A stretch of 64,000 bases of DNA, from positions 124,001 to 188,000 of the forward strand of contig NZ_CAKOET010000001.1 in NCBI RefSeq assembly GCF_933208495.1. Direction: 5' to 3'. Positions within the stretch are counted from its first letter, which is position 1, and every line of letters starts with the position of its first letter. Position numbers and translations under genes: made by a program. The notes below the pieces were generated by a model that saw nothing but the letters and a program-made list of their open reading frames with translations, was not told the origin of the DNA and did no database searches. Shown here in pieces: positions 1 to 64,000 of this stretch. Origin of the DNA: Convivina praedatoris (lineage in GTDB: Bacteria; Bacillota; Bacilli; Lactobacillales; Lactobacillaceae).

Positions 1-2
1 AA

Positions 3-401
3 GCCCGTGAACTCCTTGATGGTTCAGCTGATGTGGTCGTTGCCGATGGCTTTTCTGGTAATACAGCATTGAAAGCGATAGAAGGAACTGCCTTGACGAT
101 GTTACAGCAACTTAAAAAGGCTATTTTAGGTGCTGGTTGGCGTGGAAAATTGGGTGGTCTTTTGTTAAAGCCGGCCTTTAAATCAATGGCTCAGCAGTTA
201 GACTTTAATGAGCAGGGTGGGGCGGTCGTGCTAGGAGTCAAGGCTCCAGTCGTTAAAACCCATGGTTCAGCTAAGGCAACTGCAGTTGCTAATACGATGG
301 GGCAGATTAAAACCATGATTGATCAAGACCTAGTGGCCGATACAGCGGCCTTTATTGTTGAAAATCATGAAGCCCTAAAGGTTAAAAAGTCGGCAAATTA
401 A
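3..401 (+). CDS. plsX: Phosphate acyltransferase PlsX, C-terminal part (5' end outside window)
   Basis: The reading frame is open from the window edge and begins mid-protein. It reads ARELLDGSADVVVADGFSGN near the start, a stretch typical of PlsX. PlsX converts acyl-ACP to acyl-phosphate, which PlsY uses in membrane phospholipid synthesis. About 132 residues are present; the family is usually about 330-340, so roughly 60% lies upstream. It is followed 60 bases later by the acyl carrier protein gene on the same strand, the usual arrangement in Firmicutes. The apparent GTG start at 33 is internal. The identification rests on the C-terminal sequence and on the neighbour. Confidence 0.85.
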   Translation, partial: ARELLDGSADVVVADGFSGNTALKAIEGTALTMLQQLKKAILGAGWRGKLGGLLLKPAFKSMAQQLDFNEQGGAVVLGVKAPVVKTHGSAKATAVANTMGQIKTMIDQDLVADTAAFIVENHEALKVKKSAN

Positions 402-461
402 GCTTGCCTTGCCTTAAAATTGTGTTATTATATTAGGGTTATAACATTAGAGGAGATAAAG

Positions 462-713
462 ATGGCATTAGAAAAAGAGGCAATCTATAACAAATTGGCC
501 GATGAAGTTTCTGAACGTTTTGACGTTCCACGTGATAAGGTTGAGCCTAATCTTAATTTAATCACCGATGTTAATGCCGATTCAATTGACTTCGTAGAGT
601 TAGTTTTGGAAGTTGAGGACATGTTTAATGTCGAAATTTCCGACGATGATGTTGAGAAGTTAGATACCTTACAAAAAACGGTTGATTATATTTACGATCA
701 CCAAGAAGATTAA
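462..713 (+). CDS. acpP: Acyl carrier protein
   Basis: This is an 83-residue acidic protein with the motif DSIDFVEL. Its serine (about residue 42) is the expected attachment site for 4'-phosphopantetheine. It carries growing acyl chains for fatty acid and phospholipid synthesis in the cytoplasm. The start is the ATG at 462, with AGAGGAG at 449-455 as ribosome binding site. An upstream in-frame extension exists but has no such site and is not conserved-looking. It directly follows plsX. Ile replaces the more common Leu in the DSL motif, a conservative change. Confidence 0.93.
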   Translation: MALEKEAIYNKLADEVSERFDVPRDKVEPNLNLITDVNADSIDFVELVLEVEDMFNVEISDDDVEKLDTLQKTVDYIYDHQED

Positions 714-733
714 TTAAGGTCAATAAAATAATT

Positions 734-769
734 AAAAACGTTTTAGCCTTGAAGCCGAAGCGTTTTTTT
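734..769 (+). terminator. Rho-independent terminator after acpP
   Basis: AAAAACG at 734-740 pairs with CGTTTTTT at 761-768 around an interrupted stem, followed by T residues. The hairpin is modest but well placed, 20 bases after the acpP stop codon. Confidence 0.6.
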
Positions 770-789
770 AATGGCTGAGGATAGTAAAA

Positions 790-1236
790 ATGGATGAAAA
801 GCAGTTACAAGACTACGTTAAACAAGTGTCACTGCAATATTTTAAGCGTCCCTTTGTGCATCAAGCCTACTTTAATCGACGTTTAAAAACGACCGGTGGT
901 CGTTACCGGTTAGCTGACCATAATTTAGAATTTAATCCGAAAATGGGTGATTTACCAGAATTTTTGGGGATTGTTAAGCATGAATTAGTTCACTATCATC
1001 TTCACCTAAACCATCAAGGCTATCGTCATGGGGATAGCGATTTTAAAGAACTTTTAACTCGAGTCAAGGGTTCACGTTATGCCCCTGATATTGGTCTAAG
1101 ACAGTGCCGCCCAAAAGTTTTAACCTATTGCTGTGAGCAAGGACATTTGATTAAGCGACAGCGCCGAATTAATACTAACCGTTATGTTTGTGGTCGTTGT
1201 GGTCAACCGTTACAGTTAATAACAGTAAAAAAATGA
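790..1236 (+). CDS. SprT-like zinc metalloprotease-domain protein
   Basis: This 148-residue protein has a zinc-metallopeptidase motif HELVH at residues 64-68 and a C-terminal cysteine cluster (CC..., then CGRC near residues 136-139) that looks like a zinc ribbon. It matches the SprT-like family of Firmicutes. In eukaryotes related SPRTN proteases cut DNA-protein crosslinks; the bacterial proteins have no settled function. It starts at ATG 790, just after the acpP terminator. It is followed at once by a small membrane-protein gene and then ccpA. Confidence 0.85.
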   Translation: MDEKQLQDYVKQVSLQYFKRPFVHQAYFNRRLKTTGGRYRLADHNLEFNPKMGDLPEFLGIVKHELVHYHLHLNHQGYRHGDSDFKELLTRVKGSRYAPDIGLRQCRPKVLTYCCEQGHLIKRQRRINTNRYVCGRCGQPLQLITVKK

Positions 1237-1252
1237 AATCATGAGGAAAGGC

Positions 1253-1450
1253 GTGCCAATTAAATTACAACAAATTATTTTAATTGTTTTAGGGCTGGTC
1301 TTACCTGTCGGCTTATTTTGGTTGAGTGATCATCAGGGCTGGCCAATTTGGTGGAAAATTTTAGCCATGATTGTGATTGTGATTTTAGTTAATCTTGGTT
1401 TTGCTGTGATTGCTTACCAAAAACATTGTCAAAAAGATCAATCTAAATAA
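1253..1450 (+). CDS. Small two-helix membrane protein, unknown function
   Basis: This is a predicted small membrane protein of 65 residues, or 69 if ATG 1241 is used. Two hydrophobic stretches are visible, around LIVLGLVLPVGLFWL and ILAMIVIVILVNLGFAVIAY, separated by a short Trp-containing loop, with a charged C-terminal tail. I prefer GTG 1253 because GAGG (1243-1246) lies six bases upstream, while ATG 1241 has no ribosome binding site. It lies directly behind the SprT-like gene. I do not recognise the family. Confidence 0.6.
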   Translation: MPIKLQQIILIVLGLVLPVGLFWLSDHQGWPIWWKILAMIVIVILVNLGFAVIAYQKHCQKDQSK

Positions 1451-1474
1451 AATTTTTAATTTTTGGAAAATTAT

Positions 1475-1512
1475 TGTAAGCGTTTGCAGTAACTACCTTT
1501 TATGCTTATAAT
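1475..1512 (+). promoter_or_regulatory. ccpA promoter with overlapping cre site
   Basis: TGTAAGCGTTTGCA at 1475-1488 fits 13 of 14 positions of the CcpA operator consensus TGWAANCGNTNWCA. A -35 box TTGCAG (1484-1489) lies inside it and a -10 box TATAAT (1507-1512) follows after a 17-base spacer. CcpA bound here would block the promoter, so negative autoregulation is likely. Transcription would start near 1519, downstream of the ATG at 1502, which therefore cannot be the start codon. Confidence 0.85.
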
Positions 1513-1555
1513 ATTAGACGAAGAAACACTTTTGAAAGTAGTGGGGGATAGGAAT

Positions 1556-2569
1556 GTGGTAAAAAAACAAAATGCAACTATTTACGACGTTGCCAATCGA
1601 GTTGGCGTTTCCTTAGCCACAGTCTCACGAGTTGTTAATGGCAATAAAAATGTACGTGATTCAACTAAAGAAAAGGTCTTAAAGGCTATTGACGAGTTGG
1701 GATACCAGCCCAATGCAGTTGCTCGTGGTTTGGCTTCTAAAAAGTCGACGACTATTGGGATTGTTATGCCCGATGTGACCAACTTGTACTATGCTGAATT
1801 AACCCGGGGAATCAACGATGTGGCCAATATGTATCACTATGATGTTTTGCTGACTAATACTGATGATGATCCGGTTCGCGATGTTTTAGCGATCAATAGT
1901 TTAGAAAGTAAACAGGTTGATGGCATTATTTTCATGGGAAATGAATTGGACCAGGGGGTCATGAAAACCATCGATGCGCTAAATATTCCAGTTGTCCTAG
2001 CTGGCTGTGTTGATGCGCAAAAAAAGCTACCAAGTGTTAATATTGACTATATTAATGCCTTTTATGAAATAACCGCTAGTTTGTTGCGACATGGACATGA
2101 AAATGTTGCCTTGGTAATGGGCAGTTTGGACGAAGCAATTAATCGAGATTATCGTTTAGCTGGTTATACTAAGGCTTTAAATGAAGTTGGTCGTCAAATT
2201 GATGAAAAATTCCTATTTACTACCGGGCGTGACTATCAAAAGACCTTAGAACTAGCACCGAAAGTTGTTGCTAGTGGGGCAACAGCGATGATTGTTTATG
2301 ATGATGTTGTCGCAGTTGCGCTCTTAAATTATTTACACGATCATCATTTTGATATACCAGGTCAGATGGAGCTAGTGACCTCTAATGATACCAACTATAG
2401 TATTATTTCTCGTCCGCAGTTAACGTCCATTGCTCAGCCTAAGTATGATATTGGGGCCGTAGCGATGCGGATGTTAACTAAATTAATGAATAATGAAGAC
2501 CTGAAAGAACAAGCCGTCAAGTTACCACATGCGATTGTTCAACGTCAAACGACACATGAATTGAGTTAG
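1556..2569 (+). CDS. ccpA: Catabolite control protein A (LacI family)
   Basis: This LacI-family regulator has an N-terminal helix-turn-helix (ATIYDVANRVGVSLATVSRV), the hinge-region segment RPNAVARGLASKK-like as QPNAVARGLASKK, and a periplasmic-binding-type effector domain. The sequence PDVTNLYYAELTRGINDVA is characteristic of CcpA, which binds HPr-Ser46-P and controls carbon catabolite repression. I place the start at GTG 1556, preceded by GGGGG (1543-1547), because the predicted transcription start is near 1519. The length, 337 residues, is close to other CcpA proteins. A cre site overlaps its promoter. Confidence 0.9.
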   Translation: MVKKQNATIYDVANRVGVSLATVSRVVNGNKNVRDSTKEKVLKAIDELGYQPNAVARGLASKKSTTIGIVMPDVTNLYYAELTRGINDVANMYHYDVLLTNTDDDPVRDVLAINSLESKQVDGIIFMGNELDQGVMKTIDALNIPVVLAGCVDAQKKLPSVNIDYINAFYEITASLLRHGHENVALVMGSLDEAINRDYRLAGYTKALNEVGRQIDEKFLFTTGRDYQKTLELAPKVVASGATAMIVYDDVVAVALLNYLHDHHFDIPGQMELVTSNDTNYSIISRPQLTSIAQPKYDIGAVAMRMLTKLMNNEDLKEQAVKLPHAIVQRQTTHELS

Positions 2570-2576
2570 TTCAAGC

Positions 2577-4496
2577 TTGATACCTCTGGTCAGTCAAGTA
2601 GTTAGGAGGTTATCTATCAATTCACAAAATATTGAAAAAAGTGACGCAGTTAGCCGGCCCAATCATCGCTATATAACTGGCCTAGATGGCCTAAGAGCAC
2701 TGGCGGTGATTGGGGTTATTACTTTTCACTTACTACCAAATTGGGTCAGTGGTGGTTGGTTAGGCGTGCCACTCTTTTTTATTATCTCAGGCTATTTAAT
2801 TACGACCTTATTAATTCAGGAGTATGAGCATTCAGGTAATATTGGCTTCTTGCCTTTTTGGGGTCGACGTTTACGACGATTATATCCGCCTTTAGTGGTG
2901 ATGTTACTGCTGACGGTGTTTTTAATTTTATTATTAGCCCCTCAGCAACTATATAATTTACGCTATATTGTTTTTTCAAATTTACTGTACCTCTATAACT
3001 TTTGGGCGATGGGCCATGGTGGTTCTTACTTTGATCAAATCAATGGCGCCTCGCCCTTTACGCACCTATGGTCACTATCGATTGAAGCTCAATTTTATTT
3101 GTTGTGGCCGGGGATTGTTTGGTTACTGTTAAAAAGTCGTTTGAAAAAAATTGTGATTAGTGCTTTCTTGGTGGTAGGGGCCAGTATAAGTGCGTTGTTG
3201 ATGGGCCTTTTTTATAGTGGTGCTAACCTTAACCGCGTCTATTATGGAACTGATACCCGAATTTTTGCAATTTTACTAGGCGCAGCCTTAGCCTTTGTTT
3301 GGCCAGCCTATCGCTTAACAACTCGTTTAGACCGGGAGATGCGCTTTTACATCAATGTCATTGGTTTAGTAGCAGCTGTAGATACCATCCTAGCCTTTTT
3401 GGTAATTAATGGACAGGCACCCTTTGTCTATAAAGGTGGGATGTTTGCCTTAACCTTAATCATGACAATCTTTTTAGCTATCGTGGTTCATCCGGTTTCA
3501 CTCTTGAATCATCTTTTAAATCAGTCTTGGTTGAATTACATTGGTAAACGTTCTTATAGTATTTATCTGTATCAACTACCAGTTTTTGTTTTTTATCCTA
3601 AACTAGTGGGTAATTTTCATTTTTCAATTTGGCAGGCTCTAATTGAAGTTGCTCTGGTCTTAGCTATTAGCGAAGTTTCCTATCGTTATGTGGAAACACT
3701 CTTCCGACATCCTAAGCAAAGAAAACAGGCTTGGCAGTGGTTTAAGCGGCGTAAATTACTTTTGTATCCGACCGCAATGGTAGCTGCTTTGTTCCTGATA
3801 ACCATTGCTGGTGGCTTAGTACGGCCCGAAGCGGGGATGGCTGCACCTAAAAGTGACTTACAAAAACGTTTAGAAAAGGCGCAAAAGGATCTAGCTCAAC
3901 AAAAAAGTCATACGAATCAAAAACAGCATGATGAGGCTGCAGATACTGCCTTAACACCGGAACAAAGTAAATTAACTCAAGATTATCAGATTACAACTGA
4001 CCAGTATCGCTATTTTAGTCAATTAGCCATTACGGTTGTTGGTGATTCAGTTATGTTAGATGTTGCTCCTAACCTACAAGAACTAAATGACCACTTAAGT
4101 ATTGATGCACAGGTTGGTCGTCAGGCTGACGATGCTATTCCTGCCCTAATTAATCAGATTAAAACTGGTCATTGTGCCGATACAATTTTAATTGGTCTGG
4201 GTACGAACGGGAATATTCGCGCTAGTGATATTGACGCTTTAGTGGCAGCCGCCGGTAAACAACGTCAAATTTATTGGGTTAATAACTACGTGGTTACTAA
4301 ACCTTGGCAAGATAGTAATAATCGTGAGCTGGATGAAGCTAAGCAAAATAATCGTAATTTTCATGTGATTGATTGGTACTCCTTAGTTAAAAATCATCCA
4401 GAATGGTTGGCTAGTGATGGTGTTCATCCTGAAGCTACTGGAAATCACCATTATGCTCGTTTAGTTGTTCAATCAATTTGCAAGGACAGCCGTTAG
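2577..4496 (+). CDS. oatA: Peptidoglycan O-acetyltransferase, OatA-like (AT3-SGNH)
   Basis: This is a 639-residue membrane acyltransferase. The N-terminal acyltransferase-3 domain begins at YITGLDGLRALAVIGVITFH and has about ten hydrophobic segments. After a charged, Gln-rich linker (about residues 425-460) comes an SGNH esterase-type domain with GDSVM, GLGTNG and SDGVHP motifs. This architecture is that of OatA, which O-acetylates MurNAc and gives lysozyme resistance. The start is uncertain. TTG 2577 has no good ribosome binding site, whereas a strong TAGGAGG (2602-2608) lies inside the frame with no ATG, GTG or TTG in frame just after it. Assignment to OatA rather than another AT3-SGNH enzyme is an inference. 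Confidence 0.82.
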   Translation: MIPLVSQVVRRLSINSQNIEKSDAVSRPNHRYITGLDGLRALAVIGVITFHLLPNWVSGGWLGVPLFFIISGYLITTLLIQEYEHSGNIGFLPFWGRRLRRLYPPLVVMLLLTVFLILLLAPQQLYNLRYIVFSNLLYLYNFWAMGHGGSYFDQINGASPFTHLWSLSIEAQFYLLWPGIVWLLLKSRLKKIVISAFLVVGASISALLMGLFYSGANLNRVYYGTDTRIFAILLGAALAFVWPAYRLTTRLDREMRFYINVIGLVAAVDTILAFLVINGQAPFVYKGGMFALTLIMTIFLAIVVHPVSLLNHLLNQSWLNYIGKRSYSIYLYQLPVFVFYPKLVGNFHFSIWQALIEVALVLAISEVSYRYVETLFRHPKQRKQAWQWFKRRKLLLYPTAMVAALFLITIAGGLVRPEAGMAAPKSDLQKRLEKAQKDLAQQKSHTNQKQHDEAADTALTPEQSKLTQDYQITTDQYRYFSQLAITVVGDSVMLDVAPNLQELNDHLSIDAQVGRQADDAIPALINQIKTGHCADTILIGLGTNGNIRASDIDALVAAAGKQRQIYWVNNYVVTKPWQDSNNRELDEAKQNNRNFHVIDWYSLVKNHPEWLASDGVHPEATGNHHYARLVVQSICKDSR

Positions 4497-4514
4497 ATGG
4501 TTGTTTTTTTTTAA
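4485..4514 (+). terminator. Weak terminator after oatA-like gene
   Basis: CAGCC pairs with GGTTG across GTTAGAT at the end of the gene, and a run of nine T follows. The stem is only five pairs, so this is tentative. Confidence 0.4.
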
Positions 4515-4558
4515 TTTTAATTTAAAATGAAAAGTAGAATGATTCTAAAGGAGAAGCT

Positions 4559-5908
4559 ATGTTTAAATCTTTGCGTCAGTTAACGCTGTTTTCATTGGTG
4601 CTATTGTTCATTGCCTTTGTTATGTCAATTAGTCAATCAACCATGACGACGGCCTATCCAATTTTAATGCACAGTTTCAATGTCAGTGCCAGCACAGTCC
4701 AATGGCTAACGACGGGCTTTATGGTAACTATGACCTTAGTGATGCCGCTAAGTCCTTGGTTACTAGATAATATTCCTCTTCGTTATTTATTAAATGGGAT
4801 TGTGATTGTCTTTTTAATTGGGACAGCTTGGGCGATTGTGACCCCTAATTTTACAGGTATTATCATTGGTCGTTTGCTGGAAGGAATTGCAGTGGGGGCC
4901 TTATTTCCAACTTTTCAGTCTGTTATTTTAGAAAGTACACCTAAAGATCGGCGGGGGCCTTCCATGGGTGTCGTTGGTTTGGTTATGGGATCAGCCTTAG
5001 CAGTTGGGCCAATTGTGTCGGGTATTATCTTACAGTGGGGATCTTGGCGCCAATTATTTGGTTTTTTCTTTATTGTTTTGATTGTGCTAGTGCTCTTAAT
5101 TCAAAAGCAAATTAAAAATGTGCATACCCTTAAGCCTTACCGATTTGACTGGTTATCTGCTGTCATGCTATTAGGATTTGGTGGGATTTTGTATAGTATT
5201 TCAGTAATTCCAACTCAGGGAATTAACGCCCAATGGTGGCTTATGATGGTGATCAGTACCATTATTTTAGGAATTTTTGTTGCCCGTCAACTTAAATTAA
5301 CGACACCATTCTTGAATTTGTCGGTTTTTCATTATCATGGTTATTTACCAGCCATGATTCTGACCGGTTTATCTTATTCTGGTTTAATTACTGCCACGGT
5401 TTTGATGCCCCTTTTTTATCAAAAGGTGTTCCATTTTAATCCCTTAGCATCTGGACTACTAATGGTACCAGCCGCTATTTTCTTGAGCTTGTTAAATCCT
5501 AAGGCCGGATATCTGTTACAAAAGATTGGTTTGAAGCGCTTAGTTCGGATTGGAACTTCGATGATGGTTTTGGGTTACGGCCTCTTAGCCCTAATGGGGC
5601 AAGCTAACTTCTGGGTTGGTTTAGTGGCTGCCATGTTACTAGAAGGTGGTAACGCCTTTATCATGATGCCAGCGGTTACAGCGGCTAATAATGCTTTACC
5701 AGAAGATTTAGTTGCTCACGGGACAGCAATTTTAACGACTTTACGGCAGGTTATCGGTGCCGGTAGCGTGGTGGTAGCATCAATTTTGATTACTTCCTTT
5801 AATCAGAACGTTTCATACGGAACCGCCTTGAGTCAAACCAGTGCTTGGTTTATCTTTGTGCCAGTGTTGGGGCTGCTATTATCAACGCAAATTAAAACTG
5901 AAAAATAA
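4559..5908 (+). CDS. MFS drug-efflux-type transporter (DHA2/EmrB-like)
   Basis: This 449-residue protein is almost wholly hydrophobic, with 12-14 predicted membrane helices. Segments such as STVQWLTTGFMVTMTLVMP near the N-terminus and GRLLEGIAVGALFPTFQSV with motif-C-like GLVMGSALAVGPIVSG are typical of the DHA2 (EmrB/QacA) drug:proton antiporters. The substrate cannot be read from the sequence. The ATG at 4559 is preceded by AAAGGAG. It is flanked by the OatA-like gene and by two small charged-protein genes. Confidence 0.8.
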   Translation: MFKSLRQLTLFSLVLLFIAFVMSISQSTMTTAYPILMHSFNVSASTVQWLTTGFMVTMTLVMPLSPWLLDNIPLRYLLNGIVIVFLIGTAWAIVTPNFTGIIIGRLLEGIAVGALFPTFQSVILESTPKDRRGPSMGVVGLVMGSALAVGPIVSGIILQWGSWRQLFGFFFIVLIVLVLLIQKQIKNVHTLKPYRFDWLSAVMLLGFGGILYSISVIPTQGINAQWWLMMVISTIILGIFVARQLKLTTPFLNLSVFHYHGYLPAMILTGLSYSGLITATVLMPLFYQKVFHFNPLASGLLMVPAAIFLSLLNPKAGYLLQKIGLKRLVRIGTSMMVLGYGLLALMGQANFWVGLVAAMLLEGGNAFIMMPAVTAANNALPEDLVAHGTAILTTLRQVIGAGSVVVASILITSFNQNVSYGTALSQTSAWFIFVPVLGLLLSTQIKTEK

Positions 5909-5988
5909 GTGTTTTTGAGTTTTAGTCAACTTTTTTATTTTGATGAAATTGTGCTAAGATTGTCCTTATAGAAAACGGGAGGATTGAG

Positions 5989-6180
5989 ATGACTACATTA
6001 AGAGATGGTTCCAAAGAGAATCGAGAATCCTTTGAACGTGAAGATGACAAGCTAGCTAAGAAAAAGGTAGCACAACAACACGAACATACGGAAAGTACTG
6101 ACGTTCTCCACGCTGAAAAAAAGGATGCTCGTTACGAAAAAGAAGCATTTGAACAAGAAAAGAAAGACATTGAGGGTTAA
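5989..6180 (+). CDS. Small highly charged protein, unknown
   Basis: This 63-residue protein is rich in Lys and Glu with no hydrophobic segment, so it is probably cytoplasmic and helical or disordered. A ribosome binding site CGGGAGG lies 7-13 bases before ATG 5989. The next small gene starts five bases after its stop, and both end before a shared terminator, so they form a two-gene transcript. I do not recognise the family. The composition resembles small stress-associated hydrophilic proteins, but that is only a resemblance. Confidence 0.65.
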   Translation: MTTLRDGSKENRESFEREDDKLAKKKVAQQHEHTESTDVLHAEKKDARYEKEAFEQEKKDIEG

Positions 6181-6185
6181 TCACG

Positions 6186-6320
6186 ATGGAGAAAAAACAC
6201 GAATTTGAAGCAGCTGATGCCCGTGAAGTAGAAGATGTTAAGCGTAAAACTGAGCGTTTGGATAAGCAATCAGAATTTGTTGAATCTTCTCATGAACAAC
6301 GTGAAAAGGCTGATCAGTAA
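6186..6320 (+). CDS. Second small charged protein (44 aa), unknown
   Basis: ATG 6186 opens a 44-codon frame (MEKKHEFEAADAREVEDVKR...) closing at TAA 6318-6320. It is as charged as its upstream neighbour and shares its Lys/Glu-rich, Trp-free composition, which suggests that the pair work together or are distant duplicates. The spacing to the upstream stop is five bases, with GAGGG nearby as a weak ribosome binding site. A good terminator follows 21 bases after the stop. A frame in a different phase (6235-6432) overlaps it, but runs through the terminator and looks spurious. Confidence 0.6.
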   Translation: MEKKHEFEAADAREVEDVKRKTERLDKQSEFVESSHEQREKADQ

Positions 6321-6341
6321 GCTTAAGTATACTGTAGCTAG

Positions 6342-6370
6342 AGCAACTAGATTCCTAGTTGCTTTTCTTT
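6342..6370 (+). terminator. Terminator after the small-protein pair
   Basis: AGCAACTAG (6342-6350) and CTAGTTGCT (6355-6363) form a nine-pair stem with loop ATTC, followed by a T-rich tract. Confidence 0.85.
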
Positions 6371-6410
6371 TGGTCTTTTTAATAAAAATAGTAGCAATTT
6401 TCATTACTTT

Positions 6411-6419
6411 TGCTAAAAT
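6411..6419 (+). promoter_or_regulatory. udk promoter, extended -10
   Basis: TGCTAAAAT at 6411-6419 is an extended -10 element about 60 bases before udk. No strong -35 box is visible upstream, as is common with extended -10 promoters. Confidence 0.5.
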
Positions 6420-6477
6420 AAAAAAAGTGTAAATTTTTTGCTCGGCCTAACGACGGTTATTATTTGAGGAGGAAGTC

Positions 6478-7107
6478 GTGACAAATAAGCCATTAATAAT
6501 TGGTATTACCGGGGGATCTGGTTCCGGAAAGACAACGGTTAGTCGGGCCCTTTTGACCCGTTTAGCGACTCATCATCCTGTTTTATTGCAGCAAGATTCT
6601 TACTACCGCGATCAATCGGACAAACCTATGGCCGAGAGAATTAAGACGAACTATGATCATCCAGATTCATTGGAAAATGATCTCTTTGTTGCCGATTTGG
6701 AACGCTTGCTGCGCAATCAAGCTATTGATGTGCCAGTTTATGATTATGAGCAGCATACCCGTTCAAATCAGACTGTGCATGTTCAGCCAACTGGCGTAAT
6801 CATTGTGGATGGTGTTTTGTTATTTAACGATGTCAATATTCGTAATCTATTAGATTTAAAGGTTTATGTTGATACCGATGATGATATTCGTTTTATTCGC
6901 CGTTTACAACGGGATACCCATGAACGCGGTCGAACGGTTGAAGGCGTGATTGAACAATATTTAGCCACGGTGAAGCCCATGCATAATCAATTTGTTGAGC
7001 CAACTAAGCGCTATGCTGACATCATCGTGCCCGAAGGTGGTCAGAACTTCATTGCCATTGATATGCTGGTCAACCAAGCCTTGGCAATTGTTAATAGTAA
7101 TCAGTAA
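6478..7107 (+). CDS. udk: Uridine kinase
   Basis: This 209-residue kinase has the P-loop GGSGSGKT at residues 12-19, followed by the motifs QQDSYYRD, NYDHPDS and PVYDYEQHTR, all typical of uridine/cytidine kinase. It phosphorylates uridine and cytidine for pyrimidine salvage. The start is GTG 6478 with GAGGAGG just upstream (6465-6471). A terminator shared with the convergent regulator gene follows. The length matches the family. Confidence 0.93.
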   Translation: MTNKPLIIGITGGSGSGKTTVSRALLTRLATHHPVLLQQDSYYRDQSDKPMAERIKTNYDHPDSLENDLFVADLERLLRNQAIDVPVYDYEQHTRSNQTVHVQPTGVIIVDGVLLFNDVNIRNLLDLKVYVDTDDDIRFIRRLQRDTHERGRTVEGVIEQYLATVKPMHNQFVEPTKRYADIIVPEGGQNFIAIDMLVNQALAIVNSNQ

Positions 7108-7109
7108 AA

Positions 7110-7134
7110 AAAGCCCGGAAGGGCTTTTTATTTT
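7110..7134. terminator. Bidirectional terminator between udk and the RpiR-type gene
   Basis: AGCCC-GGAA-GGGCT (7112-7124) is flanked by A and T runs, so it can end both converging transcripts. Confidence 0.85.
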
Positions 7135-7979
7135 TGCCGAGTTTCTTCAATCACTTGGCGTAAATTATCGACGACAATTTGAGTTTCTTGCGGCAATTGG
7201 GATCCCACCAACGTAAAGAGGGTATCAATAATGGTTAACTGGGCAATTAATGAACTCATTGATTCACTACGAAAATTAACTTCTTCAGCCAGTGACAAAA
7301 GTACTAAATCAGCTAAATGGGTGAGGGGTGAGTCAAAAAAAGAAGTAATGGCAATCGTCGGGACACCATGCTCTTTAAGCATTTGAGCAATTAGGAGGGT
7401 ATCTTCATTGCGCCCTGAATGGGAAATCACGATGGCCGCATCTTGGTTGGTAAGTTTAACGGCCTGCATTAATTGAATATCGTAATCTGGATGGGAGACA
7501 ACATTTAAAGGAGTTCGGAGGAATTTATGGTAGGCGTTAAAGGCGACGATTGAAGAGCCACCAATGCCAAAGAAACCAACGTGTTGGGCCTGTAAGAGGA
7601 TTTGCGCTGCTTGATCTAACTTACTGGCGGTTAACTGGTCTAAGGTTGTATCTAGAGCGTTTTTAGCTCCTGAAAAAACTTTATTAGCAATTGCTTGGGT
7701 ATTGTCATCGTCAGCAATTTCACCGAATAAATCTACGGGTGGATTGGGTGTCGTTCGACTGGCTAGGGCCAAAGAAAAATCACGATAGGAAGCAAAACCA
7801 ATTTTTTTTACAAACCGTGAAATTGTCGCTGTGGATACCCCAGTTTGATCAGCCATACTGCGAATCGTTAATTCACCAGCTAAGTGGGGTTGTTGGGTAA
7901 TAAAATTAATGAGCTTTTTTTCAGTTTGGTTATAGTGATGATTTTGGGCGCTGAGCTGGGCCAGAACTTGATTAACCAT
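7128..7979 (-). CDS. RpiR/MurR-family transcriptional regulator (HTH plus SIS)
   Basis: This 283-residue regulator has an N-terminal helix-turn-helix domain (TIRSMADQTGVSTATISRFVKKIGF) and a C-terminal SIS sugar-phosphate-binding domain (VGFFGIGGSSIVAFNAYHKF, ISHSGRNEDT). Such proteins sense phosphosugars. It is transcribed away from gnd-gntK-gntP, and the shared spacer holds two matching 13-bp dyads, so it very likely controls gluconate use with 6-phosphogluconate or a related compound as ligand. That role is an inference. Its own -35 box overlaps one dyad, suggesting autoregulation. Confidence 0.85.
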   Translation of the reverse strand: MVNQVLAQLSAQNHHYNQTEKKLINFITQQPHLAGELTIRSMADQTGVSTATISRFVKKIGFASYRDFSLALASRTTPNPPVDLFGEIADDDNTQAIANKVFSGAKNALDTTLDQLTASKLDQAAQILLQAQHVGFFGIGGSSIVAFNAYHKFLRTPLNVVSHPDYDIQLMQAVKLTNQDAAIVISHSGRNEDTLLIAQMLKEHGVPTIAITSFFDSPLTHLADLVLLSLAEEVNFRSESMSSLIAQLTIIDTLFTLVGSQLPQETQIVVDNLRQVIEETRQK

Positions 7980-8012
7980 AAATATTCTCCCTTGAAAACA
8001 TCGGTAGCCCTA

Positions 8013-8041
8013 ACTATACCGAATTAGAAAATTATTTTCAA
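8013..8041 (-). promoter_or_regulatory. Promoter of the RpiR-type regulator
   Basis: On the minus strand TTGAAA (8041-8036) and TATAGT (8018-8013) are separated by 17 bases. The -35 box overlaps the palindrome at 8027-8039. Confidence 0.75.
8027..8039. promoter_or_regulatory. Candidate RpiR-type operator 1
   Basis: GAAAATTATTTTC is a perfect palindrome (GAAAAT-T-ATTTTC). It overlaps the -35 box of the divergent regulator gene. A near copy lies 33 bases away, three helical turns. Confidence 0.65.
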
Positions 8042-8079
8042 TAAAAGCGCTTGCATTGTGTAAATTATTTTCATATAAT
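8042..8079 (+). promoter_or_regulatory. gnd operon promoter with cre-like site
   Basis: TTGCAT (8051-8056) and TATAAT (8074-8079) are spaced by 17 bases. TAAAAGCGCTTGCA (8042-8055) fits 12 of 14 positions of the cre consensus and covers most of the -35 box, so CcpA repression is expected. Confidence 0.8.
8060..8072. promoter_or_regulatory. Candidate RpiR-type operator 2
   Basis: GTAAATTATTTTC differs from operator 1 at a single position and fills the spacer between the -35 and -10 boxes of the gnd promoter, a position suited to repression. Confidence 0.6.
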
Positions 8080-8124
8080 GAGTGAGTAGTTTAGTTATAG
8101 AAAAATAAAAAAGGGGTAGTAAAC

Positions 8125-9036
8125 ATGAAGTTTGCGATGATTGGCCTGGGTAAGATGGGTCTTAACCTAGTTAAAAACGCCGTTGATAACGGTCATGAGG
8201 TAGTTGCCTTTGATTTGAATCCTGAATTCGTCAAGGAAGCTGCTGATTATTCTGACAAGATTGAAGCTGCAAGCAGCATCGATGATATGTTGGCAAAGTT
8301 GCCATCACCTAAGGTTGCTTGGGTAATGGTTCCAGCCGGTGTACCAACTAACTCAACCATCGATACTTTAATTGATAAGATGGAAGCTGGAGACATCATC
8401 ATTGATGGTGGTAACTCTAACTATAAGGATAACTTAGAGCAAAACAAGCGGACTACTGCCGCTGGTATCAAGTTCTTTGATGCCGGAACATCTGGTGGTA
8501 TGAACGGTGCTCGTAATGGTGGAAACTTCATGATTGGTGGCGATGACGCCCAAGCATGGACGGTTATCGAACCATTGTTTAAGTCAATCGCTGAACCTGA
8601 TGGTTACTTGTATACTGGTCGTCTTGGTTCTGGTCACTATTTGAAGATGGTCCACAATGGTATCGAATACGGTATGATGCAGGCCATTGCTGAAGGATTT
8701 GAAGTTCTTGAAGCTTCACAATTCGATTATGACTATGAAGCTGTTGCTAAGTTGTGGAACCATGGTTCGGTTATTCGTTCATGGTTGATGGAATTAGCTG
8801 AAGAGCAGTTTGCTAAGGATCCAAAGCTTTCTGCTATTTCAGGACGTATGCACTCATCTGGTGAAGGTAAGTGGACAGTTGAAGAATCTCTTGATTTGGA
8901 AGTACCTGCCCCAGTTATTTATCTTTCATTGGCAATGCGCTATCGTTCATTGCAAGAAGATACCTTCACTGGAAAAGTTGTTTCAGCTTTGCGGAATGGT
9001 TTTGGCGGACACGCCATGGATGCTGCTAAGAAATAA
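8125..9036 (+). CDS. gnd: 6-phosphogluconate dehydrogenase (decarboxylating), short NAD type
   Basis: This enzyme oxidises 6-phosphogluconate to ribulose 5-phosphate and CO2, the entry to the phosphoketolase pathway of heterofermenters. The 303-residue protein has the Rossmann motif GLGKMG (residues 7-12), an acidic Asp30 at the end of the second strand that favours NAD over NADP, and the motifs IIDGGNSNYKD, FDAGTSGG and KMVHNGIEYGMMQ. It belongs to the short (about 300-residue) class rather than the 470-residue class. It is first in a gluconate cluster, with a promoter carrying cre and RpiR-type sites. A terminator separates it from gntK. Confidence 0.93.
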   Translation: MKFAMIGLGKMGLNLVKNAVDNGHEVVAFDLNPEFVKEAADYSDKIEAASSIDDMLAKLPSPKVAWVMVPAGVPTNSTIDTLIDKMEAGDIIIDGGNSNYKDNLEQNKRTTAAGIKFFDAGTSGGMNGARNGGNFMIGGDDAQAWTVIEPLFKSIAEPDGYLYTGRLGSGHYLKMVHNGIEYGMMQAIAEGFEVLEASQFDYDYEAVAKLWNHGSVIRSWLMELAEEQFAKDPKLSAISGRMHSSGEGKWTVEESLDLEVPAPVIYLSLAMRYRSLQEDTFTGKVVSALRNGFGGHAMDAAKK

Positions 9037-9051
9037 TTTAGGTTCTTCGAA

Positions 9052-9077
9052 AAAGCTCCCAGTGGGGGCTTTTTTAT
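9052..9077 (+). terminator. Terminator between gnd and gntK
   Basis: AAAGCTCCC pairs with GGGGGCTTT across a short AGT loop, followed by T residues. It would separate gnd from gntK-gntP expression. Confidence 0.8.
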
Positions 9078-9094
9078 TCTAAAACTTATTGAAC

Positions 9095-9131
9095 GTTACC
9101 ACGGGTCATTTACAAGGACTAAATGGGTAAC
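9095..9131. repeat. Inverted repeat upstream of gntK
   Basis: GTTACC (9095-9100) and GGTAAC (9126-9131) form a six-pair inverted repeat with a 25-base spacer. A possible promoter TTGAAC (9089-9094) with TACAAG (9111-9116) lies within. It could be an operator or an RNA hairpin; the evidence is thin. Confidence 0.35.
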
Positions 9132-9149
9132 TAGATAATGGAGTATATG

Positions 9150-10691
9150 ATGGAATACATGATTGGTGTCGATTTAGGCACAACTTCAACCAAGGCCGTG
9201 CTCTTTGATGATCAAAATCAAGTGGTTGCACAGGCTAACTATGGTTATCCCCTTTATCGTGACGAACCAGACATGGCCGAAGAAGATTTGGATGAAATTT
9301 TTGTAGCCTTTTCTAACGCCTTAGGTTCAGTGATTCGTCAGGCTAATTTAGCCGAGGGAAACAAAATCACAGCCGTTTCATTCTCGTCAGCAATGCACTC
9401 GTTGATTGCCTTTGACAAAGATTGGAAACCATTAACTCGGGTAATTACTTGGGCTGATACGCGCGCTGTCGAATTTGCTGATGATTTAAAGAAAAGTGGC
9501 CTTGGACAAGAAATTTACAGTAAAACTGGTACGCCTATTCATCCCATGGCACCTTTGTCAAAGCTCTTGTGGCTGAAAAATGCTCATCCAGATATCTTCC
9601 AAAAGGCGGCCCACTATTTGGGTATTAAGGAATATTTGTTCCACCGTTTGTTTGGGACCAATAAGATGGATATTTCCATCGCTTCTGGAACGGGACTATT
9701 TAATATCTTCAATCAGGAGTGGGATGCTCAGGCCTTAGAATTGACTGGCCTAAAGCCTGAACAGTTGCCTAAGCCAGTTTCACCTTATGAGTATGAAACC
9801 AAGATGGTTGCTGAATATGCTGCTGTTTTGGGTATGCCAGCTGACACACCCTTTGTTTACGGTGCCGGCGATGGTCCTTTGTCTAACCTCGGGGTTGATG
9901 CCGTTAAACCTGGTGTGGCTGCTATTACTGTTGGGACTTCTGGTGCCATTCGAGTTGTTTCTGATAAACCTGTGATTGATCCAAAGGGTCGGACCTTTAC
10001 TTATGCTTTGGATAAGGATCACTGGGTGGTTGGTGGGCCCGTCAACAATGGTGGAGATGTCTTCCGCTGGGCTCGTGATAACTTGTTTGATGCCGAGAAG
10101 TCAACGGCAGCTTTGTTAGGTCGTGACGCCTATGATTTGATGACAGATATTGCTTCTCGGATTCCAGCTGGTTCAAATGGCCTGCTGTTCCATCCGTATT
10201 TGGGTGGTGAGCGAGCACCAATTTGGGATGCTAATGCTCGTGGTTCTTTCTTTGGTTTGAACCATAGTCATACCCGTGCCAACATGCTACGAGCAGTCTT
10301 GGAAGGTATTACCTTTAATATTTACATGGTTAGTTTGGCCCTTGAAGAAGTTGTGGGTAGTCTCAAGTCTATTCAGGCCACCGGTGGTTTTGCTCATTCA
10401 CCATTGTGGCGCCAAATGTTTGCTGATATCTTTGAGCAACCAGTCACTGTGCCAGAATCAATCGAATCTGGTGCCTTGGCAGCCGTGATTGTGGCTCAAA
10501 AAGCTTTGGGGGAGATTGACGATTTGTACGAGATCTCTAAATACGTTGGGAAGTCGGCTACTTATCAACCGAACCCTGAAAATTATGAAGCATACCGTGA
10601 ATTAGCGCCAATTTTCATTCGTTTGTCCCGTCAATTGCAAACTGAATACGACAATATTGCTAACTACCAACGTAAGCACAATGTTAAGTAA
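9150..10691 (+). CDS. gntK: Gluconokinase (FGGY family)
   Basis: This enzyme phosphorylates gluconate to 6-phosphogluconate, the substrate of the upstream gnd product. The protein has the FGGY-kinase ATP motif IGVDLGTTSTKAVLFD at its N-terminus, TWADTRAV, the GAGDGPLSNLGVDAV phosphate region and TGGFAHSPLWRQM. About 513 residues is normal for the family. Four ATG codons lie within 9138-9161 in frame. I prefer 9150 because GGAG (9140-9143) lies six bases before it; 9138 has no good site. The start region is a tandem near-duplication of ATGGAGTATATG. Confidence 0.9.
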   Translation: MEYMIGVDLGTTSTKAVLFDDQNQVVAQANYGYPLYRDEPDMAEEDLDEIFVAFSNALGSVIRQANLAEGNKITAVSFSSAMHSLIAFDKDWKPLTRVITWADTRAVEFADDLKKSGLGQEIYSKTGTPIHPMAPLSKLLWLKNAHPDIFQKAAHYLGIKEYLFHRLFGTNKMDISIASGTGLFNIFNQEWDAQALELTGLKPEQLPKPVSPYEYETKMVAEYAAVLGMPADTPFVYGAGDGPLSNLGVDAVKPGVAAITVGTSGAIRVVSDKPVIDPKGRTFTYALDKDHWVVGGPVNNGGDVFRWARDNLFDAEKSTAALLGRDAYDLMTDIASRIPAGSNGLLFHPYLGGERAPIWDANARGSFFGLNHSHTRANMLRAVLEGITFNIYMVSLALEEVVGSLKSIQATGGFAHSPLWRQMFADIFEQPVTVPESIESGALAAVIVAQKALGEIDDLYEISKYVGKSATYQPNPENYEAYRELAPIFIRLSRQLQTEYDNIANYQRKHNVK

Positions 10692-10745
10692 TTGTTATTT
10701 TTATTTATAAATAGGAGATGAAGTCTTGTACTTCAAACACATACT

Positions 10746-12128
10746 ATGGCTTTTGTAATGTTATTCATTTCAATTTTGATTTTGCTCTTATTGATTACAA
10801 AATTAAAATTGAATACCTTCGTATCTCTAGTAATTACGGCCTTTATCCTGGCCTTGTTACTGGGTATGCCCCCAATGAAAATTCCTAATGCGGTCCTTGG
10901 ATCGGAAGGAATGGGCAATATTCTAGGATCAAACGCCGTCATCTTCATTTTTGGTGGTATGATTGGTCGTTTAGTTGCTGATGCAGGTGGTTCTTACCGA
11001 ATCGCCAAGACTTTGATTGATTGGTTTGGTCTTAAGCGCTTGCAGTGGGCCGTCCTATTAGCTTCATTTATTATCGGTATTTCGATGATTTTTGGGGTTG
11101 GAATGGTTTTGCTAATTCCAATTGTCTTTGCCGTAGCGATTGAAGCCGGCGTACCTTTGTTGTACTTAGGTATTTCTATGACGGCGGCCTTGAGTTCAGC
11201 CCAAGGCTTCTTACCTCCTCAACCAGCACCAACTGCGGTGGCTTCACAATTGCATGCAAATGTTGGTTTGATGTTGATTTTTGGTTTGTTAGTGGCTGTT
11301 ATTACTGCCGTTGTTGCCGGACCAATGTTTACTACATTAGCTAAGCGTTATGCACCGGATGCTTTTAAATTTACGGACCACATTGAAGCGGTCGGTGAAA
11401 TGAAAGAATATGACCTAAAGGAAACCCCTGGTTTTGCTTTGTCAGTATTGACTTCAGTCTTTCCACTGATCTTTATGATTATTGCCACGGTATATAAGTT
11501 GGTTGTGACGGGTGGAAAGACACCACTCCATCCAAGCATGGTTTATCAAATTATTGATTTCCTTGCCAATCCTGCTGTAGCGATGACAATCTCTTTAATT
11601 TTTGCTATTTATACTATGGGTATTTTGCAGGGCAAGGATATGAAGGTGATTGGCGCTTCTCTAAACGAAGGAATGGCTGCCGTTTCTGGTATCTTGCTAA
11701 TCGTTGGTGGTGGTGGAGCTCTACGTGGGGTCTTGGTTACTTCTGGTTTGTCAAACCAAGTCGCCCAGTTGTTCCAATCCAATGGTGCTATGAGTCCGCT
11801 AGCGATTGTGTTCTTTGCTTGGGCAGTGGCTTCTTTGCTACGAATTGCCGTTGGTTCAGCCACTGTGGCTGGTATTACGGCTGTTGGGGTCGTCAACGGT
11901 ATCTTGGCTTCCAATGCCACTAACAGCATGCTATTAGTATTTGTTGCTTTGGCCATTGGAGCTGGTTCTTTGATTGCTTCTCACGTAAACGATGCTGGTT
12001 TCTGGATTTTCAAAGAATTCTTTGACCTAAGTGTTAAGCAAACTTTCCAAATTTGGACAGTTTTGGAAACTATTATTTCGGTTACTGGTTTAATCGTTAT
12101 TTTGATTTTAACTGCTATCTTTGCCTAA
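10746..12128 (+). CDS. gntP: Gluconate permease, GntP family
   Basis: This is a 460-residue integral membrane protein with about 12 hydrophobic helices and GntP-type segments (FGGMIGRLVADAGGSYRIAKT, GFLPPQPAPTA, and ASHVNDAGFWIFKEFF near the C-terminus). It imports gluconate by proton symport for the adjacent gluconokinase. The ATG at 10746 lacks a close ribosome binding site. The nearest, TAGGAG (10712-10717), is almost 30 bases upstream and better placed for a short TTG-initiated frame (10726-10758) that overlaps this start. Translational coupling is possible. A strong terminator follows. Confidence 0.9.
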   Translation: MAFVMLFISILILLLLITKLKLNTFVSLVITAFILALLLGMPPMKIPNAVLGSEGMGNILGSNAVIFIFGGMIGRLVADAGGSYRIAKTLIDWFGLKRLQWAVLLASFIIGISMIFGVGMVLLIPIVFAVAIEAGVPLLYLGISMTAALSSAQGFLPPQPAPTAVASQLHANVGLMLIFGLLVAVITAVVAGPMFTTLAKRYAPDAFKFTDHIEAVGEMKEYDLKETPGFALSVLTSVFPLIFMIIATVYKLVVTGGKTPLHPSMVYQIIDFLANPAVAMTISLIFAIYTMGILQGKDMKVIGASLNEGMAAVSGILLIVGGGGALRGVLVTSGLSNQVAQLFQSNGAMSPLAIVFFAWAVASLLRIAVGSATVAGITAVGVVNGILASNATNSMLLVFVALAIGAGSLIASHVNDAGFWIFKEFFDLSVKQTFQIWTVLETIISVTGLIVILILTAIFA

Positions 12129-12139
12129 ATTCATTGATT

Positions 12140-12166
12140 AGCCATCCAATTTGGATGGCTTTTTGA
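12140..12166 (+). terminator. Terminator after gntP
   Basis: AGCCATCC (12140-12147) pairs with GGATGGCT (12153-12160) around AATTT, followed by a T run. Confidence 0.9.
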
Positions 12167-12172
12167 TTATAT

Positions 12173-12245
12173 TTGCAATTTAAAAAGTGAACCTGTAAAA
12201 TAGTGACCATCGCTTAATAAAAAAAAGTGGTCACTTTGTGGCTTG
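12173..12245 (+). promoter_or_regulatory. Promoter and long inverted repeat before the APC permease
   Basis: TTGCAA (12173-12178) and TAAAAT (12196-12201) are 17 bases apart. Directly after the -10 box, AGTGACCA (12202-12209) is repeated in inverted form as TGGTCACT (12238-12245). It could be an operator pair or a stem-loop at the 5' end of the transcript. No known regulator motif was recognised. Confidence 0.6.
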
Positions 12246-12268
12246 AATAATAATTTGGAAGGGAACAC

Positions 12269-13867
12269 ATGAAGCAAAATAAAATCGGCCTTCTACAACT
12301 TGTCTTGTTGGGATTAGGCTCATTAATTGGATCCGGATGGTTATTTGGATCTTGGGAAGCTACTATGGTCGCTGGACCGGCTGCAATCATTTCTTGGGTA
12401 ATCGGGGCAGTTGTCATCAGTGTCATTGCTTATAACTATATTGAATTGGGGACAATGTTCCCTGAATCAGGTGGAATGAGTAAGTTTGCCCAGTATACAC
12501 ATGGTTCATTGCTAGGATTTATTGCCTCGTGGGCTAATTGGGTGTCATTAGTAACTCTGATTCCGATTGAAGCCGTGGCGGCTGTGCAATACATGAGTAC
12601 TTGGCCTTGGTCGTGGGCAAATTGGACGAAACACTTTGTGGTTAATGGGTCAATTACGACCCCAGGACTACTGGTAGTTTTTGGTTTCATCATTGTTTTT
12701 ACACTTTTGAACTTTTGGTCAGTGAGCTTGCTGACTCGCTTTACCAGTTTTATTTCTTTCTTTAAGTTGGGTGTGCCCCTTCTAACGATTGTGATGTTGA
12801 CAATGTCTGGTTTTCATCCAGGCAACTATGGAAGTTCTTTGCATGAATTTATGCCTTACGGTAGCGCACCTATATTTGCTGCGACGACTGTTTCAGGAAT
12901 TATCTTCTCTTTTAATGCCTTTCAGACCATTATTAATATGGGAAGCGAAGTTAAGAATCCTAAACGTGATATTTCCTTAGGAATTACTTTATCTTTGGGA
13001 ATCAGTGCGGTTTTGTATATTTTGATTCAAAGTACGTATATCACTTCTATCGATCCAGCTATGTTGGCCAAATATGGTTGGCATGGACTTGACTTCCAAT
13101 CGCCATTCGCTGATTTAGCTATTTTACTTGGTATTCATTGGTTGGCTGTATTACTTTATATGGATGCCTTCGTTTCACCATTTGGAACTGGAGTTTCCTT
13201 TGCAGCTTCAACAGCTCGTGCCTTGTCTGCAATGGCTTCTAATAAGCATATTCCACAATTTGTGGGTAAAATCAATAAAAAGTATGGCATTCCTCGCTTA
13301 GCCATGATTACCAATGCCATTTTAAGTATGTTAATGGTATCTATTTTCCGTTCATGGGGTACTCTTGCTAGTGTGATTTCGACTTCAACCCTGATTGCGT
13401 ACTTAACTGGTCCAGTGACCGTTGTATCATTGCGTAAGATGGCACCTAATTTTAATCGGCCAGTTAAATCAAAAAATCTTCGATTTATGGCACCATTGGC
13501 TTTCGTTTTGGCTTCTCTGGCAACTTACTGGGCGATGTGGCCGACAACGATTGAGGTTATTTTGATTATTGCACTTGGTTTGCCATTCTATTTCTATTAT
13601 GAATGGCGTCAGGGATGGGATCGTGAACGTTCACGTAAGCAAGTGGCTGGTAGTTCTTGGATGATATCTTATCTAGTTGTACTTTCGATTATGTCTTACA
13701 TCGGTAGTAAAGAGTTTAACGGGATTGGTTTAATCCACTATCCATTTGACTTTATCATGGTAATTGTCGTAGCTCTTGGCTTTTATGGATGGGGAACTGA
13801 TAGTCGTCTAGTAACTAAATACTTCCGGCAAGCTCGCAAGGTCAACGATAAAGTTGACGAAGATTAA
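12269..13867 (+). CDS. APC-family amino acid permease (YveA/aspartate-type)
   Basis: This 532-residue amino acid-polyamine-organocation permease begins LVLLGLGSLIGSGWLFGSWEA, the conserved first helix with the glycine-rich motif, and has about 12-14 helices with FNAFQTIINMGSEVKNPKRDI in the middle. The FGSWEA segment and length resemble the B. subtilis YveA-type aspartate/glutamate permeases. Substrate is therefore probably an acidic amino acid, but this is inference. It has its own promoter with an unusual inverted repeat and its own terminator. Confidence 0.8.
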   Translation: MKQNKIGLLQLVLLGLGSLIGSGWLFGSWEATMVAGPAAIISWVIGAVVISVIAYNYIELGTMFPESGGMSKFAQYTHGSLLGFIASWANWVSLVTLIPIEAVAAVQYMSTWPWSWANWTKHFVVNGSITTPGLLVVFGFIIVFTLLNFWSVSLLTRFTSFISFFKLGVPLLTIVMLTMSGFHPGNYGSSLHEFMPYGSAPIFAATTVSGIIFSFNAFQTIINMGSEVKNPKRDISLGITLSLGISAVLYILIQSTYITSIDPAMLAKYGWHGLDFQSPFADLAILLGIHWLAVLLYMDAFVSPFGTGVSFAASTARALSAMASNKHIPQFVGKINKKYGIPRLAMITNAILSMLMVSIFRSWGTLASVISTSTLIAYLTGPVTVVSLRKMAPNFNRPVKSKNLRFMAPLAFVLASLATYWAMWPTTIEVILIIALGLPFYFYYEWRQGWDRERSRKQVAGSSWMISYLVVLSIMSYIGSKEFNGIGLIHYPFDFIMVIVVALGFYGWGTDSRLVTKYFRQARKVNDKVDED

Positions 13868-13872
13868 AATTA

Positions 13873-13918
13873 AAACTTATCTAGTTCAAATTATTGTTCT
13901 GGGTAGGTTTTTTATTTT
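13873..13918 (+). terminator. Terminator after the first APC permease
   Basis: AAACTTATCTAG (13873-13884) and CTGGGTAGGTTT (13899-13910) pair over 12 positions, including wobbles, and a T-rich tract follows. Confidence 0.7.
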
Positions 13919-13930
13919 TTTATGAAGAAA

Positions 13931-13959
13931 TTGACAGGAATATGAGAAAATGTTAATAT
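13931..13959 (+). promoter_or_regulatory. Strong promoter of the second APC permease
   Basis: A consensus -35 TTGACA (13931-13936) is followed after 17 bases by TAATAT (13954-13959), with TGT in front as an extended -10. Confidence 0.8.
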
Positions 13960-14001
13960 AAAAGGAACATAAATTTAATTGCATTTGTTGGAGGGGAAAA
14001 T

Positions 14002-15429
14002 ATGTCAGATAAGCGTCCAGGCGGTGGATGGTTTCACCGTGCTGATCCATCTAAGTTTGAGCAAAGCGATGCCCATTTGAAGAAAACTTTGGGAACTAAA
14101 GAAATGTTGGCTTTGGGCTTGGGAACCATTGTTTCAACCGCTATCTTTACTTTGCCAGGAATTGTGGCGGCTAACCACGCTGGGCCAGCCGTGGCCTTGT
14201 CGTTTGTTGTTGCAGCGATTGTTTCTGGATTAACGGCCTTTGCCTATGCTGAGTTTGCTTCAGCTTTGCCTTTTGCTGGGTCCGTTTATTCATGGGCCAG
14301 TGTTGTCTTTGGAGAAGTCTTTGGCTGGATTGCTGGTTGGGCCTTGTTAGCTGAATATTTTATCGCCGTGGCCTTTGTGGCCTCTGGCTGGTCAGCTAAT
14401 TTTAAGCTTTTCTTGTCATCATTCCATTTGGCTCTGCCTAATGTTTTGAATGGTTCCTTTGCTGCTGGTAACGGTGGGTTGATTGATTTGTTTTCACTGC
14501 TGGCCGTTTTGATTGTGGCAGCTCTGCTTTGGAAGGGTACGCATACCACTGCTGCGGTGGAAAACACCTTAGTGGTTGGTAAGTTGTTAGTTATCTTGAT
14601 TTTTATTGCGGTTGGTTTAACAGCCATCCATCCAAGTAACTATGTACCTTTCATTCCAACCCACAAGCCTGGAACTGATTTTGGTGGTTGGCAAGGTATT
14701 TCAGCTGGTGCTGCTCAGATTTTCTTGGCCTATATTGGTTTTGATTCAATTGCAGCTAACTCAGCCGAAGCTAAGGATCCCCAAAAGACCATGCCACGTG
14801 GAATCATTGGTTCCTTGGTGATTGCGACTGGTTTGTTTGTGACCGTGGCCTTGGTCCTAGTTGGTATGTTCCACTACACTAAGTACGCTAATAATGCAGC
14901 TCCAGCTGCTTGGGCCTTGTTGGAATCTGGTCATCCTTATGTTTCTAACTTGCTTTCAGTTGTGGCTTTGGCCGGTATGTTTACGGCGATTATCGGAATG
15001 ATGATGGCTGGTTCCCGTTTGCTATACGCCTTTGGTCGTGATGGTTTGTTGCCAAAGTTCTTGGGTGATGTTAACGGTAAGGGATTACCTAACAATGCCT
15101 TGTTAGTATTGACCGTTATTGCAGTTTTGATTGGTTCAGTCTTTAGCTTTAACGAATTAGCTGCTCTGATTTCCGCTGGGACTTTGATCGCCTTCATTAT
15201 GGTTTCTCTTGGTATGTATGCGCTACGTCCTCGTGAAGGAAAAGATATTCCAGTGCCAGGTTTCCGTATGCCACTTTATCCAGTATTACCAGCCCTTGGG
15301 GCAGCTGGATCAATTTGGATTTTCACTCAATTGGATGTTCAAGCTCAAATTTATGCTGGTGGTTGGTTCTTGCTAGGATTAGTTGTGTATGCTCTTTATG
15401 GTTCTCGTCGGAGTAACCTACGTGATTAA
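14002..15429 (+). CDS. APC-family amino acid permease (cationic/branched-chain CAT type)
   Basis: This 475-residue permease starts with a hydrophilic stretch (GGGWFHRADPSKFEQSDA) and then LKKTLGTKEMLALGLGTIVSTAIFTLPG, the CAT-subgroup first helix. It includes FLAYIGFDSIAANSAEAKDPQKTMPRG and GRDGLLPKFLGDVNGKGLPN, typical of YfnA-like transporters. It imports an amino acid by proton symport; the substrate is not readable. The next gene encodes a class III aminotransferase resembling isoleucine 2-epimerase, so a branched-chain amino acid is a reasonable guess. It is driven by a near-consensus promoter. Confidence 0.82.
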   Translation: MSDKRPGGGWFHRADPSKFEQSDAHLKKTLGTKEMLALGLGTIVSTAIFTLPGIVAANHAGPAVALSFVVAAIVSGLTAFAYAEFASALPFAGSVYSWASVVFGEVFGWIAGWALLAEYFIAVAFVASGWSANFKLFLSSFHLALPNVLNGSFAAGNGGLIDLFSLLAVLIVAALLWKGTHTTAAVENTLVVGKLLVILIFIAVGLTAIHPSNYVPFIPTHKPGTDFGGWQGISAGAAQIFLAYIGFDSIAANSAEAKDPQKTMPRGIIGSLVIATGLFVTVALVLVGMFHYTKYANNAAPAAWALLESGHPYVSNLLSVVALAGMFTAIIGMMMAGSRLLYAFGRDGLLPKFLGDVNGKGLPNNALLVLTVIAVLIGSVFSFNELAALISAGTLIAFIMVSLGMYALRPREGKDIPVPGFRMPLYPVLPALGAAGSIWIFTQLDVQAQIYAGGWFLLGLVVYALYGSRRSNLRD

Positions 15430-15433
15430 TGTA

Positions 15434-15463
15434 AAAAAACTCCCACTCTTGGGAGTTTTTTTG
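15434..15463 (+). terminator. Terminator between permease and epimerase-like gene
   Basis: ACTCCCA-CTCT-TGGGAGT (15439-15456) has A and T flanks. No clear promoter lies between it and the next gene, so read-through is probable. Confidence 0.85.
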
Positions 15464-15491
15464 TCCAATTAAAGCAGTTTGGAGGTTAAAA

Positions 15492-16826
15492 ATGGATAAA
15501 AATCAATCGATTTTACAAAATGAATCTCAGTACTTAGCAGATGCAACCCGAATTAATTATTTTGATATTGTCATTGATCATGGGCAGGGTGCAACCGTTA
15601 CTGATGCTGATGGTAAAACTTATTTGGATTTACTGGCCAGTGCCAGTGCGACTAATACTGGCCACTCTCATCCTAAAGTGGTTGAAGCGATTACTAAACA
15701 GGCTCAAAAATTAATTCAATATACACCAGCTTACTTTTCAAACACGGCTACCGCTAAATTAGTGGATCGTCTAGCCTCCATTGCTCCAGGTGATTTTGAA
15801 AAAGAAGTGGCCTTTGGTAATTCTGGTTCAGATGCCAACGATGCCATCATTAAGTTTGCCCGAGCCTATACAAAACGGCCTTATGTAGTTAGTTTTACAG
15901 GTGCCTATCATGGTTCTACCTTTGGATCGATGTCAATGTCAGCCGTTAGTTTAAATATGACTCGTAAAATGGGGCCACTCTTGCCGGGAATGGTTAAAGT
16001 ACCTTATCCTGACCAACATCAGCGTCGCACTGGTGAAAGTGATGATGAATTTTCTGAGCGGATGTTTGAACAGTTCCGTTTACCCTTTGAAACCTATTTA
16101 CCCGCTGATGAAGTGGCCTTGGTTGAAATTGAAGCAATTCAAGGGGATGGTGGCATTGTGAAGGCACCACAGCGCTACATGGATTTGGTTTATGATTTCA
16201 CTCGTCAACATGGGATTGTCTTTGCGGTTGATGAAGTCAATCAAGGACTGGGTCGAACAGGTAAAATGTGGTCAATTGATAATTTTGGCATTGCCCCAGA
16301 CTTGATTGCTGTGGGTAAGTCGATTGCCAGTGGGTTACCACTGAGTGCCGTTATCGGCCGTAAAGAAATAATGGAAAGCCTCGATGCTCCTGCTAACGTC
16401 TATACGACGGCGGGAAATCCAGTTGCCGCTGCTGCTGCCTTGGCTACTTTGGATGTAATTGAGGAAGAGAAGCTAGCTGATCGTTCACACCAGCTAGGTA
16501 TAAAAGCTCGAAAATTCTTTGAAGATGCCGCCAAAAAATATAATTTCATTGGGGATGTCCGTTTATACGGATTTAATGGTGGTATTGATATTGTGGATGC
16601 GGATGGGCGACCTGACGTTAAGGCTACCACTAAATTGATTTATCGCATTTACGAATTAGGGGCCATTATGATCAGTTTACGGGGCTCAACCTTACGTTTT
16701 CAGCCACCATTGGTTATGACGGATGCGCAGTTGGATCAGAGCCTAGCCATTATTGATCAAGCATTTAGTGAACTAGCGGCTGGTAAATTGGCCTTACCTC
16801 AAACGGCTAATCATATTGGTTGGTAA
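15492..16826 (+). CDS. Class III PLP enzyme, isoleucine 2-epimerase-like
   Basis: This 444-residue class III aminotransferase-fold protein closely resembles the branched-chain amino acid racemase of Lactobacillus buchneri/otakiensis. Segments such as ARINYF.IVIDHG, DLLASASATNTGHSHPKVV, FGNSGSDANDAIIKFARAY and IEAIQGDGGIVKAP match what I recall of that family, as does the terminal HIGW. The PLP lysine lies in AVGKSIASGLPLSAV. It probably interconverts L-isoleucine and D-allo-isoleucine. A GABA-type aminotransferase is the alternative. GGAGG (15481-15485) precedes the ATG. It follows an amino acid permease. Confidence 0.75.
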   Translation: MDKNQSILQNESQYLADATRINYFDIVIDHGQGATVTDADGKTYLDLLASASATNTGHSHPKVVEAITKQAQKLIQYTPAYFSNTATAKLVDRLASIAPGDFEKEVAFGNSGSDANDAIIKFARAYTKRPYVVSFTGAYHGSTFGSMSMSAVSLNMTRKMGPLLPGMVKVPYPDQHQRRTGESDDEFSERMFEQFRLPFETYLPADEVALVEIEAIQGDGGIVKAPQRYMDLVYDFTRQHGIVFAVDEVNQGLGRTGKMWSIDNFGIAPDLIAVGKSIASGLPLSAVIGRKEIMESLDAPANVYTTAGNPVAAAAALATLDVIEEEKLADRSHQLGIKARKFFEDAAKKYNFIGDVRLYGFNGGIDIVDADGRPDVKATTKLIYRIYELGAIMISLRGSTLRFQPPLVMTDAQLDQSLAIIDQAFSELAAGKLALPQTANHIGW

Positions 16827-16847
16827 TTATATGGTATATGGTATAAT
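16820..16847 (+). promoter_or_regulatory. alaS promoter
   Basis: TTGGTA (16820-16825) and TATAAT (16842-16847) are separated by 16 bases. The -35 box overlaps the last codons of the upstream gene. Confidence 0.7.
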
Positions 16848-16853
16848 GTCTTT

Positions 16854-17060
16854 AATTCTGGATATGCAGATGATAAACTACTTTAAGCGAGGTACCGGTT
16901 GGTGAAAGGTGTCAGTAGCTGTTAACTGTGCTCCCAGATTAATGACAAATAAATCTACGCGGCTCGGCGTTACAAGAGCAGAGGTAAAGATGAAAATCAT
17001 TACAAATTGCGGTGGTACCACGGTAACGCGTCCGCATTTGTGGTGTTTTTTTGTTTTACA
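16854..17060 (+). promoter_or_regulatory. T-box leader of alaS, alanine-specific
   Basis: The leader has a Stem I closed by TCTGG (16857-16861) and CCAGA (16934-16938), with GGTGAAAGGTG in the distal part. GCT (16930-16932), an alanine codon, sits just inside the base of Stem I where the specifier is expected. The T-box antiterminator motif GGTGGTACCACG lies at 17011-17022; its TGGT bulge would pair with the ACCA end of uncharged tRNA-Ala. A T-rich terminator (T run at 17046-17052) precedes alaS. Uncharged tRNA-Ala would therefore permit read-through. Confidence 0.85.
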
Positions 17061-17077
17061 AGATAAAAGGAGAAAAA

Positions 17078-19759
17078 ATGGAATCACGTTCTTCAGCTGA
17101 AATTCGGCAAATGTTCTTAGATTTTTTTGCTTCTAAGGGACATTTAGTTGTACCTTCTAAAAGCCTTGTTCCCGAGGATGATCCAACCTTATTGTGGATT
17201 AACTCCGGTGTGGCCACCCTTAAAAAATACTTTGATGGCTCAGTTATGCCACCTAAAAATCGAATTACTAACGCTCAAAAAGCGATTCGGACTAATGATA
17301 TTGAAAATGTCGGTAAGACAGCCCGCCACCATACATTGTTTGAAATGATGGGTAATTTTTCAATCGGAGATTATTTTAAGGCCGAAGTTATTCCTTGGGC
17401 TTGGGAATTGTTGACTAGTCCGGAATGGTATGGCTTAGATAAGTCTAAATTATACGTAACGGTTTACCCTAAGGACCAAGAAACTAAGCAAATTTGGTCT
17501 GAAAAGACTGATCTACCAGATGGACATATTTTTGAAGTTGAAGATAACTTCTGGGATATTGGAGAGGGCCCTTCGGGACCTGATTCGGAAATTTTCTACG
17601 ATCGAGGTGAAGCTTTTTCTGATCTACCAGCCGATGACCCTGAAATGTATCCTGGTGGGGAAAACGAACGTTATCTAGAAATCTGGAATATTGTATTTTC
17701 CCAATTTAATCATTTACCTGGTTTGACGGATAATAGCCAGTATCCGGAATTGCCTCATAAAAATATTGATACGGGGATGGGATTAGAGCGTTTGGTATCT
17801 GTTTTCCAAAATGGCCGGACCAACTTTGATACGGATCTATTCTTGCCAATTATCCATGCAACTGAAAAGTTGACCGATAATCGTCATTATGATCAAAGTA
17901 AAGATACCGAGGATAATGTTAGCTTTAAAGTCATCGCTGACCATATCCGGGCAGTTTCCTTTGCCATTAGTGATGGCGCCTTGCCAGCTAACGAAGGGCG
18001 TGGCTATGTCATTCGCCGTTTGTTGCGTCGAGCGGTTTTGCACGGTCAAAAGTTAGGTATTCAAGAAAGTTTCTTGGCTAATCTCGTCCCAGTAGTAGCT
18101 GACATCATGTCTAGCTATTACCCTGAAATAGGTCAAAATACAGTTAAGATTCAAAAGACCATTGATAATGAAGAAACTCGCTTCAAGCGGACTTTAAATG
18201 CTGGTTTGGGAATGTTGTCTGAAGTTATTGCGCAAGCTAAAAACGATCATGAAAGTCAAATTAGTGGTGAAGATGCCTTTAAGCTTTCTGATACCTACGG
18301 CTTCCCCTTAGAGTTAACCCAGGAGCAAGCTAGTGAAGCTGGTTTGACTGTTGATGTGGCTGGATACCAAGTTGCCCTAGAAGCTCAGCGTAATCGCGCT
18401 CGAGCTGCTCGAAGTGATAATAAATCAATGGGAGTTCAAAATGCCGTCTTAACTGACTTAGCCGTTGATTCAACCTATGTTGGTTGGCAGCAAACGGCTG
18501 TCGATGGTGCTGAAGTTGTCGCTATCATTGGTCAAGATGAAGCCGGTGTTGATGGCCTACAAAAATTGGCAGAAGCTGATACGGAGGTCTTGGTAGTCTT
18601 TGACCAAACACCTTTTTATGCTGAGATGGGTGGACAGGTGCCGGATCACGGTCAAATTTTGAGTCAAGCGGGTCAACTACTAGGTAAGGTCGTTAACGTC
18701 CAAAAAGGGCCTAAGGGTCAATATATTCATACCGTAGCAGTTGTTTCCGATTTTGCCTTGGAAGACACAGTTAATTTGCATGTTGATTTGCAACGACATC
18801 TAAATGTTTCTCGGAATCATACTGCTACCCATATGTTGGATCAAGCCTTGCGTAACATCATTGGTGGTGATATTCATCAGGCCGGATCTTTGGTTGAACC
18901 AGACTACTTGCGCTTTGATTTTACCCATGAGGGACCAGTTGATTCAGCTACTTTGACAGAAATTCAGGATTTAATTAATCAAAAAATTGCTGAAAACCTT
19001 CCCGTCACTTGGCTAGAAACTGACATTGAAAGTGCCAAGAAAATGGGTGCAGTTGCCGTCTTTGGCGAAAAGTACGGGCAAAAGGTTCGAGTAGTGTCAA
19101 TTGGTGATTTTAACCGTGAACTTGATGGGGGTACCCACGTTCAATCCACAGCTGAATTAGGTCTCTTTAAGATTACCAGTGAATCAGGAATTGGTGCTGG
19201 AGTTCGCCGGATTGAAGCTTTGACGAGTTTACCAGCTGTAGCGGCTTTTCAGGCTCAATCAGATGCCTTGACGGCAGCTGCTAAGAGTTTAAAGGTAGCC
19301 CAGCCTTTGGATTTGCCAAGTCGGGTAGTTGAATTGCAAAATGATTTGAAGGCTAGTCAGCAATTGATTGAATCTTTGCAGGCCCAAGTGGCTAATTTAA
19401 GTGCTGGAGAAATCTTTAATCAAGTTCAAACAATTGGTGAATTTACAACGATTATGGTCCAGGTCAAGGTTGCTAACAGTGGGGCTTTGCGTCAAATGGC
19501 TGATACTTGGAAGGAAAAGCAGCCTTCTGACATCTTAGTTTTGGCTACCACCATCGATGATAAGGTGAATTTGTTGGTGGCTGCCAATAAGAATGCTAAT
19601 CAGGCTGGTTTAAAAGCTGGAGATTTGATTAAGAACATTGCCCCACTAGTTGGTGGTGGCGGTGGTGGTCGACCAGATTTGGCCCAAGCCGGTGGTAAGA
19701 ATCCGGCTGGTATTGCTGATGCATTCAGTGCTGCTGAGACTTTTATTAAAGAACGATAA
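17078..19759 (+). CDS. alaS: Alanyl-tRNA synthetase
   Basis: This 893-residue class II synthetase charges tRNA-Ala. It contains [19 protein letters not shown] and [12 protein letters not shown] in the catalytic domain, the editing-domain motif [14 protein letters not shown], and a glycine-rich C-Ala stretch before RPDLAQAGG. It starts at ATG 17078, preceded by AAAAGGAG (17065-17072); an upstream TTG at 17051 lies inside the leader and is rejected. Expression is under T-box control. ireB and ruvX follow, the standard Firmicute order. Confidence 0.97.
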
Positions 19760-19788
19760 TTTTTAAATTAGTATAAACTTCTGGAACT

Positions 19789-19797
19789 TGCTATAAT
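19789..19797 (+). promoter_or_regulatory. ireB promoter, extended -10
   Basis: TGCTATAAT (19789-19797) is an extended -10 element 39 bases before ireB, with no clear -35 box. Confidence 0.65.
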
Positions 19798-19835
19798 ATG
19801 GGCAGTACCTGCTATGAAGGGAAGGGAGAGTTACG

Positions 19836-20087
19836 ATGAGTGTAAGTGACGAGACGGCAATCTTTGATTTTGGGAATCAATTGCCCAAAAATATTCATGA
19901 AACATTAGATATTGTGTATGGCGCATTGGAGGAAAAGGGATACAATCCCATTAACCAAATTGTGGGTTACCTGATGTCAGGTGATCCAGCCTACATTCCG
20001 CGTTTGCATGATGCCCGTAATTTAATTAAACGCCATGAACGTGATGAAATTATTGAAGAATTAGTGCATAGCTATTTAAGGAAATGA
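19836..20087 (+). CDS. ireB: IreB/YrzL family regulatory phosphoprotein (UPF0297)
   Basis: This 83-residue protein ([42 protein letters not shown]) matches the UPF0297 family. In Enterococcus the homologue IreB is a substrate of the Ser/Thr kinase IreK and influences cephalosporin resistance. Its TGA overlaps the ruvX start by four bases (ATGA), indicating translational coupling. The alaS-ireB-ruvX order is conserved in Firmicutes. Confidence 0.92.
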
Positions 20088-20518
20088 TGCGAATATTAGG
20101 ATTAGATGTTGGTAGTAAAACAGTTGGGGTAGCAATGAGCGACCCAATGGGATGGACTGCCCAAGGGGTCGAAATCATCCGAATTAATGAAGATGAAAAA
20201 GAATTTGGCCTAGAACGTTTAGGTGAAATTATTCATCAACATAAGGTTACGGGGGTTGTGATTGGCCTGCCTAAAAATATGAACAATACGGAAGGCCCAC
20301 GAGCTGAGGCTGCCCGGGATTATGCGCAAATGGTCGAGGACAATTTTAATTTACCGACTGATTTTCAAGATGAGCGTTTAACCACGGTGCAGGCGGAACG
20401 GATGCTAATTGAAGAGGCAGATGTTTCCCGTAAAAAAAGAAAAAAGGTAATTGATAAGATTGCCGCTGAATTTATTTTGCAAAATTACCTAGATGCTAAG
20501 GGGAAGTTAGTTAAGTAA
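20084..20518 (+). CDS. ruvX: Putative Holliday junction resolvase YqgF/RuvX
   Basis: This 144-residue RNase H-fold protein starts with [17 protein letters not shown], whose Asp is the first catalytic acid, and contains [14 protein letters not shown] and [15 protein letters not shown]. The family takes part in 16S rRNA 5'-end maturation in some bacteria and has been proposed as a Holliday junction resolvase. It is coupled to ireB by an ATGA overlap. Downstream, the usual neighbour yrzB is displaced by a hisK remnant and hisC. Confidence 0.92.
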
Positions 20519-20533
20519 AGTAAGGGAGTGTAC

Positions 20534-20632
20534 ATGCTTAAAAAAGATGGACATACTCATACATGCTATTCCCACCATGGTAGTCAAGAAACGTTGTCGG
20601 ATTATTTGGATAAAGCCAGGTGTTGGTTTTGA
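20534..20632 (+). pseudogene. Remnant of PHP-type histidinol phosphatase (HisK), N-terminal fragment
   Basis: A 32-codon frame with a good ribosome binding site (AAGGGAG) encodes KKDGHTHTCYSHHGSQETL followed by SDYLDKA. The HTHT motif is the N-terminal metal-binding signature of PHP-domain histidinol phosphatases. After codon 28 the similarity stops and the frame closes with RCWF and TGA. The remaining some 230 residues are missing. The next intact gene is hisC, the preceding step of histidine synthesis, which supports decay of a hisK gene by deletion. Confidence 0.7.
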
Positions 20633-20639
20633 ATAATAA

Positions 20640-20678
20640 GTGGTTATAAAAGTTAACCACGGCCGGTGGCGCTTTTTT
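20640..20678 (+). other. Overlapping hairpins between the hisK remnant and hisC
   Basis: GTGGTTA (20640-20646) pairs with TAACCAC (20654-20660). CCAC (20657-20660) can alternatively pair with GTGG (20666-20669) ahead of a run of T. The two are mutually exclusive. It may be a terminator, or the end of an old leader left by the deletion. Confidence 0.4.
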
Positions 20679-20705
20679 TCTATCACTATTTCCTAGGAGG
20701 TTAAG

Positions 20706-21782
20706 ATGGTGAAAAAGTTTATCAAAGATTTGACTGCTTATCAGGCCGAAGAACCGGCCGAACTGGTCAAAAAACGTTATGGTTTAAAAGAGTTAGCGCG
20801 CCTATCAGCCAATGAATCAGTTTATGGACCGTCACCCTTGGCAGTCCAGGCATTACAAGCTGTTAACCCTGCTGTCTTAAATTATTATCCAGATGGCCAG
20901 GCGACTGCTTTGCGGCAAGCGGTCGCAAAAGTCGAACAAGTGCCGGTGAAGAGTTTGATTTTTGGTGACGGGGCTGATGAGTTGATTGAATTATTAACTC
21001 GAACCATTTTAACGCCTGGTTCCGAGATGATTGTGCCACAACCAACTTTTGGTGAATATGCCATCCATGCTCAAATTGAAGCGGCTAAAACAACCCAGGT
21101 ACCAATTAATGCGCAAAGTGGGTATGTTGATTTTAACGCCTTATTGGCAGCCATTACCGATCAAACCGCCTTAATCTTTTTAGCCAATCCGAATAATCCG
21201 ACCGGTGTTTTAGAAAAGACGGCTGATATTCGGGCTTTCTTGGATCAGCTACCGGCAGATGTCATTTTAGTTGTCGATGAGGCCTATTATGAATTTGCCA
21301 ATAATCCGGAAGCAACCTGTGCACCACTGGTTCAGCAATATGATAATTTAGTGGTCTTACGTACACTTTCCAAAGCTTATGGCTTAGCCAATTTGCGAGT
21401 GGGTTATGGTATTGTGCCGGATCAACTTTTTGATATTCTACAAGCAGTTCGCCTGCCTTATAATTTATCGACTTACCAAATTACTGGCGGTGCGGCCGCC
21501 GTTGCTGATCAAAGCTACCTGCAAAAAGTGGTGCAACAAGTCAGTCAGGAACGTCAAGATTTTGAAACCTACCTGACTAAGTTAGGCCTGACTTTTTATC
21601 CTTCGGCCACGAATTTTATCTGGGTTAAGGTTGGGGATGCTGATTTAGTTGGTCAAAAGCTTTTAGAAAATGGTTATCAGATAAATGCGCGATTAAATCC
21701 AGAATGGATACGGATTACTTTGGGAACCTCTGCTCAAAATCATGCAATTCAGAAAATTTTAGGTCAAATCTTAGCTAAGTGA
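20706..21782 (+). CDS. hisC: Histidinol-phosphate aminotransferase-type enzyme
   Basis: This 358-residue fold-type I aminotransferase has HisC features: LSANESVYGPSP near the start, FLANPNNPTG, VDEAYYEF, and the PLP lysine 223 in LSKAYGLANLRVGYG. HisC transaminates imidazole-acetol phosphate in histidine synthesis. Members of the family also accept aromatic amino acids. No other his genes are nearby except a hisK fragment, so it may serve aromatic amino acid metabolism here. TAGGAGG precedes ATG 20706. It is inserted between ruvX and yrzB. Confidence 0.87.
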   Translation: MVKKFIKDLTAYQAEEPAELVKKRYGLKELARLSANESVYGPSPLAVQALQAVNPAVLNYYPDGQATALRQAVAKVEQVPVKSLIFGDGADELIELLTRTILTPGSEMIVPQPTFGEYAIHAQIEAAKTTQVPINAQSGYVDFNALLAAITDQTALIFLANPNNPTGVLEKTADIRAFLDQLPADVILVVDEAYYEFANNPEATCAPLVQQYDNLVVLRTLSKAYGLANLRVGYGIVPDQLFDILQAVRLPYNLSTYQITGGAAAVADQSYLQKVVQQVSQERQDFETYLTKLGLTFYPSATNFIWVKVGDADLVGQKLLENGYQINARLNPEWIRITLGTSAQNHAIQKILGQILAK

Positions 21783-21801
21783 TTGCACTTAAAAATAGCG
21801 C

Positions 21802-21830
21802 TTGGTCTTTGTCCTGAGCTAAGTTATAAT
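21802..21830 (+). promoter_or_regulatory. yrzB promoter
   Basis: TTGGTC (21802-21807) and TATAAT (21825-21830) are spaced by 17 bases, just after hisC. The promoter separates yrzB from the upstream gene. Confidence 0.75.
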
Positions 21831-21861
21831 AAACGTATTAAATTTAGGTAGGGATAAAACT

Positions 21862-22161
21862 ATGACTGAAAACAACCCGGAAATCGATAAGATCACCTTA
21901 GTAGATGAAAATGGTGACGAAGCACTCTTTGAGGTGCTCTTTACCTTTCATTCCGAGGAGTATGATCGCGACTATATCCTGTTAGTACCTGACGGTGTCG
22001 AAGAAGATGAGCAGGTTGACGTTCAAGCTTATATTTTCAAGCCCGATGAAAACGGCGATGCCACTGAAGATGATTTAATTCCAATCGAAGATGATGCAGA
22101 ATGGGATATGGTTGAAGAAGTGTTAAATACCTTCTTAGATGACGACAGTAATTTTAATTAA
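21862..22161 (+). CDS. yrzB: DUF1292 protein, YrzB family (UPF0473)
   Basis: This 99-residue, very acidic protein (ITLVDENGDEALFEVLFTFHSEEYDRDYILL) matches the YrzB/DUF1292 family, which accompanies yrzL(ireB)-yrrK(ruvX) in Firmicutes. No biochemical function is established. It has its own promoter and terminator here because hisC has come between it and ruvX. Confidence 0.88.
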   Translation: MTENNPEIDKITLVDENGDEALFEVLFTFHSEEYDRDYILLVPDGVEEDEQVDVQAYIFKPDENGDATEDDLIPIEDDAEWDMVEEVLNTFLDDDSNFN

Positions 22162-22167
22162 GGATGG

Positions 22168-22193
22168 CCACTACTGGGCGGTAGTGGTTTTTA
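22168..22193 (+). terminator. Terminator after yrzB
   Basis: CCACTAC (22168-22174) pairs with GTAGTGG (22181-22187), followed by TTTTT. Confidence 0.85.
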
Positions 22194-22236
22194 TATGGAC
22201 AAATATTAAAAGTTTGTAAAAAGCTGGTCAAGTTGC

Positions 22237-22264
22237 TTATCGAGTGATAAACTACTCTAGTAGT
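22237..22264. promoter_or_regulatory. Two adjacent dyads upstream of cydA
   Basis: TTATC-GAGT-GATAA (22237-22250) is followed directly by ACTACT-CT-AGTAGT (22251-22264), about 50 bases before cydA. They could be operators for a redox or heme-responsive regulator. Neither matches a Rex or cre consensus. Confidence 0.45.
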
Positions 22265-22309
22265 GAGTCTAATTTAATAGGCTTTTTGGAAATTTTTGGA
22301 GGAAAAGTT

Positions 22310-23785
22310 ATGAATGCTTTAGTGGGAATCGTTGATTTAGCGCGTTTCCAGTTTGCCATGACGACTATTTTTCACTTCTTCTTTGTGCCAATGTCAATTG
22401 GACTAGGAATTGTGGTAGCGGTAATGGAAACACTCTATGTCATCAAAAAAGACGAAATATATAAAAAGATGACGCAATTCTGGGGTAAGATTTTCTTGCT
22501 TAGTTTTGCCGTTGGGGTTGTGACTGGTTTGATTCAAGAGTTCCAGTTCGGTATGAACTGGTCAGAATATTCACGATATGTTGGGGATATTTTTGGGGCA
22601 CCCTTAGCCGTTGAGGCCTTAGTAGCCTTCTTCGCTGAGTCGACCTTTATTGGTTTGTGGTCCTTTACTTGGGATCGCTTCAAGCCAGCAGTACATGTAA
22701 TCTTCATTTGGATTACAGCCATAGCTTCTATGATTTCTTCGTTATGGATTTTGGCAGCTAACTCCTTCATGCAAAACCCAGTTGGGTATGCTATTGATAA
22801 CGAAAAGGGACGTGCCGTTTTAACTAACTTTGGTGACTTGTTGTTAAACAAGCAGCTGTGGATTGAGTTTCCCCACGTGGTCGTTGGTACATTAGTAACT
22901 GCCGGCTTCATTGTGGCTGGTATGTCAGCCTTTAAGTTGTTAAAGTTAAAGCAAGATGACCCTGAAGTACCTTTGTTCCGTAAATCAATTAATATCGCTT
23001 TGGTAGTTGGCTTAGTTGGTTTAGGCGGGGCCTTTATCACTGGTGACCAACATGCTTTTGAATTACAATCAATGCAGCCAATGAAGTATGCCGCTATGGA
23101 AGGGGTCGATGAAACCATTAATTCTTCTAAGCGAGCTGATAAGGCTCAGCCTTGGGCAGCTATTGCGGTAACCAATCCTAAGACCCACAAGTCAATTGCT
23201 AAGATTGAAGTTCCGTATGCCTTGTCAATTTTGGGTAACCACAGCTTAACTGGTGGAACGACCAAGGGTACGATTGAATTAAATAAAGAATTTGAAGCCA
23301 AGTACGGTAAGACTAAGGGCGACATTAAGGACTATTATGTTCCTGAAAATACGCTTTTCTATTCCTTCCGGGTCATGGCGATGGGGGCTGGTTTGCTAGC
23401 CTTGGTTGCCATAGTAGCTTTGTGGTTTAACCGAAAGAAATCACAATTGATTTTGACTCAGCGTTGGTTCTTGTGGGTAATGGGGGTTATGACCTTCTTC
23501 CCATTCGTAGTCAATACAGCTGGCTGGTTAGTTACTGAATTGGGTCGTTATCCATGGGTTGTCTATGGTTTGATGACCATTGCCGATGCAGTTTCACCAA
23601 ATGTTTCGGTAGCTTCATTGTTGTTCTCAAATATTGTTTACTTCCTAACCTTTAGTACCTTAGGTGGTGTTATGATTTGGTTATCACGGCGCGTTTTGCA
23701 CCAAGGACCTTACTATGAGCAGGAAGCAACGCAAACTGATCGTGATCCTTATGACGATTTGGCAGGAAAGGAGGCCCAGGTCTAA
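22310..23785 (+). CDS. cydA: Cytochrome bd quinol oxidase subunit I
   Basis: This 491-residue membrane protein holds the quinol site and hemes of the bd oxidase, which reduces O2 to water. The N-terminus MNALVGIVDLARFQFAMTTIF is followed by HFFFVPMSIGLG with the conserved heme-ligand His22. GRYPWVVYGLMT near the C-terminus corresponds to the family GRQPW motif. The start at ATG 22310 follows GGAGG; a longer frame from 22244 lacks family support. Lactic acid bacteria usually need exogenous heme, and often menaquinone, to use it. It overlaps cydB by one base. Confidence 0.96.
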   Translation: MNALVGIVDLARFQFAMTTIFHFFFVPMSIGLGIVVAVMETLYVIKKDEIYKKMTQFWGKIFLLSFAVGVVTGLIQEFQFGMNWSEYSRYVGDIFGAPLAVEALVAFFAESTFIGLWSFTWDRFKPAVHVIFIWITAIASMISSLWILAANSFMQNPVGYAIDNEKGRAVLTNFGDLLLNKQLWIEFPHVVVGTLVTAGFIVAGMSAFKLLKLKQDDPEVPLFRKSINIALVVGLVGLGGAFITGDQHAFELQSMQPMKYAAMEGVDETINSSKRADKAQPWAAIAVTNPKTHKSIAKIEVPYALSILGNHSLTGGTTKGTIELNKEFEAKYGKTKGDIKDYYVPENTLFYSFRVMAMGAGLLALVAIVALWFNRKKSQLILTQRWFLWVMGVMTFFPFVVNTAGWLVTELGRYPWVVYGLMTIADAVSPNVSVASLLFSNIVYFLTFSTLGGVMIWLSRRVLHQGPYYEQEATQTDRDPYDDLAGKEAQV

Positions 23786-24798
23786 TGTCAGTATTACAGC
23801 TTTTATGGTTTGTTCTTATTGGTGTCTTGTGGTCAGGCTTTCTTTTCTTAGAAGGATATGATTTTGGAGTCGGCATGCAATTTTTGACGCTGGCTCGTGA
23901 TCATCACGAACGTGAAGCCCTATACAAAACAATTGGTCCGACTTGGGATGGAAACGAAGTGTGGTTAGTAACGGCTGGAGGAGCAACCTTTGCGGCCTTC
24001 CCTTACTGGTATGCTTCTCTCTTCTCCGGTTTTTACCTCCTATTACTAGGAGTGTTGTTGGCTTTAATTTATCGTGGCGTTTCCTTTGAATTCCGCGAGC
24101 ATATGCCCACTCGACAAGGAAGTGCAATTTGGGAACGTTTGATTGCGATTGCTTCTTTCTTTGCACCGTTTTTCTTGGGTATTATCCTAACGGCCATGGT
24201 GTCTGGTACCCCAATGGATGCCAAGGGTAATGTATCAGCCGGATTCTTTGATTACTTTACGCTCTTTACTTTGGTTGGTGGTATTGCTGTTGCTTTGATG
24301 AGCTATGTCCACGGTTTAAACTATACTCGTATCCGAATTGATGGGCCAATGCGTCAGCGGGCGGCTTGTCAGTTGAAGGTCTTGTACCCCTTGCTTTTGG
24401 CTGGGGAAGCGCTCTTTGCGGTCTTGCTCTTCTTTTACACTAACTTTATTCAAACTAAGCCAGTTCCTGTGCTATTAATTTTGGTAGTGATTGTGGCCAC
24501 CACAGTTTTGGGTTGGTTCATGACGGTTAAGATGGAAAAAGAGGTTTTGCCTTTTATCACCTCTGGGTTGACGTTAGTTGAAGTAGCCATCTTACTCTTT
24601 GTCGGTCTATTCCCACGCGTGATGGTTGCTAATAACCCCTTGCACTCCCTTACAATTGAATCTGCCTCATCTAGTCCCTACACTTTGCAGGTTATGACCA
24701 TTATTTCATTGACGGTTTTGCCAATTGTTTTGGGCTACCAAATTTGGAGTTTCTGGGTTTTCCGGAAGCGGATTATCGCTAAAAAAGTGGTAGAATGA
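23785..24798 (+). CDS. cydB: Cytochrome bd quinol oxidase subunit II
   Basis: This 337-residue protein has about eight helices and the family motifs LLWFVLIGVLWSGFLFLEGYDFGVGM and GPTWDGNEVWLV near the N-terminus. It is the structural partner of CydA. Its start overlaps the cydA stop (TAATG), so translation is coupled. A hairpin with a T-run follows, but cydD and cydC come next on the same strand. Confidence 0.96.
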   Translation: MSVLQLLWFVLIGVLWSGFLFLEGYDFGVGMQFLTLARDHHEREALYKTIGPTWDGNEVWLVTAGGATFAAFPYWYASLFSGFYLLLLGVLLALIYRGVSFEFREHMPTRQGSAIWERLIAIASFFAPFFLGIILTAMVSGTPMDAKGNVSAGFFDYFTLFTLVGGIAVALMSYVHGLNYTRIRIDGPMRQRAACQLKVLYPLLLAGEALFAVLLFFYTNFIQTKPVPVLLILVVIVATTVLGWFMTVKMEKEVLPFITSGLTLVEVAILLFVGLFPRVMVANNPLHSLTIESASSSPYTLQVMTIISLTVLPIVLGYQIWSFWVFRKRIIAKKVVE

Positions 24799-24806
24799 TT
24801 ATCAAA

Positions 24807-24841
24807 TAAAAACGTTTGCAACTTAGTTGTAAACGTTTTTG
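24807..24841 (+). terminator. Hairpin terminator between cydB and cydD
   Basis: AAAAACGTTTGCAAC (24808-24822) and GTTGTAAACGTTTTT (24826-24840) form a nearly perfect 15-pair stem with a 3-base loop. The T run is within the stem, so termination may be partial. This would give cydAB more transcript than cydDC. Confidence 0.8.
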
Positions 24842-24875
24842 TACATATTTAGTTAAAAAAGAAATAGGTGATTTC

Positions 24876-26606
24876 ATGTTCGATCGACGCTTATTGGCGC
24901 TTCCTAAAATTAAGGTGACCCTCCTTTACTTAATTGTGCTGACTGGTATTCAAGCACTAGCCATTGTGGGTCAGGGGATTAGTCTTTCCCAAGCTTTAGT
25001 GTGGCTGTGGGAGGGTAAGGGACTAAGTAGTATTACCATTCCGGTGCTTTTATTTGCTTTGTTTTTTGGGCTACGTCAGTTGCTGGTAGTTGTAAAGAAC
25101 TATGTTATGGCGAACTTTGCTGATCAGACCGTCGAAAATTATCGGATTGCCCTGCTAGAAAAGTATGCTAAATTAGGCAGTCCGTTAATTGCTAAATTCG
25201 GGACGGGTCAGGCAGTAAGCGTACTAGCTGCCGGGTTAGATAATGTGAAAAATTATTTTCAATTAATTTTGATTAAAGTCGGGGATTTATCGATTATTCC
25301 TTGGATTGTATTAATTGCAATTACCTATTTTAAGTGGATTCAAGGTTTGTTTTTGCTGCTAATTTTTCCAGTTATTATTATCTTTTTTATTATTTTAGGT
25401 TTGGCGGCCCAAAAAAAAGCTGACGATGAGTATCAAAATTTCAAAAATTTAAATAATCGCTTTGTCGATGGCTTACGGGGCTTGCCAACCTTAAAGCAAT
25501 TGGGATTATCACGAGCCTATGGACAAGAAATTTATCAAATTTCTGAAGATTACCGCAAAACGACGATGCGGACTTTAATTATTGCCATTACCTCAACCTT
25601 TGCTTTAGATTTCTTTACCACCTTATCAATCGCTGTTTTGGCGGTTTTCTTGGGGTTGGATTTGTTAAACGGCCGCATGACCCTGTTTCCTGCCTTATCA
25701 ATCTTGATTTTAGCGCCAGAATATTTTCTACCACTTCGGAGTTTTGCTGATGATTATCATGCGACCTTGGATGGTAAAAATGCCTATGCCGAGGTTTTAG
25801 AAGTGCTAGATATGCCGGAAATGACTGACCAAAATCAGTTGCATTTGGCAGAATGGCGGGCGACTAGTAATTTACAGGTAAAAAACTTGAATTTTTCCTA
25901 TCAGGATCAACCCAATTTAGTTGATTTAAATTTTGATTTACGGGGTTATGAACGAGTTGCAATTGTTGGTGAAAGTGGTTCCGGGAAATCAACGCTTTTG
26001 AATCTGCTCGGCGGTCAGTTATTACCACAAGTAGATAGTCAGATTAGCATTGATGGTCAAGAACTACCTCATTTGGCCCAACAGGACTGGCAAAAGCAAT
26101 TTTTCTATTTGCCCCAAGCCCCTTATATTTTTCATGCCTCTTTAAAGGATAATTTAACGTTTTATTACCCTCAGGCTGACCAAAAAGCCCTTGACTTAGC
26201 CATCAAACAGGCTGGTTTAACGGAATTAGTAGCTGAGTTACCTGATGGCTTGGCCACCATTGTTGGAGAGGGCGGTCGTCAATTATCGGGCGGTCAGGTT
26301 CAACGAGTTGCCCTGGCTCGAATGTTTTTGGACCCTCGGCGGCGAGTGCTGCTCTTTGATGAGCCGACAGCCCATTTGGATGTTCAAACTGAGTTAGCGC
26401 TAAAAGAAAGTATGGCACCACTGTTTGAAGATCATTTAGTCCTGTTTGCGACCCACCGGTTACACTGGTTAAAGCAAATGGACTATGTCTTAGTGATGCG
26501 GGATGGTCATTTAGTTGAGCAAGGACAGCCAGCGGTACTATTGGCGCAAGCTGATAGTCAATTAAACGTATTGCGCGATGCCTTGCATCAGGGGGTAAAG
26601 CTATGA
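24876..26606 (+). CDS. cydD: ABC exporter subunit CydD (bd oxidase assembly)
   Basis: This 576-residue half-transporter has six N-terminal helices and a nucleotide-binding domain with GESGSGKST, LSGGQ and LLFDEPTAHLD. The segment ILAPEYFLPLRSFADDYHATLDG is characteristic of CydD, which with CydC is required for bd oxidase assembly (thiol or heme-related export). In some genomes this first gene is labelled cydC. The ATG at 24876 fits family length; AGGTG before it is weak. It overlaps the next gene by four bases (ATGA). Confidence 0.92.
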   Translation: MFDRRLLALPKIKVTLLYLIVLTGIQALAIVGQGISLSQALVWLWEGKGLSSITIPVLLFALFFGLRQLLVVVKNYVMANFADQTVENYRIALLEKYAKLGSPLIAKFGTGQAVSVLAAGLDNVKNYFQLILIKVGDLSIIPWIVLIAITYFKWIQGLFLLLIFPVIIIFFIILGLAAQKKADDEYQNFKNLNNRFVDGLRGLPTLKQLGLSRAYGQEIYQISEDYRKTTMRTLIIAITSTFALDFFTTLSIAVLAVFLGLDLLNGRMTLFPALSILILAPEYFLPLRSFADDYHATLDGKNAYAEVLEVLDMPEMTDQNQLHLAEWRATSNLQVKNLNFSYQDQPNLVDLNFDLRGYERVAIVGESGSGKSTLLNLLGGQLLPQVDSQISIDGQELPHLAQQDWQKQFFYLPQAPYIFHASLKDNLTFYYPQADQKALDLAIKQAGLTELVAELPDGLATIVGEGGRQLSGGQVQRVALARMFLDPRRRVLLFDEPTAHLDVQTELALKESMAPLFEDHLVLFATHRLHWLKQMDYVLVMRDGHLVEQGQPAVLLAQADSQLNVLRDALHQGVKL

Positions 26607-28327
26607 AAGAACTAAAAAAATTATTAGCCCATGATCACTGGGTTATGCCCTTTCTCCGTCAACAAAAACGTGGTTTGTGGAGTTCGATTGTTTTAGGTTT
26701 CATGACAACCTTTGCAGCAGCAGCTTTGATGTTTATTTCCGGCTATTTGATTTCTAGGTCGGCCCAACATCCAAGTAATATCTTATTGATTTATGTGCCC
26801 ATCGTATTAACGCGTGGATTTGGAATTGCCCGACCCGTTTTTCGCTATGTTGAACGCCTGGTTTCTCATAACTGGGTTTTACGGGTCGTTTCTAAATCAC
26901 GTCAGCGCCTTTATCAAAGTGCCGCTCGGGGTGCTAGTAGCATCAGAAGCCGGTTACAAACTGGTCAAGTTTTAGGTATTTTGGCCGAAGACTTGGAACA
27001 ATTAGAGAATTTATATTTAAGAACTCTATTTCCCCTAGGGGCGGGAATGCTTTTGTACCTGATTAGTAGCATTGGGTTAGGGGTGTTTAACTGGGCCTTT
27101 ATGTTACTGTGGATGCTGGTTTTAGCCTTGATTTTAATTGTGATTCCTTTGGCTAGTTTAACGTTAAATCGGGCGAAAGTTAGCCGTCAAAAAGCTTTAC
27201 AAAGTGATTTATATACTGATGCAACAGATGCGATTTTAGGCATGCAGGACTGGGTGTTATCTGGTCGTCAGGCAGATTTAGTTGCCAAAGAAGGACAAAC
27301 AATGCAAAAACTTTCTCGAGTCAAGGGGAAGTTGATGGCTTTTGGTTGGTGGCGAGATTTTACTATTCAACTTTTATCCCTATTACTGATGGTTTTGATT
27401 ATGATTTGGGCGACGCATCAGTTTGGCCATAGTTTTTTTGCTAGTAATTATATTGCGGCCTTTACCTTGGCTATTATTCCATTAATTGATAGTTTTATTG
27501 CGGTTAATCAAGGAGTCAGTGAGTCATCATTTTATGAAGATAGCATTAAGCGTTTGAATGATTTGCCTGAACCCAGTGCAAAGTCAACTGCAGGGATTAA
27601 ACCCCAAACAACGACAGTCGTTTTTGATCAAGTTTCCTTTGCCTATGGTGATAAATTAGTTTTAAATGACGTATCATTTGACCTATTAGCTGGCCAAAAA
27701 ATGGCCTTGTTAGGGCCTTCAGGTGCTGGTAAAACGACCATTTTAAAATTATTAGCGGGTGATTTACAACCGATGAATGGTAGAGTTACAATTGGCGGAT
27801 TAAATCCCAATAAATTAGGTGATGAATTACCAAAAATAATAGCCGTACTTGATCAGCAGTCTTATTTATTTGATACCACGATTGAAAATAATATTCGAAT
27901 GGGCAATCTAACAGCTAGTCAAGATCAAGTCCAGCAAGCTGTTCAACAAGCTGGATTAGCCGATTTAGTCGCTTCTTTACCACAGGGTTATCAAACTCCA
28001 ATGCAAGAAGCCGGGCAACGTTTTTCGGGTGGCGAGCGCCAGCGTTTTGCTTTAGCACGGATTTTGCTCCAAGATGCACCAATTGTGATTTTAGATGAAC
28101 CCACGGTTAGTTTAGATCCTAAAACAGAGGCGGCGGTGTTAACACAAATTTTCACGGCCTTAAAGAATCGTACGATTATCTGGGTAACGCACCACCTAAC
28201 TGGCATTGAAGCTGTCGATCATATTTATTTCTTAAACGATGGACGCTTTACCATGGCTGGTTCTCCACAAGAATTGTTAGCACATTCGGAAGCTTTTCAA
28301 CAACTATACGCAATGGATCAATTTTAA
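26603..28327 (+). CDS. cydC: ABC exporter subunit CydC (bd oxidase assembly)
   Basis: This 574-residue half-transporter is the partner of the preceding gene. It has six membrane helices and an ATPase domain with GPSGAGKTT, FSGGERQRFALARILL and VILDEPTVSLD. The two form a heterodimeric exporter needed for cytochrome bd maturation. The ATGA overlap with cydD and the TAATG overlap with the downstream hydrolase gene indicate one transcript. Confidence 0.92.
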   Translation: MKELKKLLAHDHWVMPFLRQQKRGLWSSIVLGFMTTFAAAALMFISGYLISRSAQHPSNILLIYVPIVLTRGFGIARPVFRYVERLVSHNWVLRVVSKSRQRLYQSAARGASSIRSRLQTGQVLGILAEDLEQLENLYLRTLFPLGAGMLLYLISSIGLGVFNWAFMLLWMLVLALILIVIPLASLTLNRAKVSRQKALQSDLYTDATDAILGMQDWVLSGRQADLVAKEGQTMQKLSRVKGKLMAFGWWRDFTIQLLSLLLMVLIMIWATHQFGHSFFASNYIAAFTLAIIPLIDSFIAVNQGVSESSFYEDSIKRLNDLPEPSAKSTAGIKPQTTTVVFDQVSFAYGDKLVLNDVSFDLLAGQKMALLGPSGAGKTTILKLLAGDLQPMNGRVTIGGLNPNKLGDELPKIIAVLDQQSYLFDTTIENNIRMGNLTASQDQVQQAVQQAGLADLVASLPQGYQTPMQEAGQRFSGGERQRFALARILLQDAPIVILDEPTVSLDPKTEAAVLTQIFTALKNRTIIWVTHHLTGIEAVDHIYFLNDGRFTMAGSPQELLAHSEAFQQLYAMDQF

Positions 28328-28953
28328 TGAGCCAAGGGAAAATTCTTAGATTACCTAAAAATAAGAAGAAGCGTCAGCTTTATTTAATTGTGGCCGGTTT
28401 TTTATTGGGATTGTTGATTTTAGCCATTTTAACGCCCAGCCAACCTGGCCCTAATCTTAATCCGACTTTAACGGCTCAAACCAAGCAGCATCAGGAATTA
28501 ATTACTAGCTGGGCTCCCAATGCCCGTCAAATGCAAAAGAAATATGGTATTTTAGCTTCAATCAGTTTGGCTCAAGCTATTTTAGAATCAAATTGGAATC
28601 AAAGTGAGTTAGCCCAAAAGTATCATAATTTGTATGGTGTTAAAGCGCATGGCAATCAGGCTAGTATTTTAATCGAAACCAGTGAATATGAGAATGGGCA
28701 GTGGCTGGTGATTAAAGATAATTTTGCTGTTTATCCTAATTGGCAGGCCAGCATGGAAGACCATGCCCGTTTATTAAAAGAGGGAACTCCTTGGAATGCA
28801 CTGCAATACCAGCACGTGATGGCTGCTAAGGATTATAAAAAGGCTGCCCAGGCCCTAGTAGCTGATGGCTATGCCACTGATCCAGCTTATGCTCAAAAGA
28901 TTATTAATATTATTGAAACTTGGCATTTACAACGATTTGATTTGCCTACTTGA
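28327..28953 (+). CDS. GH73-type N-acetylglucosaminidase (peptidoglycan hydrolase)
   Basis: This 208-residue protein has one N-terminal membrane anchor (LYLIVAGFLLGLLILAILT) and an extracellular glucosaminidase domain. SISLAQAILESNWNQSELA contains the likely catalytic Glu, and HNLYGVKAHG and FAVYPNWQASMEDHA are typical of the GH73/LytG fold. It would cut peptidoglycan glycan strands. There are no SH3 or LysM wall-binding repeats. Its start overlaps the cydC stop, so this wall enzyme is co-transcribed with respiration genes, an arrangement worth noting. Confidence 0.85.
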   Translation: MSQGKILRLPKNKKKRQLYLIVAGFLLGLLILAILTPSQPGPNLNPTLTAQTKQHQELITSWAPNARQMQKKYGILASISLAQAILESNWNQSELAQKYHNLYGVKAHGNQASILIETSEYENGQWLVIKDNFAVYPNWQASMEDHARLLKEGTPWNALQYQHVMAAKDYKKAAQALVADGYATDPAYAQKIINIIETWHLQRFDLPT

Positions 28954-28982
28954 AGTCAGCAAGGGATTTGCTGGCTTTTTTC
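28954..28982 (+). terminator. Terminator of the cyd operon
   Basis: AGTCAGCAA (28954-28962) pairs with TTGCTGGCT (28968-28976), one wobble, followed by T residues. Confidence 0.85.
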
Positions 28983-29057
28983 GATCAAATGCCAAACTGA
29001 TGTTCGCCCCTGATTATGATAAAATTGAGGATGGAAATTCTGGAATAGGAAGTAATT

Positions 29058-33346
<4,289 letters not shown>

Positions 33347-33363
33347 GCAAAAAAGGAATCGTC

Positions 33364-34503
33364 ATGCTAAAACGAATTAGTGTTCGCGGATATATTATTA
33401 TTGCTGTTGGGGTAGTAGCCCTGATTGCGGCAGGCTTATATTTTTTCAATGTGGTACAGGTGACACCAACCACCCAGACGAAAAAAGGGGTTCAATTAAC
33501 TCAAAATGCTAAAGGCCAGTATCAAACGGTGATTAAAGATGGGCGTTATCTGGTTAGTGCCGCCCGTGGTATTACTGCCACTTCTGAAACTAATACCTTG
33601 GATGTGAAAAATTTTGAATCTTCTTTGTTAGATTTATCAAAATCACATTTTAAAACGGGCCGTTACATCTTCCAAGAAGGACAGTATTTGTCGGCTGATA
33701 AGGTTTCATCTTTGTTAGCTCGACAAGGGAAAGATCATAGTGATGGTTTAAACCCCGAAGATAACGGTAAGACTGATAACTCACGGGCACCGATTTATGT
33801 GCAAACGCTGACGGAACAAGATTTCATGACCAAAGAAGGGGATCAATTGAAACTTTCTGGAATGGTCGTGGGTGTGGCGATGAACTCTCAAGATGCTTAC
33901 CAAAAAGAGCAGTATGGTAGTACCTACTATCAAAGTATTTCAAAAGAGGATCGGATTGCCTACGGTAAGAAAATTGCGCCTAAGCTATTAAAAGAAATCC
34001 GAGCACAAAAGGGTGTAGGTGATAATGTTCCAATCGTCCTAGCGATGTATGAAAATGCTCCTGGAGATTCTCTAGCACCAGGTAGTTTTTACTCTCAAGC
34101 CACTAGCCGTAAGGGCGATGATTTGTCCGCTTGGTCTGATATTTCCGAAGAAGCTGTGGTCTTACCTAAGGAATCAACTAGCAGTAGTTCCCTTGGTAAT
34201 GATGAAAACAATGGATTTACCAACTTTAAAACTGATATTGCTAACTTCTTTCCTAATATTGCTGGAGCAACAGCAGTGGCTCATTATAAGAGCGATAAGT
34301 TATCAAGTATGAATGTAACGGTTACCACCCAATTCTATTCCCAAACGGAAATTGATAGCTTTACTAACTATGTGGCCGCTTCTGCATTAAAGTTTCTACC
34401 TAACTCAGTGCCAATTCGCATTGTGGTTCAGACAGCTAATGAAATGCAAGCCATCTTGGTTAGAAATAGTGATGATAAAAACTTCACCGTAACAATGTTA
34501 TAA
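33364..34503 (+). CDS. camS: CamS-family protein without lipobox
   Basis: This 379-residue extracellular protein belongs to the CamS sex-pheromone-precursor lipoprotein family, judged by its position after pcrA-ligA and by stretches such as VQTLTEQDFMTKEGDQLKLSGMVVGVAMNS. Family members are normally lipoproteins. Here the N-terminus has a single hydrophobic helix (YIIIAVGVVALIAAGLYFF) and no cysteine, so it is probably membrane-anchored without lipid. The function is unknown. The gatCAB genes that often follow camS in lactobacilli are absent. Confidence 0.82.
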   Translation: MLKRISVRGYIIIAVGVVALIAAGLYFFNVVQVTPTTQTKKGVQLTQNAKGQYQTVIKDGRYLVSAARGITATSETNTLDVKNFESSLLDLSKSHFKTGRYIFQEGQYLSADKVSSLLARQGKDHSDGLNPEDNGKTDNSRAPIYVQTLTEQDFMTKEGDQLKLSGMVVGVAMNSQDAYQKEQYGSTYYQSISKEDRIAYGKKIAPKLLKEIRAQKGVGDNVPIVLAMYENAPGDSLAPGSFYSQATSRKGDDLSAWSDISEEAVVLPKESTSSSSLGNDENNGFTNFKTDIANFFPNIAGATAVAHYKSDKLSSMNVTVTTQFYSQTEIDSFTNYVAASALKFLPNSVPIRIVVQTANEMQAILVRNSDDKNFTVTML

Positions 34504-34505
34504 AC

Positions 34506-34536
34506 AAAAAGGACTTCCAGAGGAAGTCCTTTTTTA
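34506..34536. terminator. Bidirectional terminator after camS
   Basis: GGACTTCC-AGA-GGAAGTCC (34511-34529) with A and T flanks serves both camS and the convergent membrane-protein gene. Confidence 0.9.
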
Positions 34537-35298
34537 TTGGTATAAGAGGCAGATTGCTAGCATTAAACAGATAAGGGCACACATCGGTTCCCAGCGTTTA
34601 AAATAGCGTTTGCTAAATTGTAATAAGAAGGGCGGTAGGCTGATGAATATGGCTAAAAAGCTACTAAAATTGACGCCGTGGATGACTAGAACAGTCACCC
34701 AAAAGAATAAAATTGTGGCTAAGCTAAGTAACCTGCCACGGGCATTTGGTAAAAATAGCGGGGTGAAAAAATATAAAAAGGCAAAGAGCATAATCCAAGA
34801 TTGATGTAAAAAGAGTTGGGTGATAAAGTTATTAGCCAAAAAATAAATTGAAACTGGAATGGCGTAAGTGGCTAAAACACTAAAAATGAGGAGTCCCAAC
34901 GCATTTTTAATTTGGAAAATTTTCTGTGGAATCATGAATAAAAAGCAAATAAACAATAGCAACAGCAATAAAATTTCAAATCGGGTTCGAATCTGAGAAT
35001 TAGCAATTACTAGCATACTTAAAACTAGAAACAGGTAGCTAGCCCGGTGGGTGAAATTACTGCGAATCATCAAGGCAATGGCCACACTGGCACTGAAACT
35101 GTATCCGACTAATGGCCAAACATCCCAGTGTTGAGCTTGAGCTAAAAAATGTTCGTAAAAAATTGGCTGTTGCCACCAAATAACATTTAAACACAACACC
35201 ATGATAATGATTGTTAACCAATGATGTTGTCTGACTGATAAATGTCGGTTGGAGCGACTAGGAATGCGGTTAGTAGAAACTGATTGTGATCGGGGCAT
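34534..35298 (-). CDS. Multi-spanning membrane protein, unknown
   Basis: This 254-residue protein has a polar N-terminus (about 25 residues with several Arg) and then about seven or eight hydrophobic segments. I recognise no family motif and see no catalytic signature. It is transcribed divergently from the metK riboswitch leader and convergently with camS. Its position replaces the gat genes expected here. Its base composition is unremarkable. Confidence 0.7.
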   Translation of the reverse strand: MPRSQSVSTNRIPSRSNRHLSVRQHHWLTIIIMVLCLNVIWWQQPIFYEHFLAQAQHWDVWPLVGYSFSASVAIALMIRSNFTHRASYLFLVLSMLVIANSQIRTRFEILLLLLLFICFLFMIPQKIFQIKNALGLLIFSVLATYAIPVSIYFLANNFITQLFLHQSWIMLFAFLYFFTPLFLPNARGRLLSLATILFFWVTVLVIHGVNFSSFLAIFISLPPFLLQFSKRYFKRWEPMCALICLMLAICLLYQ

Positions 35299-35328
35299 TG
35301 ATTGAAAACCTTCTTAAAGATGACATAA

Positions 35329-35357
35329 TTGCTTTTTTTTATTTTATCATGTAAAAT
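35329..35357 (+). promoter_or_regulatory. metK promoter
   Basis: TTGCTT (35329-35334) and TAAAAT (35352-35357) are spaced by 17 bases. Transcription would start near 35363, about 15 bases before the riboswitch aptamer. Confidence 0.75.
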
Positions 35358-35375
35358 TTTTTAGTGAAATTAAAT

Positions 35376-35496
35376 AGCTATCAAGAGTAGGCGAGTGATA
35401 CAGCATTAAGACCCTACACCAGCCGGCAATTGCACGGTGGTACTTCTGTAAGATAGACAACTTGTTAAACGCAGCCAGTTGTCTGGCTGCGTTTTT
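35376..35496 (+). promoter_or_regulatory. SAM-responsive riboswitch (compact SAM-I-like) before metK
   Basis: The aptamer is closed by CTATC (35378-35382) and GATAG (35452-35456) and begins TATCAAGAG, as SAM-I riboswitches do. GTAGG (35387-35391) pairs with CCTAC (35413-35417), then a CCGGCAA segment, GGTGGTAC and a small TAC/GTA hairpin. AGACAACT (35455-35462) can pair perfectly with AGTTGTCT (35477-35484). This antiterminator excludes both the closing stem and the terminator AACGCAGCCAG/CTGGCTGCGTT (35468-35492). The aptamer is about 80 nt, shorter than usual SAM-I, so the class is uncertain. Confidence 0.7.
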
Positions 35497-35536
35497 AAAT
35501 AGCATTTATTTCGACAATTACCTTGGAGGAATTACC

Positions 35537-36703
35537 ATGACAAAATACCATACTTCTGAATCAGTTGCTAATGGGCATCCGGATAAAATTGCCGATCAAA
35601 TCGCTGATGCAATTCTAGATGCCGTTCTAAAACAAGATCCTAAGGCGCGAGCCGCCATTGAAGTCACTACTTCAACGGGCGATGTTACTATTTTTGGGGA
35701 GTTGAGTACCAGTGCCTATGTCAATATTCGCCAAATTGCGACTGATACAATCCGCGCTATTGGCTATGACCGACCTGAGTTGGGCTTTTCAGCTGATTCC
35801 ATCAATGTAACTAATAAAATTGTTGAACAATCTGGTGATATCGCCCAAGCGGTTGATCAAGCCGAAGATGATCCCGAACAATTGGGAGCCGGTGACCAGG
35901 GGATGGTTTACGGATATGCGACTAATGAAACCGATAACTACTTACCGCTGGCCTTGGATTTATCCCACCAATTGATGCGTCAAATTCGCGATGTTCGTCA
36001 AAGCGGACAATTAGATTATCTGCGACCCGACGCTAAGGGGGAAGTCGCCATTGAGACCGATGATCAGGGCCACGCGCAACGAATTGCTGCCGTAGTCCTT
36101 TCCACCCAACATGCCGAAAATGTTTCGCTGCCACAATTACGGGCTGATATTAAAGCTCAGGTTATCGACCCAGTATTGCCGAGTGATTTACTAGATGATC
36201 AAACTAATTACTATATTAATCCCTCTGGTCGCTTTGTTTTGGGCGGACCCCAGGCAGATTCCGGTTTGACTGGTCGTAAGCTTATCGTTGATACTTATGG
36301 CGGTGCAGCTCATCATGGGGGAGGAGCCTTTTCTGGAAAGGATGCCACTAAGGTTGATCGTTCTGCTGCTTATTATGCCCGTTATGTAGCCAAAAACCTA
36401 GTAGCAGCCGGCCTAGCCGATAAGCTTGAGTTACAGGCTGCTTATGCTATCGGGGTTGCTAAGCCAGTTTCTCTTAATATTGAAACTTTTGGCACAGAAC
36501 ACGTTGATTTGGCCTTAATTGACCAAATTGTGTCAGAATACTTTGATTTTCGACCATTGGCGATTATTAATCAGTTAGATTTACGTCGGCCAATTTATCA
36601 GCAAACTGCTGCTTATGGCCATTTTGGTCGAAATGACTTAGATCTACCTTGGGAACGTTTAGGTAAGGTGGATCAGATTAAACAATTATCCCATTTGGCC
36701 TAA
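35537..36703 (+). CDS. metK: S-adenosylmethionine synthetase
   Basis: This 388-residue enzyme makes SAM from methionine and ATP. It has [18 protein letters not shown] at the N-terminus, [15 protein letters not shown], and [23 protein letters not shown], all family signatures. The ATG at 35537 follows TTGGAGG; longer frames from 35462 run through the leader terminator and are rejected. It is controlled by the riboswitch upstream, as expected for SAM feedback. Confidence 0.97.
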
Positions 36704-36704
36704 A

Positions 36705-36738
36705 CAAAAATCACCTACATACGTAGGTGATTTTTTTG
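36705..36738. terminator. Bidirectional terminator after metK
   Basis: ATCACCTAC (36710-36718) and GTAGGTGAT (36723-36731) with A and T runs on the two sides end metK and the convergent minus-strand gene. Confidence 0.9.
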
Positions 36739-36743
36739 TGATT

Positions 36744-37634
36744 TTAAGACCAAAAAGGATAAGCATAAGAATCAACAGTAAAGGCAAAGGTTCCGGTACC
36801 CAATCGTTTCTCATCGGCCATAGCCGTTTGAATATCAGCGATGTGAACGGTAGTCATAGCTGAAACTTCGGTTTCTTCAAAGCCGTGCACCTGGGCGGGC
36901 GCTTTTTGACGTTGGAGCTGCCAAAAAGCTAAAAACATCCCAATGAAATTCATTTTATCCACAATTAGAGCCGTAATTTTACCACTATCTGGATGATTAG
37001 TTAGGGTAAAGGTTAGGGTTTTACGGTGGCTCAAATAGCGGTTTTTTAAACCTAGATAGGTTGGAAAGGAAGTTTGCAGGTTAAACTGCTCCAACCAACG
37101 CCACCAAGAAAAGAATTGATTTAAAAGATTACCCTTGACGGGAAGTTTCGATTCAAATAGATCCAAACTAATACCAACCGTGAGACGATTTAAAAAGTAT
37201 CGGTCGGATTTTTGGGGTAGAGCACCAACTACATGAGCCAGATATTGGGTGTGTGACTGCTTAACTTGTAGTAAAGATTGGCTTTGTGTAATTAAGGGGT
37301 TGGGTTGATTAGTAGCTTCGGGTTCAATCGTGGTTGGAAATTGAAGATGAGCTATTGGCAATTGATAGGTCCTTTTAGCAGCAATCAGACCATTGATAAC
37401 TTCGGTCAATAGGGTGGCAGAACCAATCACTAAAACAACTGCTGAATCAGCAGTTGTATCAGGAATTTGGCGTCCCAATCGTTTGGCCCAAAAAAATGGA
37501 TTCGTGTCATCAGTCATTTGGGTCCAAGAACCTAAGCGGTTTTCTTGGGTAAATATATTTTGAATTTGCGTCAGCAAGGAATCTTGTGTGTGCTCAGATT
37601 CAGAATTGCTGTATAGTACATAAAAATTCTGCAT
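36744..37634 (-). CDS. Degenerate diacylglycerol/lipid kinase-like protein
   Basis: This roughly 296-residue protein has the outline of the YegS/DgkB lipid-kinase family: MQNFYVLYSNSES at the start and VVLVIGSATLLTEVINGLIAAK where active kinases have GGDGT followed by a similar helix. The GGDGT nucleotide motif is replaced by GSATL, so ATP binding or catalysis is doubtful. I prefer the second ATG (37634) because the family N-terminus begins there. It lies downstream of ppc on the same strand. The family call is an inference from weak resemblance. Confidence 0.5.
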   Translation of the reverse strand: MQNFYVLYSNSESEHTQDSLLTQIQNIFTQENRLGSWTQMTDDTNPFFWAKRLGRQIPDTTADSAVVLVIGSATLLTEVINGLIAAKRTYQLPIAHLQFPTTIEPEATNQPNPLITQSQSLLQVKQSHTQYLAHVVGALPQKSDRYFLNRLTVGISLDLFESKLPVKGNLLNQFFSWWRWLEQFNLQTSFPTYLGLKNRYLSHRKTLTFTLTNHPDSGKITALIVDKMNFIGMFLAFWQLQRQKAPAQVHGFEETEVSAMTTVHIADIQTAMADEKRLGTGTFAFTVDSYAYPFWS

Positions 37635-37687
37635 GATAGTTTCCATTTGGTAGTTAAAGGTAGTCTTTTGAAAGTACCGACTTTATT

Positions 37688-39205
37688 TTAACCTAAGAAA
37701 TGTCGTAGTTGAGCCATTGAGTTAATCAAGGCGGTTAGGGCAACGGGTGCACTGTGCTGGAATTGCACGACTTGTAGGGCAATTTCATGATGCTGTTGCT
37801 CTTCTAAGGTTTCTGGTTTAATTTCAAAGTCAAAGAGCTCTTGCAAAAACAAAATATCTTCTTCAACCTCGGCCCAGGCGGAACTATGGGTTTTTAAGAT
37901 TGCCAGTGCGTCTAGGTTAACAAAGCGAGCCAGTTCCGTAAAGTCTTTTTTCATACTTGGATAGTGCCGGACCAAAGTGGATAGATGGGTTGCATCTAAG
38001 CTTTGAAGCGCACGTCCAAAGCCAATAAATTCAGGTGGGACGCCAATTGAGTAAAAGGCACCAGTAAAATTAATGGCTCGGGGAAGCTCAATATTGTCAA
38101 CTGAGCGTGAATAACCTAAGACCCCGACGTGCTGACGGCGATCACGTCGTTTTGGAAAGGCCTTAAAAATAGGTTGCATATCGGGAATTAACTGATCAAG
38201 TGTAGCACGATAGTATTTGGTTGATTTTTCGGCTACTTCAATTAATAATTGCTCATCGCTGTCATTAATTTCTAGAGGCTTAGCCTGTGGTAAATGCTCT
38301 TTGAGGTAGGCAATACCCGCTTGAGCTTCGTCGATTGGAAAATCATAACGAAAGGCTGATTGCACCGTGGCAGTTCGAACGCCAGGGAACTCTGTTAAAT
38401 AACGTTCCACTCGGCGAGGAGAGAGACCACCACGGAAAATTGGCGAGCCCGTTCCTGAAATTGGATAGATTGCAATACCTTCTTCTTCGGCAAAGCGATG
38501 CAGGCGGGCCAAAGCGAGTTTGTTACCAACAATGGAACTCATAAAACCGGCTGATAAAGCCGAATCAGATCCGGCTAAGAAAACTCGAAGATATTTAGGC
38601 CGGAAACCAAAGTGCTTTTCATGTAAGCGTAAATATTCTTTTAAAATTTCAGGAGCGTGGTATTGGGTTTCAAATTCCTCAAATAAAGGAATCATTTCAA
38701 TGTAAGGTGTATTAGCCTCAGAAGGTGTAAAGGTTGAAGATTTAAATTGAGCCAAGCGTTGAAAGAGGTCTTGCATCTCAATAATTTGATCAGCTCGCTT
38801 AGCCATCGGTAAAATTGCTTCAAAGAGGGGTCGTTGATCAAAACCAAGATCATGGGCAAAATCTTCAGAACTCAAAAAAGCGGTCATGGCTTGCATGAGG
38901 TTATAGCCCTTTTCTTCCCATATGTTAGGGAAACGGAAGGTTAAAAATTTGTCACGTCCTAATTGATGATCTTTAAAATACTCATAGTGGGTGGAAAATA
39001 GCCGATCAATAACGGCGGCATCAGCATGCTTACCCTCCCAATCCCACATATATTCTTCAATGTCTAAAATTTTAAAATTTTCAAAGGCTTCTCGTGTTTC
39101 ACGGTAAGCGCTGATGAAAGGCTGTTGGGAACTGTCCCAGAAAGGTGCATTGGCATTATCAGGATGCTGCGTACCCATTACGGCCGGAATATGACGATCA
39201 CTCAT
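37688..39205 (-). CDS. ppcA: Phosphoenolpyruvate carboxylase, archaeal type
   Basis: This enzyme carboxylates PEP to oxaloacetate, supplying aspartate-family precursors. The protein (505 residues, about half the length of ordinary bacterial PEPC) is of the archaeal PpcA type, with RHIPAVMGTQHPDNANAPFW at its start, ISGTGSPIFRGGLSPRRVERY and QSAFRYDFP inside. This type is known in Leuconostoc and Oenococcus. The ATG at 39205 follows AAGGAG at good spacing; a longer frame from 39232 lacks support. Confidence 0.92.
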   Translation of the reverse strand: MSDRHIPAVMGTQHPDNANAPFWDSSQQPFISAYRETREAFENFKILDIEEYMWDWEGKHADAAVIDRLFSTHYEYFKDHQLGRDKFLTFRFPNIWEEKGYNLMQAMTAFLSSEDFAHDLGFDQRPLFEAILPMAKRADQIIEMQDLFQRLAQFKSSTFTPSEANTPYIEMIPLFEEFETQYHAPEILKEYLRLHEKHFGFRPKYLRVFLAGSDSALSAGFMSSIVGNKLALARLHRFAEEEGIAIYPISGTGSPIFRGGLSPRRVERYLTEFPGVRTATVQSAFRYDFPIDEAQAGIAYLKEHLPQAKPLEINDSDEQLLIEVAEKSTKYYRATLDQLIPDMQPIFKAFPKRRDRRQHVGVLGYSRSVDNIELPRAINFTGAFYSIGVPPEFIGFGRALQSLDATHLSTLVRHYPSMKKDFTELARFVNLDALAILKTHSSAWAEVEEDILFLQELFDFEIKPETLEEQQHHEIALQVVQFQHSAPVALTALINSMAQLRHFLG

Positions 39206-39270
39206 AGGAAACTCCTTTACAAATAACTTCATTGATTTGCATCAGTTCCAATATACCAGAAAGTTATAAT

Positions 39271-39306
39271 AAAAAGTATGCTCTAAGTGATAGAGCATAC
39301 TTTCTT
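39271..39306 (-). terminator. Terminator after rnjA
   Basis: GTATGCTCTA and TAGAGCATAC (39276-39285, 39291-39300) form a ten-pair stem with loop AGTGA. On the minus strand it is followed by TTTTT. Confidence 0.85.
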
Positions 39307-40987
39307 AAATCATTATTAACATTGGTAAAATCATCGGTTTACGAGCAGTTTCCCGATGGAGATAACGAGCTAAGTCATCAATAATGGCTTGACGAATTTC
39401 AGACTCGTTGGGATTTTTGCCATTCATCACGCGACGAATGGTTGAAAAGATTACCCGACGACCTTCATTAATGAGGTCACCAGATTCACGCATGTAAACA
39501 AATCCGCGTGATAAGATGTCTGGCCCAGATAAGATTTCCTTGCGTTTGAGGTTAATGGTGGCAGTGACAATCACCAAACCATCCTGAGATAGCTTTTGGC
39601 GATCATGTAAGACCACCGAACCAATATCACCAATACCAGAGCCATCAATATAGGTATCTTCGGCTGGGAAATGGCCAGCAACTCGAGTACTTTCACCATC
39701 AAGAGCCAAAACATCACCATTTTGTAGGATAAAGGTATGGTCGGTTGGAATATCAAGTTCGTGGGCTAAGCCAGCATGAACTTTTAACATCCGATATTCT
39801 CCGTGAATGGGCATGAAGAACTTAGGTTTCATCAAGGCCAACATTAACTTTTGCTCTTCTTGGCCACCGTGACCAGAAGTATGAATGTTATTAAGTTTAC
39901 CGTGAATAACATTAGCGCCACCTTCTTCTAGCTTGTTAATAACAGCGTTAACTGAAGCTGTATTACCAGGAATAGGAGAAGAGGAGAAAATCACGTTATC
40001 TTTAGGCTTTAACTTAATTTGCTTATGACTACCTTCAGCAATTCGAGCCAGGGCCGCCATTGACTCTCCCTGGGAACCAGTTGATAAAATTAATAGTTCA
40101 TCATCTGGTACGTTTTTAATTTGGGATTGTTCTAGTAAATATTCATCAGGAATATTTAAGTAGCCTAGGGCACGGCCATTGGTCATGGCTGATTCCATAG
40201 AACGACCGAAAACAGCAATTTTACGACCATGGGCAATAGCTGCATCGGTTGCCATTCGGATTCGATTCATATTGGAAGCAAAGGTCGCAAAAATAATTCG
40301 ACCATGCTGTAACTGATCAAAAATCCGGTTAACCGATTTAGCAACCCAAGCTTCTGACTTAGTCCATTCTGGTCGTTCGGCATTGGTGGAATCACTTAAT
40401 AGAAGCAAAACACCATCATGACCGATACGAGCCATGGACCAAAGGTTAGGTGGCTGCTTAGTAGTAGGAGTTAGGTCAAACTTGAAATCACCGGTTTCTA
40501 CAATGGTACCGACCGGTGTGTGTACGGCTACGCCAAAGACATCGGGGATGGAGTGGGTGGTGCGAAAAAATTCAACACTCATTTTGTCAAAATCAATCAC
40601 ACTACCGTCGGCAATTTCGTGTAATTCGGCTCGATTAAGTAATTGCTTTTCTTCTAGCTTATTACGAATTAAGGCCATGGCCAGTGGGCCAGCGTAAACA
40701 GGAACATTAACAGCTTGTAAAAAGTAGGCAATGGCACCAATATGGTCTTCGTGTCCGTGAGTAATTACCAGTGCCTTTACCTTGTCAATGTTGTCAACGA
40801 GATAAGTATAGTCAGGAATAACGTAATCAATTCCTAAAAGTTCATCTTCCGGAAATTTGATACCGGCATCCACAACAATAATTTCGTCTTGGTATTCAAT
40901 GCCATAGGTGTTTTTACCGATTTCACCTAGACCACCAAGTGCATAAACGCCGACTTCGTTAGATTTAATGTCAACTGAATATGTCAT
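39305..40987 (-). CDS. rnjA: Ribonuclease J1
   Basis: This 560-residue metallo-beta-lactamase/beta-CASP nuclease degrades and matures mRNA and rRNA with 5'-3' exo- and endonuclease activity. The metal-binding motif HGHEDHIG sits at residues 77-84; GALGGLGEIGKN-like YALGGLGEIGKNTY opens the protein, and SGHGGQEEQKLML and PIHGEYRML follow. It begins three bases after the rpoY stop, the conserved rpoY-rnjA pair of Firmicutes. Length is normal. Confidence 0.96.
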   Translation of the reverse strand: MTYSVDIKSNEVGVYALGGLGEIGKNTYGIEYQDEIIVVDAGIKFPEDELLGIDYVIPDYTYLVDNIDKVKALVITHGHEDHIGAIAYFLQAVNVPVYAGPLAMALIRNKLEEKQLLNRAELHEIADGSVIDFDKMSVEFFRTTHSIPDVFGVAVHTPVGTIVETGDFKFDLTPTTKQPPNLWSMARIGHDGVLLLLSDSTNAERPEWTKSEAWVAKSVNRIFDQLQHGRIIFATFASNMNRIRMATDAAIAHGRKIAVFGRSMESAMTNGRALGYLNIPDEYLLEQSQIKNVPDDELLILSTGSQGESMAALARIAEGSHKQIKLKPKDNVIFSSSPIPGNTASVNAVINKLEEGGANVIHGKLNNIHTSGHGGQEEQKLMLALMKPKFFMPIHGEYRMLKVHAGLAHELDIPTDHTFILQNGDVLALDGESTRVAGHFPAEDTYIDGSGIGDIGSVVLHDRQKLSQDGLVIVTATINLKRKEILSGPDILSRGFVYMRESGDLINEGRRVIFSTIRRVMNGKNPNESEIRQAIIDDLARYLHRETARKPMILPMLIMI

Positions 40988-40990
40988 ATG

Positions 40991-41203
40991 TTAAAAAGTT
41001 TTAATCTCAAAGTCAGGACCAGCTTGCTCGTAAGTTAGGGCCTTATCTGAGAGTTCTTCGATAAATTCGATGTTGTAATCAGTATTCTTTTGAACGATTT
41101 CGCGGGCATGCGCTAGACTTTCAGCTTCAATGTAAAAAGAGTGTGTGTCTTCACGCTTGGGATTGCGATCGATATCATCCTGGTAATAAATTTTAAAAAC
41201 CAT
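40991..41203 (-). CDS. rpoY: RNA polymerase epsilon subunit RpoY (DUF1447)
   Basis: This 70-residue protein (MVFKIYYQDDIDRNPKREDT and EAESLAHAREIVQKNTDYNIE) matches the RpoY/YkzG family. It is the small omega1/epsilon subunit of Firmicute RNA polymerase. It is immediately upstream of rnjA on the same strand, as in B. subtilis. GGAGGAACATT precedes the ATG at 41203. Confidence 0.95.
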   Translation of the reverse strand: MVFKIYYQDDIDRNPKREDTHSFYIEAESLAHAREIVQKNTDYNIEFIEELSDKALTYEQAGPDFEIKTF

Positions 41204-41336
41204 AATGTTCCTCCAATAATATTTTTTTGTTTGTCACGAACGAAAACCTTAAGAATAAGTATACCATATTTAGGGGTGAACTGGTCTGGACATCTAAAAG
41301 AACAAGGCGGTTATTGCTGGCAATTGAGCTGGTTTC

Positions 41337-41345
41337 TGCTATAAT
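41337..41345 (+). promoter_or_regulatory. efp promoter, extended -10
   Basis: TGCTATAAT (41337-41345) is an extended -10 element 36 bases before efp. Confidence 0.65.
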
Positions 41346-41381
41346 GGAAGTTAAACAATGAATTGAAGAGGATACTAACTC

Positions 41382-41942
41382 ATGGCAATTGGCATGAATG
41401 ATTTAAAGACTGGTTTAACAATTGAATATAACAACTCGATTTGGCGAGTTATTGAATTTCAACACGTTAAGCCTGGTAAGGGAGCTGCCTTTGTACGGTC
41501 AAAGTTAAAGAACCTACGGACTGGAGCAGTCAACGAAGTAACTTTCCGTCCTGGTGATAAGTTTGAGCAAGCCGAAATTACGACGCGCCCAATGTCGTAT
41601 TTGTACGCTGAAAATGGTGGCCGGGTCTTCATGGATACTGAAACTTATGATCAGATTAATATCAGTGATGATCACTTGCAAAATGCTTTGAAGTTTATGC
41701 TTGAAGGTATGGAAGTTAAGATTACTATGTATGGTAGTGAAGTGCTTGGTGCCGAATTACCATCCAGTGTTACGCTTAAGGTTACGGAAACACAACCAGG
41801 AATCAAGGGGGCTACAGCCACTGGTAGTGGTAAGCCTGCTACAGTTGAAACTGGGGCGACTATCACAGTGCCTGATTTTGTTAACGAAGGTGATACCATC
41901 ATTGTTAACACTGAAGATGGTTCTTATAAGGGCCGGGCATAA
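41382..41942 (+). CDS. efp: Elongation factor P
   Basis: This 186-residue factor relieves ribosome stalling at polyproline. The loop [17 protein letters not shown] contains Lys33, the likely modification site, and C-terminal [19 protein letters not shown] is the family end. It is followed by an Asp23-family gene and nusB, a conserved order. Confidence 0.97.
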
Positions 41943-41988
41943 AGTCGGCCTGGAAAAATTACATTGATATTGGGCGGTAAGGCGGAAT

Positions 41989-42417
41989 ATGACAGTAAAT
42001 AAGAATTTTGTCTTGGCAACCAGTAGTTCGGTTGCTGGTCAAACGATGATTACACCAGAAGTGTTAGAGATTATTGCCCAAAAGGCTACCCAAGATGTTG
42101 AAGGTGTATTTTCAATGCGGGGTAATCTAACTGATCGTGTGGTTCGGGCATTTGGCTCATCAGCACGTGGTAAAGGGGTTCAGTTAACCAATAACGATCA
42201 GGGCTTAGAAATTTCAACCTATGTATTTTTGAAGTATGGCGTTACAGTGCCACAAGTCGCTCTAAATATCCAACGGGCTGTCATGACTCAAGTAGCTTCG
42301 ATGACTGGTTTAGTTGTTAATCAGGTTAATGTTCACATTAGTGGCATTATCCCCAATCGCTATGAACACGGCATTGATCCTGATCACATGTTTGACCAAG
42401 CAGAGGATGGGGAGTGA
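41989..42417 (+). CDS. Asp23/Gls24-family protein (YqhY-like)
   Basis: This 142-residue protein has the Asp23 domain: ITPEVLEIIAQKATQDVEGV, GKGVQLTNNDQGLEISTYVFLKYGV and a C-terminal VNVHISGI. YqhY-type members lie between efp and nusB and are linked to acetyl-CoA carboxylase regulation in B. subtilis. A ribosome binding site AAGGCGG precedes ATG 41989. nusB begins within six bases of its stop. Confidence 0.9.
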   Translation: MTVNKNFVLATSSSVAGQTMITPEVLEIIAQKATQDVEGVFSMRGNLTDRVVRAFGSSARGKGVQLTNNDQGLEISTYVFLKYGVTVPQVALNIQRAVMTQVASMTGLVVNQVNVHISGIIPNRYEHGIDPDHMFDQAEDGE

Positions 42418-42422
42418 AAAGC

Positions 42423-42833
42423 ATGACTGTAATAAGCCGACACCGTGAGCGACAAGCGGTGTTTCAAATTCTCTTTGCAACCGCTAAAGAAGTACCGCAA
42501 GAAGATCAACTTGATGGTTTATACCAAATGGTGCTAGGTGATGAAGAGTTTGATAGTTTCTTGCCCCAATTTATCAATGGTGTTTTGGGGAGTCAGCGCG
42601 AATTAGATCAAGCCATTAGTCAACATTTAGTTGACGGCTGGAGTATCAAGCGAATTAGCCGTGCTGATTTAGTTATTCTTCGCATGGCAGTTTATGAGTT
42701 ACTTTATATGCCAGAAATACCCTACAAGGTAGCAATCGATGAAGCGATTGAACTGGCAAAAGAATTTGCTAATCCAGATGATGCCAAGTTCGTCAATGGG
42801 ATCTTAAAGCACTTTGCCCGAGTAGAAAAATAA
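42423..42833 (+). CDS. nusB: Transcription antitermination factor NusB
   Basis: This 136-residue all-helical protein (SRHRERQAVFQILFA, RISRADLVILRMAVYELLYMPEIPYKVAIDEAIELAKEF) is NusB, which with NusE binds boxA in rRNA leaders. The ATG at 42423 has GGGGAG (42408-42413) nine bases upstream; GTG 42414 is less likely. folD normally follows but is replaced by a terminator and tatD here. Confidence 0.94.
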   Translation: MTVISRHRERQAVFQILFATAKEVPQEDQLDGLYQMVLGDEEFDSFLPQFINGVLGSQRELDQAISQHLVDGWSIKRISRADLVILRMAVYELLYMPEIPYKVAIDEAIELAKEFANPDDAKFVNGILKHFARVEK

Positions 42834-42836
42834 GTT

Positions 42837-42862
42837 AGGATCGCTAAGCGGTCCTTTTTTAT
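42837..42862 (+). terminator. Terminator after nusB
   Basis: AGGATCGC (42837-42844) and GCGGTCCT (42848-42855) pair with one wobble, followed by TTTTTT. Confidence 0.85.
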
Positions 42863-42923
42863 TGGAAAAAATGGATGTGTTACAATTGGATGTTAGTGAA
42901 TATTAAAAGTAAGGAAGATAACA

Positions 42924-43718
42924 ATGGCCATATATGATCCTACCAAACGACCTGCTCCAACCTATGACTCTCATACTCACTTAAATGATGATCAACTTTA
43001 TATGGATGTGCCCGCTTACGTCGGCCGAGCCCATGAATTTCAGGTGATGGAGATGAATGTGGTTGGTTACAATCAGCAAAGTAACCAGCGTGCCTTAAAA
43101 ATTGCTCAAGAATATGAAGGAATTCGAGCGGTATTGGGTTATCAACCCGAAGATACGCCGGATTTTGATGAAGCTGCTTTGGCCGAACTTGATGCTGCTC
43201 TAAGTCAAGATCAGGTTGTTGGCGTTGGTGAAACAGGTCTTGATTATCATTGGGATACTCCAGTTGAAATTCAAAAAAAGGCCTTTATTCAACATATGGC
43301 ATTAGCTAAAAAACACGATTTGCCGTTGGTTGTTCATAATCGTGAAGCATTTGATGATGTCTTAGCTATGCTTAAAGCTGGCGGAATTACCCGGGGAGTG
43401 ATGCATAGTTTTTCAGGAACACCCGAACAGGCGCAAGCCTTTGTCGATCTTGGTTTTTATATTTCCTTTAGTGGCGTGGTATCCTTCAAAAAGGCTGAAG
43501 AAGTTCGGGAGGCTGCTCAAGCTGTGCCGTTAGACCGTATTTTAGTGGAAACTGATGCTCCCTATTTAGCGCCGGTACCCATGCGTGGCAAGCTAAATGA
43601 GCCAGCCTTTGTTAAATATGTTGTGGATGATTTGGCAGAAACTTTAGGTATGAAAGCGGATGAATTAGCTGAAACTACCCGTCAAAATGCCCGTCGTCTT
43701 TTCCTAAATCATGACTGA
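42924..43718 (+). CDS. tatD: TatD-family metal-dependent DNase
   Basis: This 264-residue TIM-barrel hydrolase has DSHTHLN (metal ligands), GVGETGLDYHW with the conserved Glu, LVVHNREAFDD, MHSFSGTPEQ and VETDAPYLAPVPMRGK. It is a probable deoxyribonuclease in DNA repair or turnover. It overlaps rnmV by eight bases. tatD-rnmV-rsmA is a conserved Firmicute run. Confidence 0.94.
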   Translation: MAIYDPTKRPAPTYDSHTHLNDDQLYMDVPAYVGRAHEFQVMEMNVVGYNQQSNQRALKIAQEYEGIRAVLGYQPEDTPDFDEAALAELDAALSQDQVVGVGETGLDYHWDTPVEIQKKAFIQHMALAKKHDLPLVVHNREAFDDVLAMLKAGGITRGVMHSFSGTPEQAQAFVDLGFYISFSGVVSFKKAEEVREAAQAVPLDRILVETDAPYLAPVPMRGKLNEPAFVKYVVDDLAETLGMKADELAETTRQNARRLFLNHD

Positions 43719-44280
43719 TACTCTTAATGTTAAAGAATTCATCGTGGTCGAGGGGCGGTCTGACACCCAAAATCTACGCCGTTTAGGGCCGGTTGAGACG
43801 ATTGAAACCGGTGGCAGTGCTTTAAATCAAGCCACGATTCAAACCATTAAGCATGCAGTGGCTACTCGTGGAGCAATTATATTTACGGATCCAGATTTTA
43901 ATGGCGAACGGTTGCGACGCCTTATCACTCAGCAGGTACCTGGGGTTAAACAGGCCTATATCAGTCAGGGACAAGGTCGAGCGCAGCGGGATAATCCGCA
44001 TAAGTCTTTAGGGGTAGAGCATGCCAGTTTATCGGTTTTAAAAAAGGCCTTACAGCAGGCAGCTAGTTTTAATCAACAGGCATCGTCTGATGTGACGCTT
44101 GTTTTTTTACAAGAACTGGGCTTGATTGGAGGGCCATTAGCAGCTCAATATCGTCAAGAGCTGGGAGTTGCGTTAAAAATTGGTCATACCAATGGCAAGC
44201 AGTTATACCGAAAATTACAGGCCTTTGGCATTAGCCAAGCTGAAGTATTAAGGGTCATGAAAGGAATTTACAATGGTTGA
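43711..44280 (+). CDS. rnmV: Ribonuclease M5
   Basis: This 189-residue Toprim-domain nuclease matures 5S rRNA. The Toprim motifs EGRSDTQNLRR and FTDPDFNGERLRR hold the catalytic Glu and Asp residues. It overlaps both neighbours by eight bases each, so the three genes are translated together. The length is normal. Confidence 0.95.
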   Translation: MTDTLNVKEFIVVEGRSDTQNLRRLGPVETIETGGSALNQATIQTIKHAVATRGAIIFTDPDFNGERLRRLITQQVPGVKQAYISQGQGRAQRDNPHKSLGVEHASLSVLKKALQQAASFNQQASSDVTLVFLQELGLIGGPLAAQYRQELGVALKIGHTNGKQLYRKLQAFGISQAEVLRVMKGIYNG

Positions 44281-45166
44281 ACCATTAGACATCGCTACGC
44301 CAACTAGGACACAGGCGATTTTAACCAGTTATGGCTTACGGGCTAAAAAGAAATTCGGTCAAAACTTTCTAACTGACTTAAATATCATCGATCGTATCAT
44401 TGATACGGCTGATTTAAGTGATGACGATTACGTCATTGAAATTGGGCCGGGGATTGGTGGTTTAACCGAACAATTAGCCCGTCAAGCCAAGGCTGTTTTA
44501 GCGGTTGAAATTGATCCAGAAATGGTTCGTGTCTTAAATGACACTTTGAGTCCCTATGATAATATTACGGTTATTGAAACCGATGTCTTAACGGTGGATT
44601 TAAAAAACACAATTCAAAAACAGTGGGGCCAGGTGCCTGCGGTTAAAATTGTAGCCAACTTACCCTATTACATTACGACGCCGATTTTGATGCAGCTCTT
44701 ACAAGCTGGCTTATCCTGGGACACGATGGTGGTCATGATGCAACGTGAAGTGGCCGATCGCCTCACGGCACCAGTCGGGACTAAGGAGTATGGCGTTTTA
44801 ACCGTCATGATGGCCTATTATGCACAAGTACAACTGGCAGTTAAGGTTCCAGCTACTGCCTTTAATCCAGCGCCCCGTGTCGACAGTGCCGTTGTGCGCC
44901 TACAACCTAAAAATCATCCTTATCAGGTCCAACAGCCGAAAGAATTATTTAACCTTGTTAAAATTTGCTTTGCCCACCGACGGAAAAGTTTGTGGAATAA
45001 TCTGCTCCAGGCCTTTGGTAAGGATGCTGAGGTGAAAGAGAAATTAACCAGTGCGCTGGCTGAGGCGACAATTGAACCAGGTATTCGGGCTGAACGGTTA
45101 GATTTAGAGAACTTTTACCAGTTATTTTTGGCATTAAAAGCTCAAAATATTAAATTTAGGTCTTGA
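44273..45166 (+). CDS. rsmA: 16S rRNA dimethyladenosine transferase RsmA/KsgA
   Basis: This 297-residue SAM-dependent enzyme dimethylates two adjacent adenines near the 3' end of 16S rRNA. It has KKKFGQNFLTD, the SAM motif EIGPGIGGLTEQLA, and the catalytic NLPYYITTPI. It overlaps rnmV and is followed by veg. Confidence 0.97.
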   Translation: MVEPLDIATPTRTQAILTSYGLRAKKKFGQNFLTDLNIIDRIIDTADLSDDDYVIEIGPGIGGLTEQLARQAKAVLAVEIDPEMVRVLNDTLSPYDNITVIETDVLTVDLKNTIQKQWGQVPAVKIVANLPYYITTPILMQLLQAGLSWDTMVVMMQREVADRLTAPVGTKEYGVLTVMMAYYAQVQLAVKVPATAFNPAPRVDSAVVRLQPKNHPYQVQQPKELFNLVKICFAHRRKSLWNNLLQAFGKDAEVKEKLTSALAEATIEPGIRAERLDLENFYQLFLALKAQNIKFRS

Positions 45167-45192
45167 CAGATTAGCCCTTAGTTGTTCTAGAT

Positions 45193-45221
45193 TTGGATTT
45201 TTCCAGTAATTATGATAAAAT
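45193..45221 (+). promoter_or_regulatory. veg promoter
   Basis: TTGGAT (45193-45198) and TAAAAT (45216-45221) are spaced by 17 bases. Confidence 0.75.
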
Positions 45222-45252
45222 GTAAACGATGGCACTGGAAAGGTGGTTCACT

Positions 45253-45483
45253 ATGGCAACTTTAGCAGAAATTAAATCGCGCCTTGACGCGCATATTGGC
45301 GAGAAAGTTACAGTTATTTCACAGGCAGGCCGGAAAAAAGTTACAGAGCGCTCTGGCATTTTACGGTCAACCTTCCCATCACTTTTCGTAGTTGAGTTAA
45401 GTGATGATTCACAATTTGATCGTGCTTCATACAGTTATGCAGATATTTTAACGCACAGCGTAAACATTACTTTTGCTGATTAA
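45253..45483 (+). CDS. veg: Veg family protein
   Basis: This 76-residue protein (LAEIKSRLDAHIGEKVTVISQAGRKK, FPSLFVVEL) matches the Veg family, placed after rsmA in Firmicutes. In B. subtilis Veg stimulates biofilm formation by antagonising SinR. That pathway is not expected here, so its role is open. ATG 45253 has AAAGGTGG upstream; a frame from 45229 is less likely. Confidence 0.9.
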   Translation: MATLAEIKSRLDAHIGEKVTVISQAGRKKVTERSGILRSTFPSLFVVELSDDSQFDRASYSYADILTHSVNITFAD

Positions 45484-45490
45484 GATTACA

Positions 45491-45515
45491 TAAAAAACCC
45501 GGAAGGGTTTTTTAT
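45491..45515 (+). terminator. Terminator after veg
   Basis: AAACCC-GGAA-GGGTTT (45495-45510) with a T run. Confidence 0.85.
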
Positions 45516-45556
45516 TATAGTTATTTTTACTTGAGAAATTTGGATTGGAGTTTTGC

Positions 45557-46249
45557 ATGGACGTGATTACTGCCAAGGATTTAACCGTTAAATACGGGGA
45601 AAAAGTCATTTTACACGACGTAAATGTCACCATACCCCAGCAAAGTTTTGTGGCAATTTTAGGTGAAAATGGAGCTGGGAAAACAACCCTCATTAAAGCC
45701 TTATTGGGGCAAAACCGCTCAATTACGGGCCAGTTATCCACGCAGGCCCGTCAAATTGGCTATGTTCCCCAATTTCGAAGCATTTCGCGGGACTATCCAC
45801 TCAGTATTCGTTCCTTTGTGGGGTTGGGTTTTAATCATGGTTGGCAGCCTTGGTATTGTGCTAGCGAAAAACAGGCCATTACTAGAGCGATTGCCGAAGT
45901 GGATTTGACTGATTTGGCCGATAATCGTTTGGGACTGGTTTCTGGTGGGCAAAAGCAGCGGGCCTTTGTTGCCCAAGCCCTAGGACAGGAACCGGATTTA
46001 TTAATTTTGGATGAATCCACCGCTAGTTTAGATGCCCGCCATAGTATTGAATTGGTGCAAACCATTGTTAAATTACAACAAAAACACCAAATGACCGTGC
46101 TTTGGATTACTCACGACACCAGTTGGGTTAAAAAATACGCCGATTATTTTTTATGGGTTCACGACCAACAGGTAACGGCTGGACCAATTGACCAGTTACC
46201 AGCCAATGCAATTAGCCATGGACAGGAAGAAGAGGTTCATAATGTTTGA
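45557..46249 (+). CDS. Metal ABC transporter ATPase (Zn/Mn type)
   Basis: This 230-residue ATPase has GENGAGKTT (residues 36-44), signature VSGGQKQR, Walker B LLILDESTASLD and switch His in WITHD. The paired permease is of the ABC-3 family, which places the system among zinc/manganese importers (ZnuC/AdcC type). The start at ATG 45557 follows TTGGAG. It overlaps the permease start by eight bases. No substrate-binding protein is encoded nearby, so partner and metal are not settled. Confidence 0.85.
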   Translation: MDVITAKDLTVKYGEKVILHDVNVTIPQQSFVAILGENGAGKTTLIKALLGQNRSITGQLSTQARQIGYVPQFRSISRDYPLSIRSFVGLGFNHGWQPWYCASEKQAITRAIAEVDLTDLADNRLGLVSGGQKQRAFVAQALGQEPDLLILDESTASLDARHSIELVQTIVKLQQKHQMTVLWITHDTSWVKKYADYFLWVHDQQVTAGPIDQLPANAISHGQEEEVHNV

Positions 46250-47033
46250 ATATGCCTTTATGCAAAATGCTTTTTTGGCAGGGACAATTGTTAGTATTAT
46301 CGCAGGCATGGTGGGCACTTTCGTAGTTGCGCGTAACTATGCTTTTTTGACTCATTCTTTAAGTGAGATTGGTTTTGCTGGGGCCGCTTTTGGTTTCTGG
46401 ATTGGATGGCCGGCCTTGTTGGGAATGATGTTAGCGACTGCGATAGCATCACTTTCAATTGGGGCTTTAGAAGCGAGCTATACCAAACAAGATAATATAA
46501 CCAGTGCGGTATCTGCTTTAGCAATTGGCCTTGGAATTTTATTTTTGGCCTTGGGACACACCTCCACTAGTGCGGCAACGGGAATTTTGTTTGGCTCGGT
46601 GTTGGGAATTAGTCATCAAGATTTGTTGATTTTAATGATTTTGGCAGTCTTTGTGTTAGTTTTGCTGTTGACTAATTTCCGGTCACTACGGCAGTTATCA
46701 TTTGATGAAGCAGGCTTATTACATAAAGGTGGTAAAAATCGTCTAAGTCGCTATTTATTTTTAATTATTATTGCTTTGTCGGTTAGTATCTCTTCGCAAT
46801 TGGTCGGCTCTTTGTTAATTTTTGTTTTGGTCACTTTGCCTGCTGCTAGTGCCAAATATTTTACCGATACAGTACCGAATTTGATGTCTTTAGCCATTAT
46901 CTTTGCCATATTTGGAACCTGGATGGGCCTCACTTTAGCCTATCTAACGAATTTACCAAGTAGTTTTTTTATAGCCGTGATTGAAGTTGCAATTTACCTG
47001 GGGGCTTTGTGGCAATTTAGAATTAGTCAGTGA
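46242..47033 (+). CDS. Metal ABC transporter permease (ABC-3 family, ZnuB/AdcB type)
   Basis: This 263-residue permease has about eight helices and family stretches such as GMVGTFVVARNYAFLTHSLSEIGFAGAAFG and SSQLVGSLLIFVLVTLPAASA. It forms the membrane channel of a zinc or manganese importer with the upstream ATPase. The ATG at 46242 overlaps the ATPase stop. A purR promoter follows directly. Confidence 0.87.
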   Translation: MFEYAFMQNAFLAGTIVSIIAGMVGTFVVARNYAFLTHSLSEIGFAGAAFGFWIGWPALLGMMLATAIASLSIGALEASYTKQDNITSAVSALAIGLGILFLALGHTSTSAATGILFGSVLGISHQDLLILMILAVFVLVLLLTNFRSLRQLSFDEAGLLHKGGKNRLSRYLFLIIIALSVSISSQLVGSLLIFVLVTLPAASAKYFTDTVPNLMSLAIIFAIFGTWMGLTLAYLTNLPSSFFIAVIEVAIYLGALWQFRISQ

Positions 47034-47044
47034 AAATGAAATAT

Positions 47045-47083
47045 CCGAACGTTCGTTTTATTCTTTAATTAAAATGATATAAT
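47045..47083 (+). promoter_or_regulatory. purR promoter with PurBox-like palindrome
   Basis: CCGAACGTTCG (47045-47055) contains the perfect palindrome CGAACGTTCG, with the CCGAAC core of PurR boxes. A -10 box TATAAT (47078-47083) lies about 22 bases downstream, with a weak -35 (TTTTAT, 47056-47061) adjoining the box. PurR autoregulation is likely. Confidence 0.65.
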
Positions 47084-47141
47084 TACCTGTACGCTTATTA
47101 ACTATAAGGAGGTAAGGTGCTGATTTAGCATCATTATCATC

Positions 47142-47966
47142 ATGAAAACAAGACGATCCGACCGTTTGGTCGATATGGCGCGGTACCTATTAGAGCATCC
47201 GCGTCAGTTGATTTCTCTATCTTTTTTTGCTCAGCGATATGAGTCAGCTAAATCTTCAATTTCCGAAGATTTAAGCATTATTAAGCGCACTTTTGATGAA
47301 AGAGGAACTGGCCTTTTACATACGGTTCCTGGAGCAGCCGGTGGGGTGCGCTTTATTTCGGCTATGTCACAGGCTGAGGCCCAAGAATTTGTTGCTGGTC
47401 TTTGTACGATGGTGGCCGATGCCACTCGGGTTTTACCGGGGGGGTACGTTTATTTATCCGATATTTTAGGTCGTCCTGATATTTTGCGACCAGCCGGGCG
47501 TTTAATCACTAGTCAGTATCTTGACTGTGAAATTGATGCGGTTATGACGGCTGCTACCAAGGGGATTCCTTTGGCCCAGTCCGTGGCTGAGGAACTCAAT
47601 GTACCCTTTGTGATTGTCCGTGATGATGCCAAGGTCACTGAAGGGCCAATGGTCTCAGTTAACTACCTTACCGGTTCAACGAAACGAGTTGAGAAAATGG
47701 CCCTATCACGGCGTTCCTTAAAACCAGGGGCAAGGGTCTTAATTGTCGATGACTTCATGAAGGCTGGTGGTACGATTCAAGGCATGCAGACGCTGGTGCA
47801 TGAATTCGATGGAACTGTGGTTGGAACTGCGGTTTTTGCAGAAGGTCGTTCAACGGTTCGTTTGCTGGATAATTTTACGTCGCTTTTGCATGTCGAAACT
47901 AATCTAGCGAATGGGGAACCAATTCGGGTTAATCCGGGGAATTTTGAACAAGAGATATATCAATAG
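47142..47966 (+). CDS. purR: Purine operon regulator PurR
   Basis: This 274-residue regulator has an N-terminal winged helix and a phosphoribosyltransferase-type domain with the PRPP motif VLIVDDFMKAGGTI. In Bacillus and Lactococcus, PurR senses PRPP and controls purine synthesis and salvage genes. The only strong ribosome binding site, AAGGAGG (47106-47112), is 29 bases before ATG 47142. A hairpin (GGTGCT/AGCATC) lies between and would bring them closer. glmU follows eight bases after the stop. Confidence 0.94.
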   Translation: MKTRRSDRLVDMARYLLEHPRQLISLSFFAQRYESAKSSISEDLSIIKRTFDERGTGLLHTVPGAAGGVRFISAMSQAEAQEFVAGLCTMVADATRVLPGGYVYLSDILGRPDILRPAGRLITSQYLDCEIDAVMTAATKGIPLAQSVAEELNVPFVIVRDDAKVTEGPMVSVNYLTGSTKRVEKMALSRRSLKPGARVLIVDDFMKAGGTIQGMQTLVHEFDGTVVGTAVFAEGRSTVRLLDNFTSLLHVETNLANGEPIRVNPGNFEQEIYQ

Positions 47967-47974
47967 GAGTTACC

Positions 47975-49351
47975 ATGAAGAAAGTAAATGTTGTAATCTT
48001 AGCGGCTGGAATGGGATCGCGGATGCATTCAGGTTTACCCAAAGTTTTACATCAAGTGGCCGGTAAACCGATGATTGACTGGGTATTAGATGCCGTTGAG
48101 CCATTACAACCAGATAAATTGATTACTGTTACGGGCGTTGGGGCTGAAGCAGTTCAAGAACATATAGGCAATGACAGTCACTTTGTGGTGCAAGAAAAGC
48201 AATTGGGCACAGGTCATGCTGTTCAACAGGCCTATCCAGAATTAAAGAATAGTGAGGGGGTTACCCTGATTATGGCCGGTGACACACCGATGTTTCGTAC
48301 TGAAACCCTAAATGAATTAATTCAGGAACATGAACGTGGTAATAATGCGGTCACGGTGTTAACGGCCGATGCTCAAGATCCAACTGGTTATGGCCGGATT
48401 GTCCGTGGCGATGATGGTTTAGTTTTAAAAATCGTTGAACAAAAAGATGCCAGCGTTACTGAACGTCGGATTCATGAAATCAATACCGGAGTTTATGTTT
48501 TTAATAATCAGCTTTTGTTTAGTGCTTTGGCTGAAGTTAAAAATGATAACGTTCAGCAAGAATTTTACTTGCCGGATACGTTGGATATTTTGCGGACTCA
48601 AGGCTACCAAATCGGTGCTCATCAAATCCAAGATTTTACTGAGTCTTTGGGCGTTAACGATCGCGTAGCCTTGTCTGTGGCTAACCAGGTGATGCGCCAA
48701 CGGATTAACCGTCGACATATGCTAGCGGGAGTGGAGTTTATTGACCCCCAAACTGTCTACATTGATGACCAAGTGGAAATTGGGCAGGACACGGTCATTG
48801 AAGGGAACGTTAGTTTGCAGGGAAACACGGTGATTGGTCAGGCTAATCACATTACAACGGGAACAGTAATTAAAGATAGTCAAATTGGCGATAACAATGT
48901 GATTACCAGTTCTCATATCGAAGAATCAACGATTGCTAACGAAGTGACAGTTGGGCCAAATGCTCATTTGCGGCCTAAAAGTCACTTGGCAGATCAAGTG
49001 CATATTGGTAATTTTGTGGAAGTTAAGGCGGCTGAGATTGGTCGTGGTACCAAGGTAGGACATTTGACCTATGTAGGCAATGCAACGCTGGGTGAAGATA
49101 TTAATATTGGCGCTGGAACTATTTTTGTTAACTATGATGGTGTTAATAAATTTCAGACGATGGTCGGTGACCGAGCCTTTATCGGATCTAATACTAAGAT
49201 TATTGCCCCAGTTAAAATTGCTGAAGAAGCTATTACTGCGGCTGGTTCAACCATTACTGAAGATATTGAAAGACACGCTATGGGGATTGCGCGTTCCCGT
49301 CAAACGAATAAAGAAGATTTTTGGCAAAAAATGCCACATAAAAAGGGATAG
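47975..49351 (+). CDS. glmU: Bifunctional GlmU (N-acetyltransferase/uridyltransferase)
   Basis: This 458-residue enzyme makes UDP-GlcNAc for peptidoglycan. The N-terminal pyrophosphorylase has LAAGMGSRMHSGLPKVLH and the C-terminal half is a left-handed beta helix with repeated hexapeptides ending in NYDGVNKFQT and IGSNTKIIAPV. The purR-glmU order is conserved in Firmicutes. A terminator overlaps the stop codon. Confidence 0.97.
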   Translation: MKKVNVVILAAGMGSRMHSGLPKVLHQVAGKPMIDWVLDAVEPLQPDKLITVTGVGAEAVQEHIGNDSHFVVQEKQLGTGHAVQQAYPELKNSEGVTLIMAGDTPMFRTETLNELIQEHERGNNAVTVLTADAQDPTGYGRIVRGDDGLVLKIVEQKDASVTERRIHEINTGVYVFNNQLLFSALAEVKNDNVQQEFYLPDTLDILRTQGYQIGAHQIQDFTESLGVNDRVALSVANQVMRQRINRRHMLAGVEFIDPQTVYIDDQVEIGQDTVIEGNVSLQGNTVIGQANHITTGTVIKDSQIGDNNVITSSHIEESTIANEVTVGPNAHLRPKSHLADQVHIGNFVEVKAAEIGRGTKVGHLTYVGNATLGEDINIGAGTIFVNYDGVNKFQTMVGDRAFIGSNTKIIAPVKIAEEAITAAGSTITEDIERHAMGIARSRQTNKEDFWQKMPHKKG

Positions 49352-49368
49352 GGGACTGTCTCTTTTTA
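49340..49368 (+). terminator. Terminator after glmU
   Basis: AAAAAGGGATAG (49340-49351) pairs with CTGTCTCTTTTT (49356-49367), including two wobbles, around loop GGGA. It overlaps the glmU stop codon. Confidence 0.65.
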
Positions 49369-49422
49369 TATATCTTTGTGATAAAATATAAACTATACCA
49401 ATATAACAAAAAGGAGCATAAA

Positions 49423-50028
49423 ATGAATAAAAAAATAATGTTGGGTGTGGTGTCAGCTCTAGTAGTTGTTATTGCTGGGGTAGTGATTACGTTGCAATCT
49501 AATGCTCACCAAAAAACCAATCAAACTAAAAAAGAACAAAGTATGTCGGGGATGAACATGTCTTCGGATAGTATGAAAATGTCATCAAGTAGTACGATGC
49601 AGATGAAAATGGATGGCAAATTACCAGAAGGTTTAGCTACTGCTCAAGACCCTAAGTACAAAGTTGGCCAAGAAATTACCTTAAAGGCTACTCACATGGC
49701 CAACATGAAGAACGCTAAGGGAACTATCGCTGCAGCCTATGATACGAAATTATATGCTGTTGACTATATGCCAACTGATGGTGGTTCAATGGTTAAGGAC
49801 CATAAGTGGTTAACGATGATTGATTTCACCGATAAAATGGCCCATAAGGTCGGCGATGAAGTGACCTTGGATAGTGATCATATGGCTGGTATGCAGGGTG
49901 CTAAGGCTAAAATTGTGCAGGTTGAAAACGGTCCAGCTTATGCGGTTAATTATCAGCCAACTAATGGTGGTCAAAAGGTTATGAATCATCTATACTTAGC
50001 CCAAGATGAGATTGAAGCGCGTAACTAG
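49423..50028 (+). CDS. YdhK/DUF1541-type protein with Met-rich segment, probable copper-related
   Basis: This 201-residue protein has one N-terminal helix (about residues 6-24), a Met/Ser-rich stretch at residues 41-63 (MSGMNMSSDSMKM...), and two DUF1541 repeats (about 79-136 and 139-197) beginning YKVGQEITLKATHM and HKVGDEVTLDSDHM. It should sit outside the membrane. Met-rich sequences of this kind bind Cu(I), so a copper or redox role is plausible but unproven. There is no lipobox cysteine. The next gene, a disulfide oxidoreductase, starts 13 bases after its stop. Confidence 0.8.
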   Translation: MNKKIMLGVVSALVVVIAGVVITLQSNAHQKTNQTKKEQSMSGMNMSSDSMKMSSSSTMQMKMDGKLPEGLATAQDPKYKVGQEITLKATHMANMKNAKGTIAAAYDTKLYAVDYMPTDGGSMVKDHKWLTMIDFTDKMAHKVGDEVTLDSDHMAGMQGAKAKIVQVENGPAYAVNYQPTNGGQKVMNHLYLAQDEIEARN

Positions 50029-50041
50029 TTAAAGGTGGATA

Positions 50042-51388
50042 ATGATGGATTTTTCAGTATTATATATTGGTAGCGGTCAGGCAACTTGGAATGGTGCCGT
50101 ACCCTTGGCTAAGGCAGGAGTCAAAGTTGGTGTAATTGAAGAGAGCCAGTATGGGGGCGTTTGTTCCAACAAGGGGTGTAATGCCAAAATTATTTTGGAC
50201 AAACCCATTGAACTAGTAGAACGCATCAAGGCCATGCAAGGGCGTGGCTTAGATGGAGTTCCTAAGATTAATTGGGCTGACTTAATGGCTCATAAACATG
50301 AACTAATCGTCCCCCAAGATCATCATGGCAAACAGCGTCTAGTTGACGCTGGAATTACTACAATTACTGGCCGAGCTGAGTTTGTAAATGCTCATACGGT
50401 TGTTGTTAATGGGCAAGAATATACGGCGGATAAGATTGTCATTGCCACAGGATTGCGACCTCACCGACTAAATATTCCTGGTAAGGAGCTGTTCCACGAT
50501 AGTACCGATTTCTTATCATTAGCTCAATTACCAAAGCATATGACGATTTTGGGCGGTAGTTTTGTGGCCATTGAATTTGCAACGATTGCTAGTGCCTGTG
50601 GTGTTAAGGTTGATGTGATTACCCGAGGAGATCGAATTTTACGTCAATTTCCAGCGCAGTATGTCGCCTTGGTTAAGGCTGATTTGAAAAAGCAGGGTGT
50701 GCGCTTTATTCCGAACATGACCATTAACTCAGCACAATCAGCTGGGCAGGAAATCTTGTTGGAGGGTATGCATGAATTTAGTCTAACAACTGATTATGTC
50801 CTTGATGCTACTGGCCGGATTCCAAATCATGATCGGCTGAACTTGGATGCTCTTGGTGTGGCCTACACCGATAAGGGCATTGTCGTTGATGACAATTTGC
50901 AAACCAACGTTCCTGGTATTTATGCTGCTGGGGATGCAATTGACAAAAAGACGCCTAAGTTAACCCCCACGGCTGCCTTTGAATCCCGTTACTTAGCCGC
51001 TAAGTTTATGGGTAAAAATAATCAACCAATTCACTATCCGGTGATTAGTGAAATCGTCTTTACTTCACCTCGGATTGCTCAAGTAGGGGTTGCTTTGGAT
51101 GAAGCCTTGGCTAATCCTGATCACTATGACGTTAGTCAGGTCAGCTATGATGGGGATTGGTTCCGTCAGGTTGAAAATGAAAATGGGGCTTACCTATCAT
51201 TGATTTTTGATAAGCAGGCCAATGACCAACTAGTTGGTGCAGCGGAATTATCACATGAAGCTGATAATACAATCAACACCTTGGTACCTTACATTCAAAT
51301 GAAAATGACACGGGAGGCCTTAAATGATTTAATTTATGTCTTCCCTTCAATTGAATATACTTTACAACGACGGTTACCCTTAGTATAG
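50042..51388 (+). CDS. FAD-dependent disulfide oxidoreductase, glutathione-reductase-like
   Basis: This 448-residue pyridine-nucleotide flavoprotein has a redox-active CSNKGC pair (Cys41, Cys46), a central NAD(P) domain (ILGGSFVAIEFATIASACG) and the FAD motif GIYAAGDAID. It resembles glutathione or mercuric reductase-like enzymes of lactic acid bacteria. In glutathione reductase the C-terminal HPxxxE supplies the catalytic His; here the position reads FPSIEY, so His is replaced by Phe and the chemistry may differ. The natural substrate is unknown. Two adjacent ATG codons open the gene. Confidence 0.8.
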   Translation: MMDFSVLYIGSGQATWNGAVPLAKAGVKVGVIEESQYGGVCSNKGCNAKIILDKPIELVERIKAMQGRGLDGVPKINWADLMAHKHELIVPQDHHGKQRLVDAGITTITGRAEFVNAHTVVVNGQEYTADKIVIATGLRPHRLNIPGKELFHDSTDFLSLAQLPKHMTILGGSFVAIEFATIASACGVKVDVITRGDRILRQFPAQYVALVKADLKKQGVRFIPNMTINSAQSAGQEILLEGMHEFSLTTDYVLDATGRIPNHDRLNLDALGVAYTDKGIVVDDNLQTNVPGIYAAGDAIDKKTPKLTPTAAFESRYLAAKFMGKNNQPIHYPVISEIVFTSPRIAQVGVALDEALANPDHYDVSQVSYDGDWFRQVENENGAYLSLIFDKQANDQLVGAAELSHEADNTINTLVPYIQMKMTREALNDLIYVFPSIEYTLQRRLPLV

Positions 51389-51416
51389 TGATTAGAGGTA
51401 AATGGGCGATTGTTTG

Positions 51417-51446
51417 AACAGTGTGACCTCGGCCGCACTGTTTTTA
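51417..51446 (+). terminator. Terminator after the oxidoreductase gene
   Basis: AACAGTG (51417-51423) pairs with CACTGTT (51436-51442), followed by T residues. Confidence 0.7.
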
Positions 51447-51464
51447 TGTTGAAAGGGTTCGTAA

Positions 51465-51965
51465 ATGCAAATCTCCGGTGAAAAAATGTTAGCCGTTATA
51501 GAAGCACAAGACTATTATCAAGAGGCATTAACTGTGGCCGATGGTCAGGCCATTGAATTGGATCAACTGTTTCAAAAAGTTGATGAACATTTGATGGATG
51601 CCCAGCTAATGTCAATTAGTTTGGCAGTAAATGGCGGGGTCAGTGAAGGCGGAACCACGCTGACCTTAGAGAGTAATGTCATTAACCTGCCTTTGCGTTA
51701 TCAAAATCAATTAAAAAAGCTAGTCTATGTTGAAGAAGACTATGATGTTAATCTGTATATGTACATTGAAAATATGGATGTGAGTCAGTCCCACTTTAAG
51801 ATTGCTAAAGTCAGCTCGGTTACTGCTTATCATGATGATTTAGCCGGTGGACAAGTTAAAATTTCGCAATGGTTTGATGAACAGTTAGCACACATTGTTG
51901 AGGTTCAAAAGCAACTAGCTACCGAAGAAGCAGCTGAAAGAGAAGATCAAAATAAAAAAGCCTAA
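51465..51965 (+). CDS. Hypothetical protein, 166 aa
   Basis: This 166-residue protein has no membrane helix, no signal peptide and no motif that I recognise. It is rather acidic, with a Gln/Glu-rich C-terminal tail likely to be helical. Ribosome binding site GAAAGGG precedes ATG 51465. It converges on the 85-residue minus-strand gene and lies behind a terminator, so it is expressed apart from the oxidoreductase. Function unknown. Confidence 0.65.
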   Translation: MQISGEKMLAVIEAQDYYQEALTVADGQAIELDQLFQKVDEHLMDAQLMSISLAVNGGVSEGGTTLTLESNVINLPLRYQNQLKKLVYVEEDYDVNLYMYIENMDVSQSHFKIAKVSSVTAYHDDLAGGQVKISQWFDEQLAHIVEVQKQLATEEAAEREDQNKKA

Positions 51966-51972
51966 GTTCAAG

Positions 51973-52230
51973 TTAATCTTCGACTTGAATGCGGGCTTTG
52001 AGGTGAAAACGCTGATTGTCTTGCGTAAAGGTAGCTTGTAAGGTTGGGTTGCGTTCCTGTCCTTGAACGCTTTCGAGGACTCCTAAATCTAGAGCAGTTA
52101 GGAGCGCTTGAGCCAGCGCTTTTTTACTTGGTTGGATTGAGTCACTGAGTAAAAAATCATCAAAATGTTGATGGGTGCGCTCGCCCTGCTTTTGTAGGGG
52201 TTGGATTTGGATATCAGTTAGTTTAATCAT
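51973..52230 (-). CDS. Hypothetical protein, 85 aa
   Basis: This is a soluble small protein (MIKLTDIQIQPLQKQGERTHQHF...), Gln-rich with a conserved-looking end FHLKARIQVED. I do not recognise the family. It is convergent with the 166-residue gene, with only seven bases between the two stops. Its upstream side faces the structured RNA. Confidence 0.6.
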   Translation of the reverse strand: MIKLTDIQIQPLQKQGERTHQHFDDFLLSDSIQPSKKALAQALLTALDLGVLESVQGQERNPTLQATFTQDNQRFHLKARIQVED

Positions 52231-52289
52231 AGCTTTATTTTAACTGAGAAATTAGGCTGGATAAAGGACTGGCCTTCAGCAATTTAATC

Positions 52290-52298
52290 TGTTATAAT
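52290..52298 (+). promoter_or_regulatory. Promoter of the structured RNA, extended -10
   Basis: TGTTATAAT (52290-52298) is an extended -10 element; transcription would begin near 52303-52305. Confidence 0.7.
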
Positions 52299-52302
52299 CA
52301 AA

Positions 52303-52540
52303 GTATGCGATGAGTCGAACGCGTTATTGAAACGCGATCAGCGGCCTACTGTGTTCAATCACAAATCTCGGATTAGGTGTAGGTGGTAACGAAATTGTGG
52401 AATTCCGTTATCTCACCATGACTATCAGTGGTAACACTGAGGTGACGTTACTTGTTTGATTGAAGTTTACTTTAATCACGCCCGTCGGAGCGTATCTGGC
52501 ATGCCAAACTAACAGCTAACTTTCGAGTTAGCTGTTTTTT
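52303..52540 (+). ncRNA. Unassigned structured RNA, about 240 nt
   Basis: A closing helix pairs 52303-52312 with 52493-52504. Inside are hairpins at 52320-52336 (CGCGTT/AACGCG), 52345-52383 (CCTAC/GTAGG with two small inner stems), 52387-52410 (TAACG/CGTTA), 52426-52439 (CAGTG-GTAA-CACTG) and 52457-52478 (nine pairs, loop TTTA). A strong terminator (AACAGCTAACT-TTCG-AGTTAGCTGTT) ends it. No open frame of note is present. It does not contain RNase P, SRP, tmRNA, T-box or common riboswitch signatures I know. xseA has its own promoter, which favours an independent RNA over a leader. Confidence 0.65.
52511..52540 (+). terminator. Terminator of the structured RNA
   Basis: AACAGCTAACT (52511-52521), loop TTCG, AGTTAGCTGTT (52526-52536), then T residues; an 11-pair stem with a stable tetraloop. 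Confidence 0.93.
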
Positions 52541-52543
52541 ATT

Positions 52544-52570
52544 TTGCAGTGCCAATGGGACTGGTATAAT
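52544..52570 (+). promoter_or_regulatory. xseA promoter
   Basis: TGGTATAAT (52562-52570) is an extended -10; TTGCAG (52544-52549) is a possible -35 at 15 bases. Confidence 0.7.
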
Positions 52571-52593
52571 AAAAATACGACAAGGAGGGTCCC

Positions 52594-53880
52594 ATGGCCG
52601 ACAAAAATCAGTACTTAAGCGTCAGTGCTTTGAGTGCCTATTTAAAATTAAAATTTGATGCGGATCCTTACTTGGGCAAGGTTTATCTAACCGGTGAGAT
52701 TTCTAATTTAGGAAACCGGCGGGGACGTCATCTGTATTTTTCCATCAAAGATCCAGAAGGGCAGGCAGTCATTAAGGCCGCCATGTTTTCTTATGCCAGT
52801 CGCTTAAAATTTAATCCCGAAGAGGGCATGAAAGTTTTAGCCATTGGTCGGGTTCAATTGTACGAACCGAATGGTTCCTACTCAATCATCTTGGATGAAA
52901 TGAAGCCCGATGGGATTGGCGAATTGTTTTTAGCCTATGAACAGTTAAAGCAGCGCTTACAACAAGAAGGCGTTTTTAGCCATCCTAAAAAGCGTTTACC
53001 GAATTATCCTAAAAAAATTGCTGTTGTTACCTCGCCCACCGGAGCGGTGATTGAAGATATTGCCAAAACCGTAGCACGTCGGTTTCCAAAAGCTCAAGTG
53101 GTTTTATTTCCAGCGATAGTGCAAGGAGATCAGGCAGCCCCATCGATGATTAAGCAGTTAAATCGGATTGATGGTTTGGATTTTGATGTCTTGATTATCG
53201 GTCGTGGTGGTGGATCCATTGAGGATTTATGGGCCTTTAACGACGAGGCATTGGTACGAAGGATTAGTGAATTAAGCCTGCCTGTAATTAGTTCAGTGGG
53301 GCATGAAACCGACAATACCTTAACTGATTTAGTTGCTGATTGTCGGGCGGCCACGCCAACTGCTGCGGCTGAATTAGCTACGCCGATTAATCAACAGCAG
53401 TTAAAACAACATATTAATGATTTACAAAATCGTTTGTTGGCAGCCACCAGTCAGACCATCCGTCAGCGACAAATCTTTTTAGACCAACTAGTTAATCGGC
53501 CAATTATGCGCCAACCTGATCGCCTATATACTGTCTATCAGCAACGGGTTGATGGTCTCTATGAACGAATGGTTCGGGTTTGGGCGCATCGCCTACAAGT
53601 TAATCGCAATCAATTGAGCAATTTACGACAGCGCCAGGAACAACTAGGACGCCATCTATTGCAACCTCAGCAAGAAAAGTTAGCCATGTTAGCGACTAAA
53701 TTAAACCTAGTTAGTCCATTGACGATTTTGGGTCGCGGGTATGCCATTGTGCAAAAGGACAATGCGACTATTGTTCATAGTATAAAGGATCTAAAGGTTG
53801 CCGATGAGGTTGATTTACGCTTGGCCGACGGTCAAGTTCGGGCTGAAATTACAGGAGTAGAAAATGACAGAAGCAAATAG
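52594..53880 (+). CDS. xseA: Exodeoxyribonuclease VII large subunit
   Basis: This 428-residue subunit degrades single-stranded DNA. The N-terminal OB fold ([36 protein letters not shown]) is followed by the catalytic core with [29 protein letters not shown] and [24 protein letters not shown] precedes ATG 52594. It overlaps xseB by 17 bases. folD, usually next to xseA, is absent. Confidence 0.96.
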
Positions 53881-54088
53881 TTTTGAAGATAAATTAAAAC
53901 AATTAGAACTAATTGTAAGTGCACTAGAAAAGGGTGATCGACCCTTGGAGAGTGCCCTGACCGATTTCCAACAAGGAGTTGTTTTAGCTAAGGAATTGCA
54001 GACCACTTTGAAAAATGCCGAAGATACTTTGGCAAAGGTAATGGATGATGAGGGCCAATTAAGCGATTTGGCGTTAACCAATGAATAA
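53864..54088 (+). CDS. xseB: Exodeoxyribonuclease VII small subunit
   Basis: This 74-residue helical protein ([34 protein letters not shown]) is XseB, partner of XseA. It overlaps xseA upstream and ispA downstream (eight bases), so the three are tightly coupled. Confidence 0.95.
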
Positions 54089-54959
54089 ATTTAGTCAGTT
54101 TAGCCAAGAGTGGCAACCTAAAATTAACCAAAAACTAGCTGACGACTTGGTATTAATTTCCCCATCAAGAAATAATACTGAAATGCAGCCGATGTTAGCC
54201 TATGCATTGTTAAATGGAGGAAAACGCCTGCGTCCCCTATTAACTTTGGCCGTTTTACAAAGTTTTCAAGCTAAAATTAGCCCAGATGATTTACGGGTAG
54301 CGACCATGGTGGAGTGGGTGCATAGCTATTCATTAGTTCATGATGATCTACCAGCTATGGACAACGACCAGTACCGACGGGGGCAACTTAGTGTTCATGC
54401 TAAGTTTGGTCATGCCAATGGGATTTTAGTGGGGGATGCGCTCTTAACAGCAGCTTTTCAGGTTGGAACGTTAGCCAGTAGTATTAATCCTAAGCGGCTC
54501 TTAAAAGTAATCAATAGTTTAGCCCTGCGAGCTGGTGTGACCGGTATGGTTGGGGGTCAGTTTTATGATATGCAAAACCATCAAGGACAAGCAATTACTA
54601 AAGAATGGTTATTAGACAAGGTTTATCAACCCAAAACAGCAGCTTTGATTAGTCATGCCCTTTTGGCTGGTGGGTACTTGTTGGATTTGCCAGCTGCTGA
54701 TTGTGATTTACTACGACAGTATGGTGAAAATTTTGGTTTAGCCTTTCAAATTCAAGATGATCTTGATGATTATCAACAGGATGCTGACGAAGAGATTGCT
54801 TCCTTGCCACATTTAATTGGGGTGGCAGCGACTCAGTCCGTCAAGGCTAACCTGCTAAGTGATGCCCGTTTTTGTTTGAGGAAATTGGCACAAAGTCACT
54901 TGAATTTTAACGCTGAGTTATTGGATCAATTTTTACAGCAATTGGAGAATAAGTCGTGA
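54081..54959 (+). CDS. ispA: Polyprenyl (farnesyl/geranylgeranyl) diphosphate synthase
   Basis: This 292-residue trans-prenyltransferase condenses IPP with allylic diphosphates. The first Asp-rich motif DDLPAMD lies at residues 88-94 and the second as DDLDDYQQD further on, with GGKRLRP near the start. Product is probably farnesyl diphosphate, but chain length cannot be read with certainty. It lies between xseB and tlyA as in other Firmicutes. Confidence 0.95.
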
Positions 54960-55777
54960 AGGTAGAAAAAGAGCGGGTTGATATCCTCTTAGTTCAACAG
55001 GGATTATTTAGTTCACGCGAACAGGCAAAACGAGCTGTGATGGCTGGTCAAATCCTGGGTGAAAATGAAGAACGATTGGACAAGGCCGGACAAAAGATTC
55101 CAGTGATCACTAGTTTGCACTTTAAAGGTGAACGCTTACCCTATGTTTCCCGGGGTGGGTTAAAATTGGCCAAAGCCATTGAAGATTATGATTTGAAGTT
55201 GCAAGATCAAATTGTTTTAGACATTGGTTCATCAACCGGTGGTTTTACGGATGTGTCGCTTCAAAATGGGGCTAAACGCGTTTATGCCTTAGATGTCGGG
55301 ACCAATCAGTTAGTATGGCAATTACGGACGGATTCGCGGGTGACCGTCATGGAAAACACCAATTTTCGCTATGTTCATTTGGCTGATTTTCAAGATGGAC
55401 AGCCAACCTTTGCGACCATTGATGTTTCCTTTATTTCGCTGGGCTTAATTTTGCCAACCTTAGATCAGATTTTAAGTCAAGCCGGTCAGGTAGTTGCTTT
55501 GATTAAACCGCAATTTGAAGCTGGTCGCGAATCAGTCGGTAAGCATGGGATTATCAAGGATCCAACCGTTCATTTGGCTGTATTAAAAAAAGCTTTGCAA
55601 ATGATGATTGATAATCACTTTACGGTGCAGGGACTAACTTTTTCACCGATTAAGGGCGGACAAGGAAATATTGAATTTTTGGCCTTGTTGCAGCACGCTT
55701 CCAAGGCTCAAATTAATCCGGGTATTGATCCACAAGAAGTCGTTAATTTGGCCCATAGCCAGTTAGACCAACAATAA
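54956..55777 (+). CDS. tlyA: TlyA-family rRNA 2'-O-methyltransferase
   Basis: This 273-residue protein has an N-terminal S4 RNA-binding domain (ERVDILLVQQGLFSSREQAKRAVMAGQI) and a SAM methyltransferase domain with LDIGSSTGGFTDVSLQNGA. TlyA-type enzymes methylate ribosomal cytidines; some family members are labelled hemolysins in older annotation. The start is GTG 54956, overlapping the ispA stop by four bases. argR, usual between this gene and recN, is missing. Confidence 0.92.
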   Translation: MKVEKERVDILLVQQGLFSSREQAKRAVMAGQILGENEERLDKAGQKIPVITSLHFKGERLPYVSRGGLKLAKAIEDYDLKLQDQIVLDIGSSTGGFTDVSLQNGAKRVYALDVGTNQLVWQLRTDSRVTVMENTNFRYVHLADFQDGQPTFATIDVSFISLGLILPTLDQILSQAGQVVALIKPQFEAGRESVGKHGIIKDPTVHLAVLKKALQMMIDNHFTVQGLTFSPIKGGQGNIEFLALLQHASKAQINPGIDPQEVVNLAHSQLDQQ

Positions 55778-55829
55778 ATCTACTGCTAGTTCGTACTATT
55801 AATAAGAATGTCTAAAACGAGAAAGGTCG

Positions 55830-57509
55830 GTGGTTAAAATTTTAACGGAATTAATCATTGAAAATTTTGCCATTATTGATAAAGTCGATTTAAAGTTAGA
55901 CGAGGGGATGACGGTTTTAACCGGAGAAACTGGAGCAGGAAAGTCAATTATTATTGATGCTCTATCGATGCTAGTTGGCGGTCGGGCCAATTCAGGAATG
56001 ATTCGTTTGGGTGCTCAAAAGGCAGTATTACAAGCCATTTTTGATTTAAACAACCCAGACGGTCAACTTTTGGCCTTGTTAAGTAGTCAAGGAATTACAG
56101 TTGATGATGACCAACTAATTATTTCCCGGGAGTTTAATTTAAAAGGTCGTAATACCATTCGCATTAATGGGATGGTTGTCAATCTTAAAACTTTGGCGCA
56201 AGTGGGCCGCTATTTAGTCGATATCCAAGGTCAACATGATACCCAGCGCTTGTTGGATGCCGATGAGCATTTACCCCTTTTGGACCAGTACGCTGGGGAA
56301 GAGTTGATGCAAGTAAAGCACCAGTATCAGGGGATTTTTAAACAATTTAAACAATTAAATCAGCAAATTAATGATTTAAAGCATAATCAACAGGCGACTA
56401 ATCAACGACTTGATCTCCTAAGGTTTCAGCAAGAAGAACTTAGTCAGGCGGCTTTACAAGCTGGTGAAGAAGACGAGTTATTAGAGCAGCGGGTTAAGTT
56501 ACATAATTTCAAAAAGATTGCCGATAGTTTGCAATTGGCACAAGAAATTTTAAATGGGAACAGTGAGATTAGCCTAGTTGATCAGCTAGGAACGGCTAAA
56601 AATGCGGTTGATACAGCCAGTGGTTTTGATGGGGATTATCAAAATCTAAACCAAACCTTAACGGATAGCTATTATGCCATGCAAGAAGCCAGTCGTGATT
56701 TAAACGAGCGTCTTGATAGTCTAGCATTTGATGAAAGTGCTCTTTTGGCCATTGATGATCGTTTACAGTTAATACACCAGTTAGAACGTAAATATGGTAA
56801 CAGTGTCGCTGAAATTTTGGCTTACCAACGCCAGGTAGAAAAAGAATTGGACGATTGGGATAGTAGCGGTTTGGATTTAGGTCAGTTAACTGAAAAAAAG
56901 GCCGCTCTTAAAGAGCAAGTTCAATTTGCAGCCCAACACTTGCATCAATTACGCCAGGCGGCTGGCGAGCAACTAGCCCAGGAAGTGAATCAACAATTGG
57001 CTGATTTATTAATGAATGAGGCCTTGTTTGAGGTTCAGTTAACGCCAATTGATGGCTTTTTACCCAGCGGTAATGATCAGGTGAGTTTTCATGTTAGAAC
57101 TAATCTAGGCGAAGCCATGGCTCCGTTGGTTAAAATCGCGTCGGGTGGGGAAGCTGCTCGATTGATGTTGGCTTTGAAAACGGCCTTAATTGCCCAAGAA
57201 CCGGTTGAAACGGTTGTTTTTGATGAAATTGATACCGGTGTTTCGGGCCGGGTAGCCGGCGCGATTGCTAGCAAGATGTTGGCAATCGCTCAGCGTTGTC
57301 AGGTCCTAGCCATTACCCATTTGCCACAGGTGGCTGCAGCTGCTGATCATCATTACTACATTGAAAAGCAGGCCGTGGCAGAACGCACGATTACCCAGGT
57401 AGAACTTCTAGATGAACCTGGCCGTCAAACGGCGTTAGCTCGGATGTTATCGGGAGATCAAATTACCGAGGCAGCCTTAGAAAATGCACGCGCTTTACGA
57501 CAGCAATAA
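55830..57509 (+). CDS. recN: DNA repair protein RecN
   Basis: This 559-residue SMC-like ATPase of double-strand-break repair has Walker A GETGAGKS (residues 32-39), QGQHDTQRLLD, a long coiled-coil middle, and the C-terminal signature KIASGGEAARLMLALK with VVFDEIDTGVSGR. The start is GTG 55830, with AAAGG a few bases upstream as a weak site. It closes the xseA-xseB-ispA-tlyA-recN run. Confidence 0.95.
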   Translation: MVKILTELIIENFAIIDKVDLKLDEGMTVLTGETGAGKSIIIDALSMLVGGRANSGMIRLGAQKAVLQAIFDLNNPDGQLLALLSSQGITVDDDQLIISREFNLKGRNTIRINGMVVNLKTLAQVGRYLVDIQGQHDTQRLLDADEHLPLLDQYAGEELMQVKHQYQGIFKQFKQLNQQINDLKHNQQATNQRLDLLRFQQEELSQAALQAGEEDELLEQRVKLHNFKKIADSLQLAQEILNGNSEISLVDQLGTAKNAVDTASGFDGDYQNLNQTLTDSYYAMQEASRDLNERLDSLAFDESALLAIDDRLQLIHQLERKYGNSVAEILAYQRQVEKELDDWDSSGLDLGQLTEKKAALKEQVQFAAQHLHQLRQAAGEQLAQEVNQQLADLLMNEALFEVQLTPIDGFLPSGNDQVSFHVRTNLGEAMAPLVKIASGGEAARLMLALKTALIAQEPVETVVFDEIDTGVSGRVAGAIASKMLAIAQRCQVLAITHLPQVAAAADHHYYIEKQAVAERTITQVELLDEPGRQTALARMLSGDQITEAALENARALRQQ

Positions 57510-57546
57510 AAAAAGCCGTTAGCTTATAAGCTAACGGCTTTTTTAT
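57509..57546. terminator. Bidirectional terminator between recN and pbuG
   Basis: AAGCCGTTAGCTTA and TAAGCTAACGGCTT (57513-57540) form a perfect inverted repeat with A and T runs on either side. Confidence 0.93.
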
Positions 57547-57551
57547 TAGGG

Positions 57552-58859
57552 CTAGGCATCTAAGGCAAAGAGAAAAACTAAGAAGACTAGGGCCAAAACA
57601 TACATCAATGGGTGGACTTTTTTAGCCCGGCCAGTAACAATCATTGTAATCGGGTAAACGATGAAGCCCAAGGCGATACCGTTTGAAATTGAATAGGTTA
57701 ATGGCATACCAATTACAATTAAGAAACATGGGGCGGCAATGGCCAAATCCTGCCAGTGAATTTTACGTAGGTTTTCAGCCATTAAAATACCAACGACAAC
57801 TAGCGCTGGAGCGGTAACCTGCGAGGTAACAACGGATAGGAGTGGCGAGAAGAAGAGCGATAGGAAGAAGAGGCCGCCCGTAACGACACTGGCAAAACCA
57901 GTTCGACCACCAACGGCAATCCCAGAAGATGATTCAACAAAGGCTGAAGTTGGGGAAGTACCAATTACGGCCCCCACGGTCATACCAACCGCATCTGACA
58001 TCAAGGCCCGTCCGGCTCGAGGCATTTGATTATCCTTCATAAAGCCAGCTTGTTCAGCTAAACCAATCAAAGTACCAGCTGTATCAAAGAAAGTAACTAA
58101 TAGGAAGGTTAAAATAACAATAACCATTTGTAGGGAATTGATTGTACCTAACGCATGGATACTAGCACCCATCGTTGGGGATAAAGATGGTGCTGGGGCC
58201 ACAATTGAGTGGGGAAGCTTAATAATACCGGTCGCAATTCCTAATAGACTAGTTAAAACCATACCGATAAAAATCGAGGCCGGAATTTTACGGCTCATTA
58301 GCACCAAAGTCACCACGATTCCAAAAATTGATAGCAAGGTGGTTGGGGTGCTGAGGTGTCCTAAGGAAACCATTGTATCCTTGTTAGTGACAATTAAACC
58401 GGCGTTATGCAAACCGATAAAGGCGATAAAGAGGCCAATTCCAGCCGCAATGGCGACTTTTAAATCCTGCGGGATGATGTTGATGATCTTCTCACGGATT
58501 TTAAAAAAAGTAATTAAGAGGAAGATGATGGCGGCCACTAAAATACCAGCCATGGCTGTTTGCCATTTAATGCCCATCCCCAAAACCACTGAGTAGGAGA
58601 AAAAGGCGTTAACACCTAGCCCTGGTGCTACGGCAATTGGATAACGAGCGACAATTCCCATAAAGAGGGTAGCAATCCCCGAAGCAATGGCCGTTGCCGT
58701 AAAGACAGCGCCGGCATCCATTCCAGCAACTGACAAAACGGTTGGGTTAACAAATAAAATGTAGGCCATGGCGACAAAGGTTGTTAAACCAGCAACAGTT
58801 TCAGTTTTGTAGGAAGTCTTTAATTCCCTAAACTGAAAATAACGCGCAATTGATGACAT
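57552..58859 (-). CDS. pbuG: Purine permease, AzgA/PbuG family
   Basis: This 435-residue NCS2-related transporter has about 12-14 helices and the family stretches MAYILFVNPTVLS, APGLGVNAFFSY, TFFDTAGTLIGLAEQAGF and TSPTSAFVESSSGI. It imports guanine, hypoxanthine or adenine by proton symport for salvage. A CGAAC element upstream resembles half a PurR box, which would fit PurR control. No purine riboswitch aptamer is visible in its leader. Confidence 0.9.
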   Translation of the reverse strand: MSSIARYFQFRELKTSYKTETVAGLTTFVAMAYILFVNPTVLSVAGMDAGAVFTATAIASGIATLFMGIVARYPIAVAPGLGVNAFFSYSVVLGMGIKWQTAMAGILVAAIIFLLITFFKIREKIINIIPQDLKVAIAAGIGLFIAFIGLHNAGLIVTNKDTMVSLGHLSTPTTLLSIFGIVVTLVLMSRKIPASIFIGMVLTSLLGIATGIIKLPHSIVAPAPSLSPTMGASIHALGTINSLQMVIVILTFLLVTFFDTAGTLIGLAEQAGFMKDNQMPRAGRALMSDAVGMTVGAVIGTSPTSAFVESSSGIAVGGRTGFASVVTGGLFFLSLFFSPLLSVVTSQVTAPALVVVGILMAENLRKIHWQDLAIAAPCFLIVIGMPLTYSISNGIALGFIVYPITMIVTGRAKKVHPLMYVLALVFLVFLFALDA

Positions 58860-58997
58860 AAAATCCTCCCAGATTTGGTTACAAGACTACCTAACTAGTG
58901 TAACAATAAAAGCTAAGATATGTTGGTTTTTTTCGTGAAATAAGGTTATTTTTTGATTTTTAAGATAAAAATATAGATATATTACCTTAAAACAAGA

Positions 58998-59022
58998 ATT
59001 ATATATAAGAATAGTTCGTGTT
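58998..59022 (-). promoter_or_regulatory. Possible pbuG promoter with PurBox-like element
   Basis: On the minus strand ACGAACTATT (core CGAAC at 59018-59014) resembles a PurR box with one mismatch, and TATAAT lies at 59003-58998. No good -35 box is seen. The 280-base spacer otherwise holds only AT-rich sequence and the divergent promoter. Confidence 0.4.
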
Positions 59023-59068
59023 TTACTTTGTATTCGAGTTAATTACTATCAGAAACTTACAGTGTCTT

Positions 59069-59098
59069 TTGTTTTCTACTTTCGGCCTAGGTTATAAT
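59069..59098 (+). promoter_or_regulatory. Promoter of the M42 peptidase gene
   Basis: TTGTTT (59069-59074) and TATAAT (59093-59098) are spaced by 18 bases. Confidence 0.65.
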
Positions 59099-59139
59099 AA
59101 GAGACAGAAAAGTTTAACTTAAATAAAGGAGTCGGTGAA

Positions 59140-60210
59140 ATGGAAGACAGAACCTGGCAACGCATTCAAAAATATACCCAACTGCAAGGTACGTCTGGCC
59201 AGGAAGCTAACATTGCCCAAGCCTTTCGCGCTGACTTAACCCCCTTAGTGGATGAAGTTAGTCAAAACGGTTTAGGCGGAATATTTGGTGTGAAAAATAA
59301 CCAGTCGACTGGGCCGCGGGTGATGTTTGCAGCTCATATGGATGAAGTTGGCTTTATGGTCAAGGATATCTTGCCCACTGGGACCATCCAAGTGGTTGCC
59401 TTAGGGGGGTGGAATCCGTTAGCAGTCAGTTCACAACGTTTTAGCCTTTTTACTAAAAATGGGATTTATCCAATTGTTAGTGCTTCAGTTTCACCCCATT
59501 TACTAGCAAAAGACCAAGCAATCACGGGTCTAAAAATTGAAGATATGATTTTTGATGCCGGTTTTGTCGATCAAGCCGAAGCCTATGAATTTGGGGTGCG
59601 CCCCGGTGATTTTATAGTACCGGATACCCAAACAACCATGTTGGCTAATCAAAAGCGTGTTGTTTCTAAAGCCTGGGATAACCGTTTTGGTCTGGTGACG
59701 CTGTTAGAAGCCTTGACTCAGCTGCAAGGGGTGGCAACACCCAATACTTTGATTATGGGGGCTAACACTCAAGAAGAAGTAGGCCTTCGTTCAGCAACAG
59801 CTGGAGTGGAACAAATGCGTCCAGATATTTACTTTGCGGTGGATTCGAGTGCTGCTGATGATAATCGGGGTGCCCAGAGTCATCAAGGTAAGTTAGATCA
59901 AGGAACCTTGTTGCGGGTCTATGATCCGACTCTGGTAACGCCGGTGCGTTTGAAGGAATTTTTGCTATCAGTGGCTGAAGATAACCATATCCCTTATCAA
60001 TACTTTGTGTCTCAGGGAGGCACTGATGCTGGTGCAGCTCAAAAGGCCTTACAAGGGGTGCCTTCAGTTGCTTTAGGAGTGGCATCACGCTATATCCATA
60101 CCCATGAAACGGTTTGGTCGATTGCTGATTTTGAATCAGCTCAGGCCTTTGTGGTAGCGATTGCCAAGAATTTAGACCAAAGTAATTACGAACTAATAAT
60201 GGGTAAGTGA
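59140..60210 (+). CDS. pepA: M42-family aminopeptidase (glutamyl aminopeptidase type)
   Basis: This 356-residue dinuclear zinc peptidase has the M42 motifs FAAHMDEVGFMV, WDNRFGLVTLLE, NTQEEVGLRS and GGTDAGAAQ, plus HTHETVW near the end. In lactic acid bacteria such enzymes (PepA) release N-terminal acidic residues from peptides. GGAG lies upstream of the ATG. Its stop overlaps the start of ftsW. The exact substrate class is an inference. Confidence 0.88.
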   Translation: MEDRTWQRIQKYTQLQGTSGQEANIAQAFRADLTPLVDEVSQNGLGGIFGVKNNQSTGPRVMFAAHMDEVGFMVKDILPTGTIQVVALGGWNPLAVSSQRFSLFTKNGIYPIVSASVSPHLLAKDQAITGLKIEDMIFDAGFVDQAEAYEFGVRPGDFIVPDTQTTMLANQKRVVSKAWDNRFGLVTLLEALTQLQGVATPNTLIMGANTQEEVGLRSATAGVEQMRPDIYFAVDSSAADDNRGAQSHQGKLDQGTLLRVYDPTLVTPVRLKEFLLSVAEDNHIPYQYFVSQGGTDAGAAQKALQGVPSVALGVASRYIHTHETVWSIADFESAQAFVVAIAKNLDQSNYELIMGK

Positions 60211-61385
60211 TGTTTAAAAAATTACAAAAATTAGACTACTGGATTGCCGTTCCCTACGCGACTTTAAGTGCTATTGGGGTCGTAATGGTTTTTTCGGCGA
60301 GTGAAAATATCTATACTAGTCCGCTCTTCAATTTTTTAAAGCAATTACTATTTGTTTTACTAGGTTGGGGGATGGCTTTTTTAGCCTTTCATTTTAGCCA
60401 AAAAGAACTTCGCCGACCTTCATTTTTAAAATGGTCGATGATTGTGACGATTATTTTGTTGATTTTCGCGCGTTTGGCACCTGAAATTAACGGGGCCCAC
60501 GGATGGATTCAAATCTTTGGTTTTACAATCCAACCGGTCGAATTGGGTAAGGTGATTTTAATTCTCTACTTTGCTGATCTTTTTGCTCGATATCCTTGGC
60601 ATCAAGAATTAAGTTTGGCGCAGCAATGGCGACGCTGGCGGCCCCACATAACCACTCTTTTTTTACCGTTAGTTATTTTAGTTTTAATTACGATCATGCC
60701 GGACTTGGGTAATTTGGCGATTACCTTAGGAATTATCGTGTTATTGTGGATGGCTTCGGGCGTATCTCGCAAAGTAGCATTTTGGCTGATTGTTTTAGGT
60801 GCGTTGTCCTTCATTTTTTTACCAGAAATTATTCAACTCTTTCATCTGGGAACAAGTCATTCCTATGCTATTCGACGGTTAACTAATTTCGTTGATCCTT
60901 GGGCTAACATCGACCAAAGTCGGCAGTTACTCTATAGTTATTATGCTGTGGCCCATGGTGGCCTGTTTGGGGTTGGCTTGGGCAACTCCCTAATTAAGCC
61001 CTATTTACCAGAGGCCAATACTGATTTTATTATGGCCGTAGCGACAGAGGAATTAGGTGCTTTAGTTGTTTGTGCAGTTTTAGTTTTCCTATTAGTGTTA
61101 ATTGGTCGCCTGTTATACTTAGCCATTCGTCAGGGAGAACAATATCGTCGCCTGTTTTTGGTTGGTGTATCGGCCTTGCTCCTCCTACAAGCCTTTGTTA
61201 ATCTGGGTGGTGTAATTGGCCTCTTACCAATTACGGGGGTGGTTTTCCCCTTTATTTCGGGTGGTGGATCATCATTTATTGTCTTCAGTGCCTCGATTGG
61301 CTTTGCTTTAAATATTGCCGCTAAAACTAAGCAACCTTTGCAACCCAATCCCCAAGATGTAATAGCTCAAAAGGATTATCGATGA
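60210..61385 (+). CDS. ftsW: FtsW/RodA/SpoVE-family peptidoglycan glycosyltransferase
   Basis: This SEDS-family membrane protein (391 residues, about ten helices) has LDYWIAVPYATLSAIGVVMVFSAS-type start, GLFGVGLGNSLIKPYLPEANTDFIMAVATEELG and FISGGGSSF. SEDS proteins polymerise glycan strands. Its position before ylbG-rsmD-coaD suggests FtsW (division) rather than RodA. The ATG overlaps the upstream TGA; GTG 60207 is the alternative start. It overlaps ylbG by four bases. Confidence 0.9.
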   Translation: MFKKLQKLDYWIAVPYATLSAIGVVMVFSASENIYTSPLFNFLKQLLFVLLGWGMAFLAFHFSQKELRRPSFLKWSMIVTIILLIFARLAPEINGAHGWIQIFGFTIQPVELGKVILILYFADLFARYPWHQELSLAQQWRRWRPHITTLFLPLVILVLITIMPDLGNLAITLGIIVLLWMASGVSRKVAFWLIVLGALSFIFLPEIIQLFHLGTSHSYAIRRLTNFVDPWANIDQSRQLLYSYYAVAHGGLFGVGLGNSLIKPYLPEANTDFIMAVATEELGALVVCAVLVFLLVLIGRLLYLAIRQGEQYRRLFLVGVSALLLLQAFVNLGGVIGLLPITGVVFPFISGGGSSFIVFSASIGFALNIAAKTKQPLQPNPQDVIAQKDYR

Positions 61386-61684
61386 CATTTGAAATACAGG
61401 CACGTCGTGCCATTTATGTTTACTTAAGAAATTTAAAAAACGTCAATCAGTTAAAAAAGTTTGGTCAGGTACTCTATATTTCCGAAGCCATGAATTTGGT
61501 TGAACTTTATATTAATGAAGATCAGGTAGAATCCTTGGTCAAAAAATTACGACAGTATCGCTTTGTCAAGCACATTAAAATTTCACCACGTCCTGATATT
61601 AATCCGGATTTAGAAAATAAGCACGATGATGTTTTCTTTGAAGATTACAGTGATGAAGTTAATAAGGTAGAGGAGCAGGATTAA
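61382..61684 (+). CDS. ylbG: YlbG-family protein (UPF0298, DUF2129)
   Basis: This 100-residue cytoplasmic protein (RRAIYVYLRNLKNVNQLKKFGQVLYIS) matches YlbG, conserved beside rsmD in Firmicutes. Function is unknown. It overlaps ftsW by four bases and precedes rsmD by one base. Confidence 0.9.
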   Translation: MTFEIQARRAIYVYLRNLKNVNQLKKFGQVLYISEAMNLVELYINEDQVESLVKKLRQYRFVKHIKISPRPDINPDLENKHDDVFFEDYSDEVNKVEEQD

Positions 61685-61685
61685 C

Positions 61686-62246
61686 ATGCGCGTAATTGCC
61701 GGAAAATTTAGGGGCTTGCATTTAGAAGCTGTCAAGGGTTCCAATACTCGTCCGACGACTGATAAGGTTAAAGAAGCGATGTTTAGCATGCTGATGCCGT
61801 ATTTATCAGGTGGTCAGGTACTGGATTTATACGCTGGTACAGGTGGTTTAGGTATTGAAGCAGTCTCGCGAGGAATGGATCATGCGAGTTTAGTTGATCG
61901 TAACTTTCAAGCCATTCAAGTCATCACTAATAACGTTGCTAAGTTGCATGCACCGGACTTATTTACCATCATCAAAGCACCAGCTAAGGCGGCTTTGGGC
62001 CGTTTGGCTCATGTCGGTAAGCAGTTTGATTTGGTTTTAATGGATCCGCCCTATGCTAAAGAGACGATTGCTAATGATTTGGTAGCCATGGCTAACCAAA
62101 ATTTGCTTAAACCAGAAGCAATTATTTTAGTGGAAAGTGATCAAGCGGCTCAGTTGCCTTTGGATAGTGATAACTTTCAGCTCTTAAAACAAAAGCAATA
62201 CGGAATTACCTATGTAACGCTTTATCAATATTTAAATCATAAGTAA
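61686..62246 (+). CDS. rsmD: 16S rRNA (guanine966-N2)-methyltransferase RsmD
   Basis: This 186-residue methyltransferase has RVIAGKFRGLHLEAV, RPTTDKVKEAMFSML, LDLYAGTGGLGIEAVSRG (SAM motif) and the catalytic LMDPPYA. It is followed by coaD, as in most Firmicutes. Confidence 0.96.
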   Translation: MRVIAGKFRGLHLEAVKGSNTRPTTDKVKEAMFSMLMPYLSGGQVLDLYAGTGGLGIEAVSRGMDHASLVDRNFQAIQVITNNVAKLHAPDLFTIIKAPAKAALGRLAHVGKQFDLVLMDPPYAKETIANDLVAMANQNLLKPEAIILVESDQAAQLPLDSDNFQLLKQKQYGITYVTLYQYLNHK

Positions 62247-62257
62247 GGTATATAAGA

Positions 62258-62734
62258 ATGAGAAAAGCAGTTTTTCCAGGAAGTTTTGACCCGCTTACCA
62301 ATGGGCATATGGACATTATTAGGCGTGCTAGTCAGCTTTTTGATGAGGTGATTGTAGCAGTTGGAACCAATACTAATAAGGCTGGATTATTTACTACCCA
62401 ACAGCGTCTGGACCTGGTGACAGAGGCCGTAGCTGACTTACCAAATGTCAGTGTGGGGGCCATTGCTGGGCTAACAGTTGATTTTATGCAATCTAAGGAT
62501 GCAAAATACATTATTCGAGGCCTCCGGAATTGTAAAGATTTTGAGTATGAACGTGATATTGCTGGGGTTAATAGTGTTTTAGCGGAAGTAGAGACAGTAC
62601 TTTTGTTGGCTCGGCCGGAAAATCAAAATATTTCTTCTTCGATGGTCAAAGAAATCGGTAAGATGGGGGCTAAAAATATGAATCAATTTGTGCCGCCGAT
62701 TGTCGTAAAGGCTTTGGAAGAACAATTTAAATAA
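62258..62734 (+). CDS. coaD: Phosphopantetheine adenylyltransferase
   Basis: This 158-residue nucleotidyltransferase makes dephospho-CoA. It has FPGSFDPLTNGHMDIIRRA with the T/NGH motif, IRGLRNCKDFEYERDIAGVN and ISSSMVKEIG. The terminator after it separates the housekeeping run from the competence genes. A PDZ protease gene often found next is absent. Confidence 0.96.
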   Translation: MRKAVFPGSFDPLTNGHMDIIRRASQLFDEVIVAVGTNTNKAGLFTTQQRLDLVTEAVADLPNVSVGAIAGLTVDFMQSKDAKYIIRGLRNCKDFEYERDIAGVNSVLAEVETVLLLARPENQNISSSMVKEIGKMGAKNMNQFVPPIVVKALEEQFK

Positions 62735-62743
62735 GAATCATTG

Positions 62744-62768
62744 AACTCCTCAACTTGAGGAGTTTTTT
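62744..62768 (+). terminator. Terminator after coaD
   Basis: ACTCCTC (62745-62751) pairs with GAGGAGT (62757-62763), then a run of T. Confidence 0.9.
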
Positions 62769-62840
62769 TATGCTGATTTTTAACTTGTGATAGTTTTGAA
62801 AACTAAAACCGTACTATCTAGTAGAAAGGTGAGGTAGCAA

Positions 62841-63479
62841 ATGGCATTTTTACAGGTAAGTTGGCAATGGTTGCAAGACCATCAGCGTTTAGCATTAACG
62901 GCTGTGATTAGTTTTATGAGCATCATGGTTTTAGTAACTTGGGCGACTGTTAGCACTAATAGGCAACCGGTGGTTCGGCCCAGTAAAGCTAATGTTGAGA
63001 CGGCTAGTTCAGCTGATGCAACCAGTCGGGTTAGTGCTAGTCATTCAACGGCGATTACCGTTGATGTCAAAGGAGCAATCGTTCATCCGGGCCTTTATCA
63101 TTTGAAAGAAAATCAACGATTGGCCGATTTAATTCAAATAGCAGGGGGATTAACAGCTCAAGCCGACCAACGACAAATTAATTTAGCCCAAAAATTGAGT
63201 GACGGGCAGGCGATTTATTTAGTAAGTCAGGGAGACAGTCCAGTGAATCCTGATTTTAGTGCCAGTAGCGCAACGAATAGTAGTACAGGAACAGTCAATT
63301 TAAACACGGCCAGTTTAGAGATGTTGCAGCAATTAGACGGGGTTGGCGCTAAAAAGGCCGTAAAGATTATTGCCTATCGGAATAGTCAGCATGGTTTTAA
63401 GAAGATTGAAGAATTAAAAGAAGTGGAAGGAATCGGGGAAAAACGATTTGAAAAATTAAAAGCTAAGGTTAGTGTATGA
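62841..63479 (+). CDS. comEA: Competence protein ComEA
   Basis: This 212-residue DNA receptor has one N-terminal membrane helix (about residues 18-37), a linker rich in Ser/Ala/Thr, an SLBB-like domain (ITVDVKGAIVHPGLYHLKENQRLADLIQIAGG) and a C-terminal helix-hairpin-helix pair (VNLNTASLEMLQQLDGVGAKKA, KEVEGIGEKRFEKLK). It binds incoming double-stranded DNA during transformation. AAAGGTGAGG precedes the ATG. It overlaps comEC by four bases. Confidence 0.93.
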   Translation: MAFLQVSWQWLQDHQRLALTAVISFMSIMVLVTWATVSTNRQPVVRPSKANVETASSADATSRVSASHSTAITVDVKGAIVHPGLYHLKENQRLADLIQIAGGLTAQADQRQINLAQKLSDGQAIYLVSQGDSPVNPDFSASSATNSSTGTVNLNTASLEMLQQLDGVGAKKAVKIIAYRNSQHGFKKIEELKEVEGIGEKRFEKLKAKVSV

Positions 63480-64000
63480 CTACTAGGGCAGACCAATATA
63501 TGCTCTTAATCAGCTTATGGATTGCTTGTATGAGTGGGCTGATATTTCAATTCAACGGGCTAACCGTCCTTTTAGCTAGCCTGGTTTTGGCGTTGCTTAT
63601 CTGGCAAAAATCGCTATCCTTGTTCCTTTGGGTTGGCTTGTTCAGTTTGATAGTTGGCTTGTATTTTGTCAGTCATCAAGTCCAATTACAAGATCAAGTT
63701 CGTCAAAGTTATCCATCAACTGGGACTTATCGCGGACGGTTAATACCTGATGAGTTAACAGTTGATGGTCAGCAGTTAAGTGGTCTAGCCCATTTTAAAA
63801 ATGGCCAAACAGTACGTTTTTTCTGTCAAATTTCCAGTCAAAATCAGCAGAAGAATTGGCAGACTAATCAACAAGTACTGGATTTTGAGGCTCAAGGAAG
63901 TTTGTTGGCCCTGGAAGCACCCAGTAATTTTAATCAGTTTGATGGACAATTCTATGCCAAAACGCAGGGAATTACCCATCAATTGCAGGTTAAAAATTGG
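63476..64000 (+). CDS. comEC: Competence protein ComEC, N-terminal part (cut by window end)
   Basis: ATG 63476 overlaps the comEA stop and the frame stays open to the window edge, 175 residues. It begins with closely spaced hydrophobic helices (MLLISLWIACMSGLIFQF, LTVLLASLVLALLIW, LFLWVGLFSLIVGLYFV) and then a soluble region with YRGRLIPDELTV, as in the N-terminal DUF4131/OB domain of ComEC. ComEC forms the DNA uptake channel. The competence domain lies beyond the window. Position after comEA supports the call. Confidence 0.88.
   Translation, partial: MTTRADQYMLLISLWIACMSGLIFQFNGLTVLLASLVLALLIWQKSLSLFLWVGLFSLIVGLYFVSHQVQLQDQVRQSYPSTGTYRGRLIPDELTVDGQQLSGLAHFKNGQTVRFFCQISSQNQQKNWQTNQQVLDFEAQGSLLALEAPSNFNQFDGQFYAKTQGITHQLQVKNW

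Follow-up and report, generated by a model that had tools for sequence, protein, structure and literature searches.

A small RNA of Lactobacillales with complementarity to helices 89 and 90 of 23S rRNA: a candidate chaperone of ribosome assembly

What is encoded upstream of xseA in Convivina praedatoris, where ca. 240 nt of DNA carry signals of transcription and no evident protein? The window (i.e. the whole stretch of DNA that was analysed, 64,000 nt of contig NZ_CAKOET010000001.1) had been described in a first-pass annotation as holding, at this place, an independent gene for a structured small RNA (sRNA). Here, the limits, relatives, structure and probable role of that RNA are reported.

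The RNA gene, its signals and its parts

At positions 52305-52545 (+) of the window lies a gene for a structured RNA, equipped with a promoter and a terminator of its own. It sits between a small, convergent ORF on the minus strand (51973-52230), for which no Pfam match was obtained, and xseA, which was identified by Pfam PF02601. No ORF of at least 50 amino acids overlaps the gene, and none of at least 25 amino acids has both its start and its stop within 52303-52545, in agreement with the absence of a coding frame that had been claimed. The stretch 52290-52560 has a stable predicted fold (z of -3.1; only 1 of 200 shuffled sequences was as good). Covariation was judged in two alignments: A3, with 34 sequences from Convivina, Fructobacillus, Leuconostoc and close relatives, and A4, with 18 Weissella sequences (L157 was left out). 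The features, with the basis for each, are as follows.

52290-52298, +: extended -10 promoter TGT-TATAAT (sequence; kept ahead of the 5' box in relatives)
52305-52318, +: 5' box AUGCGAUGAGUCGA, at or adjoining the expected transcript start (invariant in A3 and A4)
52320-52336, +: hairpin H1, CGCGTT / AACGCG (minimum-free-energy fold; seen by eye in relatives)
52345-52383, +: three-way domain P2, closed by 52345-52349/52379-52383 (covariation, A3 helices 1-3)
52351-52353/52360-52362, +: helix P2a within the P2 domain (covariation)
52365-52368/52375-52378, +: helix P2b within the P2 domain (covariation)
52369-52374, +: loop2, CGGATT, within P2b
52387-52410, +: hairpin P3, which presents loop3 (covariation, A3 helices 4-5)
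52396-52401, +: loop3, UGUGGA, complementary to 23S 2473-2478, UCCACA (sequence)
52413-52445, +: hairpin P4, 52413-52417/52441-52445 and 52426-52430/52435-52439 (A3 helices 6-7)
52418-52424, +: P4 internal loop, AUGACUA (invariant in A4, nearly so in A3)
52458-52477, +: hairpin H5, 52458-52465/52470-52477 (sequence; the Weissella counterpart covaries, A4 helix 4)
52479-52500, +: H-type pseudoknot (A3 helices 8-9, A4 helices 5-6)
52479-52481/52490-52492, +: pseudoknot stem S1, CGC/GCG (100% paired)
52484-52489/52495-52500, +: pseudoknot stem S2, GUCGGA/UCUGGC (100% paired)
52502-52510, +: 3' tail UGCCAAACU, complementary to 23S 2489-2497 with one G-U (sequence)
52511-52545, +: intrinsic terminator, an 11-pair TTCG stem (52511-52536) followed by T-rich sequence (the stem covaries, A3 helix 10)
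52543-52570, +: separate xseA promoter, TTTGCA-16-TATAAT, outside the RNA (sequence)

The promoter, the terminator and the separate xseA promoter had all been named in the first-pass annotation, and each was located. The -10 element is conserved in relatives: among 136 distinct loci (L087, L094, L115, L128, L129 and four duplicates were left out), TATAAT was matched at five or six of its six bases in 79, against 7.9% at control positions, and TG stood ahead of the best hexamer in 64, against 8.7%. Together with the stable fold and the covarying helical domains described below, these signals uphold the assignment of an independent sRNA gene.

Two further open frames were noted. A mini-ORF in the tail (AUG-CC[AG]-AAC-stop), present in 36 of 54 tabulated rows (31 with UAA, 3 with UAG, 2 with UGA), was rejected, as Weissella often has it without a start or a stop; we think that its apparent stop is explained by the terminator stem. 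Upstream, at 51465-51965 (+), a 166-amino-acid protein with no Pfam match is encoded. Fructobacillus and Leuconostoc keep it, and weaker conservation extends to several other Lactobacillaceae; its presence ahead of the RNA marks an old shared locus.

Family membership and structure in relatives

The Infernal search of Rfam that had been proposed for this locus matched no family at its gathering score anywhere in the window. With permissive filters, RF02840 (Ref68/Lacto-3, also called Enterococcus sRNA 68) aligned over its full length (model positions 1-124) to 52306-52405 at 35.2 bits (E 3.7e-6), and the alignment keeps the 5' box, the CGGAU loop and the UGUGGA loop in order. The gathering score is 44 bits; the window RNA thus falls below it, and a Fructobacillus relative (L003, 45.5 bits) lies above. 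RF01732 (asd/MarS) reached 12.8 bits in the window, below its gathering score of 84 bits.

Of 295 Lactobacillales genomes, 171 have an RF02840 match with an E value no higher than 0.01, and in 74 the match exceeds the cut-off. In a class-wide sample searched at E 0.001 with stricter filters, such that weak matches were lost, RF02840 was found in 4 of 200 genomes, all four Lactobacillales. The streptococcal RF02840 loci are the asd RNA: RF01732 scored 136, 108 and 124 bits in L099, L101 and L103, respectively, and the gene following L099 is asd, as named by eye. The two models overlap in two loci (L103 and L120), which argues for a common family; Rfam assigns no clan to either. Across the 136 distinct loci, the 5' box TGCGATGAGTCGA is exact in 100 and carries one or two changes in the other 36, and UGUG[G/A]A follows downstream in 132.

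Genomes in which RF02840 had no match were scanned for the box with a tolerance of two mismatches, and nine box-like loci from them were examined. Family members account for five (L260-L264) and rRNA read in reverse for three (L265-L267); the last (L268) lies in other, probably coding, sequence. The members from genus g54 (L260-L263) have a promoter, the box ATGCGACGAGTCGA, hairpins, a UGUGAA loop and a terminator, and were missed by RF02840.

As judged from these alignments, the 5' half of the window RNA belongs to RF02840 as a divergent, sub-threshold member, and to a broader family in which asd/MarS is included. Rfam already lists this RNA family; the novelty lies in the 3' domain with its pseudoknot and in the complementarity with 23S rRNA. 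The earlier suggestion of a new, family-specific RNA accordingly survives for the 3' domain and fails for the 5' half.

Relatives of the window RNA are transcribed, according to published accounts. RF01732 was proposed in PMC2864571; the same RNA is MarS, a stable transcript, in Streptococcus pyogenes (PMC5613026), srf-17 in S. pneumoniae (PMC6212727) and Srn046 in S. agalactiae (PMC4448216). No relevant open-access paper was found under the names Ref68, Lacto-3 RNA or RF02840, and the family is not named in the passages of Grad-seq papers that were examined.

The helical domains are supported by covariation in relatives, the check that the first-pass annotation had called for. In A3, with H1 and H5 left out of the pair count (the alignment of the H1 region is out of register), 97.8% of 1564 cells are paired, and 30 of 46 pairs have changes on both sides. 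Sliding the partners as a control reduced pairing to 34-42%. In 500 shuffles, four of five measures were never reached, and the fifth (further pair types) was reached by 8. A4 behaved similarly: 98.0% of cells are paired, with double changes in 17 of 28 pairs; none of 500 shuffles reached any measure, and slid versions paired at 29-50%.

In Convivina, Fructobacillus, Leuconostoc and Weissella, the RNA is extended by a 3' domain whose H-type pseudoknot shows strong covariation. Both stems of the pseudoknot are 100% paired in either alignment; double changes affect 3 of 6 S2 pairs and 1 of 3 S1 pairs in A3, and 3 of 5 and 2 of 4, respectively, in A4. The tail motif GCC[AG]A is present in every row of both alignments. 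A mechanical search found the pseudoknot together with this tail in 54 of the 136 loci, in none of three rounds of shuffling, and in no control stretch 400 nt downstream. The pseudoknot pattern without the tail occurs in 95 of 136 loci versus 24-29 in shuffles; it is thus unspecific, and only the tail-bearing version was counted.

The long 3' part is found in those four genera and a few others (L055, L157, L158). An extended-class pattern, which includes loci without the pseudoknot (L127, L176), was matched in 63 of 397 Lactobacillaceae genomes. The pseudoknot with a AUGCCAAAC tail was also observed in genera g19 and g29 (L055, L158, L157), and is hence either older than one branch or transferred.

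The pseudoknot bears on one structural claim that did not hold. A 10-pair helix had been thought to join the two ends of the RNA; it was not found as such and is absent from the minimum-free-energy fold. The 5-pair core that could be recognized (5' AUGCG with 3' CG-U-AU) shows no covariation, and the middle pair is broken in 23 of 34 relatives. The 3' strand of the supposed helix lies in the S1/S2 pseudoknot, which had been overlooked.

Complementarity to 23S rRNA and joint evolution

Searches with the box and with its complement gave repeated matches spaced like rRNA operons, because the box is complementary to the 23S sequence UCGGCUCAUCGCAU (with one G-U). A Weissella 23S (2890 nt) was then searched with one wobble allowed in the box and in the tail UGCCAAACU and none in loop3, and each of the three has exactly one site. 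In what we take to be E. coli numbering and helix limits, these sites are 2506-2519 for the box, 2473-2478 for loop3 and 2489-2497 for the tail, all within 47 nt (2473-2519). They presumably correspond to the H90 side, the tip of H89 and the 3' strand of H89, respectively, with H89 and H90 placed at the peptidyl transferase centre (PTC). Unique complementarity to rRNA, a property by which an rRNA chaperone may be recognized, was thus found in a search covering 23S. For the core of the P4 internal loop (UGACUA), this Weissella 23S offered no exact complement. Loop2 was considered as a further site and rejected: by eye, it fits CAGGAU in some families, and not CGUAU or CGCAU.

The calculated duplex energies are -22.8 (box), -8.6 (loop3) and -13.5 kcal/mol (tail). 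In 1000 dinucleotide-shuffled 23S sequences the box site never occurred; given an 80-nt stretch of shuffled 23S, the loop3 site occurred in 6 of 1000 and the tail site in 0 of 1000. For every one of ten genomes whose 23S was complete or almost so, the PTC site was the best 23S complement of the first 172 nt of the sRNA. Shuffled sRNAs equalled the single-genome match in 0-15 of 100 trials in nine genomes and in 63 of 100 in G093, the box of which carries a GxG mismatch. Single matches are therefore only mildly unusual; it is the recurrence of one site and the joint evolution that carry the argument.

If wobbles are counted as pairs, all 13 nt of the box pair in 32 of 37 genomes; of the other five, four have a GxG at position 10 and one has a mismatch at the last base. 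The elements run box, loop3, tail in the sRNA, whereas an antisense copy of 23S would give box, tail, loop3; the RNA is thus not simply a decayed antisense rRNA gene. The sRNA gene was observed 2.0-2.6 kb from a 23S gene in three genera (L254 in G249, L255 in G004, L127 in G008), and such linkage to an rRNA operon was absent in the other 18 of 21 genomes checked.

The relevant 23S segment was read in 71 of 104 genomes and was paired with an sRNA locus in 70 (G045 contributed 23S only). No pattern found the PTC segment in the remaining 33, the window's own genome included, and these were left uncounted; two single-contig genomes of family f3 (G308 and G038) are among them. The pairing of the window RNA was read from Fructobacillus and Leuconostoc 23S.

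Position 2474 of 23S is C in 21 genera and U in 16, and no genus is mixed. C2474 occurs in most Lactobacillaceae read and in families f2, f3 and f6; U2474 occurs in families f4, f5 and f7 and, within Lactobacillaceae, in genera g4, g8, g22, g23 and g54 (f3 was taken for enterococci and kin and f4 for streptococci, from the Rfam families matched). In all 70 genomes, from 37 genera, loop3 (picked by its flanking stem without use of the 23S base) matches the 23S of the same genome as an exact Watson-Crick complement: it reads UGUGGA with C2474 and UGUGAA with U2474. For G008, G023 and G305, U2474 was predicted before the 23S was read, and all three predictions were borne out. Fisher's test, which ignores phylogeny, gave 7e-18, computed with 69 of 70 concordant (the loop of L107 had been mis-assigned).

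Phylogeny was taken into account with a tree of XseA from which G007 was omitted. Each trait requires six changes on it, and among the 28 genomes that have both there is no disagreement. The best tree has six independent pairs of coincident C/U switches, all in the same direction; only two of these pairs lie on well-supported branches, and the test is thus supportive, not strong by itself. The omitted genome (G007, taken for Leuconostoc fallax) has its xseA in three pieces, two with internal stops (L299, C5:61939-63196), which represents either a broken gene or an assembly error.

A second position follows the same pattern. At box position 6, four of 37 genomes have C, and each of these has G2513 in 23S; U6 accompanies A2513 in 26 of 26 genomes and G2513, as a wobble, in 7 of 37. 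The g54 boxes have C6, as G2513 in G060 requires, and their UGUGAA loop fits U2474 in G060 and G276. Compensatory change between RNA and rRNA, a second property expected of an rRNA chaperone, is thus observed, and the joint evolution of the sRNA and 23S rRNA is well supported.

Proposed role and relation to known systems

The best explanation, to which we assign a probability of about 0.6, is that the window RNA is the long, pseudoknotted form of one Lactobacillales-wide family that pairs in trans with H89/H90 of immature 23S rRNA, and that it probably acts as a chaperone of 50S assembly. We infer the binding to 23S, its timing on the immature molecule and the chaperoning outcome. The exposed box, loop3 and, in the pseudoknot clade, the tail would base-pair with the PTC strands of 23S; loop3 and the tail would be displayed by the structured middle part together with the pseudoknot. 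The target strands of H89 and H90 are base-paired and buried in the finished 50S subunit, which means that a pairing RNA has to reach them at an earlier stage; pairing would accordingly take place on immature 23S. There, the RNA would hold the H89 and H90 strands apart, preventing mispairing during assembly, and would be displaced or released as H89/H90 fold late.

In E. coli, PMC11260487 describes H89-H93 as forming the PTC, which lacks proteins that could aid its folding, and describes the PTC helices as folding late, H89 after H90-H93, with the aid of assembly factors. Expression of the S. agalactiae member falls in late stationary phase and at pH 5.2 (PMC4448216), which fits a growth-linked role. 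Against the chaperone reading, deletion of marS in S. pyogenes caused no significant change of growth in THY (PMC5613026).

Five other readings were weighed. The RNA could be an ordinary trans-acting regulator of mRNAs, as MarS is, with an incidental or phylogenetic resemblance to rRNA. PMC5613026 reports that MarS binds the mga 5' UTR and that changing CC88-89 to GG abolishes binding. Counted from the box, the CC of UGUGAACC is at 84-89 in 10 streptococcal loci, near CC88-89 of MarS, so the mga site probably overlaps loop3. Targets in mRNA, however, predict neither that loop3 should track a 23S base in 70 genomes of 37 genera nor that three unique sites should fall within 47 nt of 23S, and we regard this reading as unlikely, if worth keeping in mind. 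Regulation of mRNA and pairing with 23S could coexist.

Pairing with 23S might instead switch ribosomes off or mark them for decay, in hibernation or quality control. The same complementarity data would suit that outcome, as would sites in the catalytic centre; the strands are, however, inaccessible in finished 50S subunits. Moreover, the fall of the S. agalactiae member in late stationary phase, reported in PMC4448216, is the opposite of what hibernation would need. This role seems improbable to us. Slightly more doubtful is a sponge, in which nascent 23S would titrate the sRNA and so link the control of mRNAs to ribosome production. The abundance of rRNA speaks for it, as does the apparent overlap of the mga and 23S sites in MarS; the box, however, is conserved more than any other part of the RNA, for which titration gives no strong reason. 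Regulation of mRNA, ribosome inactivation and titration by rRNA are not mutually exclusive.

The position of the RNA directly upstream of xseA would suit a cis-regulatory leader, which we consider very improbable and have set aside given the terminator, the separate xseA promoter and the variable gene context. Within about 1.5 kb downstream, xseA was found in only 24 of 145 loci scanned (L128 and L129 repeat L002 and L001), and the neighbours elsewhere, as named by eye, include asd, coaE-like, hprK-like and other genes. Because neighbouring genes differ between lineages, the RNA is held to act in trans. A divergent 6S RNA, which the length, the RNA's own promoter and the first-pass guess had favoured, can be practically dismissed, since a 6S-like RNA lies elsewhere in the same genome (C9:7957-8142), RF00013 had no match in the window at gathering score and none up to E 10 in 52200-52600, and motifs and structure differ. 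The 6S-like RNA (L065) scored 27.7 bits against RF00013, for which the cut-off is 46.4, and its counterparts in G001 and G002 are also below the cut-off.

RNA-assisted folding of rRNA has been described for eukaryotes and archaea. To our knowledge, no trans-acting bacterial RNA has a conserved target in ribosomal RNA. The open-access literature consulted, mostly titles and the openings of abstracts, reports no bacterial sRNA that pairs with the PTC region of 23S. If the chaperone reading is right, the rRNA target would be new; the RNA itself is listed by Rfam as two unlinked sRNA families. One job would then be shared by Ref68, Lacto-3, asd and MarS; the retention of the RNA in so many lactic acid bacteria would be partly explained; and a virulence-associated streptococcal sRNA would be tied to ribosome production.

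Several known RNAs bear comparison with that of the window. It is like 6S RNA in being an independent structured RNA of about 200 nt, and differs from it in its conserved motifs and structure. With RF02840 (Ref68/Lacto-3) it has in common the 5' box, the CGGAU-type loop, the UGUGGA loop and the order of elements; that model, however, has 124 positions and ends at loop3, whereas the window RNA adds P4 with AUGACUA, H5, the pseudoknot and the AUGCCAAACU tail. The asd/MarS RNA (RF01732) has the same 5' box, a UGUGAAC loop, and its own promoter and terminator, but the pseudoknot with the tail was not found in the streptococcal loci, and the known function is activation of mga in S. pyogenes.

The chaperone snoRNAs of eukaryotes are of the U3/U8/U14/snR30 type. 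The window RNA is bacterial and has no known homology to them, and its pairing is predicted from sequence. The likeness lies in a trans-acting RNA with several short elements complementary to rRNA. We would give even odds to a snoRNA-like bacterial system, in which an order-wide RNA would pair at two or three places in H89/H90 and chaperone the folding of the PTC, with the Leuconostoc-Weissella-Convivina group adding the third element. By this analogy, the ribosomes of lactic acid bacteria may be served by a helper RNA, as those of human cells are.
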